Virus record (IMG/VR): IMGVR_UViG_3300030002_000005
Location: 1 to 64,000 of that record
Source of the DNA: a virus
Length of the DNA stretch: 64,000 nt
Reading direction: 5' to 3' (one strand)
The notes beneath the pieces are model-generated. The model made no database searches. It saw only the letters and a list, made by a program, of their open reading frames with translations, and was not told the origin of the DNA. Made by a program: the position numbers and the translations under genes. Numbering within the stretch: the first letter of the stretch is position 1; every line of letters starts with the position of its first letter. Below, one piece after another: positions 1-64,000 of the stretch.

Positions 1-2362
1 TGCAATTATAAAAACAACTATCTCCAGCTGTTGTTAAGGCTGGTAAACTAAAGCTTGTTGCTGCTGTGCAATTCTGAAAACAACTATCTCCAGCTGTTGT
101 AACGCAATTAACGGCAACAATAGATAATAATGATACGTTATTTATGAATAAATAATCCCTTAAATGAATATTAACACCGCCATCTAAACTAACTGTGTTT
201 CCATCAACAGCAACAGATGTAAATGATGTACCATTATTAGGCAGATCAAATAAAGTATTCCAAAGACTAACGTCCGATGATGATCCGCCTATCAACGTAT
301 CAGCATTACTTATATTATCAAATGTTAAATCTAAACTTGTTATTGTTCCTGAAAATAACCCAGCATCTGAAATCATCCAATTATTAGGGGCACTCATTAA
401 AAATGTTCTGGCTGATTCTGCCGATGGTAGATATTGAGTATCATTTGCTCCCAATGATACATCAGATTGCACAGATTTCATAGACCAGCTAATAAGCATA
501 TTACTATAATTTACTATGCTTAACTTTGCATAATTATACATTTCGCCCATGTCTATAACCTTCGATACATTCCATCCACTGAGATTTGAGTTGAAATTGG
601 TACATCTGTAAAACATCAAATACATTTGAGTTACATTAGACACGTCCCATTGACTCAAATCAGATGAAAATAAAGTACACATATTAAACATATTATTCAT
701 GTCGATAACAGCACTAGTAATCCATTGGCTTAGATTTGATGTGAATGATGTACACTGATAAAACATCCCAGACATATCGGTAACATTAGCAGTGTCCCAT
801 TGACTTAAATCTGAAGTAAAATTACTACAATCACTAAACATGCTTCTCATATCAACGACATTACCAGTACGCCATTGGCTTAAATCCGATTTGAAATTAT
901 AGCAGCCAGAAAACATACCAGCCATATTAGTAGCATTCGAAACGTCCCAGCTACTCGCATCCAATACCAAATAATAACAATTAAAAAACATACTCGACAT
1001 ATCTGTGATACCGCTTAAATTGGGGATATCTGTGGCACTACAATTTAAATTTACACATCCGCCCATTCCGCCGCCATTTCCAAACTGTAAGCAACCCCAC
1101 TGATTTATATTGTCTATTTTTTCTTCATCTGTATGGCCTCCAATAAATTTCCACCCATTAATCAATCCATTTATTTCAACTATATAAGTGCCTCCTGATG
1201 CATATATATGATTAATTTCTGCTTGATCCCAAGCAGAAATATAATCGCTTGAGCCATCGCCCCAAATTACAGTGAAACTATAAGTACCGCCGCTAACTAA
1301 CGGTAATTTAATACTATTGGATGATGCATTATCGCCACGTGATGTCACCCAAGTGGATATAAATTCCCCAGCAGGCATAACAGTTGTCGTAGTGGTTGTA
1401 GTTGCGGCAGAGTATAATCCGCCGTCAGTTATTATCCAGTTATTCGGTGCAGACGTTAATATTTCTTTTGCTGCTACCGCTGTGTAAGTTGTTTGATATA
1501 CGCCAAGAAGCACGTTTGGCTGAACACTTTGTAATGACCATGAATTTAAAAGTTTATCATAATTAGTAGTTGAAAATACTGTATTAAGATATATTAAATT
1601 ATCCATGTTTGTAACACCAGATATATTCCAAGAACTAATATCCTGATTGAATATTTGAGCATTAAAAAACATATATGACATTGTAGTCACATTCGAAACA
1701 TCCCAAGAGCTAAGATCCTGATTAAATGCTTTAGCCGCATCAAACATATATGACATATCGGTGACTCCAGATACAGTCCAATTACTGATATTTGAATTAA
1801 AACTTTCACAGCCGTTAAATAATCCTGACATGTTGGTAACCTTTGAAACATCCCAATTACTGAGATCGTGGTTAAATTGCCAACAGTATTGAAGCATGTA
1901 TGACATATCTGTAACATTAGATACATCCCAATTACTGATATTATGTGTAAATTCAAAACAATTGGCAAACATGTACGACATGTTTGTAATTCCAGATATA
2001 TTTAACGTATCAGTTGCACTGCATGTAAAGTATCCACAGCCGTTAAACTGATTTCCGCCATCGCTAACTAATAAATCACCCCACTGTATAACATCAAGCA
2101 ATTTCTGACGATCATTATTATCTGCAAACGACCAGCCGTTAATAACGCCGTCTATATTAATTTCGTAAATATTAGGAGTCTCGTAACTATGCATAGTACC
2201 AGATTGATCCCATGCAGTAATAGTTTCCGAATTGCCGTCACCCCAATTAATATCAAAATTATAAGTTCCGCCGCTAACTAAGGGCAGCTTTATTTGATTA
2301 TATTCGCTTCCGCCGCCACTAACCTTAGTAGTGTCCCAAGTCGCTATAAATGGTATTGTCAT
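1..2362 (-). CDS. BspA-like LRR adhesin / receptor-binding fibre protein (C-terminus outside window)
   Basis: Open from an ATG at 2362 to the window edge, at least 787 codons, so the C-terminus is missing. The N-terminal part holds two copies of a unit: a beta-rich section with a WGDG motif (near residues 40 and 369), followed by DUF285/BspA-type repeats of the form NWDVSNVTDMSYMF (about residues 117-267 and 444-610). The units are joined by a short poly-Thr stretch near residue 320. From about residue 680 a different cysteine-containing LRR module starts (motif TAGDSCF), which is repeated in the next gene upstream. DUF285 and BspA repeats are known from bacterial surface adhesins. In a block of phage fibre genes the likely job is host or mucus binding (inference). 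No late promoter was seen directly upstream, so it is probably co-transcribed with the preceding fibre gene. Confidence 0.75.
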   Translation of the reverse strand, partial: MTIPFIATWDTTKVSGGGSEYNQIKLPLVSGGTYNFDINWGDGNSETITAWDQSGTMHSYETPNIYEINIDGVINGWSFADNNDRQKLLDVIQWGDLLVSDGGNQFNGCGYFTCSATDTLNISGITNMSYMFANCFEFTHNISNWDVSNVTDMSYMLQYCWQFNHDLSNWDVSKVTNMSGLFNGCESFNSNISNWTVSGVTDMSYMFDAAKAFNQDLSSWDVSNVTTMSYMFFNAQIFNQDISSWNISGVTNMDNLIYLNTVFSTTNYDKLLNSWSLQSVQPNVLLGVYQTTYTAVAAKEILTSAPNNWIITDGGLYSAATTTTTTTVMPAGEFISTWVTSRGDNASSNSIKLPLVSGGTYSFTVIWGDGSSDYISAWDQAEINHIYASGGTYIVEINGLINGWKFIGGHTDEEKIDNINQWGCLQFGNGGGMGGCVNLNCSATDIPNLSGITDMSSMFFNCYYLVLDASSWDVSNATNMAGMFSGCYNFKSDLSQWRTGNVVDMRSMFSDCSNFTSDLSQWDTANVTDMSGMFYQCTSFTSNLSQWITSAVIDMNNMFNMCTLFSSDLSQWDVSNVTQMYLMFYRCTNFNSNLSGWNVSKVIDMGEMYNYAKLSIVNYSNMLISWSMKSVQSDVSLGANDTQYLPSAESARTFLMSAPNNWMISDAGLFSGTITSLDLTFDNISNADTLIGGSSSDVSLWNTLFDLPNNGTSFTSVAVDGNTVSLDGGVNIHLRDYLFINNVSLLSIVAVNCVTTAGDSCFQNCTAATSFSLPALTTAGDSCFYNC

Positions 2363-2386
2363 AATTTTTTATAATTAATCTGCAAA

Positions 2387-5300
2387 TTAAATTGTAATGT
2401 CTATAATATTAATGTCGTCAAAGTTATCGATATATGACATATAAGCATTGTTACCGTTAACACTACCATATAATTTATATCTCTTATTAGTCATCACCTG
2501 TGCAGGTACAAAATATGTAGAATTATTAAAGAACGCATTATTAACGTTATATTTTAAAACATTGTCACCGAACGTAATGTTACGGTTACTGCTATCAAAA
2601 GTTATATACGCACAATTAGTACCAAATATAATGTTGCTGTTATCTGTACTCATAAATATATTACCAGTATTTGAGCCAATAAATATATTTGAATTTTCAC
2701 CTTGAATATATACACTGAAACAATTACTACTCATGCGAACGCCGTTATTATATGATCCAATGTTTACTTCAATTACGCCACCGCTTACAAGCACACTATT
2801 ATTATCAACGCTTATAATAACAGTGTCACAATTTGAGCCAATTGTGACACTGTTATTATATTCATCCATAAATAATGTACAATTGTCATTTCCAATTGTA
2901 ATATCATTATTGTAATTAGTAATAGCGACTGAATGATTATTAGAACCTATAGTAATATTGTTATTGCCTGCACCTATTGATATATTATGGTTACCAGAGC
3001 CGATTACAATATGTTCATTATTAGAGTCAATAGATATCATTGAATTTTCATAGCCGATGGTAATATCGCTACTATTAACAATTTTAATATCTTTAGCATA
3101 TACGCTATCAATAACAATATTAGGCAATACGTCATACCCAGAAATAATAACATTATTCTGAATATCAACACTCGATTCGGTATTCATCATCAAAAAATCA
3201 AGATATATACCTGCGTTAACAGCCAAATTATACATATTGCCATTATATTGTATAGGGAAATTTGTTGATGATGATGAAATATATGAGCCATTTTTAATGC
3301 CTGTATTAAACCAATTATCATAATCATTATTAGGATCTCCGCCTGTAACACCATCTTTTGCACATATATAAATACTATTATCAGCACTGTTATAAACCAA
3401 ATCTCCTGAATTATGTATATCATTTACATTCCATGCATTAGGAACGGTAACAGCCCATCTACGGTATTTGATATTTCTCCAATCAGTATATACGTCATTA
3501 TTATACACAGTATCGATTCTCCTGTATATAATCCCTTTTGTTGATCCAATACTGTTATTGGGTATTTGATAATATATAATATCATCAGTCCTTATTATAC
3601 TTGAACATATAGGATTTATAGCCCTACTTGAGATTGCTGTAAGCAATAATGGCTCTACAAATCCTGACTCAATATTTTCATTAGTAACAGGTCTTGTATA
3701 TGTCGTCATATAATCAGTTAATAAATATTGCTGTCCAGCTACAAATTCACCATTATCGTATAAAGTATAAAGATCATCATAAAGTATTTCAATAATACCA
3801 CCGCCGCTTCCGCTACCAAGTGCAACCCATTCCCCATCAAATTTATGGTAGAACTCATCACCAGTAATATTATTATGCCACATTTGTCCAACAGATATAA
3901 AAGTTAAAGCATTATCAGTATTCAAAGGGTCTCTATCAGCAAACAATTTAGGCTGAACCTTTCTCTTTGGCGGCACAGGTGGCAACGTGGTTGTTGTCGT
4001 GGTTGTTGTCGAGGTTGTAGACATCGGGACTGTATTGTTTATAGCATAATTTCCCTCTGCAACAGAGTTATTGCTACTATCAGCAAGAGCATATTGAGGA
4101 ATATATACAGAAACGCTATCGTCATATGATATTATATCGGTGTCTATTGTGATAGTTGTAGTCCCGTATACATGTGGAATGCGCTTTACTGATTGCTGAC
4201 CATTAATGAATATGATCATACTACCCAATGTCATATACTCATATACGTTCGTATTAAAGTGTATGATTATTCTATCATATTCGGTACTTGAGTTAACTAT
4301 ATGAGGAAATGGACTAACGGTGGTTGTCGTAGTTGTGGTTGTCGGAGGCAACGTGGTTGTTGTCGTGGTTGTTGTGGTTGTGGTTACAACCTCAGTTATA
4401 TTAACGGTGTTATTAGCTTGTAAATATTGAATATCTCCATCAGGATTTCCGCCATTCACAGTCATCAATTCAATTGGGATTGTCAAGCTAATTGTATTGC
4501 CAATATTATTAGCAAAAACAAAATTACTATCTGCTGTTGATCCTAAATTAACACATGATGATAAATTAAAAAATGTTGCCGCTATACAGTTATTAAAACA
4601 GCTATCAACGACAGATATCAAAGATGGTAAATTAAAAGACGTTGCAGATGTACAGCTATAAAATAAATATGCGCCAGAATTGGCTAAAGACGGTAAATTA
4701 AAAGACGTTGCAGATGTACAGGCATTAAAACAGCCAAATCCAGCTGATACAATGCATCCTAAGATATCATTAACAGAAATTAATGTCAAATTCGAATTAA
4801 ATATATCGTCCTTTAAATGAATGTTTGCTCCACCGAATAATTTAACGGTACTATCAAGAACCTCTACAGATGTAAACGCTGTACCATTATTAGGTAAGTC
4901 AAAAAATGCATTCCAAAAACTCACATCAGTTGACGACCCGCCTATCAAGGTATCGGCATTAGCTATATCATTAAATGTCAACTCTAAAGGATAATAAACT
5001 AAATTATAGTTTATATAATTTCTTGAATATAAATCACTTATATCACCATCAGGATTTCCGCCGTTAATAGTCATTAATGCTGCTGGTATTGTTAGGCTTA
5101 TATTTCCACCGCTAATATTATAAAAAACATTATTATTACCTAAATCAGTTCCTAAATTAGTACAAGAGGATAGATTAAATGAATTAGCTGCTGTGCATCC
5201 GCCAAAACAACTATTTCCAGCAGTTAATAGTAATGGCAATTCAAACGTATTTATGGAATTACAGCCATAAAAACATTGATCCCCAGCAGTTGCTAATGTG

Positions 5301-5602
5301 GGTAGATTTAAAGTATTAACTGACGTACAACCATAAAAGCATTGGTCTCCAGCACTCACAATACAATTAGTATCGCTAATAGAAAGCAGAGCTAATCTGT
5401 TTGCAAATAGCGAATCCTTTAAATGAATATTTGCGCCGCCAGCTAATATTACTGTATTCACATCGACAGATACGTTATTAATAGGCGTGCCATTATTAGG
5501 CAAGTCAAGGAATGTATTCCAAACATTAATATCTGACGATGATCCACCTATTAAGGCGTCAGCATTACTTATATTATCAAAAACTAAACTAAATGATGCC
5601 AT
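2387..5602 (-). CDS. Large modular tail fibre: LRR modules, poly-Thr linkers, beta-solenoid end
   Basis: 1071 residues. Residues 1-205 and 206-400 are two related cysteine-rich LRR modules (start FDNISNADALIGG, core TAGDQCFYGC), close relatives of the module at the end of the neighbouring adhesin. A poly-Thr/Leu-Pro linker follows (about 400-420), then an Ig-like beta domain (about 420-525) and a second poly-Thr linker (about 526-540). A fibre module comes next, with the motifs FVAGQQYLLTDY and WRNIKYRRW, shared with the next fibre. The end (about 837-1014) is a run of short N-x-I-x-I-G-like repeats, as expected of a beta-solenoid. Architecture and position argue for a receptor-binding fibre or adhesin. 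The receptor cannot be told from sequence. Confidence 0.75.
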   Translation of the reverse strand: MASFSLVFDNISNADALIGGSSSDINVWNTFLDLPNNGTPINNVSVDVNTVILAGGANIHLKDSLFANRLALLSISDTNCIVSAGDQCFYGCTSVNTLNLPTLATAGDQCFYGCNSINTFELPLLLTAGNSCFGGCTAANSFNLSSCTNLGTDLGNNNVFYNISGGNISLTIPAALMTINGGNPDGDISDLYSRNYINYNLVYYPLELTFNDIANADTLIGGSSTDVSFWNAFFDLPNNGTAFTSVEVLDSTVKLFGGANIHLKDDIFNSNLTLISVNDILGCIVSAGFGCFNACTSATSFNLPSLANSGAYLFYSCTSATSFNLPSLISVVDSCFNNCIAATFFNLSSCVNLGSTADSNFVFANNIGNTISLTIPIELMTVNGGNPDGDIQYLQANNTVNITEVVTTTTTTTTTTTLPPTTTTTTTTVSPFPHIVNSSTEYDRIIIHFNTNVYEYMTLGSMIIFINGQQSVKRIPHVYGTTTITIDTDIISYDDSVSVYIPQYALADSSNNSVAEGNYAINNTVPMSTTSTTTTTTTTLPPVPPKRKVQPKLFADRDPLNTDNALTFISVGQMWHNNITGDEFYHKFDGEWVALGSGSGGGIIEILYDDLYTLYDNGEFVAGQQYLLTDYMTTYTRPVTNENIESGFVEPLLLTAISSRAINPICSSIIRTDDIIYYQIPNNSIGSTKGIIYRRIDTVYNNDVYTDWRNIKYRRWAVTVPNAWNVNDIHNSGDLVYNSADNSIYICAKDGVTGGDPNNDYDNWFNTGIKNGSYISSSSTNFPIQYNGNMYNLAVNAGIYLDFLMMNTESSVDIQNNVIISGYDVLPNIVIDSVYAKDIKIVNSSDITIGYENSMISIDSNNEHIVIGSGNHNISIGAGNNNITIGSNNHSVAITNYNNDITIGNDNCTLFMDEYNNSVTIGSNCDTVIISVDNNSVLVSGGVIEVNIGSYNNGVRMSSNCFSVYIQGENSNIFIGSNTGNIFMSTDNSNIIFGTNCAYITFDSSNRNITFGDNVLKYNVNNAFFNNSTYFVPAQVMTNKRYKLYGSVNGNNAYMSYIDNFDDINIIDITI

Positions 5603-5657
5603 TATATATATTTTTTTTATTTATTATTATTTTGTAATTCTAATATCATAGAATTCG

Positions 5658-7718
5658 TCAATTCATTGATATATTTGAAATCGTTGATATATTTTTATCA
5701 TAGAATTCGTCAATCCATTCAACAAAAATAGTACTATTAACTCCGACAAATATTCTATGATTATAATTCGAATCATATATTTCAGAGGCTAATTCAGGCT
5801 GTGTAGTTAAATCAATTTCAGAGACATTATTATCAAATTCGCAATTTAACATGCTCTCGCCTATAACGCAGTTAGCAACATTATTTTTTATAGTATTACT
5901 ATAAAAATTATTATTAATGTTATTACCATGAAAACCTACGCCTATAGAATTATAGCCAAAATCTCTACCAATAATGTTGTTCTGAAAGCCACTATCAGTG
6001 GTATTATTCGTAAAGCCATAACCAATTATGTTGTTATTATTACCACTACCAAAAGTATTATTATATAAGATTTCATCAATAAAATTATTTCCAAAATCTC
6101 CGCCGAATGTATTATAGTTTGACAGCTTGAATATATTTCCATAAAAATTTGATGAAGCCTTTGATGACATAAATTCATATGCGAATATGTTATATGAACA
6201 AAAATCATCAAAATTATTATTTGAAAAATTAGAGTATACTGTATTACTGTAAAAGCCAAAGCCAAAAGTATTCATAATGATTTGTGTTGAGCTATTTAGA
6301 AAAAATACATTATTTGTAAGTAAACTTCCTGATGCATACCAATTATCAGAATCATCCTTATATGATTGAAAATGATTCGACAGACATGATTCCTCGTATG
6401 TATTATTAAATCCTGATGTGGGGTCAACATCAAATGTTTTAACGTCAATATATTTATCACCAGCTGAAAATTCACCGTTACCATTAATATAATCAAATTC
6501 AGCAACAAAAAATCCATGTGTATTCATAGGCATAACAATCAGCCATTTAGTCTCAACATTAGATGATGGATTAAAATTTAAATTATTGTCAGCTTTTGAC
6601 TTATAAAGTATATTATTATATATAACATATTTACCTACGCCATATGGAATATTATTAACCCAACTATCAGTGTTTGTAGACCATCTACGATATTTAACAT
6701 TTCTAAAATCATAACCCATATAATTATCGTTAAGCGTATCGTGTCTAAAATTGATCACACCTTTAAATCCACTAACAACGTTTTGGTTCTTAGCATACCC
6801 ATTTCTATAGTCACTGTAATTTGAAAATGCAGGATCATAAAGCCAGTTATTTGGATTCCAATCATAATAAATAATATCCTGTGGATATTCTGCTGATCGT
6901 GCAAATTTATCTAAATTATAATTATCATTAGCTGTTACGATAAGTTCCTCAGTAGTACCTATATTGATAAAGTCTTCTGGATAGCCGTGATACTCATAGT
7001 AATATGATATATCGGTAGTGAAGAATTGATTGAACATATCATAAGGAAGCGAATCTTGAGCACTTATGCCATTCAATTCGGCAGTATATACACCAGATTC
7101 TAAACCTCTTAATATCACTATATTTGAGAAATCCACATTATCAATACTGCTAAAATCATAACTAATCATAGTTGACGTTGTTTCGCCTCCCTCAGTATAT
7201 GTGAATTCCTCTGAAAATAAGGATACGTATGTTTCGCCCCCTATTTTAGTACCTTCATCAAATAAGCCAAAAGCAACGCAATAATATGTTATAGGATTAG
7301 AGCCTACAGCATCTGGAAGAACAACAATATTCGTCGGTGCTGGCACTGGCTTATCATAATCAAGTAATACGTTCATATTAGCATAATCAAGCATATTATG
7401 CACTGTGGCATAATCAGTAATACGATATTGAGCACCTGCTGTTAATTCGCCGCCATCAATCATATTAGCTAACTCATAATAGGTGACGTCTATAACGCCT
7501 ACACTTCCAACTGCTTTAACCACTAAGTTAATTCCATCTGGAAACCAATACTCTACTCCCATTACATTGACTGTAAGTCCTTCATGTAAGACAGATTGAG
7601 CAAGCTCACTTAAAACCTGTTGAACATTTTCGTAAGGTCTATTAGCTCTATTAAAATATCTCGCACCATCTGGTTTGGCTGCGTTTATGTTTATGTTATC
7701 ACTTAATTGTATTGCCAT
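5658..7718 (-). CDS. Tail fibre protein with beta-solenoid C-terminus
   Basis: 686 residues. The N-terminal 70 residues look like a fibre attachment segment. The module GELTAGAQYRITDY (near residue 95) and the motif FRNVKYRRW (near 335) match the preceding long fibre, so both share a common module. A partial second copy (GEFSAGDKYIDV) lies near residue 415. From about residue 470 to 620 the protein is dominated by Asn/Phe-rich repeats such as NNNFDDF, NNTFGSG and NNIIGYGF, typical of parallel beta-helix fibre shafts. Its start codon lies 1-2 nt from the stop of the upstream fibre gene, so it belongs to the transcription unit starting before 8727. Called a fibre from repeats, shared module and location; no enzymatic motif was seen. 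Confidence 0.7.
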   Translation of the reverse strand: MAIQLSDNININAAKPDGARYFNRANRPYENVQQVLSELAQSVLHEGLTVNVMGVEYWFPDGINLVVKAVGSVGVIDVTYYELANMIDGGELTAGAQYRITDYATVHNMLDYANMNVLLDYDKPVPAPTNIVVLPDAVGSNPITYYCVAFGLFDEGTKIGGETYVSLFSEEFTYTEGGETTSTMISYDFSSIDNVDFSNIVILRGLESGVYTAELNGISAQDSLPYDMFNQFFTTDISYYYEYHGYPEDFINIGTTEELIVTANDNYNLDKFARSAEYPQDIIYYDWNPNNWLYDPAFSNYSDYRNGYAKNQNVVSGFKGVINFRHDTLNDNYMGYDFRNVKYRRWSTNTDSWVNNIPYGVGKYVIYNNILYKSKADNNLNFNPSSNVETKWLIVMPMNTHGFFVAEFDYINGNGEFSAGDKYIDVKTFDVDPTSGFNNTYEESCLSNHFQSYKDDSDNWYASGSLLTNNVFFLNSSTQIIMNTFGFGFYSNTVYSNFSNNNFDDFCSYNIFAYEFMSSKASSNFYGNIFKLSNYNTFGGDFGNNFIDEILYNNTFGSGNNNNIIGYGFTNNTTDSGFQNNIIGRDFGYNSIGVGFHGNNINNNFYSNTIKNNVANCVIGESMLNCEFDNNVSEIDLTTQPELASEIYDSNYNHRIFVGVNSTIFVEWIDEFYDKNISTISNISMN

Positions 7719-7719
7719 T

Positions 7720-8727
7720 TTATGATCTTTTTAAAGTTATTGATAATATTGGTGTGCGATAATTTGTTATATATATCCAATATGGAACATTTGTCCATAG
7801 TCCAGTTGCCGACGTTAATAATACACTTTCACCTGTATCAAATAAGTTGCTCGATCCACCAATACTACCACTATTAAGAGCTGTTATAAACCAATTTGTG
7901 TATTGTGTATTTCCTGTTTGAGGAATTGCAATCCAGCTATAGTCAGTAGCAGCTGAATTAATTGCAAACACTGTATCACCATTGCTAAGCACAATTCTCT
8001 TATTAGAATTAACGATATCAAGCGATGACGACGAAGGTCTATCAGCCTGTGCAATGAATCCAGAAAATACAGGATAAATTGACCTGAATGTAAATGAATT
8101 ACTTAAAATTGTCTGACTATTAGTATTTTCAGACTCAAGTCTATATGTTTTTGTAATTGGCGTTGAATTATTTATCGTTAATGTGCTAACCTTGCTCGTA
8201 AGACCAAAAACATTAATTCCAGATTCAATTATAGAATTATCTCCAGTATCTCTAATTAAGCCTATATTAGATTTAATATTTGAGCTGTTAGTTTTAGACC
8301 ATGTAAATGTTTTCAATCCTGATAAATTAGTACCAACCTCAACCAATCCAGCTTGACCAGTAATTGCAAAACTTGCCAATGTAGGCGTTTGATAAGGATA
8401 TAGTAAGCCATCAAACATTTGTTGCATGGTTGCGCCAGAAAATGTGCTGCCAGCATTCCATCCACCTAAAGCCGACGGTGTTGGAGTTTGATTTGTATAC
8501 ACTGTGGTTGATGTACTACCACTGCCAACAACTATATGATTAATACGAATACCGAGGTCAATATCAGCTTGATGTAGGTCAATATCAGCTTGATGTAGGT
8601 CAATATCAGCTTGATGTAGCTCAGTAATGCCAGAAGCGATTGAGTTCAGTTCGGCAAAATTATCGTTAATATCTTTGGCAAATACTCTACCAGTTGTAAC
8701 CCCATCGATTATATGTATGGTTTTCAT
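7720..8727 (-). CDS. Tail fibre / baseplate wedge-associated virion protein
   Basis: 335 residues. After a short N-terminal domain there are three exact copies of the heptad LHQADID (residues about 38-58), encoded by three identical 21-bp units and probably forming a short coiled coil. The central part (YTNQTPTPSALGGW followed by TMQQMFDGLLYPYQ) is a motif seen in structural proteins of Bacteroidota phages; this is from memory and unverified. The rest is beta-rich. The gene starts 16 nt after a late promoter motif (8743-8752) and a strong hairpin, so it heads the transcription unit for the two or three large fibres downstream. Probably a fibre-linking or trimerising component. The exact role is not determined. 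Confidence 0.55.
   Translation of the reverse strand: MKTIHIIDGVTTGRVFAKDINDNFAELNSIASGITELHQADIDLHQADIDLHQADIDLGIRINHIVVGSGSTSTTVYTNQTPTPSALGGWNAGSTFSGATMQQMFDGLLYPYQTPTLASFAITGQAGLVEVGTNLSGLKTFTWSKTNSSNIKSNIGLIRDTGDNSIIESGINVFGLTSKVSTLTINNSTPITKTYRLESENTNSQTILSNSFTFRSIYPVFSGFIAQADRPSSSSLDIVNSNKRIVLSNGDTVFAINSAATDYSWIAIPQTGNTQYTNWFITALNSGSIGGSSNLFDTGESVLLTSATGLWTNVPYWIYITNYRTPILSITLKRS
8557..8619 (-). repeat. Three perfect tandem 21-bp repeats inside a fibre gene
   Basis: Three head-to-tail identical 21-mers (8557-8577, 8578-8598, 8599-8619) encode three LHQADID heptads. Twenty-one base pairs equals two coiled-coil half-turn units, so gain or loss of a copy keeps the frame and changes only stalk length. 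Confidence 0.95.
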
Positions 8728-8742
8728 TAATAATTTGTTTTA

Positions 8743-8752
8743 TATAAATACT
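8743..8752 (-). promoter_or_regulatory. Late promoter motif AGTATTTATA (fibre unit)
   Basis: Exact consensus on the minus strand, 15 nt before the ATG at 8727 and directly after the hairpin at 8774-8810. Confidence 0.6.
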
Positions 8753-8773
8753 AATTATATGATAATGTCACAT

Positions 8774-8810
8774 AATAATGCCATTATTATCATATAATAA
8801 TGGCATTATT
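8774..8810 (-). terminator. Perfect 16-bp hairpin between two late units
   Basis: The arms 8774-8789 and 8795-8810 are exact inverse complements with a 5-nt loop. It follows the stop codon of the 943-residue virion protein (8822) and precedes the late promoter at 8743-8752. There is no U-tract, so it is either an atypical terminator or an RNA processing/protection site. Confidence 0.55.
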
Positions 8811-8821
8811 AACGTTTTATA

Positions 8822-11653
8822 TTAAAATATTGCGGTCTTATACATTAACCTTGAGGTATCAACGCCCAAGAATAAAAATTTGCCACCATCGGGAGATGTC
8901 ACAACTTCCATTAGATTGCCTATATGTGCTGTGCCTTGTAATACTGTTGTCTGAAATGCGCCATTCAGTTCCATCGTTAATAAATTTATAGACAATATAT
9001 ATACGAAATCACCTGCAACTGCAATTGAAGCGTAATAAGTATCTAAGCCGTCATAACAGTATGAAGTTCCAGCCGAAAATATTTCAGATTGCGGCGAAAA
9101 GATCATTGATATATCCCATATATCGTTCACTATATCATATCTATCAATTGTATTTGTATTTCCTCCACGTGGAGATATTAGCCATCTACCCTTATCATGG
9201 GTTGTGCCATACAACCATCTTAATGATGTGGCTGTGGCACGTGTAGATTCGCCTAATATTGTATATGTTGTTGTCGCATCTGGAGCAACGCCAACAGCAC
9301 CAAATGTCAAAACAGTTGCAGTATTAGACGCTATTGTACTTTCCTGTCTTTGTCCAGTACCCGATGTAAAAACAACTCTTTTGCCAGCCCATTTATTCAC
9401 AGTCCAATTCTTTGTAGTGTCTCCCAATGTTGTAAGCGCAAATGTGCCGTTAGCAGTCCCATGTGCTCCCATAACAGCATATTTTGTCGTAGAATCTGGC
9501 GTAAATCCTGGCGTAGTGAGAGTTAGAGTTGAGGCATCATTGGCTGAAATAGCTATTTCACTACCTACGCCAGTGCCTGCAATAATTCTAACCTTATAAC
9601 CAAGGAACTGATTAACCTGCCAATTCTTACTCGTGTCAGTTAAAGTAACAGATGTTCCACTTGCTGCATGCCCTTCGCCATTTTCAGAAATTAGATCATA
9701 CATTCTATCCCTGCCAAATCCTTCAGGCCCATGAATAGCATATCTTGATGTACCGTTGACACCTGCCACAATGGTCGCAACTGTTAATGTTGTTGCTGTA
9801 TTTGATGTAATTCTTCTTAATTGTGTGGTTGGTGACGTACCTGCGACGTCAAGTTTAACAATTTTGCCAACATGTTCATTGACAACCCAATTCTTTGTTG
9901 AATCTACAATCAATACAACACTATTCACAAATGATGGTACAATTGTAAGTGTAGCTGTTGTCACAAGATCAAAAGTGGTTAATGAATCAATCGCAAGTAT
10001 AGAATACGGTGCGTTCCATGCAGACTCATTACAACCTGCAACAGTAACAGTGTCTCCCTTATAAAAATTTACATTGCTGACAGTTGTCATTCTTGCAACA
10101 GTTCCAACAGTGGTTATATTTACCGTTAAAGCATTATTACCACCACCTGAAATAATTGTGGTAGCTTTACCTGACCCTGTGGTATAATTCAATCCAGCTG
10201 AATATAATGATACCGATTCAACTGCCCCACCAGTACTTATAGATTCAACACGTCCCTTTCCAACAGTACCGACAGTCGTAATGTTAAATAAATCACCAAC
10301 GGCATATCCTGAGCCTTTCACTGTTGGCGTTGGGTTTAACACTTTAATTCCATTAGGATTTATAACGCCAGAGAATATAGCCTGAGCCTCCTGACCTGGA
10401 TATGAGATAGATGCGTTTCTAGTTTGTCCCAAATCTATTGACGGCCCCGTTATCCATTGATCAAAATCAATACAATACTGGTAAATAGATGAAGCATTAT
10501 TGCCCACAACATATATTTTTTTAGTTTCTCCACGTATTTCATATGTCGATGTCGCATCTGGCTGCACTAGAAACGGATGTTCAACTTCATAATAATTCAC
10601 TCCGTTAGATACTATACGATTTTTCATACCCATACCAGTGCCACTTGTTATTCTTAGCTCATAATTACAATATCGATCAATCTCAAGTGTTTTCGATGTA
10701 TCTGTTAATGTTCTAGTGGTTGTTGAAGTTGATGTGCCAGATTCATATGGCGTTGCTCTTGTTATTATTTCCATTGAAAAGTCTGTACCTAATGCTGCCA
10801 ATAACAATCCACCTATAGCTGTTTTTGTTGTCCAAGTATCCGATAATACATCGTAAAACTGTAATGAACTAAATGGTGCACCAGCTACTGCTGATAACAT
10901 ATAAACTCCGCCACCCTTTACTACATAAGATGACGACGCATCAGGTACAACTGTCCAGTCAGAATCAACTGTGATAATAGATGATTCTATATAATAGTTT
11001 GATTGCGAACCAGCCGTTGAAGCAGGTAAAGCGTAAGGTGCTGTTGCTGAAAATGCTGTATTATTCCAAACTTCAAGCTGCTGATAATTCGGGTCTTGAA
11101 AATACAACGTGCTTGCGTCATTATATAAAACCTTTCTAATCTGACTCAAACCAGTATTTGCAACGATTCGTACTTGATATCCGATCCATTGATTTATTTC
11201 CCATTTTTTTGTTGTGTCTCCTATAGATGTTGCGGAAGCTGATGTCACAATGCCAGATTTTTCAACCTTAACACCTGTGGAATTAGTTATAGTTCTCTCC
11301 TGACCAACACCTTTGCCTTGCATTATTTTTATAGTTTCGCCCACCAATATATCGCCATTTAATCCAGCAATTTTCATAACATTTGTACCGCCAGATAAGC
11401 AATTACCTCTATAACCATCATCGGCTGTAAATTTAATACATGATGCGGTTACAGCTGCGATAGGTGGCGAAGCCAATTTAATATGAGTATCTTTCCATGT
11501 GTCATATTTATAAAATAATGTGCCAGCAAGATAATATATATATCTTCCAAGCGTATCTTTAGATACCGTCATCGAAGATGTTGCACTTGTTGCTGTTCTA
11601 AATTGAGCAGTCGGAAGCCATAATGGAGTATCCCAAACTTTTTTTATTGTCAT
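8822..11653 (-). CDS. Repeat-rich virion protein (five ~70-residue beta repeats)
   Basis: 943 residues. At least five copies of a unit of about 70 residues are visible. Each has D-(T/S)-(T/S)-K-x-W/L, then N-x-x-x-G-(Y/K)-x-V, a GTG turn, a segment like ITSNTATTLTV, and PDATTTYxIxG at the end. The N-terminus (KKVWDTPLWLPTAQF) and the C-terminal region (WLYGTTHDKGRWLISPRGG, NLLTMELNGAF) are non-repeated, and the C-terminal part recalls Kelch/beta-propeller surface proteins. It lies between fibre genes and has no enzymatic motif, so a decorative or fibre role is likely. A variant late motif (11666-11675) sits 12 nt upstream. Kelch relationship is a guess; virion location is likely. Confidence 0.6.
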   Translation of the reverse strand: MTIKKVWDTPLWLPTAQFRTATSATSSMTVSKDTLGRYIYYLAGTLFYKYDTWKDTHIKLASPPIAAVTASCIKFTADDGYRGNCLSGGTNVMKIAGLNGDILVGETIKIMQGKGVGQERTITNSTGVKVEKSGIVTSASATSIGDTTKKWEINQWIGYQVRIVANTGLSQIRKVLYNDASTLYFQDPNYQQLEVWNNTAFSATAPYALPASTAGSQSNYYIESSIITVDSDWTVVPDASSSYVVKGGGVYMLSAVAGAPFSSLQFYDVLSDTWTTKTAIGGLLLAALGTDFSMEIITRATPYESGTSTSTTTRTLTDTSKTLEIDRYCNYELRITSGTGMGMKNRIVSNGVNYYEVEHPFLVQPDATSTYEIRGETKKIYVVGNNASSIYQYCIDFDQWITGPSIDLGQTRNASISYPGQEAQAIFSGVINPNGIKVLNPTPTVKGSGYAVGDLFNITTVGTVGKGRVESISTGGAVESVSLYSAGLNYTTGSGKATTIISGGGNNALTVNITTVGTVARMTTVSNVNFYKGDTVTVAGCNESAWNAPYSILAIDSLTTFDLVTTATLTIVPSFVNSVVLIVDSTKNWVVNEHVGKIVKLDVAGTSPTTQLRRITSNTATTLTVATIVAGVNGTSRYAIHGPEGFGRDRMYDLISENGEGHAASGTSVTLTDTSKNWQVNQFLGYKVRIIAGTGVGSEIAISANDASTLTLTTPGFTPDSTTKYAVMGAHGTANGTFALTTLGDTTKNWTVNKWAGKRVVFTSGTGQRQESTIASNTATVLTFGAVGVAPDATTTYTILGESTRATATSLRWLYGTTHDKGRWLISPRGGNTNTIDRYDIVNDIWDISMIFSPQSEIFSAGTSYCYDGLDTYYASIAVAGDFVYILSINLLTMELNGAFQTTVLQGTAHIGNLMEVVTSPDGGKFLFLGVDTSRLMYKTAIF

Positions 11654-11665
11654 AATTATATTTTT

Positions 11666-11675
11666 TATTTATACT
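11666..11675 (-). promoter_or_regulatory. Variant late promoter motif AGTATAAATA
   Basis: Two bases differ from the consensus, but spacing (12 nt) to the ATG at 11653 is typical. It overlaps the end of the upstream gene. Confidence 0.3.
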
Positions 11676-12235
11676 AAATTTCTCAATGTATTAAATGCTA
11701 TATGTGCTATGTTAAATTGTTGGTCTAAAGCATTTAATCCACCAATATTGGTTTGATTTGTTAATGTTGCTAATGTTGCACTTGCGCCTAAATTGGTTAC
11801 AGTTCCGACTGTCGTAACATTTGTTAATGTTGGCAATGTTCCTATACTGAACACATCTAAACTCAATCGTCCAGTACCCCCAACTGTAACGCCTAATGGT
11901 CTGAGTAGCTGAAGTATTTGTCTTGCAAGAGCATTATCATTATCCAGCATTGTATTCAATGTTAATTGCAATGCCGCCAATGCAGCTGAATTCCCATCAT
12001 CATAAAAAATCTGCAAACTATCGGTGTTAGACATTCCAGATGTGTTATATGTTAATGTTAAAACATTATTTACAACAGTGCCTCCAAGCAAGTTATTGGC
12101 AAAGTTATAAATAATAATGTTATCAACAACATTTGTTATCAATAATATTCCGCTTATATCCACAGATGCATAGTCTGTAAATGTTATTGTTTTTGCATTT
12201 TTATCAAATAAATAATTATCTATACGTAGTTTCAT
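11669..12235 (-). CDS. Small virion/fibre-associated protein
   Basis: 188 residues, not recognised as a named family. The N-terminal 95 residues are a beta-rich domain (LRIDNYLFDKNAKTITFTDY). The C-terminal half is hydrophobic and Leu/Thr-rich with repeats such as TNVTTVGTVTNLGASATLATL, ending in an amphipathic helix. The pattern of a small beta head plus a Leu/Thr-repeat neck fits a fibre or fibre-connector protein. It lies 12 nt from the next upstream gene and 15 nt from the downstream one inside the fibre block. No enzymatic motif was seen. Confidence 0.5.
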   Translation of the reverse strand: MKLRIDNYLFDKNAKTITFTDYASVDISGILLITNVVDNIIIYNFANNLLGGTVVNNVLTLTYNTSGMSNTDSLQIFYDDGNSAALAALQLTLNTMLDNDNALARQILQLLRPLGVTVGGTGRLSLDVFSIGTLPTLTNVTTVGTVTNLGASATLATLTNQTNIGGLNALDQQFNIAHIAFNTLRNLV

Positions 12236-12247
12236 TTATAATGTGTT

Positions 12248-12445
12248 TTATCCCAATGCAATGCTGTAAGCAATTGCTAATGTTTCGCTAATTCCCGATC
12301 CGCTGCCAGCTGTAAGATATGTGTTATCATCTATACTACCGTCAGCCTTTAAAAACTGTGAAGCCGTTCCATTTTTTCGAATGAAATTATCACTCTTAAC
12401 GTCTCCGTCAATATTCAGGTCTTCAAATATTTGTTTCTCGCTCAT
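12248..12445 (-). CDS. Short fibre-type protein
   Basis: 65 residues. The core motif (FIRKNGTASQFLKADGSID) is a phrase often found in phage tail fibre repeat domains, so this is probably a stand-alone fibre fragment or adaptor. A late promoter motif variant lies only 9 nt upstream (12455-12464), between this start and the preceding gene's stop. The ATG at 12445 is the first in frame. A decayed piece of a longer fibre is the alternative. Confidence 0.5.
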   Translation of the reverse strand: MSEKQIFEDLNIDGDVKSDNFIRKNGTASQFLKADGSIDDNTYLTAGSGSGISETLAIAYSIALG

Positions 12446-12454
12446 AGTTTTAAA

Positions 12455-12464
12455 AATAAATACT
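12455..12464 (-). promoter_or_regulatory. Late promoter motif AGTATTTATT
   Basis: One mismatch from consensus, in the 23-nt gap between the stop of the 427-residue fibre gene and the ATG at 12445. Confidence 0.4.
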
Positions 12465-12468
12465 GATA

Positions 12469-13752
12469 TTATCCAACAACGATAACCCTATAAGCAACCC
12501 CATTCAAAGGTGCATTATTAAAATTAAGCGTCAATGTGTTTAAATCTGTAATTGTTTCACTCACCTCAACTTTAGCCAATGTGGATGCATTTAAAACGGA
12601 TGCAACAATATCTAAGGTTTTTAAGCCATGCGTTATGGTAAATGTTGTTGTCACATTATTGCCAGAAATGGTTGTTGCATATTTTGCTGTTAATATACCT
12701 GCTGTCGGTAATGTTATATTTGTAGTATCTGTGGTATTAATAATAGTGTCTGACGATCCACTTAAAGTTAGATTTCCTTTAACAGTTATAGTTTTTGCAC
12801 CATTATTAATACCTGTGCCGCCATAGGTAGGATCAATAATAGTACCATGCCACGTACCTGTTGTTATAGTACCTAGAGTTGAAACGCTGCTAAGTTTTGA
12901 TGGAACTATTGCTTTTGATGTATCAACAGCAGCAGCGACCTCTAAAGCCGTAGCAATCGCAATAATACCTTGAGCACCTTCACTTGCTGATACAATGTCA
13001 GGTATATTTTTATTTACCAATGTCCAATCGGATAATGTTGTGGGAGAATTCACTTCAGCAATGATCATATCGCCGACCTGAACAGGCTCAGTAAAAAATG
13101 TGCCATTGGTTGTAACAGTATATGTCCAGCCTTTAGTTATCCCTGTTATTGGAGTTGAGTCGAGCATTGGGGAGTTGGCGGCAGCATCGTATCCTGACTG
13201 ATAGACTAACGCACCAGTCACAACACTATCTATATAAGTTTTAATTGCTTTAGCTGTTGCTAAAGTGTCATCACTAGCACTAACAGTTGTTAAATCCGAA
13301 TCAATTAAAATGGCTTGAATATCTCCAGCAATTCTACCCAATATGCTATTTACAGGTAATGTGATAGCACTCATACTCGCAGCCTGTTTCGCCAAAACTG
13401 AGTATGCACCATAATCATTAGATAGAACTGTGCCCATTAATCTATCATACAATGCTTTAGATAATAATCCAGCATTTATGGTATCAGCAACAGGCAACAC
13501 AGTGCCAGAGCCAGTACTACTATTAATAGTGATACCTGTTGGCGTCGGCGTATTTGTAAGATTTGTGCCTGTACCACCAGCGATCCATGCAGTGCCAGTC
13601 CAATTATATGCCAATTTATCAGCTGTATTCCAGTAGGTAAAGCCAGCATCATTAATAGTTAATGTTGGGTGCGTAGCTAAATTTTGTAATTTGAGATTCA
13701 ATAATTGATTTTTATTTAAATCAATATCAAATAGATAATCTCTTTTTGCCAT
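12469..13752 (-). CDS. Tail fibre protein
   Basis: 427 residues. Typical fibre composition: the N-terminal segment YLFDIDLNKNQLLNLKLQNL, then YWNTADKLAYNWTGTAW, a long segment rich in Ala/Thr/Ser, the motif GTWHGTIIDPTYGGTGI near residue 300 (a common fibre phrase), and a small beta C-terminus. The family is inferred from these fibre phrases and from the surrounding fibre genes. No peptidase or intramolecular chaperone signature is visible at the C-terminus. No late motif was found in the 35-nt gap upstream, so it is likely read through from the gene at 14142-15842. Confidence 0.6.
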   Translation of the reverse strand: MAKRDYLFDIDLNKNQLLNLKLQNLATHPTLTINDAGFTYWNTADKLAYNWTGTAWIAGGTGTNLTNTPTPTGITINSSTGSGTVLPVADTINAGLLSKALYDRLMGTVLSNDYGAYSVLAKQAASMSAITLPVNSILGRIAGDIQAILIDSDLTTVSASDDTLATAKAIKTYIDSVVTGALVYQSGYDAAANSPMLDSTPITGITKGWTYTVTTNGTFFTEPVQVGDMIIAEVNSPTTLSDWTLVNKNIPDIVSASEGAQGIIAIATALEVAAAVDTSKAIVPSKLSSVSTLGTITTGTWHGTIIDPTYGGTGINNGAKTITVKGNLTLSGSSDTIINTTDTTNITLPTAGILTAKYATTISGNNVTTTFTITHGLKTLDIVASVLNASTLAKVEVSETITDLNTLTLNFNNAPLNGVAYRVIVVG

Positions 13753-13787
13753 AAGTATTTCTTGTTTTATTTTTTCATGTATTATTT

Positions 13788-14138
13788 TTAATTTAGTTCA
13801 GCAAATCCACTGAAACCAGCTGAAAATGTTACGATAATATTATAATTATCAATATATTGTATAGCTCCCTCAACAACTGATCCAGCACTATCTGTGATTG
13901 TTACCGATGGCTTTTTATTCATAGTATGCAATATGTGCCAGATATCTGAGGGAATACTTTGTTCAAATCTGAAATAATGCACTGGACTTATTTGCATTTC
14001 TGTATTTGGGCTATTACTAATAATAATAATACCTGAATTTCCGTCACGCATACCAGAAGATACTGGCATAATATCAACAAACTCTAATACATTCTCATGA
14101 CTATCACTCAATATTAAATCTCCAGACATAGTTCCCAT
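13788..14138 (-). CDS. Small virion protein, fibre block
   Basis: 116 residues, not recognised. Beta-rich, starting MGTMSGDLILSDSHENVLEF. The C-terminal part (WHILHTMNKKPSVTITDSAG through NIIVTFSAGFSGFAELN) resembles the small beta-sandwich ends found in many phage fibre or receptor-binding subunits. It lies 3 nt after the upstream LamG-like gene and in the same direction, so both are probably one unit from the late promoter at 15867-15876. Function unknown. Confidence 0.45.
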   Translation of the reverse strand: MGTMSGDLILSDSHENVLEFVDIMPVSSGMRDGNSGIIIISNSPNTEMQISPVHYFRFEQSIPSDIWHILHTMNKKPSVTITDSAGSVVEGAIQYIDNYNIIVTFSAGFSGFAELN

Positions 14139-14141
14139 AAT

Positions 14142-15842
14142 TTAATAATTTTTAACACTGTTATCGTTTAATTCTATATTTGTAATATTAATAACAAATA
14201 TTCTATCAAATATACCATCATCAATATCGCTAATATCTGTCCATTGAAATTTTATCTCTGCGAACAATATCTCATTGCTATGCGGCGACGTGATCTCATT
14301 CGGAACAATAAAGTCATAGATGAAATCATTAACATATATTAATGGTCTCCATCCAGCCTCAGAAGCTTTCTTATATTTAGCCAACTCAACGCTTGGGTTA
14401 TTTCTACTCTTAATTACGACCTTTATATCAAGCATATCCGATAAATTTTTATATGTACCGTCAATATTCCTGTATTTTATAGACTTTCTAATATCTGAGC
14501 CTGCATTTATCTGTGTAAATGTTACTGGCTGATTTAATCGTCTGATTAATCTACCGCCATTTATTACAGAGAGATCATAAGCCGAATTGGATAACGCTAA
14601 AATAATGGCATTTTGTCTAACCTCATTATTTGCTAATGCCTTATTATAAATTCTAAGCTTCTGAATATTACCGATATAAGAACTATTGAAATTGTGTTCG
14701 ATAAGTTGATCGTATTTCGATGGGTCAAGAGTTAAAGAAGTCTTATCAAAGTCAGTATAATGTAACGAATGTTTCAATCCGAATGATCCGCCACCCCAGC
14801 TTATATTATATGGTACACCCAATTGTTTTTCATCGTCATTTTTCAATCCTCTAAAATAGAATTCATCGAAATCAGATATTCCCCAGAATAAGCCACCATT
14901 GATATAAATGCTTAACGTTCCCTTTCTTTGAGCATAGCATTGTGCTTTATTCGGATCATAATTCTGAATTATGCTATCAGGAGTGAAGACGATATCTATT
15001 AAAGACCATCCGATTCTGCTAATAATATTCGGTGATACAACATACATCACATTGCCCTGTGCATTGACATATCGTATTCCGATTCGTTTATCAGAAGTAA
15101 TTTCGAAAGCAATTATATTATTCTTGATGTTATCAATTTGCATTGTGTCAATATCAACAACGACAGCGTATTCTTCTGGCTGTCTAAATGATGTGTATGT
15201 TGCGTCAAGCTTATCATATCCAGCAAGATAATGTAATTTGGATGTAGTTATACCAGATAAAGTATAGGTATAGCCAGTTTCTTTTGCGTTGTATAGTATT
15301 GTCGTGCCACTAACGGTTATAGTTTCTCCGAAATATGCCTGTGAATATTTATCCTCTGCTCTTAAGCCCATTAGGTAAAATATGCCAGCACTTTGGGGAA
15401 GTATTTCGATTAGCGTTTCAATTGTGATGCCATCATTATATCTCGATGGAAGTAATTCGTAGTCATAGCCGTCCAGCTTGAAAAAGCCTTGAAAATAGCC
15501 GTTTACCAAGCTCATGTAGTTACCAACAGATGTTCCTGTTACGGCATTTAACTCGTAACCGTCATAGTTAATACTATCGCCAGATACTGAATAATACCCA
15601 ACACGATCCATAATCATTTTATTGTCTGACGGATCAATGTAGAAACCATCGCCAATATGTGAAACTCTACCATTGTCGATTGCAGTTAAGCCAAAATCAG
15701 GTAAAGTTAATGCATTTACAGTTACATTACTTAAGCCATTAATACTCTTAATAATGTATTCATTACCGAAGTTCCATGATCCGCTATCGCAGATATCTAT
15801 ATTCACAGCTAAACTGTTTACCAACTCTCTATTTATATCCAT
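14142..15842 (-). CDS. Virion protein with a LamG/concanavalin-like domain
   Basis: 566 residues. Segments such as GTLSIYINGGLFWGI (near residue 310) and IQKLRIYNKAL (near 395) are the last strands of a LamG/concanavalin-A-like jelly roll, a carbohydrate-binding fold common in phage fibres. The C-terminal 150 residues form another beta domain. It is the first gene of the fibre block: its ATG at 15842 lies 24 nt after an exact late motif on the minus strand, divergent from the head genes. A sugar-binding fibre component is likely; binding specificity cannot be seen. Confidence 0.55.
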   Translation of the reverse strand: MDINRELVNSLAVNIDICDSGSWNFGNEYIIKSINGLSNVTVNALTLPDFGLTAIDNGRVSHIGDGFYIDPSDNKMIMDRVGYYSVSGDSINYDGYELNAVTGTSVGNYMSLVNGYFQGFFKLDGYDYELLPSRYNDGITIETLIEILPQSAGIFYLMGLRAEDKYSQAYFGETITVSGTTILYNAKETGYTYTLSGITTSKLHYLAGYDKLDATYTSFRQPEEYAVVVDIDTMQIDNIKNNIIAFEITSDKRIGIRYVNAQGNVMYVVSPNIISRIGWSLIDIVFTPDSIIQNYDPNKAQCYAQRKGTLSIYINGGLFWGISDFDEFYFRGLKNDDEKQLGVPYNISWGGGSFGLKHSLHYTDFDKTSLTLDPSKYDQLIEHNFNSSYIGNIQKLRIYNKALANNEVRQNAIILALSNSAYDLSVINGGRLIRRLNQPVTFTQINAGSDIRKSIKYRNIDGTYKNLSDMLDIKVVIKSRNNPSVELAKYKKASEAGWRPLIYVNDFIYDFIVPNEITSPHSNEILFAEIKFQWTDISDIDDGIFDRIFVINITNIELNDNSVKNY

Positions 15843-15866
15843 TTTATTGCTTAAATGTATTTAATA

Positions 15867-15876
15867 TATAAATACT
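15867..15876 (-). promoter_or_regulatory. Late promoter motif AGTATTTATA (divergent pair, minus)
   Basis: Exact consensus on the minus strand for the LamG-like gene. Its partner for the plus-strand unit lies 20 nt away (15897-15906). Confidence 0.6.
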
Positions 15877-15896
15877 AATTTATTATATTGTGGGAC

Positions 15897-15906
15897 AGTA
15901 TTTATA
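15897..15906 (+). promoter_or_regulatory. Late promoter motif AGTATTTATA (divergent pair, plus)
   Basis: Exact consensus, 42 nt before the ATG at 15949. Confidence 0.6.
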
Positions 15907-15948
15907 ATAAAAAATTACGTTGAGAAACCAAACAATAAATATTTTGAT

Positions 15949-16716
15949 ATGAATCGTATTAATAAGGATAATGTTACAGAATTAATTAAGGAAGTATTAG
16001 AGCCAGAAGAGGTAAATATCAACTCCTTAAAAATGCAAACAACTCTAAATCCTGTGATATGGGATGAGAGAGGTGCTTTACGACCAGAGATTAGAAAACA
16101 GTTATTATTGAATGCCAGACGATTTATTGAGTTCTGTGATATTGAGTCAATGAAATATAATGATATTATTCTCACAGGTAGTATGGCAAATTTTAATTAT
16201 AATGCTACTTCGGATATTGATATTCATATCGTACTAGATTTTGATCAAATCTCTGATAATGAGGAATTCGTCAGAGACTATTTTAAATTAAAAAAAGACT
16301 TGTGGGCTAATAAACATGACATTACTATTAAAGGATACGACGTTGAGATTTATGTTCAAGATACTGATGAACCTCACAAATCAACTGGAATGTATTCTCT
16401 GATCAAAAACGAATGGATTGCTAAACCGTTGAAGAAAATTGTGAATATTGATACTAAAACAGTTATGACTAAAGCCAACGATATAATGCAAGCAATTGAC
16501 GAACTTGGCAATATAAAGGATAATGAACTATTCTATAAAACCTATACTAAGTTCTTGCATAAGCTAAAAAACTATAGACAGGCAGGCTTAGATACTAATG
16601 GCGAGTACTCTGTGGAAAATCTGGTCTTCAAGATTTTGAGAAATAATGGTTATCTGAAAAAACTAATCGATGAAAAAAATAAACGTATTGATTACGAACT
16701 CACTTTAGATCAGTAA
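15949..16716 (+). CDS. Nucleotidyltransferase-fold protein (Pol-beta superfamily)
   Basis: 255 residues. The motif LTGSMANFNYNATSDIDIHI (residues 75-94) is the Gly-Ser plus D-x-D signature of the Pol-beta nucleotidyltransferase fold: GS at 77-78 and metal-binding Asp 89 and 91. A third acidic residue is in YDVEIYV (Asp131/Glu133). A helical C-terminal domain follows. Such proteins transfer nucleotides to protein, RNA or small molecules. Similar genes are common in T4-like phages and the substrate is unknown (family knowledge). Its own late promoter and position before head genes suggest a late role. All three catalytic acids are present, so activity is likely. Confidence 0.7.
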   Translation: MNRINKDNVTELIKEVLEPEEVNINSLKMQTTLNPVIWDERGALRPEIRKQLLLNARRFIEFCDIESMKYNDIILTGSMANFNYNATSDIDIHIVLDFDQISDNEEFVRDYFKLKKDLWANKHDITIKGYDVEIYVQDTDEPHKSTGMYSLIKNEWIAKPLKKIVNIDTKTVMTKANDIMQAIDELGNIKDNELFYKTYTKFLHKLKNYRQAGLDTNGEYSVENLVFKILRNNGYLKKLIDEKNKRIDYELTLDQ

Positions 16717-16758
16717 AATAAATAATATAAAAATAATGTTTATTTTACTAAAAAATAA

Positions 16759-16768
16759 ACTATTTATA
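16759..16768 (+). promoter_or_regulatory. Late promoter motif ACTATTTATA
   Basis: One mismatch, 43 nt before the ATG at 16812. It directly follows a weak AT-only stem-loop at 16738-16760. Confidence 0.5.
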
Positions 16769-16811
16769 AGAAACTTAGTAAATAAGAAATAAAAACGATA
16801 AAAATTTTATA

Positions 16812-19163
16812 ATGAAAAAAAATACATCTAAAGAGGCGTTTTGCAACAGACTCCAAGAATTATCTGATATTAAGGATTTTAAATCAAAATCTAACGACAG
16901 AAATATCGGTACACTAATTGACATTGAGAGAAACAGCGACGGCGTCGCTTTTGGTATTGTAAAGGAAAACCACAATTATTATATTAAAAGAGGCGGAACT
17001 AAACAAAACCTTGACGCATCAGACTTTTGCTATATCGGTGGTCTTGAGAATATCACATCATATCAGTTTCATACTCTTGCTGAATCTGAAAAACAAAGAA
17101 ACTATATGATCGCTGAAATGAATCAGTCAGCTGGTATTCGCGTCAACGCATCTGTAAGTAAAATGATTATAAGCGAAGATGTTGCTGGCGAACATATTAA
17201 GAATGCCGAAGCTTCTTTGGACACTTTAGAAGCTGCTACGGCTGCTGAAAAAAGCTCACCAGAGATCACAGCAAATGATGGCGGCAACATGGGTGCTGGC
17301 GATATGGGTGACGGAAGCGAAGCTGGTATGGGCGACGATATGAACACTGGTACTGGTGATATGGGTGCTGGCGGCGAAATGGGCGATGACATGGGTGACG
17401 GAAGCGAAATAGGTGATGAACCTGCTGGTGCAGAAGGTGATGAAGTTGGCGTTGATGGTAACAAAGCAATTGAAAAAGCAATTGGCAAATTAACCAATAC
17501 TATTAGAAAAGCCGATATGACTCCAGAAGAAAGCAAATCATTTTTAGCTTCATTGATTTCATCGTTTAAAGAAAAACTACCCGAAATTGAGGTTGAAGAT
17601 AGAAAAGAACTTGCCAACAAGTTAATGAAAATTAATGACTCAGGTGAAAAAGACCTTGAAGATAGTATGCCAGACGAAACTGAGGTTGACGAAACTGCCG
17701 AAGTTGGCGAAGAAACTTGCTCAGAATGCGGTGGATTTACACAGTACGCTGAATCTCGTGGTTATACACAGGAAAGCATTATGGAATGCGGCGACGACGA
17801 AATGGGAAGTCTTATTTCTGGTTATGCTAATGCACATAAAGAAGGTAAAAATAACGGTGATGCTGAAACAGTGTCTTTATATACCAATCCAAAGGTTAAT
17901 GAATCATTAGTCGAAGAATATGGTCATGAGGATTATGTTAATGAGGTTCTGAAACCAGAAATCATGAAACTAAGCGAAGCCACTGACGAAGACAAACAAT
18001 TAAAGATTGCTGAAAGTTGGAAAGTTGCAAAAATTGGTAAGAAAGCCGCCGTTAGCACTGGAAATACTTTAATCAAAGAAGAAAACGATCAGAAATTTAA
18101 AGTATATTTCAAAAAAGACAAATTTAAGACAGAAGATAAAGGTACATTGAAGAAATCTTTCCTTACAAAGGATGAAGCCGATGCCTATGCTAAAAAGATG
18201 AATGCTGGCGTAAACCATGTATTTGGAAATGATGCTGGTTACGTGGTTGTAGCCGAACCAAAAAAAATCAATGAAACCGAAGACGACGAAGTTGAAAATG
18301 ATAATGATAACATTGATGATCTTAGTGCGCTTGGCGATCTTGATTTGGGTGCAGAAGGCGATACCGATGCAAACGTAGACGATGTTGATGATGTTACTGC
18401 TGTTACAAGTGGCGCACCTATTGAAACTCCTGCTGAGGATAGTATGTTCGCAACTGATTCTCAATCATTGGGAGCAGTTAATCCATCACCAATGGCTACA
18501 ACAGAACCTATTTCAATGGGTGCTGAAACTGGCGTTGTTGTTGATGTTAATGCTCAGTCAAAAACTGTTAATGTAAAAATGAATGAAGGTAAAAAGCCTA
18601 CATTCATTAAAGGTCAAAAACCAGACTTTGGTAAAAAGGATGATAAACCTAAAGATGAAAAAAAGGGTGCGAAACCTACATTTGTTAAAGGTCAGAAACC
18701 AGATTTCGGTAAAAAGGATGGCGAAAAAGAAGAAATTTCCGAAGACGCATCGGATGTTAAAGCAGCATTGGCTAAAGGAACTGCTAAGAAAACAACTCCT
18801 GTAACAAGCGTGGCTAAAACACCAGCTGGCGGTGAAAAGGGAAATTCAGCATCTGTTGTAGCATCCTCATTAGCAAAAGGAACTGCTAAGAAAGCTGGGG
18901 CAGTTACAAGCGTAGCTAAAACACCAAATGGCGGCGAAAAAGGAAACTCCGCATCAATTGTAGCGGCAGCTTTAGCTAAAGGTAAAGTATCTATGAGCGA
19001 ATCAGAAACAAAATTGAGAAAATATGTTAAAAATCATTTACTCGAAATTGCTGGTTTGAAAAAAGCTACTCTAAACGAAAGTGCTAAATCTCCAAAATTG
19101 AAACAATTAGACAAACTGATCGAAAGTCAGTATGCGGATTTTAAAAAGCTTAGTATAAAATAA
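16812..19163 (+). CDS. Large acidic low-complexity head-associated protein
   Basis: 783 residues, not assigned to a family. Residues 155-215 are Gly/Met/Asp-rich (GDMGDGSE-type repeats). Much of the middle is acidic. Residues 594-640 hold two copies of FxKGQKPDFGKKD, and residues 650-715 hold repeated ALAKGTAKK...KTPxGGEKGNSAS units. The last 70 residues (YVKNHLLEIAG, LKQLDKLIESQYADF) look like a folded helical tail. A CxxC pair lies near residue 300 (EETCSECGG). It sits upstream of terminase and portal, with its own late promoter and a strong terminator. An internal head or prohead-core protein is the best guess from position and composition. Confidence 0.5.
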   Translation: MKKNTSKEAFCNRLQELSDIKDFKSKSNDRNIGTLIDIERNSDGVAFGIVKENHNYYIKRGGTKQNLDASDFCYIGGLENITSYQFHTLAESEKQRNYMIAEMNQSAGIRVNASVSKMIISEDVAGEHIKNAEASLDTLEAATAAEKSSPEITANDGGNMGAGDMGDGSEAGMGDDMNTGTGDMGAGGEMGDDMGDGSEIGDEPAGAEGDEVGVDGNKAIEKAIGKLTNTIRKADMTPEESKSFLASLISSFKEKLPEIEVEDRKELANKLMKINDSGEKDLEDSMPDETEVDETAEVGEETCSECGGFTQYAESRGYTQESIMECGDDEMGSLISGYANAHKEGKNNGDAETVSLYTNPKVNESLVEEYGHEDYVNEVLKPEIMKLSEATDEDKQLKIAESWKVAKIGKKAAVSTGNTLIKEENDQKFKVYFKKDKFKTEDKGTLKKSFLTKDEADAYAKKMNAGVNHVFGNDAGYVVVAEPKKINETEDDEVENDNDNIDDLSALGDLDLGAEGDTDANVDDVDDVTAVTSGAPIETPAEDSMFATDSQSLGAVNPSPMATTEPISMGAETGVVVDVNAQSKTVNVKMNEGKKPTFIKGQKPDFGKKDDKPKDEKKGAKPTFVKGQKPDFGKKDGEKEEISEDASDVKAALAKGTAKKTTPVTSVAKTPAGGEKGNSASVVASSLAKGTAKKAGAVTSVAKTPNGGEKGNSASIVAAALAKGKVSMSESETKLRKYVKNHLLEIAGLKKATLNESAKSPKLKQLDKLIESQYADFKKLSIK

Positions 19164-19180
19164 CAAATCGTATATGTTTT

Positions 19181-19216
19181 AAACAAATGCCTCTTATATA
19201 GAGGCATTTGTTTTTT
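19181..19216 (+). terminator. Rho-independent terminator
   Basis: 14-bp perfect stem (19181-19194 with 19200-19213), 5-nt loop, then a T6 run. It follows the acidic head gene. Confidence 0.9.
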
Positions 19217-19245
19217 ATAAAAAATTGTAATAAAATGAATTTAAT

Positions 19246-19256
19246 ACTATTTAATA
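19246..19256 (+). promoter_or_regulatory. Degenerate late motif ACTATTTAATA
   Basis: Like the late consensus but with one extra A. It ends 13 nt before the ATG at 19270, after the terminator. Confidence 0.3.
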
Positions 19257-19269
19257 TAAAAGTAATCTT

Positions 19270-19752
19270 ATGGCAACTGTATATGACGAAGAAGGTCTTA
19301 AATTAATCTATGTATTGAAAATCGGATATAATTCGAAAGACGAAGGAATGTTCGAGTTTATTTTCTCCAATGATCCTACGAATATTAATATTAAGGAATG
19401 GTGTTGGGATTTGATTCCAGCCTACGATAATGCAATACCACCTACCGAAGACTATATCGGGGCTGTAATAGGCTTAAAAACGTCAACGTTTGACTTATTC
19501 TGTTTACATGAAGACGTTACCAGAGAATATATGCATGGTGTTCATACAATTCACGCATTAGCATATGAAACCGAACGAACAAGTGATAATGGTTATACCC
19601 AATTTGAAAAATTGATGGAAGATGACGAAGATCAGCCATTGTTGGTATTTCATTATGGAATGACTTTAGCCAGAGTAAAAGAAATATTCAGTGCCAGAAA
19701 AATAATCTTACGGAACGATAATTTTGTTGAGGTGTCATCAATCAAATTTTAA
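19270..19752 (+). CDS. Hypothetical protein preceding the terminase
   Basis: 160 residues, not recognised. Mixed alpha/beta with several conserved-looking aromatic residues (KEWCWDLIPAYDNA, LFCLHEDVTREYMHGVHTIH). It starts a transcription unit after a strong terminator and ends 9 nt before the large terminase start, so the two are co-transcribed. The position is where a small terminase often sits, but no helix-turn-helix or coiled-coil oligomerisation pattern was seen, so that identity is not claimed. Confidence 0.55.
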   Translation: MATVYDEEGLKLIYVLKIGYNSKDEGMFEFIFSNDPTNINIKEWCWDLIPAYDNAIPPTEDYIGAVIGLKTSTFDLFCLHEDVTREYMHGVHTIHALAYETERTSDNGYTQFEKLMEDDEDQPLLVFHYGMTLARVKEIFSARKIILRNDNFVEVSSIKF

Positions 19753-19761
19753 ACAATCGGC

Positions 19762-22257
19762 ATGGCTACAAAAAGAAATAATGATGATAATTCGGAAATT
19801 GATAATAATCAGTTCCCAGACCATATACCAGCTGTCGCTTTATCAAGTGCTAGCGAACAGATAAAAAAAGACGAATTAAGAAAATTAGCCAAGGAGCTAA
19901 GAAAATCTGGCGGTAAGGTTGAACCAGTTATCATAACAACAAACGGAACAATAAAAAAAGCCAGTGAACTTAATATGGCTGAAAAGAAATGCGAAATCGT
20001 AAGATGTACTTCTGACCCAGCCTATTTTATTGAGACCTATTTAACAATTTTTGACCAGACGCAAGGGCTTGCTGGTCGAATTGTTCCTTTTAAATTATTT
20101 CCTTTTCAGCGTAAATTAATTAAAGCATATTTATCATTCCGATATAATATTGCTAATAAATATAGACAGGCAGGTATTTCTACAGCAACATGTGCATTCA
20201 TTGCTTGGTATGTGATGTTTAATAGTAATAGAACGGCAGCGATTGTTGCCGATAAACTTGAAACTGCTCGTGACGAGTTAATGAATGACGTTGTTGAATT
20301 CATTGACGGCTGTCCTGACTGGCTTAGACCGAAAACAGGTAAAATGGCTGGTGCTGAAAAGAACTACAAAGATACTCAGAAGTTAAAACGTTATGATAAT
20401 AACTCCGCATTGGGTGCATTTTCAGCTAAGAGTGGACTTCGTGGTACAACTCCAACACTATTGTTTTGGGATGAAACTGCTTGGACTGAAAAATCTGATA
20501 AATTTTGGACTGCTGCCAGACCTACTATGAGTACAGGGGGTAGTACTATTATGGTAAGCACGCCATCTGGCTTAGACCCCGTTTTCTATAAAACATTTGA
20601 GGGTGCTAGAAAAAAGGAAGAAAAAAATAACTTTAATGCAATTGAATTATGGTGGTATAATGATCCACGATATAATAAAGACCTTGTTTGGCTGAAAAAC
20701 AAGAACAAGGATACTGAGATTAAGCTAGTTGACGATAATTGGGCTGACGACTATCGAATCAAATTAATGGATGACGGCTGGGAAGCTTCATCACCTTGGT
20801 TTGAGGAACAGGTAAGAGACGCCAACGGTGACATGAAAAAAATTGCTCAGGAAATTTTATGTGTTGGGAAAGATTCAATTGTAACCATAAGAGATGTTGC
20901 AACCTTGGATGTGATTAATTTAAGCATTTCCGAGTTATATAACAATTTGCCTCATTTAACGTCAAGTATAAATATAAACAGCAGACTTGAAATTTTCACC
21001 ACAAATGGATATTCGAAATTTTATGGCGTTGATAAAAAATATAAAAACAACGGATTTAAAGTTTCATTGGCGACCGATGATCAGATTGTAGTGAGTGAGG
21101 ATCATATATTTCTAGCTAATGGTAAGAATATGCCATTAAATTCATTAATACCAGATGTGTCATATCTTACTACTATTTATGAAGATTCATTCGTAAAATC
21201 GATTGAGCCGTGCGATGAAACAGAGTTTTATGATATTATTGATTCAGAGGGATGTGAATATTTTGCCAACAATATTTCAAATCATAATTGTTCATTCTTA
21301 GGTTCTGGCGATAACTTTATTGACGAAGAATATCTAAAAAGAATACAGGATCATGAGGTTAGAGTTCCAATACGTCAGGAATATACCGATAAGAATATGT
21401 GGATATTTGAAGATCCTATTCCAGAGGAACAATATGTTCTAGCTGTCGATGCATCGCCAGGCCATGGAGAGGATAATTCAACAATCAATATACTTAAACG
21501 TAATGAATATATTGAAAAGAAAATGATCACAAAAAATGGTAAGACAAAGGAAGTCAAGTTAAAGAAATTTAAAATAGAACAGGTTGCCGAATATTATGGT
21601 AAAATAGTGCCGCAAGGTCTTGCAGAAATCGTATACCAATATGGAAAGGCTTATAATAATGCTTATGTTGTCGTGGATATAACTGGTGGCTATGGTGTGC
21701 AAGCTGTTGAAAAATTATTGGAGATTGGCTATGACAATGTACACTATGCCGAAGTATCTCATAAACCGTCGAGAGATCGTTTACAGGGATACATTAAGAA
21801 AGGTCAGAAATCTATGACAGATGGTGCTGTTATTTATGTTGACTTAATTCCAGGTTTTTTCATAGGAAATAACAGAGCATCAGTGCTATTAGAGCTTCAA
21901 AGATCGATTCACTTAGAGGATATTATAATCAGATCAACAAGATTATTAATGGAATTGAAGACATTTGTTACTGTTGCTGGAAATCGTGTTGCAGACCATA
22001 AGAGATCATTTCACGATGACTCAATTATGGGACTGTCAATTGGACTATATGTTATCAACTTTGATATGGCTAGATTTAAACAAAGTAATAGCACGACTGA
22101 GCAAATGTTAAAATCTATTTTGTCTGCCAATGATATAAAGGTTATTAGCGAACAAAGAGGTGAGAAGCCTGTGCCAAAGATATCTCCGAATAGTTCATCG
22201 CCCTTAAATCCTTATATTGTAAATGCATGGCTATTTAGCGGCATAAAACAAAAATAA
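19762..22257 (+). CDS. terL: Large terminase subunit (gp17-like), intein-containing
   Basis: 831 residues as encoded, 688 after removal of a 143-residue intein. The ATPase has a Walker-A-like RQAGIST (135-141), where T4-type terminases have Gly-Lys-Thr. Walker B is LLFWDETA (233-240) and the coupling motif is MVSTPSG (about 258-264). The intein (residues 367-509) interrupts at EIL|CSFLGSG, just before the conserved SFLGSG motif. The nuclease has LAVDASPG (Asp near 563), VVVDITGG and HDDSIMG near the C-terminus. The protein pumps DNA into the prohead and cuts it. It is followed by the portal gene, as in T4. The missing Walker A lysine is seen in other terminases of the RQxGxST type. Confidence 0.93.
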   Translation: MATKRNNDDNSEIDNNQFPDHIPAVALSSASEQIKKDELRKLAKELRKSGGKVEPVIITTNGTIKKASELNMAEKKCEIVRCTSDPAYFIETYLTIFDQTQGLAGRIVPFKLFPFQRKLIKAYLSFRYNIANKYRQAGISTATCAFIAWYVMFNSNRTAAIVADKLETARDELMNDVVEFIDGCPDWLRPKTGKMAGAEKNYKDTQKLKRYDNNSALGAFSAKSGLRGTTPTLLFWDETAWTEKSDKFWTAARPTMSTGGSTIMVSTPSGLDPVFYKTFEGARKKEEKNNFNAIELWWYNDPRYNKDLVWLKNKNKDTEIKLVDDNWADDYRIKLMDDGWEASSPWFEEQVRDANGDMKKIAQEILCVGKDSIVTIRDVATLDVINLSISELYNNLPHLTSSININSRLEIFTTNGYSKFYGVDKKYKNNGFKVSLATDDQIVVSEDHIFLANGKNMPLNSLIPDVSYLTTIYEDSFVKSIEPCDETEFYDIIDSEGCEYFANNISNHNCSFLGSGDNFIDEEYLKRIQDHEVRVPIRQEYTDKNMWIFEDPIPEEQYVLAVDASPGHGEDNSTINILKRNEYIEKKMITKNGKTKEVKLKKFKIEQVAEYYGKIVPQGLAEIVYQYGKAYNNAYVVVDITGGYGVQAVEKLLEIGYDNVHYAEVSHKPSRDRLQGYIKKGQKSMTDGAVIYVDLIPGFFIGNNRASVLLELQRSIHLEDIIIRSTRLLMELKTFVTVAGNRVADHKRSFHDDSIMGLSIGLYVINFDMARFKQSNSTTEQMLKSILSANDIKVISEQRGEKPVPKISPNSSSPLNPYIVNAWLFSGIKQK
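20860..21288 (+). other. Mini-intein in the terminase (143 residues, no endonuclease)
   Basis: Starts with Cys1 (CVGKDSIVTIRD, residue 367) and ends with FANNISNHN followed by Cys+1 (CSFLGSG). The block B histidine is in SEDHIFL and the block F pattern is FYDIIDSEG. Rejoining gives an extein matching the conserved terminase sequence. There is no LAGLIDADG or HNH region between the splicing halves, so it cannot home by itself. Confidence 0.92.
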
Positions 22258-22266
22258 AAAAGAAAT

Positions 22267-22276
22267 ACTATTTATA
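22267..22276 (+). promoter_or_regulatory. Late promoter motif ACTATTTATA (first of two before portal)
   Basis: One mismatch, 57 nt before the portal ATG. A second, exact copy lies at 22311-22320. Confidence 0.45.
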
Positions 22277-22310
22277 TATTGATACTTTACGATAAATTCA
22301 AGTATTTATA

Positions 22311-22320
22311 GAAAATTATA
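22311..22320 (+). promoter_or_regulatory. Late promoter motif AGTATTTATA (portal)
   Basis: Exact consensus, 13 nt before the ATG at 22334. Confidence 0.6.
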
Positions 22321-22333
22321 ATATTTTATAAAA

Positions 22334-24271
22334 ATGGAAAAAGATAAGGACAAAGGAACAGTATATCAAAAGCTAAATGGTATCTTCAATTTTGACGGTT
22401 TTGGTATTACCACAGGTGTTGAGCGTGATGTAAAGAACAATAAAGTAATTATAAAGGGTAATTCGCCAGAAGAGGTTCAAAGAAAGGGACTTGAGCTTGA
22501 ACAGAAGAGAAGTCTTATAAATAAATTCACAAAAACGACTGATAGAAACTATCAGAAAGCTTTACAATATGAATCAGCTAGGTTGCCAGCATATATGGAC
22601 TATGAGGGTATGGAATATTACCCAATTATTTCAAGTGCACTTGATTTATTTATGGAAGAAGCAACCACAATAGGCTTGGATGGTAAAATGCTAAACATTT
22701 ATTCGAATAAGGATCGTATTAAATACCTTTTAGAGGATTTCTACTACAATATTCTAAACGTTAACACGAATCTTCCATTCTGGACAAGAAATACTTGTAA
22801 ATATGGCGACAATTTCGTATTAATGCTGGGCGAAAGAAAAAAGGGTATCACAGCGATCAAGCAAATGGTAAATTTTGAAATAGAAAGAACTGAAAGAATT
22901 ATCAATGGCAAATCTAGTATTCTTTTCAAAGAAAGAATGACTGGCGATGAATTCAATGCATTTGAAATAGCGCACTTTAGACTGCTTGGAGACGACAAAT
23001 ATATTCCGTATGGTTCATCACTACTAAACAAAGTTAGAAGAGTTTTTAGACAGCTTATAATGGCAGAGGATGCCATGCTTACATATAGAATCATTCGTGC
23101 AGGTGAAAAAAAGGTATTTAAAATCGACGTCGGAAACATTGATGACGACGATATTGAAGAATATATGTATAAAGTTGCTACCAAATTTAAAAAGGTACAG
23201 CAGGTTTCTCCCAATGATGGTCAAATTGACTATAGATTCAACATTCTAGGTAACGATGAAGATTACTTTTTACCTGTTAGAAACGCTAACACTCAGACTG
23301 GAATTGACACATTACCAGGGGCCACAAACCTTAATGATATTCATGATATCGAATATCTGAGAGATAATTTATTCATGGGACTTGGCGTTCCAAAACCATT
23401 TCTATCATTTCAGGATGCTAGTGGCGGCGGTAAAAACGTATCACAGTTTGATATTAGATTTGCTAAAAAGGTAAATAGAATTCAGCAGGCAATGGTTCAA
23501 GAGTTAACCAAAATGGGTATGATTCATTTATATCTTTTAGGTTATAGCACCGAAGATTTTAATGATTTCACATTAACGCTAACAAATCCATCAACTCAAT
23601 TAGATATTCAGAAATCTGAATTACTAAGAGAAAAGTCTCAAACATATACTGAACTTACAAGGTCAGAAGGTGGTATCGCAGCAATGTCACATACAGGCGC
23701 AAAGAGAATGTTGTTCAATATGACTGACAGAGAAATCGTTGAAGATTTGAAACAACAGAAAATGGAGAAGGTTATCATGCAAGAATTTGCTGATGCTCCT
23801 GTTACGATTAAGAAATCAGGTTTATTTGCAGACATTGATAAACGATATGGTGACCCAACTGCAATAGCATCAGTCGCTAGCGGCAACACCGAGCAAGGTG
23901 GAGCACCAGCTGGCGGCGGTGGTATGCCACCAATCAATATGAATGATATGGGCGGCGGTGAAGGCGAAATGCCGCCACCAGCAGCAGGTTTACCGAATCA
24001 AACACCTGCAGAACTTCCACCGATTGAAGCTGAAAGTGTTGGTAAAAGGAAATTAATGTCTGAAACAGAATTTGATGAAAGAGTTGAGAAGCTTGTATAT
24101 GGACATAAGCTAAAAAGCGAATCAAATCCACAGGTTCTTTATGAAAACGAATTGAATGAGTCTAACAATAATGCAATTGAAATGATTAACGAAATTGACG
24201 AACTGATTAACGGTGATCTTAATGATGTTGGCGAATTCGCCAAAAATATAAAGTTGCCAGATGGTAAATAA
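22334..24271 (+). CDS. Portal protein (gp20-like)
   Basis: 645 residues. Matches the T4 gp20 type through its order and motifs: YYPIISSALDLFMEEAT (about 96), an RNTCKYGDNFV segment, LIMAEDAMLTYRIIRAGEKKVF (about 240-260) with the following KIDVGN, and LFMGLGVPKPFLSF (about 345). The protein forms the dodecameric DNA gate at the unique capsid vertex and docks the terminase. The C-terminal 130 residues are Gly/Pro-rich (GGGGMPPINMNDMGGG) then helical, longer than in T4. Directly downstream of the terminase gene and preceded by two late motifs. Confidence 0.93.
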   Translation: MEKDKDKGTVYQKLNGIFNFDGFGITTGVERDVKNNKVIIKGNSPEEVQRKGLELEQKRSLINKFTKTTDRNYQKALQYESARLPAYMDYEGMEYYPIISSALDLFMEEATTIGLDGKMLNIYSNKDRIKYLLEDFYYNILNVNTNLPFWTRNTCKYGDNFVLMLGERKKGITAIKQMVNFEIERTERIINGKSSILFKERMTGDEFNAFEIAHFRLLGDDKYIPYGSSLLNKVRRVFRQLIMAEDAMLTYRIIRAGEKKVFKIDVGNIDDDDIEEYMYKVATKFKKVQQVSPNDGQIDYRFNILGNDEDYFLPVRNANTQTGIDTLPGATNLNDIHDIEYLRDNLFMGLGVPKPFLSFQDASGGGKNVSQFDIRFAKKVNRIQQAMVQELTKMGMIHLYLLGYSTEDFNDFTLTLTNPSTQLDIQKSELLREKSQTYTELTRSEGGIAAMSHTGAKRMLFNMTDREIVEDLKQQKMEKVIMQEFADAPVTIKKSGLFADIDKRYGDPTAIASVASGNTEQGGAPAGGGGMPPINMNDMGGGEGEMPPPAAGLPNQTPAELPPIEAESVGKRKLMSETEFDERVEKLVYGHKLKSESNPQVLYENELNESNNNAIEMINEIDELINGDLNDVGEFAKNIKLPDGK

Positions 24272-24320
24272 CTAAGTGTTATAATAAATGATAAATAAAT
24301 ACAACAAATGATTTAGTGAT

Positions 24321-24330
24321 AGTATTTATA
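24321..24330 (+). promoter_or_regulatory. Late promoter motif AGTATTTATA
   Basis: Exact consensus, 20 nt before the ATG at 24351. Confidence 0.6.
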
Positions 24331-24350
24331 TACAAATTAAATATCCAATT

Positions 24351-25109
24351 ATGAACAATATCAATATCGGAATTGCTAATTTAGTAATATCAAATAAGAT
24401 TATCGAAAACAGCTTGAATGAGGGCGTTGGCATGGTCTCCGAGATTTTTGAAATATTAAACGGCTCGGAACTGTTACAGCTTGAATTTAATGTATTTGAC
24501 AATATTGAAAATAAGACAATATCAGAAGATATTAAGGCAATGAGATATGTTGACAACAATGTTAAATTGTTTGAAACCTATACGATGCGAGAGTTGGATG
24601 CGGAACATGCTAAACTGAAAAGATTCATAAAAAAAGAAGATGTTAAAAAAATTGATAAATATAGATTGAAATTATACGAATCAATTGGAAACCTAGTTCA
24701 AGAATCATTGAAAATTAGTACTGATGTGGACGTAAACATAATTCACGAATCTTTGGATTTCGTTATTGATCATATAAAGAAAGGTAAGATCAGCGAAAGC
24801 AAAGCTGTGGAAGAATTGTATGACGACGAAGTTATTGAAATAGCTATGAATAGATTTAATGAAACATATTCCGAGCTAAACGAATCTGAAACCGAATTTT
24901 TAAGAAAAGTTATCAACTGTACAGACAAAGAAGAAATGTTTAATGAATTAATATCTGAAAATATCTTACTATTGAAAAACATCAATGACGGAAAAATTGA
25001 AGGCAAAATAACTAAAACCATTGATCGCATAAATGAAATGAAATACTCGGAACAAACGTTCGACGACGATATTCTAAAGCTATACGATTTAAAAATGGGA
25101 ATACTTTAA
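24351..25109 (+). CDS. Hypothetical helical protein after the portal gene
   Basis: 252 residues, not recognised. Almost wholly alpha-helical and charged, with Lys/Glu-rich stretches (MRELDAEHAKLKRFIKKEDV). Residues 1-35 are less charged. Its own late promoter and the strong bidirectional terminator that overlaps its stop codon make it a single-gene unit between the portal and the giant hub gene. An internal head or scaffold-associated role is possible from position; nothing in the sequence proves it. Confidence 0.55.
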   Translation: MNNINIGIANLVISNKIIENSLNEGVGMVSEIFEILNGSELLQLEFNVFDNIENKTISEDIKAMRYVDNNVKLFETYTMRELDAEHAKLKRFIKKEDVKKIDKYRLKLYESIGNLVQESLKISTDVDVNIIHESLDFVIDHIKKGKISESKAVEELYDDEVIEIAMNRFNETYSELNESETEFLRKVINCTDKEEMFNELISENILLLKNINDGKIEGKITKTIDRINEMKYSEQTFDDDILKLYDLKMGIL

Positions 25110-25141
25110 AAAAAAGCCTCTGAATTTCAGAGGCTTTTTTT
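25108..25141. terminator. Bidirectional terminator between convergent genes
   Basis: 8-bp GC-containing stem (GCCTCTGA/TCAGAGGC) flanked by A8 and T7, so it works on both strands. It overlaps the stop codons of the 252-residue gene and of the giant hub gene. Confidence 0.92.
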
Positions 25142-28100
25142 ATGCTAAATGTGTACTATGATCGTCCAAGGCTAGCTCGTCCATTTTCAGAATGTTTGCT
25201 GCATAGAACGACTTATTCAACGTATCAAAAATACCATATACATATTTTACACCTGTAGATATATCCGCCTCACTTATGCCATTCATCCTAGCTCTTTCGA
25301 TTGTGGCGGCATAGTTTTTTGCATAATGTGATCCATGATAATAACAGAAGATACTACTAGATGCAAGTCCATTACACTGTCTCTCAATCGATTCAATTAG
25401 TGAACAGTGAGCTTTTATCATTATTTCTGGATTATCAAATACGTTTTGCATGAATATAGGCAAATTGGTGTCGGATTTCATGATATTTCTTTCGTACTTA
25501 ATTTCAGAATTACTCTTAAATGGACTTAAAAGCATAGCTGTATCATTAGTACTCATGCCTTTAAGTAAGCTATTCTTTTCGGTTGATGTAAATTCAGATG
25601 ATTTTAATATAGCACGTATAGCTGTTTCAGTTATAAATTGTGACATGCCCATAGCTGCAACCGTTCTGTCTTTATTATACGAATAGTTTGCAGTTCTATA
25701 TCCAGATTCTTTATATTCCTCAGCCGCTATAATGTTTGCATTCAAATTATATTTAGCTGAATAGTAATTAATCATCGAGATAATTGCCTCAGCATAATTG
25801 CTATTTGTCATTACAACATTAGGAGTTTCTGAAAGTACATTACCATTTGCGTCCATTGTTCGGTGTGTGTATGACGGCGTTGCTACCCATGTTCTCTGTA
25901 TACCATTATAATAAGCGGTTTTTGAGAATAATTCATTGTGATGATAACTTGCACACACTGATTTAATAAAGTCTTCACCTTTGCTTGTCAATTTAACAAA
26001 TGCCCCACCGATCTTATGTTCATACATTGATTTAACCCTACCCATATCTCCGATTGGAGTCTTTATCTCTGCCACTGTGTTATCGTCATTATTTGACACA
26101 TGCGAACTACTTCCGCCGTATCCGAATGCTACTGATGACTCGATTACTCTTGGTATAGGATATTTCAATATCTTTGTACCATTGAAAGAGGTTGTCATAT
26201 GGTTTTCACTGATGTTATGCTCAACGCCCAATATCAAATACACGCCATTATACATGGGAACGTTTTCCAATTGAAAATACTGTGTCGGTTGAATCATTGC
26301 ATTTCCAAGTCCTGTTACTGTAGCCTTATATGCTCTATTCTCATAAAGATTGAAAAGATTCTGACCTTTTGGCGTCGGTGCTTGTTTAGAATTGTCTCCA
26401 GCTAATCTTGATAAAATTTGCAATGATTCATTTGTTTCAGGGAATTCTTTGCTATCAATTTTAATGTCTTTAAACATGCTTTGATTCTGCGCACCGAATT
26501 TAATCTTGAACGCATTCACATTGCTCCAGTCTACATTTTTATTGTTCATTTGATTCAGGTTTTCGCCAGCACTCTCAAAAATAAATGCTTTGTCGTTAAA
26601 GACCTGTGATTCCTTGTCCAAGTTTTCAATACCGTCATTAAAGTAATTGTTGTTACTATTTGACAGATAATTTGACGAACCGCCGACATACATGCAGACA
26701 TACATTGGACTGGTATTTATAATTGTACCTGTGTTAATTCTAAAACAGTCTTTCCAATTCTCAGAGCCTTTTACGGTCATAAAATTCTGAATTGGAAAGA
26801 ATTCGAATCCGTTGACAGATAATAGTGTACTTAGAACTGTGAATATACTTGTTTCATCACTCTCAAACAAATTAACAAGCATTTCAGGATTTATCATTGT
26901 GTCGCCAATAGGATTCATGCTACGATCAACAAACGCAAACATATCAATAAGCCTATTTCCACTTAAATTAAATGGATAACCTATAATTGTTGGGCTTGTT
27001 CCTGAAATCCATTTATCATTTATATTTTTAAATGAATAATACATTTGATTTATAACATCCTTATCCTGTGACATGCTTTTAAAGGCATTATCATCGTCAA
27101 CAATTGCTTTCTTTCTAAATCTCAATTCACTGCCAAGTTTTTTAAAGAAGGTTGTGAAGAAGTCGCCGACAGCTTTGTTTGAGGCTGGTGATGTTACAAT
27201 AGTAGCTAATGATGTATACTTGTCATTATCTGGAGTCATTTTAAATGTAATCTCGTTATAATTTATCAGATAAATCCTATTCATCATCAATTTATCAATA
27301 CCTGCGCTAGTAATAGCTTCTTCGTAATATTTAGTACGATTAAGTACGTCTCTATTTAAAGCAACTGTATACATATTAGCCATCGCAAGTCTTAGCTGTG
27401 GAAAACGGCTAGCCATAAAATCGTTATATTGCGCAATAAATGCGGCTTTATCATTCTTGCTCAAATATTTGTTACAGTCATGCATATCAGCAAATAAATG
27501 CACATTAGCTATATTACTAAATAATTCTTTCATTGCATCAACTTTAAATGACGATGATGATACCCTCAATATTGCTCCAATGTATGCTGGCATAAATTCT
27601 GGCATTTCCACAATAGATGCAAATGAAAATGTTGACTCATTAAGATAATTTGGTGCTTTGTTAAACATTGAGCATGTATTTCCAAAGCTGGACAAATAAA
27701 ATAAAGATAACATTTCTGGATCATTCAATGTTGTCATGCCATAAGTGTCAAATAACGTTTTAGCATGTGCGCCCAAAAATGTTGACCATATGTCTATAAA
27801 GTCGCCTGCATTTTTCAACTCAAAGGCAGTAACCTTGTCTACCAATGAGTCGTATAGAATATTTCCACTGTTAAACAATTGATCAATTGTGTGCGATGTT
27901 GCGTCACCATGTCCACACAAGAATTTTGTAGCGGTGAAAGGCATGTCAGGCGTATTATTAGTGTCTTTAATAACTAAAACATTTTCCTTTGAGTAAAAGT
28001 ATTTCTTTCCATAATAGTCTGTATCAATGAATGCCCATACTGGCGGTCTCATTTTCTTTATGGCAGCATTTAATGGATCGCTTTCGTCTGTTACGTCAGA

Positions 28101-30215
28101 TTTTGGCGTTATGTCTAGCTTATTATTAATCTCAAACCCGACGTAGTTATCATTTTCGCGTGACGTATAAAAATCAACGCCATTTAAATTGGCTGATGCG
28201 TCCTCGAAATTATATAGTGATGATAATTCATTTTTTGCATATGTTAGAAAAGAACTGATATCCGAAGCGTATTTATCTGATTGAGTGATCATCATATCAA
28301 CAACAACAGAATCCTGAATTGAATTTGCTAAATTAATAGCCTCAGAATTACTATACATTTGCGTATATAATTCGTTGTTAAGAACAGCATTGCGTACAGT
28401 ATTAGTCAATACGTTATATCTTTCAATTAGTTTACCATATGTATAGCCAGCATCCCTAGGATTATCATATGGTGTCATACTGCCAGTTGAATGACTGGTG
28501 GCAAACACTGAATCGGCTGGCGTGAATGGAATCCAAACATTGTCGCCGTTTGTATTTGCATTATCTTTACTGTGTAATTTTTTTAGCTCTTTCTTATATT
28601 TTAAGTAAGTTGCAATATAATCGTCAATAAAGTCTAATTCTGGAAATTTAATACCCATTCTCTCACGCAGGTCTATAGGCGACTCTCTTTTATTGTTTTC
28701 GATAATCAATGGAAACGAATAGATTACATCTGTATTCTGCTGCTCTCCATTAGTATACGCCTTATCAGCTACAAATAAACCCTTATCAATAGTATGTTCA
28801 TTCTGTGCCTTATTTGCGGTATATCTTAGAGCATCGAAAAATGTGTCAACATCATCTAACAATATTTCGAATATATTATATATGGTAGGGTTCATACCCA
28901 GAATGTCATATACCATTTTATTTATATTCGTAGTTAAGTCATCGCTAGCTTTATTTTTTGAATTTGTGGACTTAGCACTTTGGCTACGCAATAAGTTATA
29001 CATATCAGTAATATCAATACAAACATATTCAACGATTCTATTGCCGTTTCTGCTCATATTGTTAATTATTTTAGGCGATTTTATAGTACCTGTAAAAGAT
29101 AGAGCATCGCCAGAGAATAAAAGATCAAACCTTTTAATAACTTCTGTAGTATAATTCTTCAAAGCATTTATCAACATATTGGTAGTGCTGTCAGTTACAG
29201 TTGTAAAAACTTGCGTTGGGGTAATAGTTGTAGTTCCAGCCAAAACACCTGTTTCAAATCCTATTAATAAGGCTGGCTTTGGTGAATTCTTAGTGACATA
29301 ATTATAGTCCTTATATTTGCTTCTATAGCTGTTAAAGGATGGAATTAGTACCAATTGCTCATTATCTGTCTTAGCGGCATCGGTTGTCAGTGTATATATC
29401 TCAGGACTACCTACTCTTAAGTATTCGTCTTCTTTGAATGACGAAAGGAATGTAAAGGCTTCTGAATTATTTTCAATACCTGTAATTGACTTTGTTAATA
29501 CGCCACTGTTAACATCATTTTTTATTTTGTTTGGTAAAACCGAATACAAATTCTTAATCTTTTCGATAAGATCAAGCGTATTAGTAGGTCTAACACCAAC
29601 ATTGGTGCTAAGCGTTTCGCCTTTACCTATAAATGCTGTATGAGCCGAATATTGAAGCAAGACATCGCTTAATGGTGCATAAGTCATAGCTACAAAGTCT
29701 GCATCAATAACAAAGTTGCCAGTTTCTGACTGAAACTCACTAGTATATTTAACTAAATGTAATTTATATGTAAGAGCCTTTCCATAAAATCCTTTTATGG
29801 TCAGCTCAAATGTTGGAGGCGGAAAGTCAAATAATATTCTATATGGTGATTCGGCATTATTAAAGAATGATAATCCTCGAATGTCAGCAAATTTGATATT
29901 CACCTGCGGTATGAAGGACGAATTAATAACAGTTTTTATAGACGTAATACCAAATGCTTCCTGAGTATTCGGTGTACTTCCGTCATACCAATTTGTGGTA
30001 AAGTCAAGGTTCTTATTTCCACCTAGAAAATTGGTTTCAAAATCTGATCCACTTTCTGTCTTCACTTTGGCAGAGTTGCCATTAATAGTTATAACAGTTC
30101 TATCCTTTGCAGTGGCTGTTAATTTGGCGAAAATATGCATGTCTTGATACTGTGGAGCACCATTAATAACATTCTCATTATTTATTTCATTAGGATCGAT
30201 TAAATTGACAGCCAT
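25140..30215 (-). CDS. Giant baseplate hub-like protein with lytic transglycosylase domain
   Basis: 1691 residues. The N-terminal 190 residues are beta-rich and hub-like. Near residues 1330-1355 the phrase QLENVPMYNGVYLILGVEHN matches the final strands of gp27/gpD-type hub domains. Residues about 1485-1620 form an SLT lytic transglycosylase domain: catalytic Glu in KESGY (about residue 1501) followed by AAMGMSQFI, the usual AMGLMQ motif. The enzyme would cut peptidoglycan during injection (family knowledge). A single polypeptide combining hub and murein-cleaving activity suits its isolated late unit (variant late motif at 30229-30238). The middle 1100 residues are unassigned. Confidence 0.75.
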   Translation of the reverse strand: MAVNLIDPNEINNENVINGAPQYQDMHIFAKLTATAKDRTVITINGNSAKVKTESGSDFETNFLGGNKNLDFTTNWYDGSTPNTQEAFGITSIKTVINSSFIPQVNIKFADIRGLSFFNNAESPYRILFDFPPPTFELTIKGFYGKALTYKLHLVKYTSEFQSETGNFVIDADFVAMTYAPLSDVLLQYSAHTAFIGKGETLSTNVGVRPTNTLDLIEKIKNLYSVLPNKIKNDVNSGVLTKSITGIENNSEAFTFLSSFKEDEYLRVGSPEIYTLTTDAAKTDNEQLVLIPSFNSYRSKYKDYNYVTKNSPKPALLIGFETGVLAGTTTITPTQVFTTVTDSTTNMLINALKNYTTEVIKRFDLLFSGDALSFTGTIKSPKIINNMSRNGNRIVEYVCIDITDMYNLLRSQSAKSTNSKNKASDDLTTNINKMVYDILGMNPTIYNIFEILLDDVDTFFDALRYTANKAQNEHTIDKGLFVADKAYTNGEQQNTDVIYSFPLIIENNKRESPIDLRERMGIKFPELDFIDDYIATYLKYKKELKKLHSKDNANTNGDNVWIPFTPADSVFATSHSTGSMTPYDNPRDAGYTYGKLIERYNVLTNTVRNAVLNNELYTQMYSNSEAINLANSIQDSVVVDMMITQSDKYASDISSFLTYAKNELSSLYNFEDASANLNGVDFYTSRENDNYVGFEINNKLDITPKSDVTDESDPLNAAIKKMRPPVWAFIDTDYYGKKYFYSKENVLVIKDTNNTPDMPFTATKFLCGHGDATSHTIDQLFNSGNILYDSLVDKVTAFELKNAGDFIDIWSTFLGAHAKTLFDTYGMTTLNDPEMLSLFYLSSFGNTCSMFNKAPNYLNESTFSFASIVEMPEFMPAYIGAILRVSSSSFKVDAMKELFSNIANVHLFADMHDCNKYLSKNDKAAFIAQYNDFMASRFPQLRLAMANMYTVALNRDVLNRTKYYEEAITSAGIDKLMMNRIYLINYNEITFKMTPDNDKYTSLATIVTSPASNKAVGDFFTTFFKKLGSELRFRKKAIVDDDNAFKSMSQDKDVINQMYYSFKNINDKWISGTSPTIIGYPFNLSGNRLIDMFAFVDRSMNPIGDTMINPEMLVNLFESDETSIFTVLSTLLSVNGFEFFPIQNFMTVKGSENWKDCFRINTGTIINTSPMYVCMYVGGSSNYLSNSNNNYFNDGIENLDKESQVFNDKAFIFESAGENLNQMNNKNVDWSNVNAFKIKFGAQNQSMFKDIKIDSKEFPETNESLQILSRLAGDNSKQAPTPKGQNLFNLYENRAYKATVTGLGNAMIQPTQYFQLENVPMYNGVYLILGVEHNISENHMTTSFNGTKILKYPIPRVIESSVAFGYGGSSSHVSNNDDNTVAEIKTPIGDMGRVKSMYEHKIGGAFVKLTSKGEDFIKSVCASYHHNELFSKTAYYNGIQRTWVATPSYTHRTMDANGNVLSETPNVVMTNSNYAEAIISMINYYSAKYNLNANIIAAEEYKESGYRTANYSYNKDRTVAAMGMSQFITETAIRAILKSSEFTSTEKNSLLKGMSTNDTAMLLSPFKSNSEIKYERNIMKSDTNLPIFMQNVFDNPEIMIKAHCSLIESIERQCNGLASSSIFCYYHGSHYAKNYAATIERARMNGISEADISTGVKYVYGIFDTLNKSFYAANILKMDELALDDHSTHLA

Positions 30216-30228
30216 TGTATAAGTTTAA

Positions 30229-30238
30229 AATAAATAGT
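30229..30238 (-). promoter_or_regulatory. Variant late motif ACTATTTATT (hub gene)
   Basis: Two mismatches, 13 nt before the ATG at 30215. Divergent to the motif at 30274-30283. Confidence 0.4.
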
Positions 30239-30273
30239 TAATAAACAAAAATACTACTTTATATTTAATCTCA

Positions 30274-30283
30274 ACTATTTATA
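30274..30283 (+). promoter_or_regulatory. Late promoter motif ACTATTTATA (prohead protease)
   Basis: One mismatch, 18 nt before the ATG at 30302. Confidence 0.5.
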
Positions 30284-30301
30284 TAGAAAATAACACATTA
30301 G

Positions 30302-30982
30302 ATGAGCAATATATTAAAAAAAGGCGAGTGTGGATTCGGGATATTGATTGAATCTGATTCAGGCTACATATCAGCAGAACTAAATCAAGAACTCATTACG
30401 GAAAGTTTTCAGTTTAAAGAAAATGAACCAGTGATGATTACGTGTATTTTGCAGAAATGGGGTGTAAAAAATAAGAACGGTAGAATATATTCCAAGGAAG
30501 TGTTATTGCCGCAAATTTTGGAATACCAAAAGCTGGTAGATAACAATCAGGCTATGGGCGAAACAGACCATCCAGATAGTTCTGTTATATCATTACAAAA
30601 CATATCACATATGATCACAAAGATGTGGTGGGGCACTGATGATAACGAAAATACTTTATATGGTAAGCTAAAATTGATCGTCAGCCCAGGTTTCATAAGA
30701 AGTGGCGTTGTATCTGTTATAGGCGATAAGATACTTTTATACATTATGAATAAGATCAAATTAGGGATTTCTTCTAGAGGCGTTGGAACATTAAAAGAGA
30801 TCAGAGGCGAGAATTATGTGCAAGACGATTTCGAGCTAATTAGCTTTGACTTAGTTAGTTCACCTAGTACGCCTGGGGCCTTTTTGTTTCCAGATAACGG
30901 TGAAAAACCAATTGTTGCAACTAAAAAGCTGAGTGAGAGCGAGGATAAGATGTTAAATGCACTCGATAAATTTTTACTATAA
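30302..30982 (+). CDS. Prohead core protease (gp21-like)
   Basis: 226 residues, close to T4 gp21 (212). Recognised by KNKNGRIYSKEV (about 57-67), the catalytic His in GETDHPDSS (His90) and catalytic Ser in LGISSRGVG (Ser157/158), and the C-terminal FELISFDLVSSPSTPGAFL. It is a serine protease of the U9/S80 group that cleaves scaffold and capsid precursors during head maturation. Followed by the scaffold and capsid genes in T4 order (21-22-23). Its target sites in this phage are not visible without N-terminal sequencing. Confidence 0.93.
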   Translation: MSNILKKGECGFGILIESDSGYISAELNQELITESFQFKENEPVMITCILQKWGVKNKNGRIYSKEVLLPQILEYQKLVDNNQAMGETDHPDSSVISLQNISHMITKMWWGTDDNENTLYGKLKLIVSPGFIRSGVVSVIGDKILLYIMNKIKLGISSRGVGTLKEIRGENYVQDDFELISFDLVSSPSTPGAFLFPDNGEKPIVATKKLSESEDKMLNALDKFLL

Positions 30983-31025
30983 ATAAATTATTTTATTAAA
31001 AATATATACTTTTTTACAAATGAAA

Positions 31026-31035
31026 TGTATTTATT
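31026..31035 (+). promoter_or_regulatory. Variant late motif TGTATTTATT (scaffold)
   Basis: Two or three bases from consensus, 32 nt before the ATG at 31068. The capsid gene downstream has no motif of its own. Confidence 0.35.
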
Positions 31036-31067
31036 AGTAAAATATTAAATTAATTACGATTATTAAT

Positions 31068-32411
31068 ATGGAAAAGAATAAATTAAAAGAAGCCTTAATA
31101 GAGTACAACCAATTGAAAGAAGCTGCTACGGCAAGAGCTAAAAATTTGTTGGCTGAAGAATACCCTGCTAAGATCAGCGAATTGATCAAGGAAGAATTTA
31201 AGAAAAATAAAAAATCAACAGAAGAATCCGACAAGGATGATGTTGACAAAAATAAAGAGTCCGAAGAATCGGACGATAAAAAAAACAAAGATTCTGTTAT
31301 GAAAACCAAAGAGACCGAGAAAAAAGTTAAAGGTAAAGACATCCCAGCAAAGGATGTAATCAAAGAAGAATTTGATCAAACAGAAGGTGACGCAAATGCT
31401 GGTGGCATGTCTCTGACAATGGAAGACATTGAAAGGGAATTATCAGAATTTGATAACATGAGCGACACAGGCGAAGAAGCTCCAGATGGCGGAATTGAAG
31501 GCAATGAACCAGAAGGTGAAGAAGCAGGTGAAAAAGCCGCAGGCGAAGAAGTTGGCGACGACGAAAGTGTTGGAAACGAATTAATCGAATTAAGAAATAA
31601 ATTGGATAGCATTATAGCTGCAATGGGTCTTGAAGGTACTGAACCAGAAACTGATGTCACAGGTGACACAGAAGCAGGTGCAGAAACATCATTTGACGAT
31701 TCAACAGAAGCAGGTGCGGAAGAAGGTCTTGATTCTGTATATGAAATCGAACTTCCATCTGACGACGAAATCGACAGTGCATTACAGGAAGAAGAATTTT
31801 CAAATGAACCCGAAGTTGATGAATCTCATGGTTTGTCTTATACTGCTAGACGTAACAACACTGGCAGACATACCCCAAACAATGAATATCTTAGCGCAGG
31901 CGAAAAGGATCAGTCTCCAGCCTTTATGCAAGAGTCTAAAAAGAAAGTAGCTGGACTTATCAACGAAAACAAAGCAGTAACCAAGAAATTGAATGCTACT
32001 ATTAAGTTGAACGAAGAAGCTACGGCAATTATCGACAAATACAAAACTGCCTTGGGAAAATACAGAACTCAGTTAAAAGAAATGGCTGTATTTAATACCA
32101 ACCTTGCACATGTTAACAATATCTTGATAAATGAAGAATTAGCATTGACTCAACAAGAAAAATTAAAAGTTATTAATGAATTCAAAAACATTAATGATAT
32201 CACCGAATCACAGAATAAGTACAAATCCGTTATTTCAGAAATGAAAAAAGGAAAGAAACCTATCACTGAAAGTCTTGAAGCGAAAGTATCAGCCTCTATA
32301 CAGCCGTCTTCAAAACAAAAATTAGATGAAGTGAGCGAAAAAACTACTTACATCAATAACGAGCACATGAGAAGAATGCAGAAGGTTATTGACTACGTTG
32401 AAAAAAGATAA
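31068..32411 (+). CDS. Prohead core scaffold protein (gp22-like)
   Basis: 447 residues, highly acidic (Glu/Asp/Gly-rich, about residues 115-260) with Lys/Glu-rich helical segments (39-95) and a helical coiled-coil-like C-terminus (about 290-447, with ATAIIDKYKTALGKYRTQLKEMA). There is no recognisable fold. Its place between the prohead protease and the capsid protein is exactly where T4-like phages carry the scaffold, and its composition (acidic, helical, protease-degradable) fits. It is longer than T4 gp22 (269). Identification is from position and composition, not sequence similarity. Confidence 0.7.
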   Translation: MEKNKLKEALIEYNQLKEAATARAKNLLAEEYPAKISELIKEEFKKNKKSTEESDKDDVDKNKESEESDDKKNKDSVMKTKETEKKVKGKDIPAKDVIKEEFDQTEGDANAGGMSLTMEDIERELSEFDNMSDTGEEAPDGGIEGNEPEGEEAGEKAAGEEVGDDESVGNELIELRNKLDSIIAAMGLEGTEPETDVTGDTEAGAETSFDDSTEAGAEEGLDSVYEIELPSDDEIDSALQEEEFSNEPEVDESHGLSYTARRNNTGRHTPNNEYLSAGEKDQSPAFMQESKKKVAGLINENKAVTKKLNATIKLNEEATAIIDKYKTALGKYRTQLKEMAVFNTNLAHVNNILINEELALTQQEKLKVINEFKNINDITESQNKYKSVISEMKKGKKPITESLEAKVSASIQPSSKQKLDEVSEKTTYINNEHMRRMQKVIDYVEKR

Positions 32412-32454
32412 TTTAGGCAAACATAAGAAATAAAGAATAAAAATTAAAAAAACT

Positions 32455-34098
32455 ATGGGATTTTTAACAGAAAGTAACGAAGTAGGAAACATTGGTCTTA
32501 AACAACTTCGTGAACAAAGAGAAATAACTACAAACCGTTGGGAAAAAATCGGTTTGCTTAAAGGTCTTGACGGACATGTAAAAGAAAACTGCGCACAGCT
32601 TTTCGAAAACCAGTTATCTTATATGATCAATGAATCAACCGATTCAGCATCATCAGGTCAGTTTGAGACTGTTGCGTTCCCTGTAATTCGTAGGGTATTC
32701 GCAAAATTGCTTGCCAACGATATCGTTAGTGTTCAGGCGTTGAATTTACCTATCGGTAAATTGTATTACATCAACCCTAAAACTAGTACTGCTCCTCATA
32801 CGGCCCCTCGTGGTGCTTATGGAAATGCTGCTGACAATCAACCAGATGCTGGTACTCAGTACGAATCACGTTCATTGTATGATGCATTCTATGCTCAGAG
32901 CTACAACGACGAAGGAACTTCATTGTTCGACAACTCTAAAGGGGAAATTACCACTAACACAGGTACAACTGTTTCAACATATGTTGTTGGTGACAAGTAT
33001 GTAAGTGTAAAATTCAGTGGTTTCACTGCAACAGAACAAGGTAAATTGATCGGGCCTAAGGGTGCTGCTCAGGATACTGAATCATTCCTTGCAGGTTTGA
33101 AAATCACTTCCAACACAGCCTTCAATGCACCAGCTGCTTTTGCAACTGAAAGCATTCTTGCTGGAGCAACTCTTCCTTTCAATGTTAAGGTTCAGAAATA
33201 CGGACAAGCAATTGTCAATACAGCTGGCGTTATTGAATTGATCGTTGACCTAACATACCCAGGCGCAGATGGTTACCAACCATTATCAGCTGCAACTTCT
33301 GGCGTAACTTTCAACTATACTTACAGAACATACAGCGATCTTGAAGAAGATTCTCACATGGCTGAGGTAACTTTCGTTCTTGATCAGGTAACTGTTTCTG
33401 TTGAAACTCGTAAAATGAGATCACAGTGGACTCCAGAACTTGCACAGGACGTTAGCGCATTCCACAACATCGATGCAGAAGCTGAATTGACTGCTTTATT
33501 GTCAGAACAAATGGCAGCTGAAATCGACAGAGAAATCTTACGTGACTTACGTAGAGGTGCAGCTTGGACAGCACGTTGGGACTATAACGGTCTTAGACGT
33601 CAGACTACTGCCTACATGGGTACACAGAAAGACTGGAATCAGACCTTGTTAACCAAGATCAACCAGATCAGTGCTCAGATTCACAAATCTACCCTTCGTG
33701 GTGGCGCATCTTGGATCGTTGTTTCTCCAGAAGTTAGTGCCGTAATGGATGACTTAGAGTATTTCCACGTGTCTAATGCAGACCCAGAACAGGATAAATA
33801 TAACATGGGTATCGAAAAAGTAGGTACATTATCAGCACGTTACCTTGTGTATCGTGACCCATATGCACCAGCAAACACGATCCTTATCGGTCACAAAGGA
33901 ACAAGTATCCTAGAAACCGGTTACATTTATGCTCCCTACGTTCCCATGCAGTTAACACCTGTAATGTATAACCCTTTTGATTTCACACCAATACGTGGTA
34001 TCATCACTCGTTATGCTAAGAAAATGGTTCTTAACCGTTACTTCGGTAGAATCTTCTGCGATGGTCTACAGACATTCGGAATCGGCGATTTAAACTAG
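32455..34098 (+). CDS. Major capsid protein (gp23-like)
   Basis: 547 residues, near T4 gp23 (521). The N-terminal KIGLLKGL and LFENQLSYMINE, the middle AFPVIRRVFAKLLANDIVSVQ (residues about 75-95), and the C-terminal GIITRYAKKMVLNRYFGRIF are the phrases conserved in gp23-type HK97-fold capsid proteins. Likely cleaved near the N-terminus by the protease encoded two genes upstream. Codon use is cleaner and more G/C-rich than in neighbouring genes, as expected of the most highly expressed gene. A terminator follows directly. Confidence 0.95.
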   Translation: MGFLTESNEVGNIGLKQLREQREITTNRWEKIGLLKGLDGHVKENCAQLFENQLSYMINESTDSASSGQFETVAFPVIRRVFAKLLANDIVSVQALNLPIGKLYYINPKTSTAPHTAPRGAYGNAADNQPDAGTQYESRSLYDAFYAQSYNDEGTSLFDNSKGEITTNTGTTVSTYVVGDKYVSVKFSGFTATEQGKLIGPKGAAQDTESFLAGLKITSNTAFNAPAAFATESILAGATLPFNVKVQKYGQAIVNTAGVIELIVDLTYPGADGYQPLSAATSGVTFNYTYRTYSDLEEDSHMAEVTFVLDQVTVSVETRKMRSQWTPELAQDVSAFHNIDAEAELTALLSEQMAAEIDREILRDLRRGAAWTARWDYNGLRRQTTAYMGTQKDWNQTLLTKINQISAQIHKSTLRGGASWIVVSPEVSAVMDDLEYFHVSNADPEQDKYNMGIEKVGTLSARYLVYRDPYAPANTILIGHKGTSILETGYIYAPYVPMQLTPVMYNPFDFTPIRGIITRYAKKMVLNRYFGRIFCDGLQTFGIGDLN

Positions 34099-34112
34099 TC
34101 GTAAATATATTT

Positions 34113-34146
34113 AAAAAAGGACTTGCATTTGTGAGTCCTTTTTTTT
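34113..34146 (+). terminator. Rho-independent terminator after the capsid gene
   Basis: 11-bp stem (34113-34123 with 34134-34144) and T8 run. It also contains the -33 TTG of the next promoter. Confidence 0.9.
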
Positions 34147-34153
34147 ATCTTTG
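34123..34153 (+). promoter_or_regulatory. Bacteroidota-type host promoter (TTG-N20-TATCTTTG)
   Basis: -33 TTG at 34123-34125 and -7 TATCTTTG at 34146-34153, spacer exactly 20 nt. The -33 lies inside the capsid terminator. It should start the unit with the C/H/D protein and the homing endonuclease early in infection. Confidence 0.65.
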
Positions 34154-34185
34154 CATCGCATTAGTAAATAAGATGCGTGAAAAAT

Positions 34186-34548
34186 ATGAAAGAATTAATT
34201 AAATTAATAATCGAAAATCTGGATGACAGCTTATTAAAGCCTAAATACAGAAAAATGCCATTCAGAAACAAATATACAGGTCACTGTTATGTTGCAACTG
34301 AAACGTTATATCATTTATTAGATGATGACGAAAAGGAAATTTATTGTCCATCAATATTAAAAATAAATAACGATACTCACTGGTTTTTAAAAAATAAACT
34401 TGATGGCACAATCATAGATATTACAAAAAATCAATATGATTTTGATATCAATTATAATGAGTCAAGATATTCAGCATTTTTAACAAAAGCACCCTCAAAA
34501 AGATCACAAACGCTAATACATAGAATATATGAGGAATCTGGTTTATAA
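34186..34548 (+). CDS. Small protein with papain-like Cys-His-Asp order
   Basis: 120 residues from the ATG at 34186 (a GTG at 34177 would add three). Not recognised by name. The order Cys (GHCYVATE, near residue 32), His (NDTHWFL) and Asp (GTIIDIT) is the triad order of the transglutaminase/NlpC papain-like fold, so a cysteine hydrolase or its remnant is possible. This is inference from motif order. It starts downstream of the host-type promoter and overlaps the homing endonuclease gene by 20 nt, so the two are expressed together. AT-richer than the neighbouring capsid gene. Confidence 0.6.
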   Translation: MKELIKLIIENLDDSLLKPKYRKMPFRNKYTGHCYVATETLYHLLDDDEKEIYCPSILKINNDTHWFLKNKLDGTIIDITKNQYDFDINYNESRYSAFLTKAPSKRSQTLIHRIYEESGL

Positions 34549-36025
34549 TAAAACTATAATCCTATTTCTAAGCATCGATGATATGATCACGATGAACAGA
34601 GGGGATTTAAAAAAAATTAAAGAAAATTATTTAACATCTTATGAAAACTGTATAATTTATAATTATCATGATTTAAAACATCATAAAAACATCATAAAAG
34701 ATAAGATAAATAAGTTGAATTTTAGAGATCAAATAAGAATTAATGCTAGAGAATGTAAAATACGACACATTGAAAATACTGTAAAAAATGATTTTTTAAA
34801 TGTAAATCACATACAAGGAACTGATAAGTCTCAAATTTTTTACGGTGCTTATAAAAATGAGGAGCTGATTGCTGTCATGACTTTCGATAATAAATCAAAA
34901 ATGAACGGCAAACAAAATGATAATGAATTTGATTTGTCAAGATTTTCGATAAGTTTAGGACATATTGTCGTTGGAGTTTTTTCTAAGATTTTAAAACAAT
35001 TCATAAACGATTATAAGCCATTAAAAATAACATCATACGCCGATCTAAATTATACAAATAAAGATAAAAATATATATGATTCAAATAATTTTTATCTGAA
35101 TAAAGTTATTCAACCAGATTACAAGATTTTATTAAAAAGTTCAAATATTTTATATCATAAATTTACTTACGGCACTAAATTTTTTAGAAACAATGAAATT
35201 AGCGACATACAAAAAAGTATGATAAGGGATGATTCTAAAAGGGTGTGGAACTGTGGTAAATTACGATACGTTATCAGATTGAATGAGAATAATATGGTTA
35301 TTTTTGGTTATATATATAAAATAACTAATGCATTAAACGGTAAAATCTATATAGGTCAAACAACTCGAACACTTAATAAAAGAATATGGGAGTATAAAAG
35401 TGCATATAATAAAGGTGCATTTTATAATCAATATTTATTAAACTCATTTAATAAATATGGCTGGGATGCATTTGAATTCACCATGATTGATAGTGCCACA
35501 AATATAACCGAACTAAATGAAAAAGAAATCTATTACATTTCGAAATATAAATCAAATGATCGAAAATTTGGATATAACATAGAATCTGGCGGATGTAATT
35601 CAATTCCATCTACAGAAACTCTTGAGAAAATGTCAAGATCACATTTAGGAATTAAGCAAAGCACTGAATGGATAAATAAGCGAATATCTCTTGCTGGGTC
35701 TGATAACGCAAAAAAATACGGCAAAGCAAAGACAGATGATGAAAAAACAGAATTGAGCATAAATTCTCCAAAATTCTGGCTCGGTAAAGAAAGAGATCAG
35801 ACCACAAAGGATAAAATAAGTCAAACTAAATTAAAAAATGGTATATCTGATAAACAGAAGGAAGTATTATGTAAAACAGTTTACAAAAGAAATCTAAATA
35901 ACATCATAATAAATACATATGAGTCCACATTAATAGCTTCTAAGTCTGAGGGTGTTAATCAGTCTACAATATCAAGATGGTGTAAAGATAATAAAACAAT
36001 GAATGGCTTTAAATGGTCATATTGA
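34529..36025 (+). CDS. Homing endonuclease: N-terminal GNAT-like/Mom-like domain fused to GIY-YIG
   Basis: 498 residues. The N-terminal half contains GAYKNEELIAVMTF, DLSRFSIS and LKITSYADLNYTNK followed by KDSNNF-type residues, a module found next to endonuclease domains in mobile phage genes and resembling acetyltransferase-like Mom folds (family knowledge, low certainty). From residue 256 a GIY-YIG nuclease begins (GYIYKITN, then GKIYIGQTT). NUMOD-type repeats follow (WLGKERDQTTKDKISQTK) and a DNA-binding end (STISRWCKDNKTMNGFKWSY). Two normally separate mobile-gene modules are joined in one frame. It is free-standing between capsid and helicase genes, not in an intron. Confidence 0.75.
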   Translation: MRNLVYNKTIILFLSIDDMITMNRGDLKKIKENYLTSYENCIIYNYHDLKHHKNIIKDKINKLNFRDQIRINARECKIRHIENTVKNDFLNVNHIQGTDKSQIFYGAYKNEELIAVMTFDNKSKMNGKQNDNEFDLSRFSISLGHIVVGVFSKILKQFINDYKPLKITSYADLNYTNKDKNIYDSNNFYLNKVIQPDYKILLKSSNILYHKFTYGTKFFRNNEISDIQKSMIRDDSKRVWNCGKLRYVIRLNENNMVIFGYIYKITNALNGKIYIGQTTRTLNKRIWEYKSAYNKGAFYNQYLLNSFNKYGWDAFEFTMIDSATNITELNEKEIYYISKYKSNDRKFGYNIESGGCNSIPSTETLEKMSRSHLGIKQSTEWINKRISLAGSDNAKKYGKAKTDDEKTELSINSPKFWLGKERDQTTKDKISQTKLKNGISDKQKEVLCKTVYKRNLNNIIINTYESTLIASKSEGVNQSTISRWCKDNKTMNGFKWSY

Positions 36026-36043
36026 TCACCATTTAAAGCCATT
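36002..36043. terminator. Perfect 16-bp hairpin over the endonuclease stop codon
   Basis: Arms 36002-36017 and 36028-36043 are exact inverse complements with a 10-nt loop that contains the stop codon. It lies between convergent genes; no U-tract on either side. Confidence 0.6.
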
Positions 36044-36045
36044 TA

Positions 36046-36354
36046 CTAATCTATTTCGCCTATAGTATTTTCGGCATCGTCAACCACTTCAATCAGTTTT
36101 ATGCTTTCGAACTGATTAGCGATATAATTTATATTGTCAACGACTGCCGCCATCTTTATATGGACGTTATACAGAATTTCTGAGATTATCTCAAATGTCT
36201 CATTTGAATACTTAACCTCATTTCTGGTTATCGGAATCCATAGAAGATTCTTTTCTTTGTATTCGCCAGTAAAGATAAGAGTATTTGTAAGCCCATCATA
36301 AGTTACGGCTATGCGCAAGTTAGGCTTGTTTTCGATTTTTACATACCATTTCAT
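36046..36354 (-). CDS. Hypothetical protein behind the helicase gene
   Basis: 102 residues, not recognised. Beta-rich N-terminus (WYVKIENKPNLRIAVTYDGLTNTLIFTGEY) and a helical C-terminal third. The ATG lies 3 nt after the helicase stop codon, so it is translated with it as part of the early unit starting before 38330. No motif suggests a function. Confidence 0.6.
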   Translation of the reverse strand: MKWYVKIENKPNLRIAVTYDGLTNTLIFTGEYKEKNLLWIPITRNEVKYSNETFEIISEILYNVHIKMAAVVDNINYIANQFESIKLIEVVDDAENTIGEID

Positions 36355-36357
36355 ATT

Positions 36358-37854
36358 TTAATCCTCCATTTTTTCATCAGTCCATTCATGGTCAAATATT
36401 AACTCATGCTTAGCTCTAGTAATCGCAACATATTCCAAATTCTTTTCTTGTGCCATCTGCCAGCCTCTCGAACAAGGCAGCGGCATTAAATCTGGACGAG
36501 CAATAAAAACACGATTAGCTTCGCTACCCTTTGCTTTATGTATGGTAGACAATATAATGCCGTCACCATTATCATCACTAAAGATCATAGATATTTTTGC
36601 CTTTAGATCGAGAACATCTTGTGACAATCTCCCCAGAAATGATAAAGTTAAAACCTTGTCTTCCAAAGCAACATAGCCACTATGTTTTTCAGGGTTTAGC
36701 ATTTGCGTTGCTGCTAAGTCCTTCTTCATCATAAATAGTTTTGTCTCCCAATAGTAAATCATTTTATCGATAGTCTTATGATCCTTGATCATTTCAATTA
36801 AGCCTAATCCGATATCTGTACCTTTAATAACAGCTTTCTTATGTTGAACAAGTAGTTCAAAGAACAGTCTAATCAAAGGTGCTGTTGTTCTACATAAAAC
36901 AAAGTCACCGCTTTCAGCTTCTTTTAAAATTGAACCCTCTCTCACTACGCCGTCAGGAGCATTCTCCAATGCTTTTATATCTGGAACAATCTCATTGGCT
37001 TTAAGTATGACATTTTTTGCACATCTGAAAGAATATGATAGTTTTAATGTTTCAGTATTCTTATAATCCCGAAACCATTGGAATGACTTATCATCGGAAT
37101 AGTTAAACCCGTAAATGCCTTGAAAATAATCACCAACTGCAATAAGCCTTCCAACTGTCTTACCAGTCACCTTATCTTTTTTCAAAATCTTTTCAATAAT
37201 GCGAATCTGGCATCTGTTTACGTCTTGAACCTCGTCAACAAAAACAACGTCCTGTGGAAACATCCATATTGAGTTATCGACAGCAGGTAAGTATACCATG
37301 TCGGTATAGTCAAATGTCGTGCGATCATTGGTGGCAGTATCCAAAACTTTGAGTGCCCTTTTTATGTCCTCTGGTTTATTCAGACCGATATCATATCTGT
37401 CCGATATATATGGAACATATTCAGGCTTTAGCGTTAAAGTTAAACGACAAGCGTCCACTAAGCGTTTTATTTGTCCGAAATATACGTATTTATCGGACTC
37501 GTTCTTTATGTTGTCCGAATAAGACCATGATTTTGCTTTTTTCTGAATTATCTTATCGATTTTCAATTCGTCAAATTTGATCTTACCCTTATATTTGCGC
37601 ATAATTGCTGAATAGCCTAATCCATAGGTTGTATAGCATTTCACATGCTCTGGAAGCTTTAAAGAAAGTTCTTCTTTAATATGTTTATTAAATGCTAAAA
37701 ATGTTATAGCTAATGATGAAGGTAATAATTTAACTGCCTCGACAATTGTGGTGGTTTTACCTGCGCCAGCAAATGCTTCAATTAGAATATTCTCTGATCT
37801 ATCTTTAACAAATTTAAAAATTGTTTTCTGTTCTGCTGTGGGTATCATTTTCAT
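36358..37854 (-). CDS. SF1 (UvrD/Dda-like) DNA helicase
   Basis: 498 residues from the ATG at 37854, which overlaps the upstream stop codon as TAATG. A longer reading from a TTG at 37881 would overlap the upstream gene by 28 nt and is unlikely. Walker A is AFAGAGKTT (27-35), Walker B is VFVDEVQDVN, motif III is IAVGDYFQGIYGF, motif IV-V region STIHKAKGSEANRVFIARP and motif VI EYVAITRAKHELIF. All SF1A motifs are present, so it is an ATP-driven 3'-5' or 5'-3' helicase. A role in replication or recombination like T4 Dda/UvsW or UvrD is expected. Part of an early, host-type promoter unit. Confidence 0.9.
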   Translation of the reverse strand: MKMIPTAEQKTIFKFVKDRSENILIEAFAGAGKTTTIVEAVKLLPSSLAITFLAFNKHIKEELSLKLPEHVKCYTTYGLGYSAIMRKYKGKIKFDELKIDKIIQKKAKSWSYSDNIKNESDKYVYFGQIKRLVDACRLTLTLKPEYVPYISDRYDIGLNKPEDIKRALKVLDTATNDRTTFDYTDMVYLPAVDNSIWMFPQDVVFVDEVQDVNRCQIRIIEKILKKDKVTGKTVGRLIAVGDYFQGIYGFNYSDDKSFQWFRDYKNTETLKLSYSFRCAKNVILKANEIVPDIKALENAPDGVVREGSILKEAESGDFVLCRTTAPLIRLFFELLVQHKKAVIKGTDIGLGLIEMIKDHKTIDKMIYYWETKLFMMKKDLAATQMLNPEKHSGYVALEDKVLTLSFLGRLSQDVLDLKAKISMIFSDDNGDGIILSTIHKAKGSEANRVFIARPDLMPLPCSRGWQMAQEKNLEYVAITRAKHELIFDHEWTDEKMED

Positions 37855-38330
37855 TAAAAAACCCCGTCCTTTCTTACCCAAGATGAAAGGTTTGTAACTT
37901 CGTCTACTTTATACTCGTAAACTTCCTTTTCGTCGATCACATATACGAGCAAACCATCATCAAGTAAAAAAAGCTTATCGTCATATTGAAATTTATCCTT
38001 GTTTAATAAATCGTCAATCGTATCAACCTTGAAATTGTAAAACAAGTCAAATGCTCTGCTTATTTCAGCATTTGTTTTCATTTGACCTAGTATTAATTCG
38101 CCAACTTCTGCTGATATATCGCTAATAAATGCATAATTATCTTCAAGCAACTGTTGTAAAACTGGATTTACACTATAATTCTTACTAGCGATCATTCCAT
38201 TCAAAATATACCTCACAATCTCAAAAGCGAAGAATTTATCCTCTGGCTTCATCACATAGTCTACAGGTAAATCTATGTACGGCATACCAGTTTCATCATT
38301 CAATTTAATGTCGTATTCAATCTTTATCAT
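37854..38330 (-). CDS. Hypothetical early protein preceding the helicase
   Basis: 158 residues, not recognised. The N-terminus is beta-rich (IKIEYDIKLNDETGMPYIDLPVDYV). The middle is helical and the end acidic with hydrophobic strands (KLFLLDDGLLVYVIDEKEVYEYKVDEV). It is the first gene of the helicase unit, about 25 nt after the predicted transcription start of a host-type promoter, and its stop overlaps the helicase start by one base, so translation is probably coupled. Function unknown. Confidence 0.6.
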   Translation of the reverse strand: MIKIEYDIKLNDETGMPYIDLPVDYVMKPEDKFFAFEIVRYILNGMIASKNYSVNPVLQQLLEDNYAFISDISAEVGELILGQMKTNAEISRAFDLFYNFKVDTIDDLLNKDKFQYDDKLFLLDDGLLVYVIDEKEVYEYKVDEVTNLSSWVRKDGVF

Positions 38331-38343
38331 ATTCCAATTTTTT

Positions 38344-38353
38344 AGTATTTATA
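38344..38353 (+). promoter_or_regulatory. Late promoter motif AGTATTTATA (neck genes)
   Basis: Exact consensus, 23 nt before the ATG at 38377. It lies 8 nt from the oppositely directed early promoter. Confidence 0.6.
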
Positions 38354-38361
38354 TTTAGGTA

Positions 38362-38392
38362 CAAAAATACTAAATTATGGCGATAATAACAA
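38362..38392 (-). promoter_or_regulatory. Bacteroidota-type host promoter (TTG-N20-TATTTTTG), helicase unit
   Basis: Read on the minus strand: -33 TTG at 38392-38390 (inside the first codons of the neck gene) and -7 TATTTTTG at 38369-38362, spacer exactly 20 nt. Confidence 0.6.
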
Positions 38393-39504
38393 GCACAAAT
38401 AAAAATAAATTATTTCTTCATGTTAAGCATGAAATGGGTTATCCATTAAGACCTTTTGAAATCAAAGATGATATGATGATGTCATACCTTGAAATGGTTA
38501 TAGAGGACTATTCATCGTTTGTCAACGCATGGTTGATACATCAGAACTGGATTAACTTAGAGGGCATGGATAAGACTGGCGGTGACTTTCTTTCGGCTTT
38601 TACAACCAAGTCTAACAACTACATGAAGTCATTCACCTATGCTTATTCAAAACAAGTTGGGTTGGGTACAAATGCACCAGCTGGAGCAGGCTGGGAACTT
38701 AAACGTGACTTCATTCTAACTACCGAAAATACACAACATTATTTAATACCTGCTGGCAGAGAAGTTAATGAAGTTTTGTGGGAAACTCCTCCAGAAGTAG
38801 ACGCTGGACTCATTGATCCTATGGCACTTAACACGTTTACGCCAGGCATGGCAGGGTGGTCATATCTTGGTCGTCCGTCTATGTATGTGCAGCCAACATA
38901 TTCTGCAATATTATCAGCACAGGACAGAAGTATGAAACAAAGGGTACTTCAATCGATTTTGACTTATCGCATAACTGGCTTAGAGACAGGCGAAAAGATG
39001 CTTCATTTATACCCAATTCCTGGGGGTCGCCATGAAATTGCCTATGGTTGGGGTAAACATTATGCTGGTAGAAAGGTTTGGTATTGGTATTACGATACAA
39101 TGTTCTCGTCTTCAAAAGACGTTAAGAAATGCTTAAAAAAGAATTCGGATATCGTTAGATTACCATCAGATGCGCCGACAGAAGTTTTACAATGGGATAA
39201 TCTTAATGATGTTGCAAAGCAGCAAATAAGAAATCTCTTAATTGCAAAGGTGAAAATGGTTGTCGGCGGTATTAGAGGTTTCTTTACTGGTGAACTAGGC
39301 GTGGCTGAAAAGGCACTTGTTATGGACTATCGTCATTTACTTGATGAAGGCATAAAATTAAAAGAAGACACTGAAAAAGTCATTATCGACGCATTGGAAA
39401 AAATGTCTCAGGCTAATTTAACATTGGAAAGAGCAACAATTGCAGAGAATATTAACAAGGAAAGAGGTTTTCAACCTATTATGTTCCCAATAATCGCTAT
39501 TTAA
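38377..39504 (+). CDS. Probable neck/connector protein (gp13-like position)
   Basis: 375 residues. Not certain by sequence. The N-terminal half has many aromatic residues (YLEMVIEDYSSFVNAWLIHQNW). The C-terminal 120 residues are helical, with NLLIAKVKMVVGGIRGFFTG and then MDYRHLLDEGIKLKEDTEKV, recalling the helical C-terminus of T4-like neck proteins. It starts 23 nt after a late promoter and is followed after 1 nt by another probable neck protein, a two-gene unit as for T4 genes 13-14. Virion location is likely; identity with gp13 is a guess. Confidence 0.45.
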   Translation: MAIITSTNKNKLFLHVKHEMGYPLRPFEIKDDMMMSYLEMVIEDYSSFVNAWLIHQNWINLEGMDKTGGDFLSAFTTKSNNYMKSFTYAYSKQVGLGTNAPAGAGWELKRDFILTTENTQHYLIPAGREVNEVLWETPPEVDAGLIDPMALNTFTPGMAGWSYLGRPSMYVQPTYSAILSAQDRSMKQRVLQSILTYRITGLETGEKMLHLYPIPGGRHEIAYGWGKHYAGRKVWYWYYDTMFSSSKDVKKCLKKNSDIVRLPSDAPTEVLQWDNLNDVAKQQIRNLLIAKVKMVVGGIRGFFTGELGVAEKALVMDYRHLLDEGIKLKEDTEKVIIDALEKMSQANLTLERATIAENINKERGFQPIMFPIIAI

Positions 39505-39505
39505 T

Positions 39506-40039
39506 ATGAAAAAGAAAGCAAATAGAATTAATTTGGAAGACGAGAGATACGGATTGTTCATGACGGACAGTTCGTTTGATCTTGACATATTTTATGGTAG
39601 ACAATATCTGAAAACCGATAACGTTCAATTTGTAACATTCCATAAAATTAATATCATTGAAACAAAAACCCATAGTTTATACGGTCAAGCAAAAAGCATT
39701 GATAAGAAATTTTTTCCACCGATCAGACTAAATGTTATGGTTGGCGTTGAAGATGGAACACAGGTAAATTATGGTGATGGTTCAGGCGGAATTGCTCGTG
39801 ATGATTCAGGTATTTTAAGCTTCGGAGTGTATCTTCAAGAACTTGAAGAAAAGAACGCCGATATAGCTAGAGGCGACATCATTGAATATAACTTTAGTGG
39901 CGAAAAGAGCCGATTCTACGAGGTTGAAAACGCAAATAATGTAACTGACACAACCAAGAAAAGTATAGGCGGATTCAAACCCTACTTCAAAACTGTGAAG
40001 TGTGTACCTGTCAAGGGTGATGTAATAAACATTGAGTAA
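39506..40039 (+). CDS. Probable neck/head-closure protein (gp14-like position)
   Basis: 177 residues. Beta-rich with the phrases HKINIIETKTHSLYGQ, DGTQVNYGDG and DIARGDIIEYNF. The latter describes a beta-barrel like those of head-closure and gp14-type neck proteins. It directly follows the 375-residue gene and ends the unit. Assigned from position and fold impression only. Confidence 0.4.
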   Translation: MKKKANRINLEDERYGLFMTDSSFDLDIFYGRQYLKTDNVQFVTFHKINIIETKTHSLYGQAKSIDKKFFPPIRLNVMVGVEDGTQVNYGDGSGGIARDDSGILSFGVYLQELEEKNADIARGDIIEYNFSGEKSRFYEVENANNVTDTTKKSIGGFKPYFKTVKCVPVKGDVINIE

Positions 40040-40118
40040 TTACCGCTATAGCACCTATATCGACTGATCGCCATAGGTGGATGGCTGTAAAATACTAATC
40101 TTTACCGCTATAGCAGCA
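40040..40118. other. Intergenic stretch with two 14-bp direct repeats and a small inverted repeat
   Basis: The 14-mer TTACCGCTATAGCA occurs at 40040-40053 and 40102-40115. Between them CACCTAT (40052-40058) and ATAGGTG (40073-40079) can pair. No ORF above 30 codons. Possibly a small RNA or a deletion scar. Confidence 0.4.
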
Positions 40119-40158
40119 AAAAATGTCCAGCAAATAATCGTATTCACTGGACATTTTT
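40119..40158. terminator. Bidirectional-type terminator between convergent units
   Basis: 12-bp stem (40119-40130 with 40147-40158, AAAAATGTCCAG type) with A-run on one side and T-run on the other. It overlaps the end of the 79-residue membrane protein gene. Confidence 0.75.
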
Positions 40159-40383
40159 GTCTAATTTCCTTTTTATCTTTTCGAGTTCGGATGTAATCAG
40201 TTTTCGTTGGTCTTCGGACTGGATTCCCAGCGTATCGCCGTAGTCTATGAATATATCGAAAGCAAATTTAATGAAATCCTTTTCTTTGCTGGATAGTATT
40301 AAGAATCTTTTCGATAATACAAATAATATTAATACTAGGAATAATATTATTATCGCTAATATTAATATTATAATGTTTATCAT
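40144..40383 (-). CDS. Small single-span membrane protein
   Basis: 79 residues. Residues 3-25 are an uninterrupted hydrophobic segment (Ile/Leu/Phe/Val only), followed by Lys-Arg and a charged helical tail, so an N-in or N-out signal-anchor protein. It overlaps the preceding gene by 4 nt (ATGA junction), in a unit with a late promoter. Small phage membrane proteins of this kind act in lysis control, superinfection exclusion or are spanin-like; the sequence does not decide. Confidence 0.6.
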   Translation of the reverse strand: MINIIILILAIIILFLVLILFVLSKRFLILSSKEKDFIKFAFDIFIDYGDTLGIQSEDQRKLITSELEKIKRKLDKNVQ

Positions 40384-40634
40384 TCTTTTACCTCAACTAA
40401 ATCTTTGGGATACACTGATATGTAATATCCATTTTCAGTTATAATTATGTTCTTCTCTCTGAGAAATATCTCAACATTCTTGCCTTTAAGTTCATTAATA
40501 AAACTATCCATAGCTTGAATTAAAGTATCATCGCTATATTTGGTTGCTAGGAATATCATATCCTTAGCAACCTCAAGACCAATTTTAATAATAATCACTT
40601 CTGTTCCTACTTCTAGTTTTCTTCGTCTTCTCAT
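40380..40634 (-). CDS. Small hypothetical protein
   Basis: 84 residues starting MRRRRKLEVG; not recognised. It is a small alpha/beta protein with a helical centre (AMDSFINELKGKNVEIFLREKN). It overlaps both neighbours by 4 nt (ATGA), in a late unit with the homing endonuclease in front and the membrane protein behind, so expression is coupled. Confidence 0.6.
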   Translation of the reverse strand: MRRRRKLEVGTEVIIIKIGLEVAKDMIFLATKYSDDTLIQAMDSFINELKGKNVEIFLREKNIIITENGYYISVYPKDLVEVKE

Positions 40635-41365
40635 TTGTATTTATAATTGCTAAATTTATTATTTTTACTCATAACTCGCCACCTTATGGTAGCCATTGGA
40701 ATACATAATACTTTTGAAGCCTCACCAGCTGATCGATATTCAATATCATTAACTATAATTGAAATGTTTTGTTCGCCATTATATTTTCCAGTCATGCTAT
40801 TAGATAAAGCCTCTCTTGTAACATTACTGTGATGTTTTCCAAAAAATGAATTTCCATCGCCAGACTTATCCGAACATTTTCTACAAGTTTTAGCTGAATA
40901 ACTCATAACGTTACCACATTTACAATACTTAATATTTATACCACCCTTCCAATTAGGGTTTAACTCCATCGGTCTCGAATATTTTGTTTTACGACAGTCA
41001 TCGCTCATATTAAGAATTGTCTCACGCAAGCTAATTTTCATTCGTCGAATAATATCGTCTCTATTCGGATTGTTCGTTAAATTATCTCCACCACTAGATA
41101 TTATGCCAATATTATATTCAGGCTTCAAGTCTAAATATTTTTGCTCAATCTCAAGCAAATCATCGAACATACATTCTTTAACAATTTCAAAAACAAAGTT
41201 ATCGCCGCCATATTTATTCCACGCTCTTTGTAAATGAGCATTTTCATGCTTATTATGTATCAATCCGCTTTTATGTCTTTGCCATCTTCTTATGATATTC
41301 TTAGCAGAGCCAATATAGCTGTCATTGGTAATGGTATTTCGAATTCGATAAATTCCAGTTTTCAT
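40631..41365 (-). CDS. GIY-YIG homing endonuclease with zinc ribbon
   Basis: 244 residues. GIY at residues 4-6 and YIG at 17-19 (TGIYRIRN then SYIGSAKN), catalytic Arg in NIIRRWQRHK and Glu in LLEIEQKYLD. A zinc-ribbon-like CxCGN...CRKC pair lies near residues 145-165, then a NUMOD3-like SFFGKHHSN segment and a DNA-binding end (GEASKVLCIPMATIRWRVMS). A free-standing mobile gene that cuts a specific site in related phages lacking it. The 3' end overlaps the next gene by 4 nt. It has an exact late promoter motif, so unlike the first endonuclease it is expected late. Confidence 0.88.
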   Translation of the reverse strand: MKTGIYRIRNTITNDSYIGSAKNIIRRWQRHKSGLIHNKHENAHLQRAWNKYGGDNFVFEIVKECMFDDLLEIEQKYLDLKPEYNIGIISSGGDNLTNNPNRDDIIRRMKISLRETILNMSDDCRKTKYSRPMELNPNWKGGINIKYCKCGNVMSYSAKTCRKCSDKSGDGNSFFGKHHSNVTREALSNSMTGKYNGEQNISIIVNDIEYRSAGEASKVLCIPMATIRWRVMSKNNKFSNYKYK

Positions 41366-41378
41366 AGTATCTATTTCT

Positions 41379-41388
41379 TATAAATACT
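41379..41388 (-). promoter_or_regulatory. Late promoter motif AGTATTTATA (endonuclease unit)
   Basis: Exact consensus, 13 nt before the ATG at 41365. Confidence 0.55.
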
Positions 41389-41421
41389 ATGAAAACCAAA
41401 ACTTAAAAGGCACACCGAAAA

Positions 41422-42576
41422 TTATTTCGCAAGTCCCACAAATAATTCATAGTTTATTTTTGGGTATGACTCGTATCCAACCAACTCAAAATCATTTATA
41501 TCTAATGATAAAATATCATCAAGATTATTCAATTCTTTGTTAATTTTCATTTCAGGCAAGCCTAACGGAGTTCTAGTAAGCTGTTCTTTAGCTGTTTCAA
41601 CATGATTAACATATAGATGTGTATCTCCACCAATCCATGTTGATATTCCAGCTATCATATTATTTGCTTTTGCAAACAACATCAATAATAAAGACATTGA
41701 CGCTAAATTAAATGGAATTCCAAGCGCAGAATCTGCCGATCTTTGATACATGTTTAGGTCAAGATAGAACTTTGGTATGTTCTGTTTATCAAGATATTCA
41801 ATATTTTCTTTTGAGTATTCTATACCAATCGGATCGGGACAATTGTCGCCATGTATATCATTTTCGCTTGTATACGTACTATCAATATCGTAAACAGCAT
41901 TGCCCAATATAACATGAACCATTTCACCATTGTCATAATACATTTTCACCCTTTTCTCAATACTTATAGGTCTGACGATAAACTGATATAACAAATGACA
42001 TGGTGGAAGGGCCATTTCTTTGAACTCGGCTTTGTTCCATGCATCAATAATATGATAGCGTGAGTATGGATTATTTTTCAAGCCGTCTAATACCTCGGCA
42101 ACCTGATCAACACCATTTTGATTTCTCCATTGATAACCATAAACTTTACCAAGATCGCCTAATTTATATGATAAATCATCACCAAGCTGATTTAATTTAA
42201 TTCTCTCAACGAATTCTTCGGATGTGAATGGTCTGGTCTTATTTTCAATTGGGTCGTCCATCAAATAGTCGTAATCAGGCTCAACCATTGTGCCGACATA
42301 CTTTAAATACCAACGATATGCATCACTATTCCAGATATTGCAATTGTTATCAATAAGATATTTAATGTTTGTTTCGCCACGTAGAAACCATAGCAATTCA
42401 TGAATAATGCCTTTCCAATGCATTTTCTTTGTCGTTAGCAATGGAAAGCCCTTTTGCAAGTCCATTTTTATAACCGCATGCGATATGCCAATTGTATTAG
42501 GCATATTGGCTCTGCCACTTTCTTTTTCAACGCCCTTAGCGATGATCTTTTTCAAAACCTTTTGATAACTTTTCAT
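41422..42576 (-). CDS. thyA: Thymidylate synthase (ThyA)
   Basis: 384 residues, about 120 longer than E. coli ThyA. The catalytic motif PPCHLLYQF (Cys193), the YQRSADSALGIPFNL motif (about 278-291), and the C-terminal DFELVGYESYPKI identify it. It makes dTMP from dUMP with methylene-tetrahydrofolate. Two insertions are visible: residues about 81-135 (known in long-type ThyA) and about 204-269, between the catalytic strand and YQRS motif, which is unusual. Next to dUTPase (about 1.1 kb upstream) in an early unit, so together they supply dTMP. All active-site residues checked are present. Confidence 0.95.
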   Translation of the reverse strand: MKSYQKVLKKIIAKGVEKESGRANMPNTIGISHAVIKMDLQKGFPLLTTKKMHWKGIIHELLWFLRGETNIKYLIDNNCNIWNSDAYRWYLKYVGTMVEPDYDYLMDDPIENKTRPFTSEEFVERIKLNQLGDDLSYKLGDLGKVYGYQWRNQNGVDQVAEVLDGLKNNPYSRYHIIDAWNKAEFKEMALPPCHLLYQFIVRPISIEKRVKMYYDNGEMVHVILGNAVYDIDSTYTSENDIHGDNCPDPIGIEYSKENIEYLDKQNIPKFYLDLNMYQRSADSALGIPFNLASMSLLLMLFAKANNMIAGISTWIGGDTHLYVNHVETAKEQLTRTPLGLPEMKINKELNNLDDILSLDINDFELVGYESYPKINYELFVGLAK

Positions 42577-42618
42577 TTATTGTAATTATTAATTGTTATA
42601 TAGCCACTGCTCATGTAA

Positions 42619-43158
42619 TTAATCCTTTAAATCAGCTTCGTATACACAAACCTTTGTCATTCTTAGACTTTCTTTTAATGGTGGCTTAAAATCTACTTCT
42701 GATATTTTTTTCATATACATATAGTTTATTTCTTCATTCATAACAACTAAAGCTAAAAAATTATTATCTTTTTGTTCAGTCAATAAAGGGTCATTTTTTT
42801 GGAACACCCAAGAAATAGGAAATATACCATTTACATTATGACTTTTAACGTGTATATTTAAAGCCTTTAATACTGATTCAGCATCATAAGAATTTAATAC
42901 TAAATCAGCATCATAAGATTTATTGTATTTTTCGTATATATTTAAATCAGGGGAATTTAGTTCTTTTTTTCTTGATATTAATAAGTTGTAAACTAAAAAC
43001 TCCGCCTTTTTGCCGTTATAAATATCGTTTATTATTTTATCTTTATTAAATTGATTTCTTTTTTCATATTCATCCAAAGAAGATGAAACGCTATAATTAG
43101 AAAACAACTCACATTGTTTATCTTGGTATTCTGTTATTTTACCTAATTCAATTCTCAT
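42619..43158 (-). CDS. PD-(D/E)XK-like nuclease candidate
   Basis: 179 residues. The order GKKAEFLVYNLLI (Glu), then YDADLVL (Asp), then LNIHVKSH (x-V-K) is that of the PD-(D/E)XK nuclease core: helix Glu, strand Asp and Gln/Val-x-Lys strand. The remaining part is alpha/beta. Assignment by motif only; the protein could be a DNA-repair or restriction-like nuclease or a non-catalytic relative. It lies between thyA and a Cys-rich small gene in an early unit. 43 nt separate it from thyA. Confidence 0.55.
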   Translation of the reverse strand: MRIELGKITEYQDKQCELFSNYSVSSSLDEYEKRNQFNKDKIINDIYNGKKAEFLVYNLLISRKKELNSPDLNIYEKYNKSYDADLVLNSYDAESVLKALNIHVKSHNVNGIFPISWVFQKNDPLLTEQKDNNFLALVVMNEEINYMYMKKISEVDFKPPLKESLRMTKVCVYEADLKD

Positions 43159-43165
43159 ATATTTA

Positions 43166-43357
43166 TTACTTGTTATGATTAAAAATTAATAATTCGACTG
43201 GAAATGTCTTGATCTCGTTACACTTACAAGCACTTGTACAACGTTTTGAGCAGTCACGTGTTGTTTCAAATAAAATAGCGTCCTTTTGATGACATTTCGG
43301 GTCAACACTACCATCATAAAATTCGACAAGGTATACTCCTTTAAGAAACGAACTCAT
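43166..43357 (-). CDS. Small cysteine-rich protein
   Basis: 63 residues with five cysteines in the middle (DPKCHQKDA, RDCSKRCTSACKC), so zinc binding is possible. Not recognised. It starts 57 nt after a small upstream gene and ends 7 nt before the nuclease-like gene, an operon spacing that argues it is real. Cytoplasmic zinc or iron-sulfur binding is conjecture. Confidence 0.5.
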   Translation of the reverse strand: MSSFLKGVYLVEFYDGSVDPKCHQKDAILFETTRDCSKRCTSACKCNEIKTFPVELLIFNHNK

Positions 43358-43414
43358 TAGCTCAGACTCTTTAGGACTGTAAAAATACAGCGATTCGATA
43401 ATATCTCTATATTT

Positions 43415-43573
43415 CTAAGGCACATACATCTTAACATTCGTCTTAAGATGTTTAGCATGTTTAACAGCAAAATGATTGAATGCAACCATTATTGTTTGAT
43501 TCCAATCATTTTGCATGTCGGCACTAAAATTATCAGGTCTTCTATAATCCCATGTATACATAATTTTATTCAT
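43415..43573 (-). CDS. Small hypothetical protein (52 residues)
   Basis: Short reading frame found by eye. It starts MNKIMYTWDYRRPDNF and runs to VKMYVP. The start ATG overlaps the stop of the 56-residue gene upstream (ATGAATAA), and the stop is 58 nt before the cysteine-rich gene. Acidic/aromatic N-terminus and a helix with His residues (FNHFAVKHAKHLK). The tight coupling in an early unit supports it. Function unknown. Confidence 0.5.
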   Translation of the reverse strand: MNKIMYTWDYRRPDNFSADMQNDWNQTIMVAFNHFAVKHAKHLKTNVKMYVP

Positions 43574-43736
43574 TATTTTCGTCAATTATATATGATTCTG
43601 GACAGCATTTATACATATCCATCGATCCATCGGTAATAAGTCCAGTAAGACCTTCCAAAAGACCCGAAGCTTCCCATCTTTTTATGGCTTCTTCCTTAGT
43701 TTCAATTAACTGGGTACTATTTACCTGTTGATCCAT
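43566..43736 (-). CDS. Small hypothetical protein (56 residues)
   Basis: Short reading frame found by eye, starting MDQQVNSTQLIETKEEAIKR. It overlaps the dUTPase end by 20 nt and the next small gene by 8 nt, typical of tightly packed early phage genes. Helical and acidic, with a CC pair near the end. Function unknown. Confidence 0.5.
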   Translation of the reverse strand: MDQQVNSTQLIETKEEAIKRWEASGLLEGLTGLITDGSMDMYKCCPESYIIDENNE

Positions 43737-44196
43737 GACCGCCTCTATTTTCAGATTTTAAATCATTAACTTCAATGAATTCAATATCGTTGGTAAATAG
43801 CCACTTAAGCTTTACATACCAAGGCGCAAACATTGTTGGCTTGATTTCAAATTGGCAGATTCTATCACCTTCATCGACCTTTGCAGTTCCCAACGATATT
43901 GCACTGAATTTCCAATGATCGTCATTTCCAGAATATCCGTCGCCGTTTGCATCAGGGCCATCAACCACTCCATAATGATTAGCTTGTATTAAGCCAAATT
44001 TATTATATGTTGAAGACCTTGGAACTATATTCGCCTGATAATACTTTGGCAACTGACACGAGAAGCCTAAATCAATTAGTCGGTGTGATGCCTTTGGCAT
44101 GACGACTGTTTCAGCTGATTTTAAATCAATCCAATTGCCATGAGATTCCAGTTTACAATTTGGATTGTGGTACTTGATATAAATTTTTGCTTTCAT
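43717..44196 (-). CDS. dut: dUTPase (trimeric)
   Basis: 159 residues, usual for the family. Motif 1 WIDLKSAE, motif 2 PRSST, motif 3 GVVDG with the conserved Tyr displaced to GYSG, motif 4 GDRICQFEI, motif 5 RGGHGSTGK (flexible glycine-rich end). It hydrolyses dUTP to dUMP, feeding ThyA. Motif 3 carries an extra ~10 residues (PDANGDG) between the Asp and the Tyr-Gly, an uncommon insertion near the active site. In an early unit together with thyA. Confidence 0.93.
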   Translation of the reverse strand: MKAKIYIKYHNPNCKLESHGNWIDLKSAETVVMPKASHRLIDLGFSCQLPKYYQANIVPRSSTYNKFGLIQANHYGVVDGPDANGDGYSGNDDHWKFSAISLGTAKVDEGDRICQFEIKPTMFAPWYVKLKWLFTNDIEFIEVNDLKSENRGGHGSTGK

Positions 44197-44199
44197 ATG

Positions 44200-44529
44200 T
44201 TATTTACTGAAAATTAGTCCTCTAAAATTTTTAAATTGGGTGTCGTAACAGTCGTAAAGAAATATACGCTTATTTTCATATAAAGCTAATTTCATGTCAT
44301 TTAATGAAATGTCGTCAACAGTGTAGCCAATACCATTATATTGACAAAACGGCAATGTTACGATGTGTGTATCATTATGATTAATAATGTCTAAAAGTTC
44401 GGCAGGTAATTCGCCGAAAAGAACTCGTTTACATTTCTCGGAATTACTCTTTCTAAAAACATATTGCTTGTCAACAATATTGTTTTCGGTTATATCCTCG
44501 TAATCGATTTGTTTTAAATAGTTTATCAT
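44200..44529 (-). CDS. Hypothetical early protein
   Basis: 109 residues, not recognised. Alpha/beta, with segments such as LFGELPAELLDIINHND and KRIFLYDCYDTQFKN. It lies 3 nt before the dUTPase start in the early unit. Nothing further can be said. Confidence 0.6.
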   Translation of the reverse strand: MINYLKQIDYEDITENNIVDKQYVFRKSNSEKCKRVLFGELPAELLDIINHNDTHIVTLPFCQYNGIGYTVDDISLNDMKLALYENKRIFLYDCYDTQFKNFRGLIFSK

Positions 44530-44539
44530 TTTATGTTTT

Positions 44540-44878
44540 TTAATTGTTTAATTGTTTAAGTTTATTTTCGCAGTATTCGCTAACGAATTGTGCTTCACAA
44601 TCAATTTCGTTATAGCATGTATATTTTGAACGATCATAACAGCCTTCCGCTGACACTTCTTCAATAATATCGATAATCTCACTCTTAATCGGCGCATAAT
44701 TCTTAATAATTTGTAGAATCACTGAAAATATCAATCCATTTGATGCATAGCCAAAACGGATGTTCATATAATCTAAGGCAAATTCAAAGACATTAATGGT
44801 ATATTTCTCCATTTCAGGAGCAACCCCGTTCAATAAACCCAACGCTTTCCAGTCCAATTTATTCTCCTCCATCTTCAT
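44540..44878 (-). CDS. Hypothetical early protein
   Basis: 112 residues from the ATG at 44878; a TTG at 44884 would add two. Helical with five cysteines in the C-terminal half (SAEGCYDRSKYTCYNEIDC), not a recognised zinc motif. It overlaps the KTSC gene upstream and lies 10 nt before the next gene downstream in an early unit. Function unknown. Confidence 0.55.
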   Translation of the reverse strand: MKMEENKLDWKALGLLNGVAPEMEKYTINVFEFALDYMNIRFGYASNGLIFSVILQIIKNYAPIKSEIIDIIEEVSAEGCYDRSKYTCYNEIDCEAQFVSEYCENKLKQLNN

Positions 44879-45209
44879 TCTCAATAAGTTTCATGCCGTC
44901 TTTTATGCTGTCCTTAATCTCCTTTACTTCTGTTGGGTAAAGGGTGAATTCCTTCCTAGCAGGGTATTTTGAATTTTTATTAAACGTCTTGAAGAAGAAT
45001 ACGCCTTGCGAGTCAGCCTTTTCGAATGTATTATAGAGTTCCGTCGTCACATTGGCATAACTGTATGTTTCGCCACGATTGAACGCTATATAGAGCTTAT
45101 CCATAGCTGGAAAGTATGTTGTCTTCATTACATTTCCCGAATTGAAGACGGATTCAATATATCCTATTGAACCGTCATCGTTTAATTTTTCCTTTCTAGT
45201 AATTAGCAT
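44859..45209 (-). CDS. KTSC-domain protein
   Basis: 116 residues from the ATG at 45209. A longer frame from a TTG at 45224 is rejected because the TTG lies inside the -7 element of the promoter. The C-terminal 65 residues match the KTSC domain: LYIAFNRGETYSYANV, the small-residue stretch ADSQGVFFFKTF, then KYPARKE. The domain is often fused to RNA-related or toxin-like enzymes; its function is not established. It opens the early unit of nucleotide-metabolism genes. Confidence 0.75.
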   Translation of the reverse strand: MLITRKEKLNDDGSIGYIESVFNSGNVMKTTYFPAMDKLYIAFNRGETYSYANVTTELYNTFEKADSQGVFFFKTFNKNSKYPARKEFTLYPTEVKEIKDSIKDGMKLIENEDGGE

Positions 45210-45221
45210 ATATTTTTCTTG

Positions 45222-45252
45222 CAAAGGTATTAATATCTATAATAAAATGCAA
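45222..45252 (-). promoter_or_regulatory. Bacteroidota-type host promoter (TTG-N20-TACCTTTG), nucleotide-gene unit
   Basis: Read on the minus strand: -33 TTG at 45252-45250 and -7 TACCTTTG at 45229-45222, spacer exactly 20 nt. Predicted start of transcription is a few bases before the ATG at 45209. Confidence 0.7.
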
Positions 45253-45261
45253 GTATTTATA
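45252..45261 (+). promoter_or_regulatory. Late promoter motif AGTATTTATA (sheath terminator gene)
   Basis: Exact consensus, 10 nt before the ATG at 45272. It shares a base with the -33 element of the oppositely directed early promoter. Confidence 0.6.
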
Positions 45262-45271
45262 TTAAAAAAGT

Positions 45272-46033
45272 ATGTCATTACCAAAAAAAATAATTATCGA
45301 TACAAATCCGCCAATAGTTGGAAACGATTATATGCATTATGGCATGGAAAGAATCGAAAAATTAATGAATGATACAAAGTTAAATACGAAATATTTACCA
45401 CGAACAATTCAGATTGAGGACTTGGATCAAGCCATTTTTGACTTTGTCAATAGTGAGAAAATGAAACTTGTTATTGATGGCGTAATTGTGCCTACGTTTT
45501 ATCTTGATAATGATAGATGGGGCGAGTTTTCAAAAACATGGAAGTTTAGTGATGCTGATAAAAATGTCGCAACGCCATATATTACCGTAAGACGTACAGA
45601 AAAGAGTAAGGGAACAAGACTTGGCGCAGTAAAATACTTAATACCCCAATTGAAGAAATTTAGATATTATGAAGTACCTATAATGGACGCTGGCGAATTA
45701 GTGCATCTGATATTTAAAACACCTGAGCCTATTAACGTCGATTTAAAATTTGAGATTTCGTTATTTACCAAATATCGTGTTGACATAAATTTATTCGATG
45801 AACAAACATTGAAAGCATTTGCATCTAGTCAGGCATTCGTATTCGTGAAGAATTACCCGATGCCACTGGTATTTGAAGACGTTGCCGAAAACAATCCCAT
45901 TGAGAATATTGATGGCGACAGATTATTTGTCACAAAATATACTGTAAAGCTAATGGGCTTTATTCAGGATGAAAAGGATTTTGAGATAACTAAGTCTAAA
46001 AGAACTACGAGAATTGGCGTCAGTTTTCAATAA
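45272..46033 (+). CDS. Tail sheath terminator/completion protein (gp15-like)
   Basis: 253 residues; T4 gp15 has 272. By eye it keeps the gp15 order: VATPYITVRRTEK where gp15 has a PITYASKE strand, then FEISLFTKYRVDINLFDEQ where gp15 has ELSIFTRYEDDMFQIVEQ, then IENIDGDRLF and a strand. This protein caps the end of the sheath and tube and joins the tail to the head. No database search was possible, so the match rests on these phrases. Its own late promoter lies 10 nt upstream, and it converges with the next gene (7-nt overlap of the ends). Confidence 0.6.
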   Translation: MSLPKKIIIDTNPPIVGNDYMHYGMERIEKLMNDTKLNTKYLPRTIQIEDLDQAIFDFVNSEKMKLVIDGVIVPTFYLDNDRWGEFSKTWKFSDADKNVATPYITVRRTEKSKGTRLGAVKYLIPQLKKFRYYEVPIMDAGELVHLIFKTPEPINVDLKFEISLFTKYRVDINLFDEQTLKAFASSQAFVFVKNYPMPLVFEDVAENNPIENIDGDRLFVTKYTVKLMGFIQDEKDFEITKSKRTTRIGVSFQ

Positions 46034-46806
46034 TAATTTATATTCTTATAATCAAAAGCAGTTCCAGCAGTGTATTCAGGTTTCTTCACCTCGAAGCCAG
46101 TTACACTGTTGTTTACCTTTGTGGTAAAGTTATTATTTGTTTGAACAATTTCTATAGCATTTATAGCACTACCATCTGCGAAATACCATGTTTTTGTTAA
46201 ATTGTTCACGATGATCTCGAAAGTCATTTTTCTAGTGGTAATAGTATCGGCTACATATAACTGATTATTAAATGTTAGAACCTTATTCAACTTAGCATTA
46301 TAAAACATAAACCTGCCATAGTATGTCGTGCTGCCAGAAGCGTTTAAAAGATAAGAAGGTATAAAAATCGAGTTAAACTGATTAGTTCTATTGGATATAA
46401 CAAAGGCATTATCTGCATGTATTTTTGATAAATATGTTCGATAAATCCTATTCTGATTCAATACATTGGGACTATCAAAAACATCGAAAATATAAAAGCT
46501 ATTTAGCAATTTAGGGTCATACGAATCATACTCTGCTTGCGTAAAATTGTTACTATAAATAAGTGATGTACTGTAGGTTGTACCAGTATAGTTATAGTAA
46601 TTGAAGACAATTGTGTTAGTGACGCCAGTCGCATAAGTTATTCGCTTAACTTCATTATCCACAATGGGATTAATCAAATCATTCGAAATACTTGACGATA
46701 TTTTCTTAACATCGTTATCAGAACCAATGGTATCACAATTGGATGACAAAGGGATTTGAAACATCGTATCGTTGCCGTTAAGTATTATCGTTTTTTTTAT
46801 TTGCAT
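46027..46806 (-). CDS. Virion protein, unknown function
   Basis: 259 residues, not recognised. Beta-rich throughout, with many Asn, Thr and Tyr residues (TIVFNYYNYTGTTYSTSLIYSN). A single-gene late unit: late motif at 46827-46836 (20 nt upstream) and a long hairpin behind that. Composition like the neighbouring baseplate/fibre-associated proteins; a virion role is inferred. The 3' end overlaps the sheath-terminator gene by 7 nt. Confidence 0.55.
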   Translation of the reverse strand: MQIKKTIILNGNDTMFQIPLSSNCDTIGSDNDVKKISSSISNDLINPIVDNEVKRITYATGVTNTIVFNYYNYTGTTYSTSLIYSNNFTQAEYDSYDPKLLNSFYIFDVFDSPNVLNQNRIYRTYLSKIHADNAFVISNRTNQFNSIFIPSYLLNASGSTTYYGRFMFYNAKLNKVLTFNNQLYVADTITTRKMTFEIIVNNLTKTWYFADGSAINAIEIVQTNNNFTTKVNNSVTGFEVKKPEYTAGTAFDYKNINYY

Positions 46807-46826
46807 TGTTTACATTATTAATATCA

Positions 46827-46836
46827 TATAAATACA
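46827..46836 (-). promoter_or_regulatory. Late promoter motif TGTATTTATA
   Basis: One mismatch, 20 nt before the ATG at 46806, just past the hairpin at 46850-46895. Confidence 0.5.
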
Positions 46837-46849
46837 CGTTAGGTGATAT

Positions 46850-46895
46850 TTGCGGCATGCATGTGTATTATATACTATACACATGCATGCCGCAA
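46850..46895 (-). terminator. Perfect 18-bp hairpin between two late units
   Basis: Arms 46850-46867 and 46878-46895 are exact inverse complements, 10-nt loop, no U-tract. Lies between the stop codon at 46903 and the late promoter at 46827-46836. GC-rich relative to the surroundings (GCGGCATGCATG). Confidence 0.6.
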
Positions 46896-46902
46896 TTATG
46901 CA

Positions 46903-48132
46903 TTATTTGCATGGCTTTCCTATATCATTAAGGTCTGAAACTGGCTTATTATTTATAACTGTGAAGCTAAAGTCGATATTTCTAAATTCATTTGCAGTAT
47001 TAAGAACTTCTTTATTGGCACTCACATCAAGAATAATGCTTGTGAAAACATACCTGCTACCATTCATAAACGGATTGCTAAGAGTAACGCTTGTTATCGG
47101 ATTAATATAGTCTTGAGGTAATATGTTTCGCCATATATATCTTCCATCGCCAAGATCATAAGCATACTCTGGAATTGAGTTCACTAAATCGTAAGAAGTG
47201 CTGCCAGAATAAACGTCTGAAGTGCTTCCAGATATAACCCCCAACTCAATTGGCTGTAATGGATTGAATTCATAGCTTGTAAGTCCTGTAATACCTGTAA
47301 TAACTCCTGTGGACATTTGCAGACTAGAGCCAATCTTGAATAACTCGTCGCTTAGTAAATTAATCTTTATTGGTATCATTGGCAAGTACTTCCATGAGAA
47401 GTATTTAGTACCCCCTGTTGTAACATATGGTGTATCAATATAATTAACCTGAGAAGCCGTCACAATCTGCGTATATGTCGTCATGTCCATTGTACAATAA
47501 TCCGACATATTTGTAGCACCCGTTACTGTTTCACCAGTGAAATTCCATGTTATGCCAGAAATGGTTTCGCCAACGTTTGGCTTATAATTAGCATACATAT
47601 ACAGATCAGTAATTGGCATATTATTTCTCTCATAATAGCCATTATTATCAATGTCTTTATTAATTACAAATGAGTATTTCTGGTCACCGTATATATTCCT
47701 AGAAAAGCCAGCATTATAAATATCGAAATCTGACGGATAAGCAATAATATCAAATGTTCGAATATAGCTATTAGTTGTAACGCCAGTGTAGCTGTCATTA
47801 TTCTTTGGTCTTAATAAATAAAATTCAAACGAATTTAATAAACTTTTTGTATCGCCAGTAACCGTTATAAAATAATCATCCCTGCTAGCGTCACTTAAAT
47901 CGTTTTTAATTCCATTTAGCATCGACATGTATTCTATCGAACCATAAATTCTATAATTATTATGAGACTCTCTCTCAGAGTTAAAAACGTCGGTAGAGCT
48001 AACAAATTCGTCTTGCTCTGATTCGTTTAGTCCATTGTCTTTTCGAACCAATTCAATTTTTATATTAACGTCTGAATTAACAGAATCTATATTCTTAGTG
48101 CTATTTAGTAATATTTTATATTTGTTATCCAT
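46903..48132 (-). CDS. Virion protein, unknown function
   Basis: 409 residues, not recognised. Beta-rich with many Thr/Asn residues, a repeated style of ...GITGLTSYEFNP... strands, and an N-terminus resembling a tail-associated docking domain (MDNKYKILLNSTKNIDSVNSD). It starts 4 nt after the stop of the 709-residue gene upstream, so both form one late unit. No motif for enzyme activity. A baseplate or tail-fibre accessory role is plausible from position only. Confidence 0.5.
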   Translation of the reverse strand: MDNKYKILLNSTKNIDSVNSDVNIKIELVRKDNGLNESEQDEFVSSTDVFNSERESHNNYRIYGSIEYMSMLNGIKNDLSDASRDDYFITVTGDTKSLLNSFEFYLLRPKNNDSYTGVTTNSYIRTFDIIAYPSDFDIYNAGFSRNIYGDQKYSFVINKDIDNNGYYERNNMPITDLYMYANYKPNVGETISGITWNFTGETVTGATNMSDYCTMDMTTYTQIVTASQVNYIDTPYVTTGGTKYFSWKYLPMIPIKINLLSDELFKIGSSLQMSTGVITGITGLTSYEFNPLQPIELGVISGSTSDVYSGSTSYDLVNSIPEYAYDLGDGRYIWRNILPQDYINPITSVTLSNPFMNGSRYVFTSIILDVSANKEVLNTANEFRNIDFSFTVINNKPVSDLNDIGKPCK

Positions 48133-48136
48133 GTCG

Positions 48137-50266
48137 TTAAATTATGCCAATATCTCTTAGAAGTTTAAAACAATCAGATGACCCCAATCCTTTAAAAAAA
48201 TATGTATCAGTATCTATTGATTGAGAAGGATCTGAATTAATCCTACCACCGCTTACACCATTTCGATCTAATGGACATTGTGCTAAGCCATTTTTAAAAT
48301 CGGTTGTTGTTAGTGTTATCCCTGTAGCAGTTAAATCAGACATTTTAAAGCCGTTGTTTAGGCTTACTATTTTTTTTAAATCCTCTTTATTAACCTCAAT
48401 AAATGATGTATAATGTAAATCTGATCTCGCAAACCCTTTTGTATTGGTATCTGTAGCGGCTATTTGTTGGTCATTATTCTCATAAAAATAAGGGTCTCGA
48501 TAGTTTCTGGAAAAATTCGTCGTAGATTTCATATGTTTAATATATCCAGAGCCAATGTGACAATATCCTACTTGAGGCATATGTAGCGAAAAATTTAGCC
48601 AGTTTCCACCAAAATATCTACTAGTGTCAGCTCCAATATTCGAAGGTAGAAAATATTTACTATTCTCAATAGTTGTTAGTCCTGTTACGTCATTAAAGAA
48701 TGAATCATCAGTTTGAATGATCCCAACATTATTTGTATATTGACGAATTCCAATATTAACGTCATCATGAGCAATATATCCTGTACTAGGTTCATCGGTC
48801 TGATTATTGTCATCGCCTTCGTTATTATAAACAAGTCCATGAAATTTTGCAACACTGTAATATGATCCGCCTTTAAATATTTGATCCTGTTTTCTCCATG
48901 CGATTGTTTGAGGCGATTCCGTGCCACCAACGGGCATTGTAAACGAATTATTGCCAACAGCAAATTGTGGAACTTTTAACTTATATCTAAATGCCTTTAT
49001 CCAAGTATTATCACCAATAAAATCATCGATATTTAGTGGTGCATCGACATCATTTATTTCGAATGTGGCAAATCCTCTAAATTCTGTATATATTCCGCCA
49101 TTATAATCATCTGGCACAGAAATAGAATTTCCAGATTTATCTGTTATAATTTTATTTCTATTACAGTTAATAATAAAGGCAAATGAGCCATTATTATTGT
49201 AAACGGAATATTCATTCTTATCTAATAATATCATTTCATCGGATATATCAATAGCATTATTAGCGAGTATATATTCATCTGTCACACTTGAGGGATAATA
49301 ATATATTTTTTCAGTAACATTTACGCTTCTTTTTGAAGATATCCCAACATTAATTCTACTTGCATCCAGTCCAAAATTATTTTGATATGCTTTTAGCGAA
49401 TATAATTCACGTATAGCTCTGTCATTATCGCTATTACGACCCCACATAGACAATTCGCCGTCAGTAAATACTGAGCCGAATATTGTAACAGTATTTGCCA
49501 GCACTGATCGTATTCTAAAATCTTGTCTCGTTATACCTATTTCATAATTTGCAGTATCACCCCAAAACGATATTATATTTACACTAATATCTTGTGTTTC
49601 AATATTTGGTAAGTCCGCCAAATCATTACTTTTTTTTATTCTTGTTTTATTTGCGTTAAATAAATTTGGCGAATATCCTAGATTGACAACCATTGCGGCA
49701 GGCGTCATTGAGTACTTTCCAATGTCGGTAATATCTACGCTCATATGTACTGTTTGCGTACCGATTGGCACGCCAAATATCATATAATCGCCAGAATCAT
49801 TGGTAACAGCTGTATATTTGTAATATTTTTTATAAACATTCATTAAAGCTATATTTGTGACTATTTCCTCCTTTATCGGAAATGAACCAAACGGCTGTGT
49901 TGGCGCAATAATTCCAGTAATTGGATCGCTCTTACCTATACGTGGCAATAAATTATATCTTTTACCATCAGCATTTTTTATTCTTGGCGTGGTATATGGG
50001 TAGATTCCACTGATTTCACTATCAAGAGAATCAGCGTCACTTAGAGGTATAAATATAGAAATCTTTGCATTAGGTATTCCAACACTATCGTTTCCATTAA
50101 CTCTACCGATCAGAATACCGTAGTCAGAATTGAAGTCCTGATATACGTCACTGGTCGATATGTTTAAGCTTAAAATGTTTAATGTTTCAATATCTTGTTC
50201 TAATTTAAGCTTAATATACTTATCCTCACTGGTTGTACCTGTAGTAATTACTAACGTTTTATTCAT
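48137..50266 (-). CDS. Large virion protein with carboxypeptidase-regulatory-like domain
   Basis: 709 residues from the ATG at 50266. A TTG at 50338 would add 24 residues but then the late motif at 50284-50293 would lie inside the coding region, so the ATG is preferred. After an N-terminal strand segment the phrase ILIGRVNGNDSVGIPNAKISIFIPLSD (about residues 48-75) and later NDSGDYMIFGVPIGTQTVHMSV describe a prealbumin/CarboxypepD_reg-type fold. The rest is beta-rich. Opposite the sheath gene; a tail or baseplate surface protein is likely. Confidence 0.6.
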   Translation of the reverse strand: MNKTLVITTGTTSEDKYIKLKLEQDIETLNILSLNISTSDVYQDFNSDYGILIGRVNGNDSVGIPNAKISIFIPLSDADSLDSEISGIYPYTTPRIKNADGKRYNLLPRIGKSDPITGIIAPTQPFGSFPIKEEIVTNIALMNVYKKYYKYTAVTNDSGDYMIFGVPIGTQTVHMSVDITDIGKYSMTPAAMVVNLGYSPNLFNANKTRIKKSNDLADLPNIETQDISVNIISFWGDTANYEIGITRQDFRIRSVLANTVTIFGSVFTDGELSMWGRNSDNDRAIRELYSLKAYQNNFGLDASRINVGISSKRSVNVTEKIYYYPSSVTDEYILANNAIDISDEMILLDKNEYSVYNNNGSFAFIINCNRNKIITDKSGNSISVPDDYNGGIYTEFRGFATFEINDVDAPLNIDDFIGDNTWIKAFRYKLKVPQFAVGNNSFTMPVGGTESPQTIAWRKQDQIFKGGSYYSVAKFHGLVYNNEGDDNNQTDEPSTGYIAHDDVNIGIRQYTNNVGIIQTDDSFFNDVTGLTTIENSKYFLPSNIGADTSRYFGGNWLNFSLHMPQVGYCHIGSGYIKHMKSTTNFSRNYRDPYFYENNDQQIAATDTNTKGFARSDLHYTSFIEVNKEDLKKIVSLNNGFKMSDLTATGITLTTTDFKNGLAQCPLDRNGVSGGRINSDPSQSIDTDTYFFKGLGSSDCFKLLRDIGII

Positions 50267-50283
50267 ATTATGTGATATACAAG

Positions 50284-50293
50284 AATAAATACT
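50284..50293 (-). promoter_or_regulatory. Late promoter motif AGTATTTATT
   Basis: One mismatch, 17 nt before the revised ATG at 50266. Divergent to the sheath promoter at 50394-50403. Confidence 0.45.
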
Positions 50294-50393
50294 TGTTTTT
50301 GTTTTTTTATAAATCGGGTTTATAATATTTTGGCTCAAATCGTTAACAATTTTTGCTTAATCGAATCTTTTGGGATAAAAAATAGTATTTATA

Positions 50394-50403
50394 TATAAAA
50401 TAA
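50394..50403 (+). promoter_or_regulatory. Late promoter motif AGTATTTATA (tail sheath)
   Basis: Exact consensus, 24 nt before the ATG at 50428. Confidence 0.6.
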
Positions 50404-50427
50404 TTATAAAAAATAAAACAACAAGAT

Positions 50428-53196
50428 ATGACTGAATTTGTATTCACCTCGCCAGGTGTTAAATTTAAAGAACGTGACTTAACTTATGTTACACGTAATG
50501 TTGGAATCACAACGTTAGGACTTGCTGGGGAAACACTTAAAGGCCCAGCATTTGAGCCATTTTATATTAAAGACAGACCACAATTTTTGGATAAATTTGG
50601 AGCACAAGACACAAGCAAATATAGCAATGGAAACCTAAGATATCAATTGCCTTATGTTGCTAACGCATATTTACAGGAGTCTGATCAACTGTGGGTCACC
50701 AGAGTATTGGGTTTATCAGGATATGATGCAGGTTCGGCTTGGACTATTAGTCTTAATGCTGGCGTTGATCCATCTACAATTGTAAGTGGCACAACCAGTG
50801 ATGGTAGTCGTGAATTCACTGATAATACTTTCTTTGGTACACCTGTTTATACTGTTGGTCAAGAAGGTGCTGCTTTTAGTGGTTTTATTAAAAATGAAGA
50901 TGGCGTTAGTTTTATTGGAAGTTATTACACATTTACAGTAACATCAATTTCTGGTGGTACTGGAAATGTTGACTACGTAGAGACTCCGTTAACAGGTACG
51001 CCTTATGTTCAATATCAGGATATGGTATTAGCTGTATTGAGAAGCAAAGCAACTGTAACTGACAATGTTGATGCTCCTTCCGTAACGACATTCACTGTTA
51101 ATGCTATTGATTTTGATTCAAATTTAACAAATGATGGCACTGGTGATCTTTTCAGAGAATTTACCTTATATGTTTCGTTATCAGATGGCGGAACTGCTAC
51201 ATACAATGTATCAATGAATCCAAATGCTAGTAATTTTATAGCTAATGTATTAGGCACTACTCCAACAGCCAAACAGTCGCATATTTGGGTTGAAGCGGTT
51301 TATCCTGATCTAATTAGTAAACTCGACGTTGATGGCGACGCATTTACGCCAGAAACAATGCTATCAGGTATTGCTTCATATGCTTTCGGTATTTCCAATA
51401 ACATTATTAAAAATACCGACGGTATTTTTGTTAATCGTAAGGAAAAATTCAAAACACCTGAAACACCTTGGGTTGTATCTCAGCTAAAAGGTAATATTGT
51501 TGACAGGTTATTTAAATTTGTATCAATTTCTGACGGTGATGATGCCAACCAAGAAATCAAGGTGAGTATCGTTAATATTAATCCTGAAACGCTTGAATTT
51601 GACGTAATTATCAGATCATTTTATGATACTGACGCTAATATGAACATTTTGGAATCATTCACAAGATGCTCTCTAATTCAGTCAAAAACAAATTTTATCG
51701 GACAACGAATTGGTACTACCGACGATAACTATGAACTGTTAAGTAAATATGTTATGGTTGAGCTAGCTGCAGATATTAAACCAGAATCATTTCCAGCAGG
51801 TTTTGAAGGATATTGGTTTAACACATTTAAAACAGCTGTAACGCCAAAGATTTTCTACAAAACAAGCTACGCTTATACAGATAAAATTGCGAAAACCTCT
51901 TTAGGTATTTCAAATACTGCATATAATACAGCTAATTCAGTTGGTATAGGTGTTAATCAAAATTTCTTCAACTATAATGGCTGGAAGAATAGCGAAAGCA
52001 ATCCTACTGGATTTACAAAAACAAAGGGCTTTCATATGGACGTGGACGCATCAATCGTACTTGCAGATAATCTTGACCCACTTGAATTTGAAGTTGGTAT
52101 CAGTAGCTTTAAATCTATTCAGGACGTTTTATTACCATCAAATGCTTATAATTCTATTAAAACTAGAAAATTCACTATAGCATTTTCTGGCGGATTCGAC
52201 GGATGGGATATCAATAGAACAAACAGAACTCACACCGACCTTTATCGTGAAGGTGGTATCTATGACGGAGTTGGCGCAGGTGTAACGCCAGCTAATGACT
52301 ATCAGGCATGGGAAACTGCTATAAACACTTTCTCAAATCCTGAAAAGATTACCATCAATTTATTTGCGACGCCAGCAATTAACTGGTCAGACAATACTAC
52401 TTTGGTAACAAAGACAATTGAAATGATCGAAGAACAAAGAACTGATAGCTTATATATTATTGATGCACCAAATATCGACATAGCAATGTCAATAGGTGAT
52501 AATAATAATACTGATGTGGTTGCTTCAAACGATATTGTTGACTTGTTAAACAGCACAGATATTGACAGTAGCTACGCTTGTACTTATTTTCCTTTCATTC
52601 AGGTTAAAGACACTCAGAACAATGTGAATGTTTATATACCGCCCACAGGCGAGGTTGCTAAAGCAATTGCTTATACTGATACGAAGAAATTCCCTTGGTA
52701 TGCACCTGCTGGTCTTGAACGTGGTGTAACCGATGCAAGAAGATCAAAATATAAATTGAGTCAGGAAGCACGTGACGTTTTATACAAAGGTAGAATTAAC
52801 CCAATGGTTGACTTTTCAAACACTGGAACAGCTATATTTGGTCAGAAAACCTTACAAGTTAGAGAAAGCGCACTTGATAGAATTAACGTAAGAAGATTGT
52901 TACTTCAAATCAAGGTATTGATTTCTAATATCGCAATGAGATTGATTTTCGAACAAAATGATCAAGCAACAATTGACCAGTTCAAACAAAAAACTAATCC
53001 TATCCTTGACGGTATTAAGAGAGACAGAGGCTTGCTTGAATTCAAGGTTGTTATGGATGATACGATCAACACGCCAGAAACCTTAGACAGAAACGAATTA
53101 TACGGTGAAATTTATCTTAAACCGACTCGTTCACTAGAAAAGATTGGTATCGGTTTTACCATTGCACCATCTGGAGCATCATTTTCAGAAATTTAA
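50428..53196 (+). CDS. Tail sheath protein (gp18-like)
   Basis: 922 residues, longer than T4 gp18 (659). The N-terminal FVFTSPGVKFKERD, the conserved FPWYAPAGLERG (about residue 755), RGVTDARRSKYKLS, INPMVDFSNTGTAIFGQKTL and the C-terminal GEIYLKPTRSLEKIGIGFT are sheath signatures. The extra length is in the middle (residues about 100-480), where beta-rich insertions are expected to be surface exposed on the contracted or extended tail. Energetic contractile component of the tail; transcribed as its own unit. Confidence 0.95.
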   Translation: MTEFVFTSPGVKFKERDLTYVTRNVGITTLGLAGETLKGPAFEPFYIKDRPQFLDKFGAQDTSKYSNGNLRYQLPYVANAYLQESDQLWVTRVLGLSGYDAGSAWTISLNAGVDPSTIVSGTTSDGSREFTDNTFFGTPVYTVGQEGAAFSGFIKNEDGVSFIGSYYTFTVTSISGGTGNVDYVETPLTGTPYVQYQDMVLAVLRSKATVTDNVDAPSVTTFTVNAIDFDSNLTNDGTGDLFREFTLYVSLSDGGTATYNVSMNPNASNFIANVLGTTPTAKQSHIWVEAVYPDLISKLDVDGDAFTPETMLSGIASYAFGISNNIIKNTDGIFVNRKEKFKTPETPWVVSQLKGNIVDRLFKFVSISDGDDANQEIKVSIVNINPETLEFDVIIRSFYDTDANMNILESFTRCSLIQSKTNFIGQRIGTTDDNYELLSKYVMVELAADIKPESFPAGFEGYWFNTFKTAVTPKIFYKTSYAYTDKIAKTSLGISNTAYNTANSVGIGVNQNFFNYNGWKNSESNPTGFTKTKGFHMDVDASIVLADNLDPLEFEVGISSFKSIQDVLLPSNAYNSIKTRKFTIAFSGGFDGWDINRTNRTHTDLYREGGIYDGVGAGVTPANDYQAWETAINTFSNPEKITINLFATPAINWSDNTTLVTKTIEMIEEQRTDSLYIIDAPNIDIAMSIGDNNNTDVVASNDIVDLLNSTDIDSSYACTYFPFIQVKDTQNNVNVYIPPTGEVAKAIAYTDTKKFPWYAPAGLERGVTDARRSKYKLSQEARDVLYKGRINPMVDFSNTGTAIFGQKTLQVRESALDRINVRRLLLQIKVLISNIAMRLIFEQNDQATIDQFKQKTNPILDGIKRDRGLLEFKVVMDDTINTPETLDRNELYGEIYLKPTRSLEKIGIGFTIAPSGASFSEI

Positions 53197-53246
53197 ATAT
53201 ATAAATTGAGCTTATAAATTATGTAAGCTCAATTTTTAAAAAAATT

Positions 53247-53256
53247 AGTATTTATA
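53247..53256 (+). promoter_or_regulatory. Late promoter motif AGTATTTATA (tail tube)
   Basis: Exact consensus, 14 nt before the ATG at 53271. Confidence 0.6.
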
Positions 53257-53270
53257 ATAAAAAAGACAAC

Positions 53271-53759
53271 ATGGCAGATTTAATTAGGGGTATTCCATTC
53301 GCATATGAACCAAAACGTATTAATCGTTTCTTCGCCGAATTTCCAGACGAACTTGGCATTGAAGTATGGGCTATACAAAAATTCAAGAGACCATCACTGA
53401 ATATAAATAAGGTTGATATTAAGTATATGAATGAGACTAATTATGTCGCAGGTGCATATGCTTGGCAAGAACTCGACCTTACCTTTCTTGACGTGATCGG
53501 GCCTTCAACATCACAGCAACTTATGGAATGGGTAAGATTGCATGTCGAATCACTAACAGGACGTATGGGTTATGCTGCTGGTTACAAAAAGAACATTTAT
53601 CTTAAGGCACTCGATCCAGTCGGTGTTGAGGTTGAGAAATGGTTCTTGGAGCAATGTATGATAACATCTATCGATTTTGGCGAAAACAGCTATGACGATG
53701 ATGGACTTGCTACCGTAAATGTAAAAATCCAACCTTGGAGATGTATTTTGAATGTTTAA
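53271..53759 (+). CDS. Tail tube protein (gp19-like)
   Basis: 162 residues, same as the T4 gp19 size (163). The phrases RINRFFAEFP, WQELDLTFLDVIGP, LMEWVRLHVESLTGRMGYAAGY and the C-terminal DDGLATVNVKIQPWRCIL are those of the gp19 fold, which forms the rigid inner tube. It follows the sheath gene with its own late promoter and a strong terminator, as expected of a high-copy protein. Confidence 0.93.
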   Translation: MADLIRGIPFAYEPKRINRFFAEFPDELGIEVWAIQKFKRPSLNINKVDIKYMNETNYVAGAYAWQELDLTFLDVIGPSTSQQLMEWVRLHVESLTGRMGYAAGYKKNIYLKALDPVGVEVEKWFLEQCMITSIDFGENSYDDDGLATVNVKIQPWRCILNV

Positions 53760-53776
53760 CAGCATTACACAAAATT

Positions 53777-53806
53777 AAAAAACCGTATAGAGATATACGG
53801 TTTTTT
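53777..53806. terminator. Bidirectional terminator between tube and spike genes
   Basis: 13-bp perfect stem including A6/T6 ends (53777-53789 with 53794-53806), 4-nt loop. Works on both strands; overlaps the end of the spike gene. Confidence 0.92.
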
Positions 53807-54692
53807 AATTTGTAACAATATTCTTTTGTAAAATACTATCGAAGTCGAATTTTTCGATATCAGTTAAAATTGTTTCGAGTAAAGGCGGCGTGTTAGAGTA
53901 TCCATGTTTATGCGACAACAATGCTTTTCTAAACATATTTAAAACGTAAACAATAATGTCCCCACGACCTATTGGGTGACCATTTTCAAAGATATTTATC
54001 CTGTCCTGTGGCGTAAGTATTGTCGATTTAAAATTAGGATTACCATTATGCGATAGTAGTGCTATTTTATCTGAAACAAGGATTGAGTTACTATAATAAT
54101 CTGAGCTATTAATAATGGGTTCAAATGTCATTGTTAATGACGATGGATTTTTTGTATTAAGCGTATTAATATCGCCATTCATATGCTTGCCAGCACGAAT
54201 AATAACCTGATTCTTTTTTAAAATTATATCGGTATTCACTCTACCAATAATGCCGACATCATCAATCTCTGGAAATACACCAGTAGTGTTCGGATTTGTT
54301 TTCACCGATTTTAAAGGCTGAACTGCACCCATCTCAGTTGTTGATAATGCTGTATAAACTGAATCGAACTCAATCTTCTGGGGTTGTGAAATCACGCTAC
54401 CCATCCAAAATCTATTTCTGTTAGGGTATTTAGTATCCATTATAAATACACGCACTACTTCGCCCACTTTAGGGTAAATGTGATAATATTTTGGAAGCAT
54501 TGGGCTACAATAAGGCAAATCATTCTCGTCCTTCTTATTATCAAGTTCCAATATCTTTACCCTTATTCTTCCGCCATCGGTAGAATCGGTTATAGATATA
54601 ACCTCGCCATAATATATGGTTCGAGTGGTGTTACCACCAGTGCTTTCGCTTTCAAATATCCTGTGCGTTTGTAATGTTTTTCTATCGTACAT
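53805..54692 (-). CDS. Baseplate spike/hub OB-fold protein (gp5/gpV-like)
   Basis: 295 residues. Residues about 25-105 form an OB-fold: GEVISITDSTDGGRIRVKIL, PYCSPMLPKYYHIYPKVGEVVRVFI, as in gp5/gpV spike proteins. It has no lysozyme domain, unlike T4 gp5; the transglycosylase activity is in the giant hub protein instead. The C-terminus is helical, without visible beta-helix repeats, so the tip may be separate. It lies at the end of the late baseplate unit with three other genes. Fits the cell-puncturing complex. Confidence 0.75.
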   Translation of the reverse strand: MYDRKTLQTHRIFESESTGGNTTRTIYYGEVISITDSTDGGRIRVKILELDNKKDENDLPYCSPMLPKYYHIYPKVGEVVRVFIMDTKYPNRNRFWMGSVISQPQKIEFDSVYTALSTTEMGAVQPLKSVKTNPNTTGVFPEIDDVGIIGRVNTDIILKKNQVIIRAGKHMNGDINTLNTKNPSSLTMTFEPIINSSDYYSNSILVSDKIALLSHNGNPNFKSTILTPQDRINIFENGHPIGRGDIIVYVLNMFRKALLSHKHGYSNTPPLLETILTDIEKFDFDSILQKNIVTN

Positions 54693-54693
54693 T

Positions 54694-54912
54694 TTATTCT
54701 ATTAATTTTCGGTTATCAAGTTCTTCAATCAATTCGATATACTTCTTTTCAAGTTCTCTTATGTAATCCAGCTTCTCATTAATAAGTGCCGTTGTATCGT
54801 CAATTATGTGTGTTAAATCAATGACATTGTCTTTCAGATTATCATGGGACACTTTTACAATGTTAATCTCATGCAATAATTCAGTTGGCGTAAATTCTTT
54901 TATATCTGTCAT
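54694..54912 (-). CDS. Small coiled-coil protein
   Basis: 72 residues, helical throughout with heptad-like hydrophobics (VIDLTHIIDDTTALINEKLDYI), so a parallel or antiparallel coiled coil is expected. It lies 1 nt after the spike gene start and 2 nt before the next upstream gene. Possibly a chaperone or a small baseplate component; not recognised. Confidence 0.6.
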   Translation of the reverse strand: MTDIKEFTPTELLHEINIVKVSHDNLKDNVIDLTHIIDDTTALINEKLDYIRELEKKYIELIEELDNRKLIE

Positions 54913-54914
54913 GC

Positions 54915-55304
54915 TTATAATATTATTCCTTTACCACCTGATAAATTTGTTGTTGACCCAAGTACTGTTACAGGGCCTGATGGTGACGTTCCAGCTGCTT
55001 GCACCAAAATTCCTGGGGGTATGGCTACCAGTATGATAGCCTCCTCTTGCAATGCTCTAATTATCTCTTCAACACGAATTCTTTCCATGATTTCATCAGG
55101 TGCGACTTCGCCTGTTGATAATACTCCAACAGACAGACCTGCCTCACTTTTCCTAGCAATAATTCTCGATGCTATTTTTATTGGCGATAAACCCGATCTA
55201 TTAGCAACGCCTGTAAGTATTAGTGGCGTTGGAATAGTTGGAGCTGAACTCACATTTATGTTTAACAGTTTGGATATGTAGTCCATTAAAGATTCTATGC
55301 TCAT
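54915..55304 (-). CDS. Small protein of the spike unit
   Basis: 129 residues, not recognised. A helical middle (MERIRVEEIIRALQEEAI) is followed by a glycine/proline-rich hydrophobic end (IPPGILVQAAGTSPSGPVT). It overlaps the 437-residue gene upstream by 4 nt (ATGA), so it is translationally coupled. The glycine/serine-rich end could be a spike-tip-like or surface segment but no PAAR motif is visible. Confidence 0.55.
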   Translation of the reverse strand: MSIESLMDYISKLLNINVSSAPTIPTPLILTGVANRSGLSPIKIASRIIARKSEAGLSVGVLSTGEVAPDEIMERIRVEEIIRALQEEAIILVAIPPGILVQAAGTSPSGPVTVLGSTTNLSGGKGIIL

Positions 55305-56614
55305 ATTTTTACTAATTTTGTTGGTATAAGACTCTGAATAATTCTTTTAACCTGATTTGTCTTTTCCTTAACGAGCTTTTGTATTATTGGCGATAATAAC
55401 TTAGATAACTCTGAAACCACTATAGCCAAAATATAATCAACCATCATATTAACAAATACAGGTGCTAAGCATTTAATGAATTGTTTTGCATCGCCGACCT
55501 CCTCAAGAATTGTTGTGCTTGGGCTTGGCTGATTTCCAGATGTTAATGTTCCCATAATTGCCCTAAGCGTAACTATTTGAGGCGACATAACTAAAGCGTT
55601 TATGATTTTCTCTTTAATCATATTAATAATCCTAGCGAAATATCCATCTCTTGCGGCGGCAGAATTCTCGTCAATAATAGCTATTGTATCTGGATTCTCA
55701 CCATTGGTAATACAGGATTCAACGGCATTGCCAACAAGAGTAGGATCATTGGATGATGATATTGTTGTAGTTGCGCCAGAGAAAAATTCTGGCGTTAAAC
55801 TGTTATAGATATATCCGCATCCTAAATTATACTCAACAGTACCATTTTTTAAAGCATTTGCTGCATCAATGATATCATTCAGATTTAACGGATTGTTATC
55901 ATCGTCGAGCATATTGTTTATGGTTTCCTGTAATTTAAGCTCGTTTATAATCTGATCTATGCTCTTATCCTCTGTCTTAGCCATAGTGCCAAAAATGGCA
56001 TCCAAAATGTTCGTAACAACCTCTTTTTTATTTATGATAGCGGCTGCATCAATATAATCTGAAAACCATTTACCTATACTAAAATTTTCAGTAGCCGTAG
56101 TCGGTTTAAAGGTTAATGATTGCGTCACCTGATCAAAACTCATTGACAAACCACAGTATTCTTGTGGCACTTGATTTAAATAAGCTGACCGTACCTTTGT
56201 ATCAAAATCTGGAATAACATTATTAAATTTAAGGTCTTCCGAAATAGTCCCAGATTTGATCTTAAACTTAGACTGCGAATCAATGCTTTTAATAGGCACT
56301 TGGATTCCATTCTTAAAAGACGCAGGTATCTGATCGCCGCTGTTACCCTGTGTAAACTGTTTTTTCAAAGGTTCTTTCATTTCAGATTCTACCTTTGTAA
56401 AAAAGTCTGTTAAAAGTCCGCCGATCATTTCCTTTAACAAAGCACCGCCAACGACCTGTTTTAACACATCGAGCAAAAATGCTATCTCGTCATTGGATTT
56501 AGTCTTTACGGATTTATAAGTACTTTTCAATTTAGTAATTTCCTTTTCATCATGTAAAGAAGACAATGACCCAATTGTAGCAAATATACTTTGTTTTCTC
56601 TCGCTAATACTCAT
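55301..56614 (-). CDS. Baseplate-region virion protein, unknown function
   Basis: 437 residues, not recognised. Helical N-terminal part (KSNDEIAFLLDVLKQVVGGALLKEM), then a beta-rich middle, and a long amphipathic C-terminal helix from about residue 365 (MMVDYILAIVVSELSKLLSPI) with no real membrane span. It is between the 124-residue head of the unit and the coupled 129-residue protein. A baseplate component is likely from the operon only. Confidence 0.55.
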   Translation of the reverse strand: MSISERKQSIFATIGSLSSLHDEKEITKLKSTYKSVKTKSNDEIAFLLDVLKQVVGGALLKEMIGGLLTDFFTKVESEMKEPLKKQFTQGNSGDQIPASFKNGIQVPIKSIDSQSKFKIKSGTISEDLKFNNVIPDFDTKVRSAYLNQVPQEYCGLSMSFDQVTQSLTFKPTTATENFSIGKWFSDYIDAAAIINKKEVVTNILDAIFGTMAKTEDKSIDQIINELKLQETINNMLDDDNNPLNLNDIIDAANALKNGTVEYNLGCGYIYNSLTPEFFSGATTTISSSNDPTLVGNAVESCITNGENPDTIAIIDENSAAARDGYFARIINMIKEKIINALVMSPQIVTLRAIMGTLTSGNQPSPSTTILEEVGDAKQFIKCLAPVFVNMMVDYILAIVVSELSKLLSPIIQKLVKEKTNQVKRIIQSLIPTKLVKI

Positions 56615-56616
56615 AT

Positions 56617-56991
56617 TTACTGCGTCTTTTCTTTTTCTTTATCCATTTCGTCATGAACCATGTCAATTAAAGCCTGTCTGCTATCGCTGCTAATGTCATC
56701 AGCCTTTTCGTCATCGCCGTTAGTCTTTGTCTTAGAGTCATATACAACTTCTTTAAGATATTTTAACATTAACAATTTCTGGTCAGCATTTTTGGCTTCT
56801 GCTGCAATAAGCTTGATAAGCTGATCGCCGATAGCGGCAACTTCGCCAGTTTCTTTAATCTTTACTTCCCATTTATTAAACAGACGTATAGCTTTTTGCT
56901 TGATATTGAGCGAATCGTCATAAATTTCCTGTAGAAGATCGTTCATACTTTCTTCATCGAATCTCAATCTTTTTCTTGCTGGTCTTGGCAT
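56617..56991 (-). CDS. Hypothetical helical protein, first gene of the baseplate unit
   Basis: 124 residues, not recognised. Basic start (MPRPARKRLRFDEE), helical, ending in an acidic, charged tail (MVHDEMDKEKEKT). Fifteen nucleotides after an exact late motif and 2 nt before the 437-residue gene. Could be a DNA- or scaffold-associated assembly factor; no motif supports it. Confidence 0.55.
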   Translation of the reverse strand: MPRPARKRLRFDEESMNDLLQEIYDDSLNIKQKAIRLFNKWEVKIKETGEVAAIGDQLIKLIAAEAKNADQKLLMLKYLKEVVYDSKTKTNGDDEKADDISSDSRQALIDMVHDEMDKEKEKTQ

Positions 56992-57006
56992 ATTATAGTT
57001 TTTACA

Positions 57007-57016
57007 TATAAATACT
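57007..57016 (-). promoter_or_regulatory. Late promoter motif AGTATTTATA (baseplate unit)
   Basis: Exact consensus, 15 nt before the ATG at 56991, in the gap behind the sigma-factor gene. Confidence 0.6.
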
Positions 57017-57028
57017 AAAAAATATGAT

Positions 57029-57775
57029 TTATTGGAAAAAGCTCTGTTTCTTCATGTAGTATAAATCCTTGAAAGGCTTAATAGCCACACGAATTTCCTT
57101 TGTTGACAGATTTGTTATTTCCTTTAGATATAGCAAAATCTTATTCTTTGCAAAAATATTGCTAACCTTTTTATTATACTTACCATCGGGGCTATCTTCT
57201 TTGAACAGTAATTCCCAATTTTTAAGAATGTTTATAATGGCATCGCCAACGACAAGTTCATTTTTCTTAATAGTTGGCTGAGATATTTTATCATTAATCT
57301 CATCTATAATAGATTGAATTAATTTATCAAGTATGTCAACGCTGTTTTCGCCATCAAGTTCATATGCATACGAAGAATTATTATCGAAATCATCGGTATA
57401 ATCCTCATAAGATAAGTTAGTCTTCTTTTCGGTGTAGCTTTTTCTACCATGATCCTTATAATAGTTACGAACAATTGTTTGACAATAACTGAAAGCTTTG
57501 GTCTTGTTACCAGATTTTGTAATTGTATCTGGTTTATACTTAACCATTTGCTCAATAAGATGACTCAAAGCATTGGATTCAACCTCTGCAATGTCGTAGC
57601 ATCCGATATAAATCGGATATTTTCGTAATATTGATTGTATCATTTTACGAAATGGTACAATCAATATTTCATTATAAATTTTGTTTTTAACTTCGGCGGA
57701 ATCTGTCGCAATATAGTCGATTATGGCTTGTTCCTCTTTTTCGGCAAAGTATAACTCATATTTCTTTTTTTTCAT
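57029..57775 (-). CDS. Sigma-70-family late transcription factor (gp55-like)
   Basis: 248 residues; T4 gp55 has 185. The central part (YIGCYDIAEVESNALSHLIEQMVKYKPDT then KAFSYCQTIVRNYYKDHGRKS, about residues 57-118) matches sigma region 2, including the aromatic promoter-opening stretch AFSYCQ...NYY. The C-terminal part (LKEITNLSTKEIRVAIK) resembles a small helix-turn-helix. Such a factor recruits host RNA polymerase to late promoters. It is the prime candidate to read the AGTATTTATA motif and lies in a non-late unit, as expected. Domain call by eye; the exact fit is uncertain. Confidence 0.65.
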   Translation of the reverse strand: MKKKKYELYFAEKEEQAIIDYIATDSAEVKNKIYNEILIVPFRKMIQSILRKYPIYIGCYDIAEVESNALSHLIEQMVKYKPDTITKSGNKTKAFSYCQTIVRNYYKDHGRKSYTEKKTNLSYEDYTDDFDNNSSYAYELDGENSVDILDKLIQSIIDEINDKISQPTIKKNELVVGDAIINILKNWELLFKEDSPDGKYNKKVSNIFAKNKILLYLKEITNLSTKEIRVAIKPFKDLYYMKKQSFFQ

Positions 57776-57789
57776 TTAAATATTCGTTT

Positions 57790-58590
57790 TTAACTAATGC
57801 TAGATAGATTTAACTCTCTATCTTTATTGAAGAAGTACTCCTTCATTGCAATGTCGAACCAAAACTTACGTTCCAGTTTTGGCATTGTTTTAGAATATAC
57901 TTCGAACATGCTGTCTGGGCGATCTACCAAATGCTTGTAGATGATCTTTGGAATGATGAAAGCCTTGCTGTTATTATTCAATGACCTTAGCAAGTATTCA
58001 AACATAAATGTTAACTTTATATTAACTTTATATCCACCATTCTTTACAAAGTCTGATTTTTTAATCACAGCACCCGAAAGCTTGAAGTCTGAATAAGATT
58101 TAACGGTTTCAACGCTAAGATACCCAAGGTTTTCAATGTCGCCTGCGAAATGCTGCGACCAAGCAATTTCGTTCGAAATTTTTACTGGTTTGTTTTCAGT
58201 ATCAACTTCAAGCATCATTAGAATGAAAATATCTACAAGCGGATAAGCTGCTGCGTACTGTGTAGCGTTTTTCACGTATGTTTTGCCTAGTTCATCATCA
58301 AATTCTAAAACTGAAAAATATTCAGTATCAATTTCATTTACAGCCCAATTGATTTGTGACTGATAGTCGGCAGCTGCATCTGTAGTCGTTATAAATTTTA
58401 CAACGTTTTCAAGATTTAGCTCTTTCACAAAGAATATTACCTGTGCGGCTTTTGGTGGAAATACCACTACTAACTGTGGCTTATCAGGAGCATTGTCCTG
58501 ATCTGCAACAGATTTAATCGCCTTAGCTAGATATTCTTTAACAGTGTCATTGAATTCTGATACTGGAATTATTATACTTAATTGTGTCAT
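57790..58590 (-). CDS. Glycosyltransferase, GT-A fold (GT2-like)
   Basis: 266 residues. N-terminus LSIIIPVSEFNDTVKEYLAKAI is the nucleotide-binding start of GT2 enzymes, and FSVLEFDDELG supplies the DxD-type acidic motif near residue 97. KLSGAVIKKSDFVKNGGY (about 170-187) corresponds to the usual acceptor loop. It likely transfers a sugar from a nucleotide donor to phage DNA or to a virion protein. Only 6 nt from the second glycosyltransferase. Substrate unknown. Confidence 0.75.
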   Translation of the reverse strand: MTQLSIIIPVSEFNDTVKEYLAKAIKSVADQDNAPDKPQLVVVFPPKAAQVIFFVKELNLENVVKFITTTDAAADYQSQINWAVNEIDTEYFSVLEFDDELGKTYVKNATQYAAAYPLVDIFILMMLEVDTENKPVKISNEIAWSQHFAGDIENLGYLSVETVKSYSDFKLSGAVIKKSDFVKNGGYKVNIKLTFMFEYLLRSLNNNSKAFIIPKIIYKHLVDRPDSMFEVYSKTMPKLERKFWFDIAMKEYFFNKDRELNLSSIS

Positions 58591-58596
58591 TTTCTA

Positions 58597-59691
58597 TTAA
58601 TTGTTTAATGCATTTTTCAAAAAGCTTATTCTTTCTTCAACATATTTAGAGTAAATCTCTGTAAGCTGTTTTTCAGATTTATCCATTGTATATCTGTCGG
58701 CAATTGCTGACATTGTTTCATAGATTTGATCTGGAATACTGTCATCGATGAATTTAGTTAATAAATCGCCGATCATAACAGGAATATCATAAATATTGCT
58801 GGTATACATGCCTGCCTCAACATATTTCTTGCTGGCGTCTTGCAAATATTCTGGCTCAATGTCTGGGACAATAAAGATCGGAATTACACCACTTTTCATA
58901 CACTCAATTGGGAATGTTCCGAAAGATGCTATTCTATCAATCCACACAGCCGCAAAGTTATTTCTAAGTCTTTCGGCGAAGTCAATTCTATCCAATTGTG
59001 TCGGCGGTTTAGTGTTCGTTAGCAATGGATCAAATGTCACCCATTTCAAATGAGGATACTTACTGAAAAATAGTTTAATAACCTTTGAAATGTCATTACT
59101 ATTTCTGCCTACGATAGAGATAACTGGTTTCTGAGGCATTTCAGATGGCTTGAAGTAGTCTGGAATACCAATATCATATGTTTCCACTTTATACTTTTCA
59201 CCATAAAATGTGTTAAGCATTGTTCTAAGTGTTTCAGATGTTGTAATAACATCATTAATACCGAACAATTCGAAGTCAGTGCCTGGAATTAAGCCATTTA
59301 ACATGTAATCAAAAGACTGTAACAAACATATTTTCTTACATGGTAAGTTCTTTGTTTGTTCCATAATATTCGTAAACACCTCTGGAATGATCATAAAGTC
59401 ATCTGGCGATACATTTATTTTTGAATCAGTAATTAATACATGTTTAATGTCTGTCAATGATGGTTCAATCCACTCAGGAGCTTTCAGATCAGAACTTTCG
59501 GTCATCATTGTGACGTTATATCCCATATTCTTTAAAACATTTGCATGTGTATATAGCTCATATACTGATGCGGAAGGGCCTGCAGAGTCTGGAACACAGA
59601 ATATGAACTTAGATTCCTTTGCTTCCAATCTTGCGACTGCTTTTGTTAAAACAGTGATCTTTTCTTTGTTTAAATCGTTATTTTCTAGCAT
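58597..59691 (-). CDS. Glycosyltransferase, GT-B fold
   Basis: 364 residues. N-terminal half ESKFIFCVPDSAGPSASVYELYTHANVLKNMGYNV, and second Rossmann domain with KPVISIVGRNSNDISKVIK and later DRIASFGTFPIECMKSGVIPIF, where GTFPIECMKSG is the typical E-rich donor-binding motif of GT4-like enzymes. It would work with the GT-A enzyme next to it (6 nt gap) and the HAD-like gene on the same unit. An acceptor cannot be named from sequence. Confidence 0.8.
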   Translation of the reverse strand: MLENNDLNKEKITVLTKAVARLEAKESKFIFCVPDSAGPSASVYELYTHANVLKNMGYNVTMMTESSDLKAPEWIEPSLTDIKHVLITDSKINVSPDDFMIIPEVFTNIMEQTKNLPCKKICLLQSFDYMLNGLIPGTDFELFGINDVITTSETLRTMLNTFYGEKYKVETYDIGIPDYFKPSEMPQKPVISIVGRNSNDISKVIKLFFSKYPHLKWVTFDPLLTNTKPPTQLDRIDFAERLRNNFAAVWIDRIASFGTFPIECMKSGVIPIFIVPDIEPEYLQDASKKYVEAGMYTSNIYDIPVMIGDLLTKFIDDSIPDQIYETMSAIADRYTMDKSEKQLTEIYSKYVEERISFLKNALNN

Positions 59692-59699
59692 TTTTGTAA

Positions 59700-60437
59700 T
59701 TATTCGATTGTTTTTGTGTATCCTATCATTTTTTCGAACTCGTCGTTATCGACCAATTCCACTAATTGTAGGACTGATGTATATTGTTTACCATTTTCAA
59801 CATTATATGGTCTATCAATTTTAATAATTGTTTTACCTTCTTGAAGCTTTGTATCAAGCAACTCTGGGTCTGTTGTAATTATAATATCAACGTCTTTAAT
59901 AATATCTGTTGACTTCTCAACAAATTTATAATTACTAAAGCGTGACATTACCCTACTCAGGAAGAATAATGTTGGCGGAATAGTGTGAACATTCTCTACG
60001 GAGAAAATTGTCACCTCAATATTCTTACCATATTTGTATAAGAAATTCTTAAGGTCTAAGTCAAGTCCTTTATACATAAACGGCGCAGAGCCAGATATTT
60101 CAAAGACATAATCAAGATGCATGAATTTATTATACACTTCAAGTCCAGTTTGATTAACTGTTTCAACATTTGAAATGTATGCATCGACTGGCGCATCACC
60201 ATTCTCGTCTGTAACGTAGCTTAGAGGGCTAATATCGTCAACAAATTTGTCCTTAAGTACTTTTATTTGTTCGCTAACTGCTTCCCATTTATATGTGTTA
60301 AAATAGTCATATACATAGGGTATATTTGTTGGCACACCATCTGCGCCAAACTCATTGAAATAATAACGATCAAACTGAAGCCATTTGGCTCGCAAGATTT
60401 CGTTAATATCGATTCCGATTTTTATTTTTTCTGTCAT
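59700..60437 (-). CDS. HAD-like protein, degenerate motif I
   Basis: 245 residues. GIDINEILRAKW (residues 8-19) recalls HAD motif I (DxD) but the second Asp is Asn, and DVDIIITTDPELL later is a late HAD-like strand. It may be inactive or have a related role. Between the GT-B and PhoH genes and overlapping the PhoH stop by 4 nt. Possibly a nucleotide or sugar-phosphate binding partner of the glycosyltransferases (inference). Confidence 0.45.
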   Translation of the reverse strand: MTEKIKIGIDINEILRAKWLQFDRYYFNEFGADGVPTNIPYVYDYFNTYKWEAVSEQIKVLKDKFVDDISPLSYVTDENGDAPVDAYISNVETVNQTGLEVYNKFMHLDYVFEISGSAPFMYKGLDLDLKNFLYKYGKNIEVTIFSVENVHTIPPTLFFLSRVMSRFSNYKFVEKSTDIIKDVDIIITTDPELLDTKLQEGKTIIKIDRPYNVENGKQYTSVLQLVELVDNDEFEKMIGYTKTIE

Positions 60438-61210
60438 TTCTTATAATGTTCTTTAAATTTTGCCTCAATTTTTGCGATAATAGGATTTCTAACATTTACA
60501 TCCGTCTCATTCATTTTTATTGTTCCAATTTCTTCAACGTCTTCAAATAAATTAATTAATACGTGTAAAGAGCTATCCTTTTTAAATTTTAGGTCAACCT
60601 GATCAACGTCTCCCAAGATAATCAATTTACAATTATTACCGACCCTTGTCATGGCGGTGTGTGCATTATCAACTGTTACGTTTTGGCATTCATCCAATAT
60701 GATGATACAGTCGTCTAATGTTGTTCCTCTCAAATAAGCTAGAGGTAATATTTTTATGTATCCTTTTTCAGATAGAATCTTAAATGTATTTTCGCTAACT
60801 AATTTAGCAATGTTAAAGTTAAAACTCCACATGAAAGGTTCCATTTTTTCTTCCATAGTACCTTTAAGATACCCGATTGATTCTTCCTTAAGCGGCGTCA
60901 CGGATTTAATTAAATAAATCTTTTTATATGAATTGCCTCCTTTTTTTAACAGGTTGAGTGCGGCAGCTAGTGCCACATATGTTTTACCAGACCCTGCAAA
61001 CCCAGAACAAATGGTAATCTCATTATTTTTGATAGACTCAAAAATTTTCTTCTGGCTATCATTCTTAGCAGAAACCTTTATATCGGTAGTTATAATCTTT
61101 CCGATCTCATTTTTCATAGTTGCTAAGTTCTTTTCAGCACCGTTAACAATATTAATAAATTCTTTTTCTTCGAGCTTAACAGCTTCAAGCTTTTTATTAG
61201 TTTTTCCCAT
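60434..61210 (-). CDS. phoH: PhoH-like ATPase
   Basis: 258 residues. Walker A GFAGSGKT (70-77), Walker B CIIILDECQN, then TRVGNNCKLIILGDVDQVD, the typical PhoH ending. Very common in phages with large genomes; it may be an RNA helicase or ribonuclease-linked ATPase (family knowledge). It is first in the unit that carries the HAD-like, glycosyltransferase and sigma genes. No full host promoter was found; a one-mismatch -7 element (GATTTTTG, 61248-61255) lies upstream. Confidence 0.93.
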   Translation of the reverse strand: MGKTNKKLEAVKLEEKEFINIVNGAEKNLATMKNEIGKIITTDIKVSAKNDSQKKIFESIKNNEITICSGFAGSGKTYVALAAALNLLKKGGNSYKKIYLIKSVTPLKEESIGYLKGTMEEKMEPFMWSFNFNIAKLVSENTFKILSEKGYIKILPLAYLRGTTLDDCIIILDECQNVTVDNAHTAMTRVGNNCKLIILGDVDQVDLKFKKDSSLHVLINLFEDVEEIGTIKMNETDVNVRNPIIAKIEAKFKEHYKK

Positions 61211-61247
61211 CTGAGATATTATTTTATTACATTATACAACTGAAAAG

Positions 61248-61255
61248 CAAAAATC
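61248..61255 (-). promoter_or_regulatory. Weak host-type -7 element (GATTTTTG)
   Basis: One base short of TAnnTTTG and with no clear -33 TTG at 20 nt. The only candidate seen for the sigma/glycosyltransferase/PhoH unit. Confidence 0.25.
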
Positions 61256-61277
61256 TTGAATTCTTTTTAAAAAAAAC

Positions 61278-61287
61278 ACTATTTATA
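61278..61287 (+). promoter_or_regulatory. Late promoter motif ACTATTTATA (tail chaperone)
   Basis: One mismatch, 36 nt before the ATG at 61324. A second looser copy lies at 61309-61320. Confidence 0.5.
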
Positions 61288-61323
61288 ATCAAAATAATAA
61301 AATATTATAAATATTTATAGAAA

Positions 61324-62193
61324 ATGGCAAAGGAAACAGGAGCACAAGCAATCAAGAATGCAATACAAGGATACAATAAAAATGCTGGGGCACAGAGCAC
61401 TGGCGTATCATCCATGACAACAGGCTATAATGACGTCATGAGCAAAGAAACTGACCCTGACCTAATTACGGTATGTGAGATAGTTCAGTTACCATCAAAA
61501 GGTTTATTCTATGAAAATCATTTATCGGAAATTAGTATTGAATACATGACTTCTAAAGACGAAGACCTTTTAACAACGCCATCGTTAATTGAAAATGGTA
61601 CTGTTTTAGACTTATTGTTAAAAAAGAAAGTCAAAACGCCAAATGTAAACACGTTCGATCTATTGCAAGGTGATAGAAATGCTTTAATATTATTTTTAAG
61701 AACTACATCATATGGCGCAGATTATTCAGTTGTCGCCACAGACCCTAGAAATGGTCAAGCATTTAAAACAGTTGTTAATTTACTTAACCTGACATATAAG
61801 GAAGTAAAAGAAATACCAGACGCTAATGGTCATTTTACAGTGTTTATTCCTATGAGAAAAAAGAATGTTGTTTTCAGAATATTAACATATGGTGAAGACG
61901 ATAACATTTCTAAAAAAGCTGAGGCTATTAAATTGGCGTATAGCAAAACATATAGCTCATACAGCACCATTAGGCTTAAAGCAAGTATTATCTCAATTGA
62001 AGGGAATACCGATCGTGGATACATTGATAAATTTGTTGATGCGATGCCTGCCTTAGATGCTTTCACAATTCGTAAAAAAATTGTTGAAGTATCTCCAGAT
62101 GTTGACCTTAGCTATACATTTACCACTGACGATGGATTTGAATTTAAGTCCAATTTAACGCTCGGTATAGATTTTTTTTTCCCAAACACCTAG
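61324..62193 (+). CDS. Baseplate/tail-assembly protein (gp26-like), with probable -1 frameshift extension
   Basis: 289 residues in the zero frame. The phrases VCEIVQLPSKGLFYENHLSEISIEYMTSKDEDLL (about 50-83), LLQGDRNALILFLRTTSYG (about 117-135) and DLLLKKKVKTPN belong to the T4 baseplate gp26 family (Pfam T4_baseplate). The zero-frame stop (TAG 62191-62193) comes soon after a slippery T9 run; a -1 slip would give a 348-residue fusion with the ORF ending at 62369. Directly before the tape measure gene, where tail assembly chaperones with frameshifts usually lie. Confidence 0.88.
   Translation: MAKETGAQAIKNAIQGYNKNAGAQSTGVSSMTTGYNDVMSKETDPDLITVCEIVQLPSKGLFYENHLSEISIEYMTSKDEDLLTTPSLIENGTVLDLLLKKKVKTPNVNTFDLLQGDRNALILFLRTTSYGADYSVVATDPRNGQAFKTVVNLLNLTYKEVKEIPDANGHFTVFIPMRKKNVVFRILTYGEDDNISKKAEAIKLAYSKTYSSYSTIRLKASIISIEGNTDRGYIDKFVDAMPALDAFTIRKKIVEVSPDVDLSYTFTTDDGFEFKSNLTLGIDFFFPNT
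62172..62180 (+). promoter_or_regulatory. Slippery T9 run (candidate -1 programmed frameshift)
   Basis: The zero-frame codons GAT TTT TTT TTC contain T TTT TTT. Slipping back one base joins the gp26-like frame to an open frame running to 62369. Transcriptional slippage on the T9 run would have the same effect. Confidence 0.65.
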
Positions 62194-62210
62194 CAGGTGA
62201 TTATAAAAAA

Positions 62211-62369
62211 ATGGTAAATGACGAAATCTACATTCTAACTAAACATGGCAGGTTTCAAGCTGATTATGTGGAAGGTATACCAGTTTACAAAAGGAGATAT
62301 TTCTTACATTTAATGCAAAAAGAAAACGAGGAAATGGAAAAGCAGCAAGAAGCTGCTAGACATAGATAA
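62211..62369 (+). CDS. gp51-like extension / small chaperone reading frame
   Basis: 52 codons from the ATG at 62211; the frame is open upstream to the T9 run, so it can also be the C-terminal 63 residues of a frameshift product. It contains MVNDEIYILTKHGRFQADYV and PVYKRRYFLHLMQKE. The style of a short charged/aromatic helical unit recalls T4 gp51 and the T part of lambda GT. Alternatively it is a stand-alone protein. A transcription terminator follows (62371-62406). Confidence 0.65.
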   Translation: MVNDEIYILTKHGRFQADYVEGIPVYKRRYFLHLMQKENEEMEKQQEAARHR

Positions 62370-62370
62370 A

Positions 62371-62406
62371 AAAAGGGAACTAAGTTATTATAATTTAGTT
62401 CCTTTT
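62371..62406 (+). terminator. Terminator before the tape measure gene
   Basis: GGAACTAA/TTAGTTCC stem (extended by A:T and G:U pairs) with A4 and T4 flanks. Separates the chaperone unit from the tape measure promoter, which starts within its T-run. Confidence 0.7.
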
Positions 62407-62415
62407 GTATTTATA
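62406..62415 (+). promoter_or_regulatory. Late promoter motif TGTATTTATA (tape measure)
   Basis: One mismatch, 17 nt before the ATG at 62433. Confidence 0.5.
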
Positions 62416-62432
62416 TGAAATAGTAATGAATT

Positions 62433-64000
62433 ATGGCAGCACCAACACAGTCGGCACAAGCACAAGCAGCGGCAGCAGCTAGAGCACAGTTAGCAACCCA
62501 GCAAAAACAGGCTGTAAAAGATGCTAAACAAGCTCTTGATCTACAAAATCAAGACTTAGCATTGCTGCAAAATGAATTAAGTCTGCTTAATGGTATATTT
62601 AATAGTAGGGATCGAAACGCAAAACAAGCTGAAATTGCTCAAAAAGCACAAGATGCTAGAAATGCTGCTTTAGATCTTGAGTTAAAAAAACTTGATGCTA
62701 TTACTAATAAAAGCAGTGTTGCATATACCAATCAATTAAAAAAAGTACAAAGTTTAAAAGAAGAAAATAAGGAACAAGATGCTTTAATAGAAAAGCAGAA
62801 GAAAAGTAATGAATTATACGAAGCCCGTAAAAAGCTTCTCATAGATAACACTAAACTTGAAGCAGCTTGGATACAAGGCTTGATGCAGTCAGATAAGATC
62901 ATTAGACAAACCACATTAAACCTCGGCATGTCTGGTTTAAAGGCTGATATGATTAGAACTTCTTTCGAAAACTCTGCAATGTCTGTTGCCGAAATGGGTG
63001 GCGGATTGGAGGACTTACAGTCCGTAATGCAAGGATTTGCTGATGAAACAGGACGTTCCAGAGTAATGTCTGAAAAGATGCTCGTTAATATCGTTGCAAT
63101 AGGTAAAGGAACTGGTTTAGGTGTTGACAATGCCACAAAAATGGCTTCACAGTTTGAGCTAATGGGTATTGATGCACAAAAAACATATGAAATGACTGAT
63201 GAATTCGTTCATTCAAGTGAGAAATATGGTATCAACACAACAAAAGCATTAAAAAACGTATCAGATAATTTTAAGAAATTAAACCTATATAATTTTAAAG
63301 GTGGTGTAAAAGGTATGATGGAAATGTCAGCCTATGCTACAAAAATGAATATCGATTTTAGTCAGGCTTTTAATGCAATTGACACAGCAAAAACTTTGGA
63401 AGGTGCTATTGAACTAGCATCGAATCTACAGATTATGGGTGGCGAATTTGCTAAATCTGATCCTTTTGAAATGTTATTCCTTTCTCGTAATGATCCTGCA
63501 AAATTCACAGAAAAGATTAATGATATGACTAAAGGCGTTGTAACATTTCAAAAACAAGCTGATGGAACATTTACAAAATTTATATCGCCTGCTGATAGAG
63601 ATCGTATGGCATCTGTTGAGAAATCATTAGGCTTACAAAATGGCGAATTAACACAGCAGGCTCTTAGAATGGCTGATATCATGAAAATGCGTAAGAACAT
63701 GATTGGTTCAGGATTATCTAAAGATGATAAATCAGCTATTGAAGGTGCTGCCATATTTAATTCAAAAACTGGACAATTTCAGGTTATGGTTGGGACAACT
63801 GCTAAAAATATAGCAAATTTAACCGAAAGTGAAGCAAATGCGTTCATACAACAGAAAGCAGCTTTGGAGCAAAGAGCCAAAGATGCTTTAACATTCGAAG
63901 AAGCATTACAAGCTACATTGGCTTCCTTTAAAACATTACTATTACCAATGTTAAGAGGTGTTAATGAGGTAATGAAAATAGTTATACCTGTTTTTCAAGA
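62433..64000 (+). CDS. Tape measure protein (N-terminal part, runs off the window)
   Basis: At least 522 codons; the C-terminus is outside. Residues 1-30 are Ala/Gln-rich, then a long coiled-coil (QAVKDAKQALDLQNQDLALLQNEL through EENKEQDALIEKQKKSNEL). From about residue 140 it becomes a helical and glycine-containing domain (MSVAEMGGGLEDLQSVMQGFADETG) typical of tape measure N-terminal regions. Length, coiled coil and place after the tail chaperone are the evidence. It sets tail length and is ejected with DNA (family knowledge). Confidence 0.85.
   Translation, partial: MAAPTQSAQAQAAAAARAQLATQQKQAVKDAKQALDLQNQDLALLQNELSLLNGIFNSRDRNAKQAEIAQKAQDARNAALDLELKKLDAITNKSSVAYTNQLKKVQSLKEENKEQDALIEKQKKSNELYEARKKLLIDNTKLEAAWIQGLMQSDKIIRQTTLNLGMSGLKADMIRTSFENSAMSVAEMGGGLEDLQSVMQGFADETGRSRVMSEKMLVNIVAIGKGTGLGVDNATKMASQFELMGIDAQKTYEMTDEFVHSSEKYGINTTKALKNVSDNFKKLNLYNFKGGVKGMMEMSAYATKMNIDFSQAFNAIDTAKTLEGAIELASNLQIMGGEFAKSDPFEMLFLSRNDPAKFTEKINDMTKGVVTFQKQADGTFTKFISPADRDRMASVEKSLGLQNGELTQQALRMADIMKMRKNMIGSGLSKDDKSAIEGAAIFNSKTGQFQVMVGTTAKNIANLTESEANAFIQQKAALEQRAKDALTFEEALQATLASFKTLLLPMLRGVNEVMKIVIPVFQ

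What the first reader, a model, noticed from the sequence alone, without database searches (positions are those of the whole stretch)
20860..21288. Mini-intein in the large terminase subunit
143 residues with Cys1, block B His and C-terminal Asn followed by Cys+1, inserted next to the conserved SFLGSG of the ATPase-nuclease hinge. No endonuclease domain. Splicing is required for packaging, so it is expected to be active. Loss of the endonuclease fits a resident, fixed element; other endonucleases encoded in the window might move it.
Basis: seen in the sequence. Interest (0 to 1): 0.65.

Follow-up and report, generated by a model that had tools for sequence, protein, structure and literature searches.

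The report
One-piece mini-intein in phage packaging motor
A phage's DNA-packaging enzyme carries a small self-removing protein segment in one piece, whereas nearly all its relatives at the same spot are broken in two around a DNA-cutting enzyme gene, so together they show stages of how such parasitic elements arrive, break, decay and perhaps heal.

Summary
Confirmed: window 20860-21288 is a 143-residue contiguous mini-intein (Cys1, block-B His, HN end, Cys+1) inside a T4-type large terminase; spliced product 688 residues. The predicted fold is an intein fold (pLDDT 93.7), with inteins leading the PDB ranking. 54 distinct homologues carry a precise empty site, 52 of them already with Cys at +1. 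Two relatives keep the split but have a deleted endonuclease; one cultured Vibrio phage is split with no endonuclease; only two or three lineages, this window's included, are contiguous. The terminase tree pairs the window with a split-form phage (87% identity), while the intein tree rejects that pairing: alleles at this site have different histories. Whether the contiguous form is a re-fused fractured intein or a survivor from before the fracture is not settled; I lean to re-fusion. No splicing was measured.

The parts
19762..22257 (+). terL gene, large terminase subunit precursor (831 aa; 688 aa after splicing)
   Evidence: Terminase_6N 8.8e-10; T4 gp17
19762..20859 (+). N-extein, 366 aa, ATPase domain, ends ..KKIAQEIL
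20860..21288 (+). contiguous mini-intein, 143 aa
   Evidence: empty-site comparison
20860..20967 (+). part homologous to the separate IntN of the split relatives (residues 1-36, block A)
20947..20985 (+). S2 loop (residues 30-42) between helix 23-29 and strand 43-47; the place where relatives are broken and hold the endonuclease ORF
   Evidence: residues 31-40 among the lowest-confidence blocks of the model
20968..21288 (+). part homologous to the separate IntC of the split relatives (residues 37-143, blocks B, F, G)
21103..21105 (+). block-B His82
   Evidence: invariant column
21283..21288 (+). penultimate His142 and terminal Asn143
21289..21291 (+). Cys+1, first residue of the C-extein, present in 52 of 54 distinct empty-site homologues
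21289..22254 (+). C-extein, 322 aa, nuclease domain, begins CSFLGSG

Best explanation
The insert is a contiguous, cis-splicing class-1 mini-intein at the hinge between ATPase and nuclease of a T4-type terminase. Expected mechanism (from established intein chemistry, not measured here): Cys1 takes over the upstream peptide bond as a thioester, helped by His82; Cys+1 of the terminase attacks it; Asn143 cyclises; the two exteins join as ..AQEIL-CSFLGSG... It is the one-piece allele of a hinge-site intein family that in most intein-bearing relatives is broken at the S2 position by an inserted homing-endonuclease ORF and must splice in trans. The endonuclease-bearing split alleles appear to spread between phages; the window's allele has no endonuclease and seems to be inherited with the terminase in the lineage it shares with L006.
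For: Residues and frame. Predicted fold pLDDT 93.7; best PDB matches gp41-1 intein E 9.9e-8 and VidaL 7.2e-7; second look Z 19.5 to Mvu TFIIB mini-intein, 18.3 VidaL, 18.1 gp41-1. Sequence match to gp41-1 E 3.1e-6; profile match to the CatC fragment of the atypical Cat intein E 0.0011. Precise empty site in 54 distinct loci, and in 58 of 80 loci chosen by C-extein similarity alone. Purifying pattern: differences window versus L006 intein 39/30/78 at codon positions 1/2/3, chi-square p 1.7e-6. Split relatives with IntN, endonuclease, IntC at the identical site. Terminase tree: window with L009, 100/99; intein tree: window with L006, 96/95, and window+L009 rejected, AU p 8e-102.
Against: Pfam Intein_splicing scores below its cut-off. 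Block B has Ser in place of the usual Thr. No splicing assay or spliced peptide is on hand. dS is saturated, so only the codon-position pattern is firm. Vertical inheritance of the window/L006 intein rests on two lineages (terminase 69.2%, intein 57.0% identity). The local DNA comparison around the site showed no clear co-conversion tract, so exchange rests on the trees and identities alone.
Confidence: 0.9

Rival explanations
1. Origin A: the contiguous intein is a healed fractured gene. An endonuclease-bearing split allele lost its endonuclease by deletion and the two intein halves fused in frame, giving a cis-splicing mini-intein with an enlarged S2 loop.
For: Decay of the endonuclease with the split kept is seen twice: L062 (in-frame internal deletion to 46 aa) and L081 (first ~96 aa, then deletion and frameshift). 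Vibrio phage EniLVp02 is split with no endonuclease, the two ORFs overlapping by 32 nt. Every hinge-site intein read in distant phages is split at S2 (Va1, PSTRCR_127, PX29, VP-1 by eye, EniLVp02, L089). With outgroups the window/L006 pair nests beside split rows (90/85) and L059 elsewhere in the clade; in 0% of 200 bootstrap trees are the three contiguous rows one side of a branch. The window has 43 residues before its EIF strand, the gp41-1 chain at most 27.
Against: The AU test does not reject the three contiguous rows as one group (p 0.217, 0.179, 0.171), nor window+L006 together with the Va1 outgroup (p 0.446). Contiguous inteins at other terminase sites also have long S2 loops. No endonuclease relic is visible in the window's loop.
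Confidence: 0.58
2. Origin B: the contiguous intein is older. A contiguous hinge mini-intein was invaded at S2 by an endonuclease ORF that fractured it; window/L006 and perhaps L059 descend from before the invasion.
For: Basal placement of window/L006 is not excluded. Contiguous inteins are common at other sites of the same protein in other phages. A review gives 'split from mini-intein' as the usual direction (PMC7765530, passages).
Against: Needs L059 to be either a second survivor or a re-fusion, since it groups with split rows (92/90; 90/89). No contiguous hinge-site intein was found in the more distant phages that I read.
Confidence: 0.4
3. The insert is an ordinary terminase domain that stays in the protein.
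For: The reading frame is open through it; no splicing was measured.
Against: Absent with base precision in 58 of 80 homologues; intein fold and all splice residues; in relatives the two halves lie on separate ORFs.
Confidence: 0.02
4. The mini-intein is still mobile, moved in trans by another endonuclease of the phage (collaborative homing).
For: Two GIY-YIG ORFs in the window (34529-36025, 40631-41365); such cases are described for introns (PMC10448857, passages).
Against: Neither lies near terL or is tied to its sequence; the intein pair window/L006 is more diverged than their terminases, as for vertical descent.
Confidence: 0.07

Closest known systems
AceL-TerL, GOS-TerL and the consensus Cat-TerL split inteins (PMC11766414 and PMC13014065, passages; PDB 6dsl)
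   Same: Terminase large-subunit inteins with Cys+1; split relatives of the window break at the same S2 place, with IntN 36-41 and IntC 107-108 residues (published GOS-TerL 37 + 115, AceL-TerL 25 + 104); profile match to CatC E 0.0011
   Different: The window's intein is one piece and needs no trans association; the match is weak; the published inteins' exact insertion site was not compared here
Fractured genes with split inteins and EDxHD/Vsr-like homing endonucleases (Dassa et al. 2009, not held, seen only in reference lists; I-Bth0305I, PDB 3r3p; PMC3943268, passages)
   Same: The relatives' middle ORF ends in a domain matching I-Bth0305I (profile E 9.3e-4; top Foldseek hit) and lies between the intein halves
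   Different: The window has no endonuclease and no break; the relatives' break is at S2 and not at the canonical endonuclease site
gp41-1 intein (PDB 6qaz)
   Same: Best sequence and Foldseek match
   Different: Other host protein; canonical split site (recalled); shorter S2 region
Aeromonas phage PX29 gp17A/17B (GenBank GU396103 notes 'N-intein' and 'GIY-YIG endonuclease and C-intein')
   Same: Same hinge site of a T4-type terminase
   Different: Split, with a GIY-YIG endonuclease fused to IntC
Mycobacteriophage TerL inteins (PMC5050341, passages)
   Same: Inteins in terminase; the five tested ones spliced
   Different: Their seven sites are in the ATPase domain; this one lies after it

Membership tests
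Class-1 intein | nucleophile at residue 1 and Cys/Ser/Thr at +1 | tested here: met
   Cys1, Cys+1
Class-1 intein | block-B His and C-terminal His-Asn | tested here: met
   His82, His142-Asn143 invariant in 18 rows
Class-1 intein | HINT/intein fold | tested here: met
   pLDDT 93.7
Class-1 intein | insert missing in homologues without loss of frame | tested here: met
   58 of 80 loci; 54 distinct
Class-1 intein | self-splicing | not testable with these tools
   needs a reporter or mass spectrometry
Mini-intein | contiguous, without endonuclease domain | tested here: met
   143 aa in one frame; no endonuclease match in the record
Atypical (S2) split TerL inteins | gene broken after the first helix | tested here: not met
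   the window is contiguous; its relatives meet it
Atypical (S2) split TerL inteins | sequence kinship with AceL/GOS/Cat-TerL | tested here: met
   profile to CatC E 0.0011, weak
EDxHD homing endonuclease (for the relatives' ORF) | I-Bth0305I-like catalytic domain | tested here: met
   profile E 9.3e-4; Foldseek first rank, prob 1.00 but E 0.06
EDxHD homing endonuclease (for the relatives' ORF) | site-specific cleavage of the empty site | not testable with these tools
   needs an assay
PF14890 Intein_splicing | score over the curated cut-off | tested here: not met
   17 bits against 35.8

The most novel reading that the evidence does not exclude
The window holds a healed fractured gene: a split intein that lost its homing endonuclease and was re-joined into one cis-splicing piece, which happened in at least two lineages (window/L006 and L059). 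Split inteins would then be a reversible stage in a homing cycle: empty, fractured with endonuclease, fractured with decayed endonuclease, fractured without endonuclease, contiguous.
Probability: 0.5. Interest if true: 0.72.

Novelty: new variant of a known kind. Interest (0 to 1): 0.55.

Why it matters
Terminase S2-split inteins are used in protein labelling, yet how a gene comes to be broken there, and whether it can mend, is open. One terminase site now shows empty, split with full endonuclease, split with decayed endonuclease, split without, and contiguous alleles in related phages, with at least two endonuclease families (EDxHD-like, GIY-YIG) using the same gap. That makes the direction of change testable and gives natural cis/trans pairs of one intein. 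It also bears on the statement that all endonuclease domains residing within inteins sit at one conserved site (PMC6801210, abstract and passages): here they sit at S2, which may be possible because the gene is broken.

Tried and rejected
Co-conversion tract next to the insert in L009: no clear tract; inconclusive. Rooting the intein tree with distant inteins: long branches, direction not settled; hinge-site inteins as one group against other-site inteins neither found nor rejected (p 0.322). Relatives in the collection of bacterial and archaeal genomes: none of 21 pattern matches is a relative. Pfam for the relatives' endonuclease: DUF559 below cut-off except in Va1. An intein in the window's thymidylate synthase (384 aa): extra segments only, no intein. 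Rfam: no match at gathering score in the window. Literature: nine searches listed no report of a contiguous relative of S2-split TerL inteins; Dassa 2009 and one further look-up were not held, and Thiel 2014 was seen only in reference lists.

Rows dropped: near-identical contigs were represented once or a few times in the trees (35 terminase rows, 29 intein rows); truncated loci (4 of 80; L008 and L028 of the 28) could not be scored at the site. L083 was left out of one tree and VP-1's hinge intein out, its IntN/endonuclease border being unclear. Pfam was run on 40 window ORFs, not on every ORF.

Full report
What is there. The terL ORF (19762-22257) encodes 831 residues. Residues 78-298 match the ATPase of T4 gp17, and 538-591 match a solved terminase nuclease domain. 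Residues 367-509 (20860-21288) are the insert: 143 residues from Cys1 to His-Asn, followed by Cys. Removal leaves 688 residues. The neighbours are T4-type: portal gp20, prohead protease, capsid gp23, tail sheath. Four IMG/VR contigs carry the whole gene at 100% protein identity and two more carry parts of it (L001-L005, L008); over the 4493 bases compared, the four are identical to the window in DNA.

It is an intein. By sequence the insert's best relative of known structure is the gp41-1 intein, E 3.1e-6. AlphaFold2 on 18 rows gives pLDDT 93.7. The Foldseek ranking is led by inteins (gp41-1 9.9e-8, VidaL 7.2e-7); the second look gives Z 19.5 to the Mvu TFIIB mini-intein at 1.6 A over 140 residues. 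Pfam's intein model alone stays below its cut-off. Window and L006 inteins differ at 39, 30 and 78 of 143 first, second and third codon positions (p 1.7e-6): the protein is under selection.

Empty sites. Of 28 loci found with the terminase, 15 have ..QELL-SFLGSG-type junctions with nothing between, 7 are contiguous (5 of them the window's own sequence), 4 are split, 2 do not cover the site. Of 80 chosen by C-extein similarity only, 58 are empty, 9 split with endonuclease, 1 split with part of it, 1 split with a remnant, 7 contiguous (four are the window's own contigs, two are L006/L007, one is L059), 4 truncated. In 54 distinct empty loci the +1 residue is Cys in 52 and Gly in 2, so the intein uses a nucleophile that the terminase already has.

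The fractured relatives. In L009-L012 the same site holds two intein halves. The first ORF carries IntN behind TerL-N; the last begins with an IntC of 107-108 residues starting at its own ATG and running into TerL-C. Between them lies an ORF of about 386 residues. In the four loci read at DNA level its stop codon overlaps the IntC start (ATGTTAA or ATGCTGA). Of 17 distinct loci with the full ORF printed, 8 have it fused in frame behind IntN and 9 have IntN ended by its own stop codon. The middle ORF's C-terminal domain matches I-Bth0305I, the type of the EDxHD homing endonucleases (profile E 9.3e-4; first Foldseek rank, E 0.06); Pfam gives DUF559 weakly, and above the cut-off only for Vibrio phage Va1. 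A viral-contig scan with this ORF returned 21 loci, of which 20 were placed at this terminase site; the other, L077, I did not score. The break falls after the first helix, the S2 position that published AceL-TerL and GOS-TerL use (PMC13014065, PMC11766414, passages), and the intein profile reaches the CatC chain at E 0.0011.

Decay stages. L062 keeps the split, but its endonuclease is an in-frame remnant of 46 residues joining the first and last parts. L081 keeps about 96 residues and then runs into a deletion and frameshift. L059 is a second contiguous form, 147 residues, with its own S2 loop.

Cultured phages. Same hinge site, by sequence reading: Vibrio Va1 (DUF559-type ORF fused to IntC), Providencia PSTRCR_127 (SegE-type GIY-YIG ORF), Aeromonas PX29 (GIY-YIG fused to IntC, so annotated in GenBank), Vibrio VP-1 (GIY-YIG-like ORF; domain by eye), Vibrio EniLVp02 (no endonuclease; the ORFs overlap by 32 nt), and contig L089 (other ORF, not classified). 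Campylobacter CP21 and IBB_35 have an S2-type split at another terminase site, with a T5orf172 ORF in CP21. Salmonella ISTP3 has a contiguous intein in Walker A. VmeM-32 and SRB7757 have an empty hinge.

Trees. Terminase (35 rows): window with L009, 100/99; with L006 added, 94/93. The split label shows 12 changes, as in shuffled labels (mean 12.2), and the empty label 9 (shuffled 10.7): the element comes and goes. Intein (29 rows): window with L006, 96/95 (100/99 without outgroups); L009 with L050, 98/92; window+L009 rejected, p 8e-102. Identities agree: window-L009 terminase 87.0%, intein 47.6%; L009-L050 terminase 72.9%, intein 81.9%. So L009 and the window hold alleles of different history at the same site. 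The DNA around the site shows no clear conversion tract.

Direction. The window/L006 pair and L059 fall among different split rows, never as one side of a branch in 200 bootstrap trees, but the AU test does not reject one group (p 0.17-0.22), nor window+L006 with the Va1 outgroup (p 0.446). The hinge inteins read in distant phages are all split, and decay of the endonuclease within the split state is seen. I therefore lean to healing by fusion (0.58) over survival of an older contiguous form (0.40). Shown: anatomy, empty site, split relatives, decayed endonucleases, tree conflict. Inferred: splicing, homing, direction.

Literature. Papers were read as passages only. A review holds that mini-inteins come from endonuclease loss and that split inteins may come from breaks in mini-inteins (PMC7765530); an abstract states that endonuclease domains within inteins sit at one conserved place (PMC6801210). 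The searches named in Tried and rejected listed no report of a contiguous counterpart of S2-split TerL inteins, but key older papers were not held, so absence from print is not shown.

Noticed in passing
L006 about 2597-4000; L012 about 2385-3764; L059 about 2677-4044: A second, large insert in the same terminase just before TPSGL in the ATPase domain, by eye an intein (LAGLIDADG-like in L006 and L012; not tested; L059 known only from the gap between two matches); empty in the window.
   Followed up: partly
window 34529-36025 (+): 498-residue ORF with a GIY-YIG domain (6.2e-8) shortly after the gp23 capsid gene: a likely free-standing homing endonuclease.
   Followed up: partly
window 40631-41365 (-) and 41422-42576 (-): GIY-YIG protein with an I-TevI zinc finger next to thymidylate synthase, the gene whose intron encodes I-TevI in T4 (recalled); here no known intron was found and the synthase is uninterrupted, with extra segments at residues about 85-140 and 203-271.
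   Followed up: partly
L170 507-1649 and 1618-2793 (Vibrio phage EniLVp02): S2-split terminase intein without endonuclease; the IntC part is annotated as a hypothetical protein.
   Followed up: partly
L095 1032-5318, L091 1005-6278 (Campylobacter CP21, IBB_35): Terminase interrupted by several inteins: contiguous in Walker A, S2-split with a middle ORF (T5orf172 in CP21), and a third; GenBank calls parts hypothetical or MobE.
   Followed up: partly
L169 (Vibrio VP-1): Terminase with a contiguous Walker A intein and a hinge intein whose N-part runs into a GIY-YIG-like ORF.
   Followed up: partly
window 25140-30215 (-): 1691-residue ORF without a Pfam match among structural genes.
   Followed up: no
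window 2387-5602 (-): 1071-residue protein with BspA-type leucine-rich repeats (1.4e-16).
   Followed up: no

Follow-up and report, generated by a model that had tools for sequence, protein, structure and literature searches.

A probable T4-type tail assembly chaperone gene with a conserved candidate -1 frameshift site, and a sister lineage carrying the homologous extension in the +1 frame

In the DNA of an uncultivated T4-like phage, a gene resembling T4 gene 26 ends just past a run of nine thymines, a second reading frame stays open beyond its stop codon, and a tape measure gene follows. This raises the question of how the second frame is expressed, and of how its product relates to the T4 proteins gp26 and gp51. 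The stretch, hereafter the window, comprises the first 64,000 bases of IMG/VR virus record IMGVR_UViG_3300030002_000005, which is 82,065 bases in all. It encodes a terminase, portal, protease, major head protein and sheath, each matching a phage head or tail family. The closest counterparts of the major head protein, at ~40% identity, belong to Microcystis phage Mel-JY01 and Flavobacterium phage immuto. An initial annotation proposed that a gp26-type tail chaperone, encoded upstream of the tape measure gene, undergoes a -1 programmed frameshift in the fashion of lambda G/GT or P2 E/E', and the site, the frame and their conservation support this proposal. Judged from sequence, the locus very probably yields two forms of a T4-type tail assembly chaperone, TAC-N and TAC-NC, by way of -1 programmed frameshifting (Table 1).

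Table 1. Features of the chaperone locus, in positions of the window.
Feature	Position	Strand	Remarks
TATAAATA, candidate late promoter	61306..61313	+	18 nt ahead of the TAC-N start
TAC-N, zero-frame gp26-type tail assembly chaperone, 289 aa	61324..62193	+	PF12322, phrog_150, BFVD
Slippery site T9C	62172..62181	+	In-frame T_TTT_TTT (62172-62178) and T_TTT_TTC (62175-62181)
-1-frame C-terminal domain, 62 residues then TAA (62367-62369)	62181..62369	+	With TAC-N, the 348-aa TAC-NC
Downstream RNA element	62188..62253	+	Helix 62188-62198/62243-62253; inner helix 62212-62220/62233-62241
Zero-frame stop TAG	62191..62193	+	TAG or TAA kept shortly after the slip site in relatives
ATG of the candidate separate 52-aa ORF	62211..62213	+	ATG in 44/48 relatives; others TTG, GTT, ATA, TTA
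Terminator-like hairpin	62372..62406	+	16-bp stem, loop of 3; between the extension and the tape measure gene
Tail tape measure gene	62433..64000, on to 65006 of the record	+	857 aa; phrog_167

The zero-frame ORF is a member of PF12322 (T4_baseplate), scoring 25.3 bits, above the curated cut-off of 24.5. It also matched phrog_150 ('baseplate hub') with an E value of 1e-5, and a BFVD fold search matched T4-like baseplate hub proteins with E values down to 9e-24. The predicted model of its N-domain (pLDDT 86) weakly resembles the HK97 tail assembly chaperone gp14 (2OB9), which was the third match (E 1.6, prob 0.47, TM 0.49 by target). As first described, the gene stops at 62193 and carries a T9 slippery run at 62172-62180, its last codons being GAT TTT TTT TTC CCA AAC ACC TAG. 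These place two X_XXY_YYZ heptamers in frame, the arrangement looked for in a programmed -1 frameshift, and a -1 slip on either one gives the identical fusion protein. The slip site of lambda G/GT is GGGAAAG, which differs from the T9 found here. Counting both strands, the window has no other stretch of nine T or nine A, although 8.3 +/- 3.7 are expected from shuffled sequence, and therefore such runs are avoided elsewhere in the window. The Val-Gly codons that precede the run revealed no constraint on codon choice of the kind expected for an upstream Shine-Dalgarno-like stimulator. Downstream, the ORF directly 3' of the chaperone gene matches phrog_167 ('tail length tape measure protein') with an E value of 2.3e-4, which bears out the initial placement of the chaperone gene immediately 5' of a tape measure gene, as in G/GT-type loci.

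The -1 frame is indeed open from the T run to 62369; the size and the end first given for the extension, however, need amending. Rather than 63 extra residues, 62 are read in the new frame and the long form exceeds the short form by 59 (348 versus 289 aa), and the extension does not end in PVYKRRYFLHLM but continues to ...QKENEEMEKQQEAARHR. It is predicted to fold into a compact three-helix domain (pLDDT 92). A PDB fold search with the extension gave no match, and no member was found among named phage records. The extensions of loci L167 (3857-4081), L204 and L067 weakly match PF20546 (DUF6760), with a best E value of 0.0028, below the cut-off; DUF6760 may be a chaperone C-terminal domain.

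A scan of IMG/VR yielded 78 relatives, 73 of which reach the slip region, and 48 representatives were used for codon and RNA counts. Because these sequences are related, the counts are not independent trials and overstate the statistics. The T run, the frame and the extension, which the initial annotation had suggested comparing across related genomes, are kept in all 73: each has TTT TTT at both slip codons, the same codons in frame, a stop a few codons on, and an open -1 frame with a conserved extension, two of these extensions running off the contig end. Like G/GT-type genes, all 73 have the shift site near the 3' end together with an open second frame. At the slip codons, GAT TTT TTT TTC occurs in 66 relatives, GAC TTT TTT TTC in four and GAT TTT TTT TCY in three. 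Among the 48 representatives GAT is found in 47, TTT at both slip codons in 48 and TTC in 47; the TTT share of Phe codons elsewhere in these genes is 80%. Where one base of the run has changed (GAC_TTT_TTT_TTC or GAT_TTT_TTT_TCY), an in-frame heptamer is still present. The distant relative LR756511 (L084) reads GGT_TTT_TTC, which retains T_TTT_TTC on a T6 only, and also carries a -1 extension.

A candidate RNA element starts ~7 nt past T_TTT_TTC. The 80 nt of downstream RNA fold more stably than their shuffles, the mean z in the 48 sequences being -1.90, versus ~0 to -0.5 in control windows. When a two-stem structure was laid over the alignment, 86% of cells were paired, compared with 28-41% when the structure was slid, and 38 double-change cells were counted versus 19.6 in shuffles (0/500). 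The covarying changes are mostly at silent positions, for example columns 26/77, 20/83 and 47/68 of alignment A1, in which column 1 is position 62170. In the window itself the outer stem is only partly formed, with two mismatches, and RNAalifold alone recovers the inner stem only; the element is therefore supported for the clade and no more than suggested for the present genome. An Rfam search found no family, with one chance miRNA match.

From these features we infer that ribosomes slip at this site, at a rate such that most would terminate at the TAG at 62191 to give the 289-aa TAC-N, while a minority would move back one base on T_TTT_TTT or T_TTT_TTC to give the 348-aa TAC-NC. The RNA stem ~7 nt downstream probably aids slippage. 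In lambda, many short chaperones and few long ones attach to the tape measure protein, tube subunits being recruited by the C-terminal domain (reviewed in PMC5009743). By analogy with lambda G/GT, we propose that the products act as chaperones, many TAC-N and few TAC-NC coating the tape measure protein of the adjacent gene and the three-helix C-terminal domain of TAC-NC recruiting tail tube subunits. The likeness to G/GT lies in a short form and a rare -1 long form, encoded by a gene directly ahead of the tape measure gene, although the lambda tail is non-contractile, unlike that of the present case. P2 E/E' is similar in being a -1 frameshifted chaperone of a contractile tail. So is the TAC locus of Vandenendeviridae and Andersonviridae, where the invariant motif GTTTTT (PMC12846349) is shorter than the T8-T9 of the present lineage.

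The same two products could arise if RNA polymerase, and not the ribosome, slipped on the T run, adding or dropping bases such that mixed mRNAs yield the long form with no ribosomal shift. A T9 falls in the length range of known bacterial RNA polymerase slippage, and the window has no second run of this kind. However, several relatives have only T8, interrupted 5' in GAC_TTT_TTT_TTC and 3' in GAT_TTT_TTT_TCY, and the run is down to T6 in the distant L084; what survives in every variant is a heptamer phased to the zero frame. The covarying stem at the usual spacer also fits ribosomal shifting, and we therefore regard polymerase slippage as unlikely.

We consider it quite improbable that the locus is two separate genes, with the 52-aa protein translated alone from ATG 62211 and no frameshift. 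An AGGTGA does lie 10 nt 5' of this ATG. Further, in two distant relatives (L268 and L272, near 2700 in both) the C-domain is apparently an ORF of its own, with an ATG a few bases past the chaperone stop, additional residues at the N-terminus and no apparent slip site, which counts against the frameshift reading. Against separate translation, the -1-frame codons 5' of ATG 62211 are conserved across the 48 representatives, with silent changes at wobble positions that begin right after the zero-frame stop, and in some relatives the ATG is replaced by a codon that is no start (ATA, TTA, GTT), so the selected product spans the slip site. In addition, the slip codons are fixed, and T4 gp51 is a continuous protein comprising the N-domain and a further C-terminal stretch. 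ATG 62211 is thus probably just an internal Met codon, and initiation of its own there may occur as a side product. Homopolymers are error-prone, but that a miscounted one has split a single gene here is next to inconceivable, and assembly error is excluded, because many independent contigs share the arrangement, with the identical relation of stop and frame in 73 contigs from many samples and at protein identities down to ~48%.

How, then, does the frameshifted gene correspond to the T4 proteins? The initial annotation took gp26 and gp51 for the two halves of a chaperone, and this idea is corrected here. PF12322 is matched by T4 gp26 (208 aa) as well as by T4 gp51 (249 aa), with E values of 8.8e-64 and 3.9e-52, and both proteins match phrog_150 along their N-domains; they are therefore paralogues. 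Their genes are separate in T4, as the annotation had it, and lie on opposite strands. The PF12322 match of gp51 covers residues 1-201, so that the N-domain is included, and is followed by ~45 further C-terminal residues. The counterpart of gp26 is the short, zero-frame product, and that of gp51 is probably the whole frameshift product, the long form. Equating the extension, or the 52-aa ORF, with gp51 was rejected, since gp51 contains the N-domain; because gp51 probably matches the entire frameshift product, the 52-aa ORF would be the C-terminal domain. With the fusion, the phrog_150 match runs on to position 281 (of 282) and scores 4.8 bits more than with TAC-N alone, and the true extension scored higher than a reversed one in 3 of 4 relatives. 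When the extension was aligned directly to the ~45 C-terminal residues of T4 gp51 by hhalign, the E value was 0.03, which is too weak alone.

Vladimirov, Gautam and Davidson are reported to have proposed in 2022 that T4 26 and 51 stand for the short and the long form (cited in PMC10885494 and PMC12846349), and poly-T -1 frameshift signals are reported in TAC-N genes of T4-like phages (PMC12846349). Poly-T frameshifts in T4-like chaperones and the 26/51 relation were thus already published in 2022, and the RNA stem and the comparison of -1 and +1 frames are what the present work contributes. The locus has the PF12322 family in common with T4-like TAC-N/TAC-NC, and likewise the poly-T -1 signals. 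In T4 itself the short (26) and the long (51) form have a gene each, unlike the single, very probably frameshifted gene described here. In large T4-like phages this gene is routinely split into a 'baseplate hub subunit' and a small hypothetical protein, an annotation that our reading mends.

The chaperones of Flavobacterium phage immuto and Microcystis phage Mel-JY01 are homologous to the present one in the N-domain (34-37% identity), whereas at YTT_TGG their C-domain occupies the +1 (or -2) frame, in contrast to the -1 frame at T9 here. Relatives of these two proteins were found at 160 loci, 84 of them distinct. Throughout this sister lineage (L080-L083, L087-L246) the chaperone ends in YTT_TGG_CCT, rarely YTT_TAC_CCT, and 81 of the 84 distinct loci have their longest extension in the +1 frame, which is also open in the other three. 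The sister +1 extension aligned with the present -1 extension in hhalign with a probability of 97% and an E value of 4e-11, compared with E 0.16 for a reversed control. The variant TTT_CTT_TGG appears to fit +1 slippage at CTT better than -2. In a tree of N-domains the -1 and +1 groups are almost cleanly split, the main exception being the long-branched pair L083/L084; the branches of the T4 proteins were too long for placement in this tree. The sister C-domain is annotated as a separate hypothetical protein in the two annotated public records.

The freshest point of this work is that the homologous extension is in the -1 frame here and in the +1 frame at YTT_TGG in the sister lineage. On balance, we favor the view that one orthologous chaperone gene changed its recoding direction, reaching the C-domain by -1 at T8-T9 here, by +1 at YTT_TGG in the large sister lineage, through a duplicated gene in T4 and through an apparently separate ORF in a few relatives, such that the two-product output was kept while the mechanism changed. 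These loci (-1, +1, duplicated and separate) provide a large natural series for studying how recoding mechanisms are replaced with the product ratio staying useful.

Several minor features of the window accompany the locus. Copies of TATAAATA number 38 versus 16.4 expected; the motif is identical to the T4 late-promoter consensus and is a candidate promoter. The ORF at 50428-53196 encodes a long tail sheath protein of 922 aa, and a homing-endonuclease-like ORF at 34529-36025 comes shortly after the major head protein gene. Hairpins resembling the one at 62372-62406 follow the extension in several, not most, relatives. A further motif, GTATTTATA, occurs at 62406-62415 and precedes 12 of 45 ORFs by no more than 60 nt. 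It stands directly ahead of the tape measure gene in most relatives and is possibly a late promoter of the present lineage.
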